Positions 1-8,848 of a DNA stretch of 8,848 nucleotides are shown here, piece after piece. The notes below the pieces were generated by a model. The model did not search any database. It was not told the DNA's origin and saw nothing but the letters and a program-made list of their open reading frames with translations. Source of the stretch: Bacillota bacterium (GTDB taxonomy: Bacteria > Bacillota_A > Clostridia > Peptostreptococcales > Anaerovoracaceae). Within the stretch, counting starts at the first letter, position 1; every line of letters begins with the position of its first letter. The translations under genes were made by a program, and so were the position numbers. The stretch is from NCBI GenBank assembly GCA_017457585.1, contig JAFTHD010000148.1:1-8848 (forward strand), in the 5' to 3' direction.

Positions 1-275
1 CTATAACTCCTGATATGATATCTTCTCATTTCTTCAGTCTCCCATCTGCCACAGGGTTTGGCTCATCTCCTCATCTCGAGGGTGAAGACTTCGCCGTCCT
101 GTCGCCTACTCTATTTCTGTGTTGAAATATCTTTTTATAGCTATGATTATATCCGGCACCGAGTCCGTAATATGGGACTCTTCCCAACGCCACTTGTATT
201 AATTTCAGAACAATATTTCTAATGCTTGTCAGACTTTTGCCCGGTATTAGCATATGAATCCCGCTTATAAAGCGT

Positions 276-305
276 TTGACCTGCAACCTCACACCGCGGT
301 AGACT
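276..305 (+). promoter_or_regulatory. Possible buk promoter (weak)
   Basis: TTGACC (276-281) and TAGACT (300-305) are separated by 18 bases and match the sigma-A boxes at 5/6 and 4/6 positions. Transcription would begin near 312 and leave an untranslated leader of about 79 bases. It is the best pair I found before buk, but it is not strong. Transcription from further upstream is possible, although no ptb gene is seen there. Confidence 0.25.
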
Positions 306-375
306 TTTTCTGTTTTATTTATGTTCAATCTGTGATACATTGTATGTGGTTAATACTAATAAATTCATAAGCATT

Positions 376-382
376 GAAGGAG
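376..382 (+). promoter_or_regulatory. buk ribosome binding site, fixes the start at 391
   Basis: GAAGGAG ends 8 bases before the ATG at 391. A longer in-frame reading from position 340 would add 17 residues (beginning MYVVN) that the kinase family lacks, and it has no ribosome binding site. The start at 391 is therefore preferred. Confidence 0.85.
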
Positions 383-390
383 TAATTCAA

Positions 391-1458
391 ATGGCGGTTA
401 AAAGTTTGATTATCAATCCTGGTTCAACATCGACCAAGATTGCTGTGTATGAAGATACCGAAAAGGTATTCGACAAGACTCTGAGACATCAGATCGAAGA
501 ACTGGCTAAGTATGCTACTATTCCTGATCAGAAGGATTTCAGAAGAGATATCATCATTGAGGCTCTCAAAGAGAACGATATAGACATAAACAGCCTGGAC
601 GTTTGCGTAGGAAGAGGCGGATTCCTCAAGCCTATCCCGGGCGGAACTTATGAAGTAACCGATGACGTATATAACGACCTGCTCGTAGGAAGAACGGGAC
701 AGCACGCTTCAAACCTGGGCGGCGTTCTGGCAAGAGAGATTGCAGACCAGATCGGTGCAAGGGCATTCATCGTTGACCCTGTTGTAGTCGATGAGCTTAT
801 GCCTATCGCAAGGATTTCAGGTCTCAAGGGTATGGACAGAAGATGTATCGTTCACGCCCTCAACCAGAAGGCTGTCGCTAAGAGATATGCGAAGGCAATC
901 GGCAAGCCTTACAACGAGCTCAACCTGATCATCTGCCACCTGGGCGGCGGCGTATCCGTTGCAGCACACGAAAAGGGCAAGATGGTTGAAGTTCCTGACG
1001 CACTGGACGGAGACGGCTGCTTCTCACCTGAGAGAACCGGCGCACTTCCTGTAGGAAGGCTCGTAGACCTTTGCTTCTCAGGAGAATATACAGAGGCCGA
1101 AATCCGCAAGATGCTCGTAGGCAAAGGCGGAATCGCAAGCTATCTTGGAACGAACAACATGATAGAAGTTGACGACAGAATCGAAGCAGGCGACGAAGAA
1201 GCGAAGCTCATCATGGACGCCTTCGTATTCCAGCTTTCAAAGGATATCGGAAGCGCAGCAACCGCCCTCTACGGCAAAGTTGATCAGATCATCCTCACTG
1301 GCGGCATCGCATATGACGAATTCGTCGTTGCAGGCGTCAAGGAACGATGCGAGTGGATCAGCCCTATCACGGTATACCCTGGCGAAGACGAGCTTCAGGC
1401 TCTTGCAGAGGGTGCACTGAGAGTTATAAACGGTGAAGAAGAGGCAATGCCTTATTAA
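391..1458 (+). CDS. buk: Butyrate kinase
   Basis: A 355-residue cytoplasmic kinase of the acetate kinase/butyrate kinase (ASKHA) family. It makes ATP and butyrate from butyryl phosphate and ADP, and works in reverse on butyrate or branched short acids. Visible family motifs: the N-terminal phosphate-binding loop NPGSTSTKIAVYED (9-22); GRGGFLKPIPGGTYEV (74-89); GQHASNLGG (103-111); ICHLGGGVSV (181-190), the second phosphate loop; DGCFSPERTGALP (208-220); and LTGGIAYDE (302-310), the adenosine loop. Length is normal for the family (about 355). In most butyrate-forming clostridia buk sits directly downstream of ptb (phosphate butyryltransferase). Here the preceding 390 bases hold no such gene, so it is transcribed alone or ptb is elsewhere. 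A strong terminator follows. Specificity for butyrate over isobutyrate or propionate cannot be read from sequence. Confidence 0.95.
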   Translation: MAVKSLIINPGSTSTKIAVYEDTEKVFDKTLRHQIEELAKYATIPDQKDFRRDIIIEALKENDIDINSLDVCVGRGGFLKPIPGGTYEVTDDVYNDLLVGRTGQHASNLGGVLAREIADQIGARAFIVDPVVVDELMPIARISGLKGMDRRCIVHALNQKAVAKRYAKAIGKPYNELNLIICHLGGGVSVAAHEKGKMVEVPDALDGDGCFSPERTGALPVGRLVDLCFSGEYTEAEIRKMLVGKGGIASYLGTNNMIEVDDRIEAGDEEAKLIMDAFVFQLSKDIGSAATALYGKVDQIILTGGIAYDEFVVAGVKERCEWISPITVYPGEDELQALAEGALRVINGEEEAMPY

Positions 1459-1489
1459 TTATCCAATCTAATAACTGACTAAATGCTGA

Positions 1490-1533
1490 CAATCGGGAAT
1501 CTGTTACAATGACAGGTTCCCGATTGTTTTTTT
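1490..1533 (+). terminator. Rho-independent terminator of buk
   Basis: Inverted arms CAATCGGGAA and TTCCCGATTG are extended inward by CTGT/ACAG with small bulges, around a short loop, and are followed at once by seven T residues (1527-1533). It begins 31 bases after the buk stop codon and separates buk from the pot operon. Confidence 0.93.
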
Positions 1534-1555
1534 GTCATGATTTTTTACTCATCCA

Positions 1556-1584
1556 TTGACACCGGTGCACCATAAAAGTAATAT
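1556..1584 (+). promoter_or_regulatory. Strong sigma-A promoter of the pot operon
   Basis: TTGACA (1556-1561), a 17-base spacer and TAATAT (1579-1584) form a near-perfect housekeeping promoter. Transcription should start near 1591. The spacer contains two overlapping perfect 8-bp palindromes, CACCGGTG (1560-1567) and GGTGCACC (1564-1571), which could be an operator. Confidence 0.88.
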
Positions 1585-1613
1585 TAGTCTGTCCGTTTTT
1601 TCTCTTTGAAAAT

Positions 1614-1617
1614 GGAG
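1614..1617 (+). promoter_or_regulatory. potA ribosome binding site, points to a TTG start
   Basis: GGAG lies 9 bases before the TTG at 1627. The only in-frame ATG, at 1612, and the TTG at 1606 have no purine-rich site upstream; the preceding bases are a T/C-rich run. Every other complete gene in the window has a clear site, so translation from TTG 1627 (product starting MNNKPIIEL) is the best-supported reading. Confidence 0.6.
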
Positions 1618-1626
1618 ATAAGCGAA

Positions 1627-2667
1627 TTGAACAATAAACCAATCATTGAACTGAAAGATATCTCAAAGAACTTCGGGGAACAGCAGGTTCTCAGAGGAAT
1701 CAATCTCGATATTTACGAGAACGAATTTCTGACGCTTCTCGGACCTTCCGGCTGCGGCAAAACCACCATACTGAGAATCATCGGTGGATTTGAGGAACCG
1801 AGCAACGGCAAAGTTCTCTTTAACGGAATGGACATCGCGAAACTCCCGCCATACAAACGGGAAGTCAACACCGTATTTCAGAAATACGCCCTCTTCCCCT
1901 TCCTTAACGTGTACGACAACGTTGCCTTTGGCCTTAAACTGAAGGGTCTGGAGGAGGAAATCGTCTCTCAGAAAGTCTCCCGTATGCTTTCCATGGTGGG
2001 CCTCGCAGGATATGAAAAACGCGACGTCACAAGTCTATCTGGCGGCCAGCAGCAGCGAGTCGCAATCGCCCGCGCTCTCATAAACGAACCGAAGGTCCTT
2101 TTGCTCGACGAGCCTCTCGGCGCCCTCGACGCAAAGCTGAGAAAGGACATGCAGATAGAGCTTAAGAAGATACAGAAGGAAGTGGGCATCACCTTCGTGT
2201 TCGTCACCCACGACCAGGAGGAGGCCCTCTCCATGTCAGACACCATCGTAGTATTAAACGATGGAATCATACAGCAGATCGGTACACCGATCGATATCTA
2301 CAACGAACCTGAGAAGAGATTCGTTGCGGAGTTCATAGGCGAGTCCAACATAATACCAGGCAATATGCTGAAGGACTGCCTCGTTAAATTCGACGACATC
2401 GAGTGGGAATGTGTGGACAAAGGGTTCAGGCCCAACGAAGAGATTGAAGTCGTCCTAAGACCGGAGGATCTGGACGTGGTTTCTCTCAGTGAGGCCAAGG
2501 TTACCGGCAGGATCGTTTCAAAGGTGTTCATGGGTGTTCACTACGAGTACTTCGTGGAGACGAAATACAGGAACTATCAGGTGCACACCACCGAGGACTA
2601 TCAGGTGGGCTCCGAAATCGGTCTTACCATCGATCCGTACGATATTCAGGTAATGCATATCAGCTAA
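1627..2667 (+). CDS. potA: Spermidine/putrescine ABC transporter ATP-binding protein PotA
   Basis: The cytoplasmic ATPase that powers polyamine uptake through the PotB/PotC channel. With the TTG start it has 346 residues. ABC ATPase landmarks in order: Walker A GPSGCGKT (39-46), Q-loop VFQKYALFP (83-91), signature LSGGQQQR (137-144), Walker B LLLDEP (158-163), D-loop GALD (165-168) and switch histidine in VTHDQEEA (H195). The [10 protein letters not shown] linker (237-246) leads to a C-terminal TOBE-type domain with RPEDLDVV near 290, as in the PotA/MalK/CysA class. The gene is first in the operon, 16 bases ahead of potB, behind a near-consensus promoter. Starts at 1612 (ATG, +5 residues) or 1606 (TTG, +7) are possible but lack a ribosome binding site. 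Family assignment is secure; polyamine specificity rests on the neighbouring PotB and PotCD. Confidence 0.95.
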
Positions 2668-2683
2668 ACAGGAGATACGTTTC

Positions 2684-3514
2684 ATGAAACATTTCAGGGG
2701 ACTCGCATATCCGTATGCAGCATGGTCCTTCGCGCTGATCGTGCTGCCTCTGCTCCTGATAGTGCTCTATTCCATCACTGCAGGAGACAACTCCCTCGTG
2801 ACAATTCATTTTACCCTGGACAACTTCAGAAAGATCGGCGACCCGGTCTATCTGAACGTCTTTGTAAAATCCGCAGAAATCGGCCTCATCGTTACCGGGG
2901 TCTGTTTGCTGATGGCATATCCCCTCGCCTACATCATCACCTGGTTTAACGATGAGATGCAGAGTATCCTCATCCTTGTCGTTACAATTCCTATGTGGAT
3001 CAATACACTGCTTAGAACGTATGCATGGATCAGTCTGCTGTCAGACAACGGGCTCATAAGTCAGCTCTTTGCAAAGTTTGGCTTTGATGCTCCTTCCATG
3101 ATGTACACAAACTTTGCAGTAATCATCGGTCTCGTGTGCGATCTTTTGCCGTTTATGGTGATACCGATTCACACGTCCCTCACCAAAATGGATTACTCCC
3201 TGGTTGAGGCCGCAAGAGACCTGGGCGCCAACAACTTCCAGACTTTCAGAATCATAATCCTGAAGCTGTCCCTTCCCGGAATCATCAACGGCGTCACCCT
3301 CGTCTTCCTGTGTTCCATCTCCAGTTTCGTAGTTCCCGTACTTTTGGGCGGTCGCCAGTACATGCTCATCGGAAACCTGATCGAAAATCAGTTCATCTCC
3401 ATAGGAAACTGGAACTTTGGAAGCGCAATATCCGTACTCCTTGCCATTGCCATACTTCTGATCATGAGCCTTATGAGGCGCATCGATCCTGAGGAGAAAG
3501 GAGCGGACGGATGA
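2684..3514 (+). CDS. potB: Spermidine/putrescine ABC transporter permease PotB
   Basis: An integral membrane protein of 276 residues, the usual length, forming half of the polyamine channel. About six hydrophobic segments are visible near residues 12-32, 63-87, 95-120, 143-163, 203-222 and 246-265. The cytoplasmic EAA loop that docks on PotA is clear: VEAARDLGANNFQTF followed by LPGI (174-200). IPMWINTLLRTYAW (102-115) is a typical PotB stretch. The ATG at 2684 has AGGAG (2670-2674) 9 bases upstream. The 3' end overlaps the start of potCD by four bases (ATGA), a sign of translational coupling within one transcript. Confidence 0.94.
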   Translation: MKHFRGLAYPYAAWSFALIVLPLLLIVLYSITAGDNSLVTIHFTLDNFRKIGDPVYLNVFVKSAEIGLIVTGVCLLMAYPLAYIITWFNDEMQSILILVVTIPMWINTLLRTYAWISLLSDNGLISQLFAKFGFDAPSMMYTNFAVIIGLVCDLLPFMVIPIHTSLTKMDYSLVEAARDLGANNFQTFRIIILKLSLPGIINGVTLVFLCSISSFVVPVLLGGRQYMLIGNLIENQFISIGNWNFGSAISVLLAIAILLIMSLMRRIDPEEKGADG

Positions 3515-5409
3515 TGAGCGCAAAGAAGATCTCACTGGAGCCGAAGCTCTACATTGCCTTTTGCTTTGTATTCTTCTATCTGCCTATCGCGGTCACCATG
3601 TTTTTCTCCTTCAATCAGTCCAAGTCCCTCACCCACTTTACGGGATTTTCACTTCACTGGTACGGAAGACTGATTCACGATCAAAACATTCTGGCTGCGG
3701 TTTACGTGTCCATCAGCATCGCTATTTTTGCCACGATTGCCTCCACAGTTCTCGGCACCATCACGGCCATTGGTCTTTCAAAGAGCCGGAGGCTTCTCAA
3801 AGAGGCACTACTTAACATCAATAACGTACCGATCATGAATCCGGACATCGTGACGGCGATAAGCCTCATGATACTCTTTACATCGGCCGGACTTCAGCGC
3901 GGATACATGACTATGCTTCTCGCACATATTGCATTCTGCACGCCTTTTGTAATAACGAGCGTCTATCCTAAGGTCAGGAGCATGGATCAGAATCTGGCCG
4001 ACGTTGCCATGGATCTTGGAGCTACGCCGTTTCAGGCTCTTACAAAGGTTGTGGTTCCCCTCCTGAAACCGGGGATCTTTGCCGGCATGCTCCTTTCCTT
4101 CACCATGTCCCTGGACGATTTCGTCGTTTCATATTTCGTGACGGGAAACGGTGTTGCAAACATCTCCATACTCGTCTACAACATGACGAAGAGACTGAAT
4201 CCTACGATAAACGCCCTCTCCACCCTGCTCATAATCGCAGTTACCATCGGCATGATCGGCGTAAACCTCTGGCCCGTAATCAGGGACAAATATGGTAAGT
4301 CACGAACAGGTAAATTCAATCACAGCTCCGGCAGAGGAAAGGGAACGCGCAGACTAATCGCAGCACTCTCCGGAATTGCCGCAATCGCTGTCGCTGTCGT
4401 TTTTGCCACCCAGTTTTCGAGTCTATCCGGCAAACCGACCCTGAAAGTGTTCAACAGCGGCGAATACATCGATCTCGATCTGGTCGCACAGTTTGAGGAA
4501 GAGTACGACTGCGACGTAGTCTACGAGACCTTTGATTCAAACGAATCCATGTACACGAAGATTCAGAGCGGCTCCACCTACGATATACTCGTGCCGTCAG
4601 ACTACATGATCGAGCGGCTGATCGACGAAGAATACCTTAAGAAAATCGACTGGCGTCAGATAAAAAACAAGGCCGCCATCATTCCGGAGCTGATAAACGA
4701 CAATGCATACGACCCGGGCTCGGAATTTTCCGTGCCGTACTACTGGGGCTGCGTGGGTATACTTTACGATAAAAATGTGGTCGATCCAGAAGACCTTGAG
4801 GCTGGCTGGGACATACTCATGAACACCAAGTACAAAGGTCAGGTCTACATGTACGACTCCGAGCGTGACTCCTTCATGGTCGCGCTTAAAGCCCTCGGTT
4901 ACTCCATGAACACCACCGATAAGAAGGAGCTCAACGAGGCCTACCAGTGGCTTACAAAGCAGTGCGATCTCATGAACCCTGTATACGTGGGCGATGATGT
5001 GATGGACAACATGATATCCGGCAACAAGGCCATGGCCGTAGTCTACTCAGGCGATGCCGCCTACATAATCGATGAAAACGATGATATGGACTTCTTCGTT
5101 CCGAAGCAAGGCACCAACCAGTGGTACGATGCGATGGTTATAACAAAGCACTGCAGGAACACAGAGCTTGCCACCACCTTCATCGACTACTTCCTGAGGG
5201 AGGATGTAGCCGTACAGAATACCGAATACATCGGATATGACAGCGCCGTAAAATCCGTGTACGAATATTTCAGAGATGAGGAATATGCAGGGAATTCAGG
5301 CTGTGCTCCCGACTCCGATAATTCTCTCAATGAGGTATTCCACAAACAGGAACAGGACATCAAGGTCTACACCGCAAACCTTTGGACGAAGGTCAAATCC
5401 CGCAAGTAA
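3511..5409 (+). CDS. potCD: Fused polyamine permease and substrate-binding protein PotCD
   Basis: A 632-residue fusion of two normally separate transporter subunits. Residues 1 to about 260 are a PotC permease with about six membrane segments and the EAA loop LADVAMDLGATPFQAL...LLKPGI (162-189). A basic linker (259-281) leads to one extra hydrophobic helix (282-301). Residues 309-632 are a PotD-like binding domain: VFNSGEYID (313-321), ESMYTKIQSG (345-354), SVPYYWG (407-413), QWYDAMVI (537-544) and a LATTFIDYFLRED C-terminal lobe. The layout implies both permease ends face the cytoplasm, the added helix crosses the membrane, and the binding domain is tethered outside, replacing a lipoprotein. 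No lipobox Cys is present. AAAGGAG (3497-3503) sits 7 bases before ATG 3511; ATG 3514 is an alternative. The reading frame is unbroken across the junction, so this is a real fusion rather than a missed stop in my reading. In the usual NWGEY ligand motif the Trp is Ser (S315). Confidence 0.93.
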   Translation: MMSAKKISLEPKLYIAFCFVFFYLPIAVTMFFSFNQSKSLTHFTGFSLHWYGRLIHDQNILAAVYVSISIAIFATIASTVLGTITAIGLSKSRRLLKEALLNINNVPIMNPDIVTAISLMILFTSAGLQRGYMTMLLAHIAFCTPFVITSVYPKVRSMDQNLADVAMDLGATPFQALTKVVVPLLKPGIFAGMLLSFTMSLDDFVVSYFVTGNGVANISILVYNMTKRLNPTINALSTLLIIAVTIGMIGVNLWPVIRDKYGKSRTGKFNHSSGRGKGTRRLIAALSGIAAIAVAVVFATQFSSLSGKPTLKVFNSGEYIDLDLVAQFEEEYDCDVVYETFDSNESMYTKIQSGSTYDILVPSDYMIERLIDEEYLKKIDWRQIKNKAAIIPELINDNAYDPGSEFSVPYYWGCVGILYDKNVVDPEDLEAGWDILMNTKYKGQVYMYDSERDSFMVALKALGYSMNTTDKKELNEAYQWLTKQCDLMNPVYVGDDVMDNMISGNKAMAVVYSGDAAYIIDENDDMDFFVPKQGTNQWYDAMVITKHCRNTELATTFIDYFLREDVAVQNTEYIGYDSAVKSVYEYFRDEEYAGNSGCAPDSDNSLNEVFHKQEQDIKVYTANLWTKVKSRK

Positions 5410-5469
5410 GTCGCGAAAGCAGACTCTGTCATCACTCCACAAGTCAATCCATGTCATAGTTCATAAAAC

Positions 5470-5507
5470 CATATTACGTTGCATAATGCATAATATGAAG
5501 CTTTTTT
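5470..5507 (+). terminator. Possible pot operon terminator, AT-rich hairpin
   Basis: CATATTA (5470-5476) pairs with TAATATG (5491-5497), with an inner TGCAT/ATGCA, and six T residues follow at 5502-5507. The five bases (GAAGC) between stem and T-run and the low GC content make it a weak candidate. Confidence 0.35.
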
Positions 5508-5513
5508 CACTTC

Positions 5514-5549
5514 TCCCCGGCACACCCCGCCGGGGAATTTGTATTGTTG
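5514..5549 (+). terminator. Possible pot operon terminator, GC-rich hairpin
   Basis: TCCCCGGC (5514-5521) and GCCGGGGA (5529-5536) form a perfect 8-bp stem with a 7-base loop, followed by the T-rich but interrupted ATTTGTATTGTT. It is the more stable of two hairpins after potCD. Its right arm ends two bases before the -35 box of the gltA promoter, so it may also insulate that promoter. Confidence 0.5.
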
Positions 5550-5567
5550 CTCAGAATATGGTATAAT
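5539..5567 (+). promoter_or_regulatory. gltA promoter, extended -10
   Basis: TATAAT (5562-5567) is an exact -10 box preceded by TGG, giving the extended TG-N-TATAAT form. The -35 position (TTGTAT, 5539-5544) is 17 bases away and weak, as extended -10 promoters tolerate. Transcription should start near 5574, leaving a leader of about 44 bases. Confidence 0.8.
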
Positions 5568-5602
5568 TTTTGTGCTATGTTTATTCTTATCACGTAAACA
5601 TG

Positions 5603-5610
5603 AAAGGAGG
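5603..5610 (+). promoter_or_regulatory. gltA ribosome binding site, fixes the start at 5618
   Basis: AAAGGAGG is 7 bases before ATG 5618. The upstream in-frame ATG at 5600 overlaps this site and the next one upstream, at 5570, lies within or before the likely transcription start, so both can be set aside. GTG 5615 is adjacent but too close. Confidence 0.85.
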
Positions 5611-5617
5611 TATAGTG

Positions 5618-7099
5618 ATGACTGATGAAAAAGAAAAGAGAAGACAGAACAGAGAACAGAGACGACAGATCAGACAGTCAGTCAGAGACTCCGCAAGAAT
5701 CGAATTAAAGAATCAGATACGAGCAGCAAGACAGGAAAACTTTTTTGACAGCAGCGCTGCATTGATCCAGGAGCGAGACTATATCGAAACAGAAGTATAT
5801 TCACAGTATGACGTTAAGCGTGGACTCAGAAACGCCAACGGCACAGGCGTGCTTGTAGGGCTTACCAAAGTCGGTGAGGTAAACGGATACGAAACGGATG
5901 ACGAAGGCAACAAGATTCCAATCGAAGGTAAACTCTATTACAGAGGCTACAGCATAGAGGATCTGGTAAACAGTTGTATTGCAGAGGACAGGTTCGGATT
6001 TGAGGAGATTACTTACCTTCTCATCTTCGGCGAACTGCCGAGTAGAGACGAACTTGACGCCTTTACAAAATTCCTCGGCAATAAACGTGAGTTGCCGCAG
6101 GGTTTTGCAAGGGATATGATCCTGACGGCGCCTTCCAGCAACATCATGAACAAGCTGGCGAGAAGCGTGCTTGCCCTCTACACTTACGATGACAAGGCTG
6201 ATGACATCTCAATTGCCAACGTGCTCAGGCAGTCCATCGACCTTATCGGTTACTTCCCTGCTCTGATTTCATACGCATATCAGGCAAAGCGCGCTTATTA
6301 CGACAATGACAGCCTTCACCTGAACAATCCCCTTCCTGATCTGAGCACCTCGGAGAACATTCTCAGAATGCTTAGAAGCTCCGGAGAGTACACGGATCTT
6401 GAGGCTAAGCTTCTTGACATCTGCATGATACTGCACATGGAACACGGCGGTGGTAACAACTCATCCTTCACCACTCACCTGATATCCTCCTCCGGTACGG
6501 ATACCTATGCTACGATCGCTGCTGCCATCGGATCCCTTAAGGGACCGAGACACGGCGGTGCCAACGTCAAAGTCATCCAGATGCTGGACGACCTTAAATC
6601 CAACGTCAAGGACTACACCAACAAGCAGCAGGTGGACAATTACCTGAGGAAGGTACTGAGAAAAGAAGCCAACGATGGCACCGGCCTCATATACGGAATG
6701 GGACACGCCATCTACACCAAATCGGATCCGCGAGCAGTCGTTCTCAAAAAAATGGCAAAGCAGCTTGCAGAAGGAAACGACTTCAACGAGACCTTCGAGC
6801 TCTGCAACTACATCGAGCAGAGGACGCCTGAACTGATGGCAGAAGTCAGAGGGCGCGAGACGCCAATGTGCGCTAACGTAGACCTGTACTCAGGCTTCGT
6901 TTACACAGCGCTCGGGATCCCTGAAGAGTTCGCAACGCCGCTCTTCGCTGCAGCGAGAATATGTGGATGGTGCGCTCACAGAATTGAAGAGCTGAGTAAC
7001 GGCAGCAAGCTCATGAGACCTGCATACAAGTCGGTCATGAGCCCTCGCCCATACCTCAGCATAGACAATAGAATCACGACAGTTAGCTTAATTGATTAA
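5618..7099 (+). CDS. gltA: Citrate synthase (si-type, citrate/2-methylcitrate synthase family)
   Basis: Condenses acetyl-CoA with oxaloacetate to citrate in the cytoplasm, feeding 2-oxoglutarate and glutamate synthesis in an anaerobe. The 493-residue product carries the family's catalytic set: H276 in MEHGGGNN, H312 in LKGPRHGGAN, H363 in GMGHAIYTKSDPR with R372, D422 in NVDLYSGFVY, and R455 in WCAHRIEE. The first three correspond to H238, H274 and H320 of the pig enzyme and D422 to D375 (alignment from memory). The core begins near VKRGLRN (67-73). Before it, residues 1-41 form an extension rich in Arg, Gln and Lys, mostly without hydrophobics, absent from the clostridial homologues I recall (about 450 residues). 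It is not a signal peptide. Use of propionyl-CoA (2-methylcitrate) cannot be excluded, though no prp genes are nearby. It is a single-gene unit with its own promoter and terminator. Confidence 0.95.
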   Translation: MTDEKEKRRQNREQRRQIRQSVRDSARIELKNQIRAARQENFFDSSAALIQERDYIETEVYSQYDVKRGLRNANGTGVLVGLTKVGEVNGYETDDEGNKIPIEGKLYYRGYSIEDLVNSCIAEDRFGFEEITYLLIFGELPSRDELDAFTKFLGNKRELPQGFARDMILTAPSSNIMNKLARSVLALYTYDDKADDISIANVLRQSIDLIGYFPALISYAYQAKRAYYDNDSLHLNNPLPDLSTSENILRMLRSSGEYTDLEAKLLDICMILHMEHGGGNNSSFTTHLISSSGTDTYATIAAAIGSLKGPRHGGANVKVIQMLDDLKSNVKDYTNKQQVDNYLRKVLRKEANDGTGLIYGMGHAIYTKSDPRAVVLKKMAKQLAEGNDFNETFELCNYIEQRTPELMAEVRGRETPMCANVDLYSGFVYTALGIPEEFATPLFAAARICGWCAHRIEELSNGSKLMRPAYKSVMSPRPYLSIDNRITTVSLID

Positions 7100-7132
7100 T
7101 AAGAATAAACAGGCTATCGGACAAAATACGTG

Positions 7133-7182
7133 AAAAAGCCGTCACTGGCGTTGGAGACTCAACGACTGTGGCGGCTTTTTTT
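7133..7182 (+). terminator. Rho-independent terminator of gltA
   Basis: AAAAAGCCGTCAC pairs with GTGGCGGCTTTTT (one G-T wobble), and an inner stem CGTTG/CAACG closes a 6-base GAGACT loop. Seven T residues (7176-7182) end it. The A-run on the left arm pairs with the T-run, so the hairpin could also work for transcription arriving from the right. Confidence 0.93.
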
Positions 7183-7208
7183 CATAAAACAGATGATGCG
7201 GATGTGTT

Positions 7209-7401
7209 GCAATACCTTTTTTGCATTTTTCGCGTTTTCAGAATTGCAAGTGGTCAAAAGTAATTCTGAAATCGATTTTTTTCTTAAAATAGAATTGCAG
7301 CCGGGGAGACTGCAATTCTGAAATCGTTAAATATGCGTTTTAGGTATTACAATTGATGGTTTGCAATTCTGAAACGGATAAAAATCACGATTAGGTATTG
7401 C
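7209..7401. repeat. Array of four 39-bp imperfect palindromic repeats, period 51-52 bp
   Basis: Four 39-bp units lie at 7209-7247 (inverted), 7260-7298, 7312-7350 and 7363-7401, separated by 12, 13 and 12 bases of unrelated sequence. The consensus is GCAATTCTGAAA, 16 variable A/T-rich bases, then TTAGGTATTGC, so each unit is bounded by GCAAT and ATTGC. By hand alignment the last two units match at about 29 of 39 positions, and the inverted first unit matches the fourth at about 29 of 39. The second unit is a hybrid: its right end is AGAATTGC, the complement of a left end. Neighbouring ends form hairpins, for example AGAATTGCAG/CTGCAATTCT (7291-7300 with 7310-7319, perfect) and TTTCAGAATT/AATTCTGAAA (7236-7245 with 7262-7271, perfect). 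It fills the convergent gap between gltA and the omega-amidase gene. No coding function is apparent and I know no named family with this consensus. Confidence 0.85.
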
Positions 7402-7425
7402 AACGGCTTTTAGCATGACCTAATC
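7380..7425 (-). terminator. Possible terminator of the omega-amidase operon
   Basis: Read on the minus strand, GATTAGGT (7425-7418) and ACCTAATC (7396-7389) form an 8-bp stem around a 21-base loop, then GTGA and five T residues (7384-7380). The left arm contains two bases of the omega-amidase TGA stop codon. One arm belongs to the fourth repeat unit and the other to a decayed fifth copy, so the repeat array may supply the terminator. The large loop and the gap before the T-run make it uncertain. Confidence 0.35.
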
Positions 7426-7426
7426 A
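7413..7426 (-). repeat. Decayed fifth copy of the 39-bp repeat (inverted)
   Basis: At 7413, on the array period (50 bases after the fourth unit starts), GCATGACCTAATC matches the inverted-unit opening GCAATACCTAATC at 11 of 13 positions. The match stops at the 3' end of the omega-amidase gene, whose stop codon is at 7424-7426. The copy is therefore truncated by, or merged into, the coding sequence. Confidence 0.5.
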
Positions 7427-8227
7427 GTATAGTTCCGGCCTCCTGTGCTTGAGAAGCGGGAGCTGATCCCTGATGGAATCCTCGTATTCAAAGTCGATGT
7501 CCGCGTAAATTATGGTCTCCTTTTCGTCTGCGTGAGCGATGAACTCTCCCCATGGCGACGCAACGCAGGAGTTGCCGTATGCAACGTACACCCCGCCTTC
7601 ATCCCTTGCCGGTGAGTTCGCAGCAAAGTAAACCTGATTGTCGAGAGCCCTGGCTCTCATGGTCAGATCCCAGTGGGCCGGACCCGTCGTCATATTGAAG
7701 GCTGCCGGCAGCAGGATGAGCTTTGCTCCATCGAGGGCCATCCTTCTGAAAAGTTCCGGGAATCTCACATCATAGCAGATGGCAACGCCGAATCTGCCAT
7801 ACTCAGTATCGATCAAAGTCGCGGAGTCCCCTGCCGTAAGGGTATCGGACTCCATGAATCTGATGCCGCCTTTCACGTCTATATCGAAGAGATGGGTCTT
7901 TCTGTGTTTGCCTATGATATTCCCTTCTCTGTCAAATGAAAAAGATGTGTTGTACACCTTGTCACCGTCCAGTTCTGATATTGACCCGCCAATGAGGTAG
8001 ATGCCCAGTTCCTTCGCCAGATCCGACATGAACTTTACAGTCTCTCCATCTTCCGTCTCTGCATACTCCCTGAAATAATCGTTGGAGTACGGGCAATCCC
8101 ACATCTCGGGCAGGGTTACCACCTGCGCACCCTTTGAAGCGGCTTCCGTCACGAACCTTCTGACTGTTTCCCTGCTTTCCTCCTTATCGAAGGAACCCTT
8201 GAGCTGACATAATGCGAGTTTAAACAT
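7424..8227 (-). CDS. Omega-amidase, NIT2-like carbon-nitrogen hydrolase
   Basis: A 267-residue cytoplasmic enzyme of the nitrilase superfamily. The catalytic triad is visible: E41 in TLPEMW, K110 in KHRKTHLFDID and C151 in AICYDVRFPEL. The stretch HLFDIDVKGG with FMESDTLTAGDS, then FNMTTGPAHWDL (178-189) and DNQVYFAANSPARD (196-209), closely resembles mammalian NIT2 and bacterial omega-amidases. These hydrolyse 2-oxoglutaramate or 2-oxosuccinamate, by-products of Gln/Asn transamination, to 2-oxo acids and ammonia. It is the second gene of a leftward operon. Its ATG overlaps the stop of the upstream Nudix gene by 8 bases, with AAGGA about 9 bases before it inside that gene. Exact substrate is inferred from similarity; another small amidase role is possible. 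Confidence 0.9.
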   Translation of the reverse strand: MFKLALCQLKGSFDKEESRETVRRFVTEAASKGAQVVTLPEMWDCPYSNDYFREYAETEDGETVKFMSDLAKELGIYLIGGSISELDGDKVYNTSFSFDREGNIIGKHRKTHLFDIDVKGGIRFMESDTLTAGDSATLIDTEYGRFGVAICYDVRFPELFRRMALDGAKLILLPAAFNMTTGPAHWDLTMRARALDNQVYFAANSPARDEGGVYVAYGNSCVASPWGEFIAHADEKETIIYADIDFEYEDSIRDQLPLLKHRRPELY

Positions 8228-8848
8228 CCTCTCCCATCCTTTCCGTTATCACTTCAATAAACCTCTGCGTAATCCGCGCCGTCAGGCCCCACAGAACGTG
8301 TCCTTCATACTCCCTGTAAACGGGAACCTTTGCAACGCCGCCGCGCCACTTATACGGTTCTCCTCCCGTCACCTTCTCCGTCGGAAAATTTTCATCTATC
8401 ACAGGCACGAATTTGTTTTCATATATCTCAGGCGGATTGTCCATAAAGAACTGCACCGGTGCCATATACGTATCTGCCACCTCCACCTCGCTTACTTGCA
8501 TGTTTTCTACGGTATTCTCATCGATGAATCCCAGGAAGCACACCATGGCGAAGTTATTCGTGGTATAGATGGTATCAAGCTGTGCGATGATTTCGATATC
8601 GCCGGCACCGATTCCAAGTTCCTCACAGGTCTCCCTGATGGCGCATTCCCTCATGGACTCTCCCGCTTCCAGTGCACCGCCCGGGAAGCATATCTCCCCC
8701 GGCTGCCTGTCAAGATCTTTTCCGCGCACCTCGTAGAGAAGATACAGTCCGTCTTCCCTTTGCACCAACGGAACGAGAATCCCGAAGAAGTGATAGTCGT
8801 TCTCTGCCCCCGGTTCCCTTCCGGAAAAAATATCCTTAATTGTCTCTA
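8220..8848 (-). CDS. Nudix hydrolase, probable CoA pyrophosphatase (5' end outside window)
   Basis: The reading frame stays open to the right edge, giving 208 visible residues (first full codon 8846-8844). An internal TTG at 8768 could be mistaken for the start, but the 26 codons before it read as a normal family N-terminus, including DYHFFGILVPLVQREDG, so the true start lies beyond 8848. The Nudix box is complete: G57, E63, R71 E72, E75 E76, G78 in visible numbering, within GGALEAGESMRECAIRETCEELGI-type sequence (57-79). Just before it LLYEVRGKDL...PGEICFPGG (36-57) matches the CoA-specific motif of the NUDT7/NudL group, which cleaves CoA and acyl-CoA to 4'-phosphopantetheine compounds and 3',5'-ADP. 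It is co-transcribed with, and overlaps, the omega-amidase gene. CoA specificity is inferred from that motif; the Nudix fold itself is certain. Confidence 0.88.
   Translation of the reverse strand, partial: ETIKDIFSGREPGAENDYHFFGILVPLVQREDGLYLLYEVRGKDLDRQPGEICFPGGALEAGESMRECAIRETCEELGIGAGDIEIIAQLDTIYTTNNFAMVCFLGFIDENTVENMQVSEVEVADTYMAPVQFFMDNPPEIYENKFVPVIDENFPTEKVTGGEPYKWRGGVAKVPVYREYEGHVLWGLTARITQRFIEVITERMGEDV

Follow-up and report, generated by a model that had tools for sequence, protein, structure and literature searches.

The window (the whole 8,848-nucleotide stretch of DNA that we analyzed) carries a citrate synthase gene and a carbon-nitrogen hydrolase (nitrilase) gene that converge on a gap of 325 nt, with the citrate synthase on the left and the hydrolase, which ends at 7424, on the right. 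A non-coding element lies in this gap at positions 7206-7404. A 63-aa frame runs into it, and a protein search with residues 24-63 of that frame returned no candidate. Outside the element, at 7133-7180, there is a hairpin followed by a run of T, likely the citrate synthase terminator, which was not listed by a simple terminator scan. The start of the citrate synthase frame (5627-5689) is of low complexity, rich in arginine and glutamine, and contains a 21-nt tandem repeat. Further upstream, a 632-aa frame (3511-5409, + strand) joins an ABC permease domain (PF00528, residues 79-249) to a solute-binding domain (PF13416, residues 324-590), and this permease-binding protein fusion adjoins an ABC ATPase and a second permease. 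Beyond the window's own four-member cluster, a search of 5.8 billion proteins found no nitrilase closer than 90% identity, which suggests that the host is a rare species. The features of the gap are as follows.

7133-7180, + strand: hairpin with T run, likely citrate synthase terminator, outside the element (inverted repeat I2, 21-nt arms, 86% complementary)
7206-7404, no strand: imperfect inverted repeat, MITE-like or foldback-like (from arm identity, self-inverted alignment and folding)
7206-7217, + strand: left terminal inverted repeat GTTGCAATACCT, 12/12 identical to the other end
7209-7221, + strand: half-site 1, type II (GCAATACCT...)
7235-7247, - strand: half-site 2, type I (GCAATTCTGAAA)
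7260-7272, + strand: half-site 3, type I with GTAAT
7286-7298, - strand: half-site 4, intermediate (GCAATTCTATTTT)
7291-7319, + strand: central hairpin, 10-bp stem and 9-nt loop CCGGGGAGA, DNA fold -9.2 kcal/mol, 0/200 shuffles as good
7312-7324, + strand: half-site 5, type I
7338-7350, - strand: half-site 6, type II with GTAAT
7363-7375, + strand: half-site 7, type I
7389-7401, - strand: half-site 8, type II
7393-7404, - strand: right terminal inverted repeat GTTGCAATACCT, read on the - strand, 12/12 identical to the other end

A preliminary description of this region had proposed an array of four 39-bp palindromic repeats with conserved ends, variable middles and a period of 51-52 bp. We were able to confirm the unit starts at 7209, 7260, 7312 and 7363 (units A, 7209-7247; B, 7260-7298; C, 7312-7350; and D, 7363-7401) as well as the period. 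The conservation of the ends also held, as the end motif GCAATWCYKRAAA, allowing up to two mismatches, occurs at 10 places in the window, six of them inside the array, against 2.33 expected and a maximum of 7 in 200 shuffles. The boundary sequences GCAAT/ATTGC, which had been assigned to every unit, do not delimit all of them: B begins with GTAAT and C ends with ATTAC. The palindromic character of the units did not hold: compared with their own reverse complements, A, B, C and D match at 16, 16, 22 and 20 of 39 positions, respectively. Unit A is reversed, while C and D are forward, and in these orientations the three resemble one another to about the same degree (A-C, A-D and C-D, each 29/39). 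Unit B is an outlier, with 20 to 24 of 39 positions shared with any other unit (23 to 24 in the better orientation) and nearly the same likeness to C whether inverted (24/39) or direct (22/39). Counted differently, the element contains eight 13-bp half-sites in strictly alternating orientation, spaced at steps of 26, 25, 26, 26, 26, 25 and 26 bp, that is, about 2.5 helical turns. The half-sites are of two kinds, GCAATTCTGAAA and GCAATACCTAAA, and the outermost two belong to the second; the 51-52-bp period is one way of counting this ladder.

Taken as a whole, 7206-7404 is a single imperfect inverted repeat of 199 bp centered on base 7305, so that the positions of mirror pairs add up to 14610. 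Its arms (7206-7304 and 7306-7404) align without gaps at 65 of 99 positions, where shuffling one arm gave a mean of 28.6 (sd 4.5) and a maximum of 45 in 5000 trials, and the self-inverted local alignment of the element scored 374, against 111 ± 23 and a maximum of 200 in 500 shuffles. The ends are sharp: the outermost 12 bases on either side are identical (GTTGCAATACCT), and directly beyond the borders mirror matches drop to 1/10 and 3/20. The middles and spacers, described earlier as variable, are not free, since each half of the array mirrors the other in them too. Of the 47 positions outside the half-sites, 25 match (12.9 ± 2.9 expected; 0/20000 shuffles as good), as do 12 of the 21 outside all four units (p ~0.0008); therefore, the symmetry does not merely follow from unit A being C and D in reverse. 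The half-sites themselves are mirrored better (40/52) than these remaining positions, and this difference, together with their even steps and alternating orientation, would suit a docking array in which the assembly of a DNA-binding protein on eight evenly spaced half-sites sets the mirror order. We nonetheless regard such an array as very unlikely, as the element sits downstream of both convergent genes and is absent from relatives in which these two genes lie a short distance apart, and we have no candidate protein.

The folding of the element agrees with this anatomy. Alone, 7206-7404 closes end to end both as RNA (-72.9 kcal/mol, z -8.74) and as DNA (-42.2 kcal/mol, z -7.79), and in neither case did any of 200 shuffles fold as well. 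When the units were folded singly as single-stranded DNA, A, B and C did not outperform their shuffles (107, 56 and 144 of 200 were as good, respectively), whereas D did (6/200). Hairpins are formed instead at the junctions A|B (1/200) and B|C (0/200), but not at C|D (105/200). Hairpin formation is therefore a property less of the units than of the whole and its junctions. A 301-nt segment that includes the neighboring hairpin folds strongly on either strand (z -7.65 and -8.76), which could also be read as the mark of an RNA element, a long hairpin that would stabilize or process the 3′ end of either transcript. This is the explanation to which we give the least credence, considering that a hairpin on both strands is expected from any inverted repeat, that Rfam yielded no match, and that the structure is not kept in relatives.

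The initial assignment of the locus to an ordered, repeat-built, palindrome-related and non-coding feature between convergent genes was thus borne out, while its proposed kinship with REP/BIME clusters was not. Under that proposal a RAYT-like enzyme would act on a REP/BIME-type array of clustered palindromic units. The intergenic position near convergent gene ends, the regular spacing and the presence of both orientations do recall BIMEs as they are described in the excerpted text of PMC2817692, and, of 49 genomes in the genus, 14 encode the IS200/RAYT-type domain PF01797. However, this domain is missing from the closest relative, G001, and from the seven window proteins scanned against Pfam. 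According to the excerpted text of PMC3733652, one end of published REPs bears the tetranucleotide GTAG or CGTC, and neither occurs in 7206-7404 on either strand. Moreover, three of the four units are not stable hairpins, and the mirror similarity reaches into the spacers (12/21) to make one long inverted repeat. A REP/BIME-type cluster is in our opinion quite improbable; the element may work in a BIME-like manner, through paired inverted units recognized by an enzyme. A transposase acting on pairs of ends, which the preliminary description had also put forward, is possibly involved.

The same gene pair in relatives gave a view of the locus without the element. Among 47 genomes of the genus with a match we collected 30 nitrilase loci, 15 of which had both gene ends readable, and measured the gap as the distance between alignment ends rather than stop codons. 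It spans 28-136 nt in eight of the 15 relatives. In the closest one (L017/L123 of G001), where the genes keep their order and are 88% (citrate synthase) and 89% (nitrilase) identical to those of the window, it is 61 nt. In the other seven it reaches 1022-1266 nt, so the gap is not uniformly short, a point against a mobile element; a mirror scan of these long gaps revealed nothing like the element.

The identical ends, the full-length inverted repeat, the lack of a gene, the low GC content and the shorter gap in close relatives all pointed to a MITE-like passenger. We therefore propose, with a probability of roughly 0.6 and on the grounds of its anatomy and its absence from relatives, that 7206-7404 is a short non-autonomous mobile element of the MITE or foldback type, or the relic of one. 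Such a gene-less element would be mobilized in trans by a transposase encoded elsewhere, for which the identical 12-bp ends would be putative sites of binding and cutting, and the inner half-sites could either bind it as well or have arisen from the end by tandem duplication. Transposition would have brought the element into the gap that separates citrate synthase from the carbon-nitrogen hydrolase, where it disrupts nothing. The proposal is weakened by the lack of a target-site duplication (with the borders shifted from -4 to +4, no direct repeat of 4-12 bp appeared at up to one mismatch), of a recognized second copy in the collections searched, of a parent transposase and of GTTGCAATACCT ends paired on one contig in 349 genomes of the family. 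The missing duplication weakens the MITE reading without overturning it, because the direct repeats that flank MITEs wane with age, as stated in the excerpted text of PMC10969869, and the arms here have diverged by 34%. This divergence would fit an old insertion or, alternatively, an element whose arms were unequal. The lack of a duplication and of copies elsewhere (among genomes that did not include the window's own) would also fit a palindrome that never moved but was built in place from a 51-bp unit, by slippage during replication or a template switch at a hairpin. The right arm, a tandem pair of 51-bp units (31/41), and the even likeness among A, C and D speak for this local inverted duplication. 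On the other hand, the left arm is poorly tandem (20/41 between its two units), and both borders end sharply in identical 12-bp sequences, with conservation best at the outside; we consider a purely local origin possible but unlikely.

To prospect for further copies we covered viruses, plasmids and phages as well as 349 genomes from the family and samples from the order and the class, a set that did not include the window's own genome. The preliminary description had called for such a search in the genome and its relatives; it was carried out in relatives, and no further copy was recognized. For the relatives searched, this is the outcome that the preliminary description had named as refuting its idea, although the decisive genome would be the window's own. 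These searches were sensitive to copies about as alike as the window's units are to each other and less sure for more distant ones. The exact unit pattern matched no stretch in genome contigs and none in viral contigs, and the unit pattern was likewise absent from 41 relatives. A looser version matched four viral contigs (L119-L122) without an array: L119, L121 and L122, which we searched for repeats, represent one phage-like region where the match falls within overlapping reading frames, and the match in L120 is an isolated palindrome. One arm pattern found no viral contig and another found five, near which no 60-bp mirror exceeded 31/60. Among plasmids, three records were returned, with a best match of 26 bases (E 0.2), and the one we inspected held nothing notable; among phages there were 14 records, at E 0.8. 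A BLAST search of the 349 family genomes with 231 bp, scoring at most two candidates per genome, gave matches at E ≤ 1 in 259 of them, and the best E value (5.1e-4) is near chance because 349 genomes were searched. A profile of the four units found eight places in seven of these genomes at E ≤ 0.01, where about 3.5 genomes are expected by chance, and inspection of the eight loci by eye showed no array. Two weak profile matches in a single genome (L190 and L197 of G101) are near-identical stretches, TCAACGGTTTCAGAATTGCAAATTTGTTCGACTCCCCCCATCA, also without an array.

Searches with shorter patterns returned more matches. The terminal sequence GTTGCAATACCT occurs exactly at 79 places in 64 of the 349 family genomes, about twice as often as its reversed control (~40). 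Considering exact matches only, and with many of these genomes in draft form, it was never paired on one contig, and we found no insertion sequence with GTTGCAATACCT ends in the same set. Exact GCAATTCTGAAA was present at eight places in five of 10 relatives' genomes (three for the reversed control), and the left-end pattern with one mismatch at 16 places in 16 of 391 genomes of the class (five for the control). The inner-arm pattern, with up to three mismatches, matched 75 of 393 genomes of the order, and of these we examined G266 and G376, in which several matches looked alike. In a mirror scan of 1,235,493 bases of loci (90-bp arms, at least 50 matches), the window scored 56, next to 53 for L110, 54 for L187 and 57 for L188, the last being a pair of G376 elements. 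With three loci at a similar score, such palindromes are rare but not unique. In the literature, the GCAATTCTGAAA string appears in four papers, none of which deals with bacterial repeats judging by title, and no work joining Anaerovoracaceae with an inverted repeat was retrieved.

Should the element be mobile, a poorly studied group would gain a MITE-like family, and the regular, alternating half-sites would allow a straightforward test of the use of reiterated inner binding sites by a transposase in a non-autonomous passenger. Should it be immobile, it is an instance of a long palindrome retained on a bacterial chromosome. A bolder and improbable extension would make it the representative of a new class of miniature foldback elements in anaerobic Clostridia, with arms of evenly spaced, alternating half-sites about 2.5 helical turns apart. 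On these the putative transposase would assemble as a regular filament or multi-subunit complex and not at the two ends only.

Finally, we compared the element with known systems. Foldback transposons such as FB and Galileo have long inverted arms with sub-repeats, as does the element; the known cases are eukaryotic. The window's element differs from them in being bacterial and far shorter, with a clear tandem pair in the right arm only. Compared with the REP and BIME clusters described in the excerpted texts of PMC3733652 and PMC2817692, it shares inverted copies that are regularly spaced between genes but departs from them in having no GTAG/CGTC tag, weak unit hairpins and one overall inverted repeat. 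The third comparison was with bacterial MITEs, of which the Correia element, QMITE2 and Chunjie are examples given in the excerpted text of PMC10969869. Like them, the 199-bp element is shorter than 500 bp, AT-rich (GC 0.337 against 0.484 for the window), intergenic and gene-less, folds into a strong and stable stem-loop, and has terminal inverted repeats in the range of ~4-30 bp (GTTGCAATACCT, 12/12). Unlike them, its inverted repeat runs over the full length with reiterated, end-like half-sites, and no target-site duplication was found. Comparable designs occurred in the two genomes that we examined, where they were found because the search pattern resembles them. G266, of the same family, has a dispersed palindromic family of ~230 bp with 24 matches, bounded by AAGTCATCCGAAA and with the end repeated once more internally (loci L164-L166 and L170-L179). 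When ten of its elements were compared with ours, 1 and 2 of 200 shuffles were as good for two of them and 15 to 186 for the others, so their sequences indicate no clear kinship. G376, of the same order, has a dispersed short inverted-repeat element with ends GAGSAAATTGCATAA in 66-bp and ~117-bp forms (loci L180-L189), with at least 65 matches (40 of 392 candidates scored) and identical 4-bp flanking repeats in nine of the 10 loci inspected by eye, the exception being L186. Both families differ in sequence from the window's element, to which they are unrelated or not demonstrably related, but share with it the inverted ends and the inner copy of the end, and they show that this order harbors such elements with reiterated ends.
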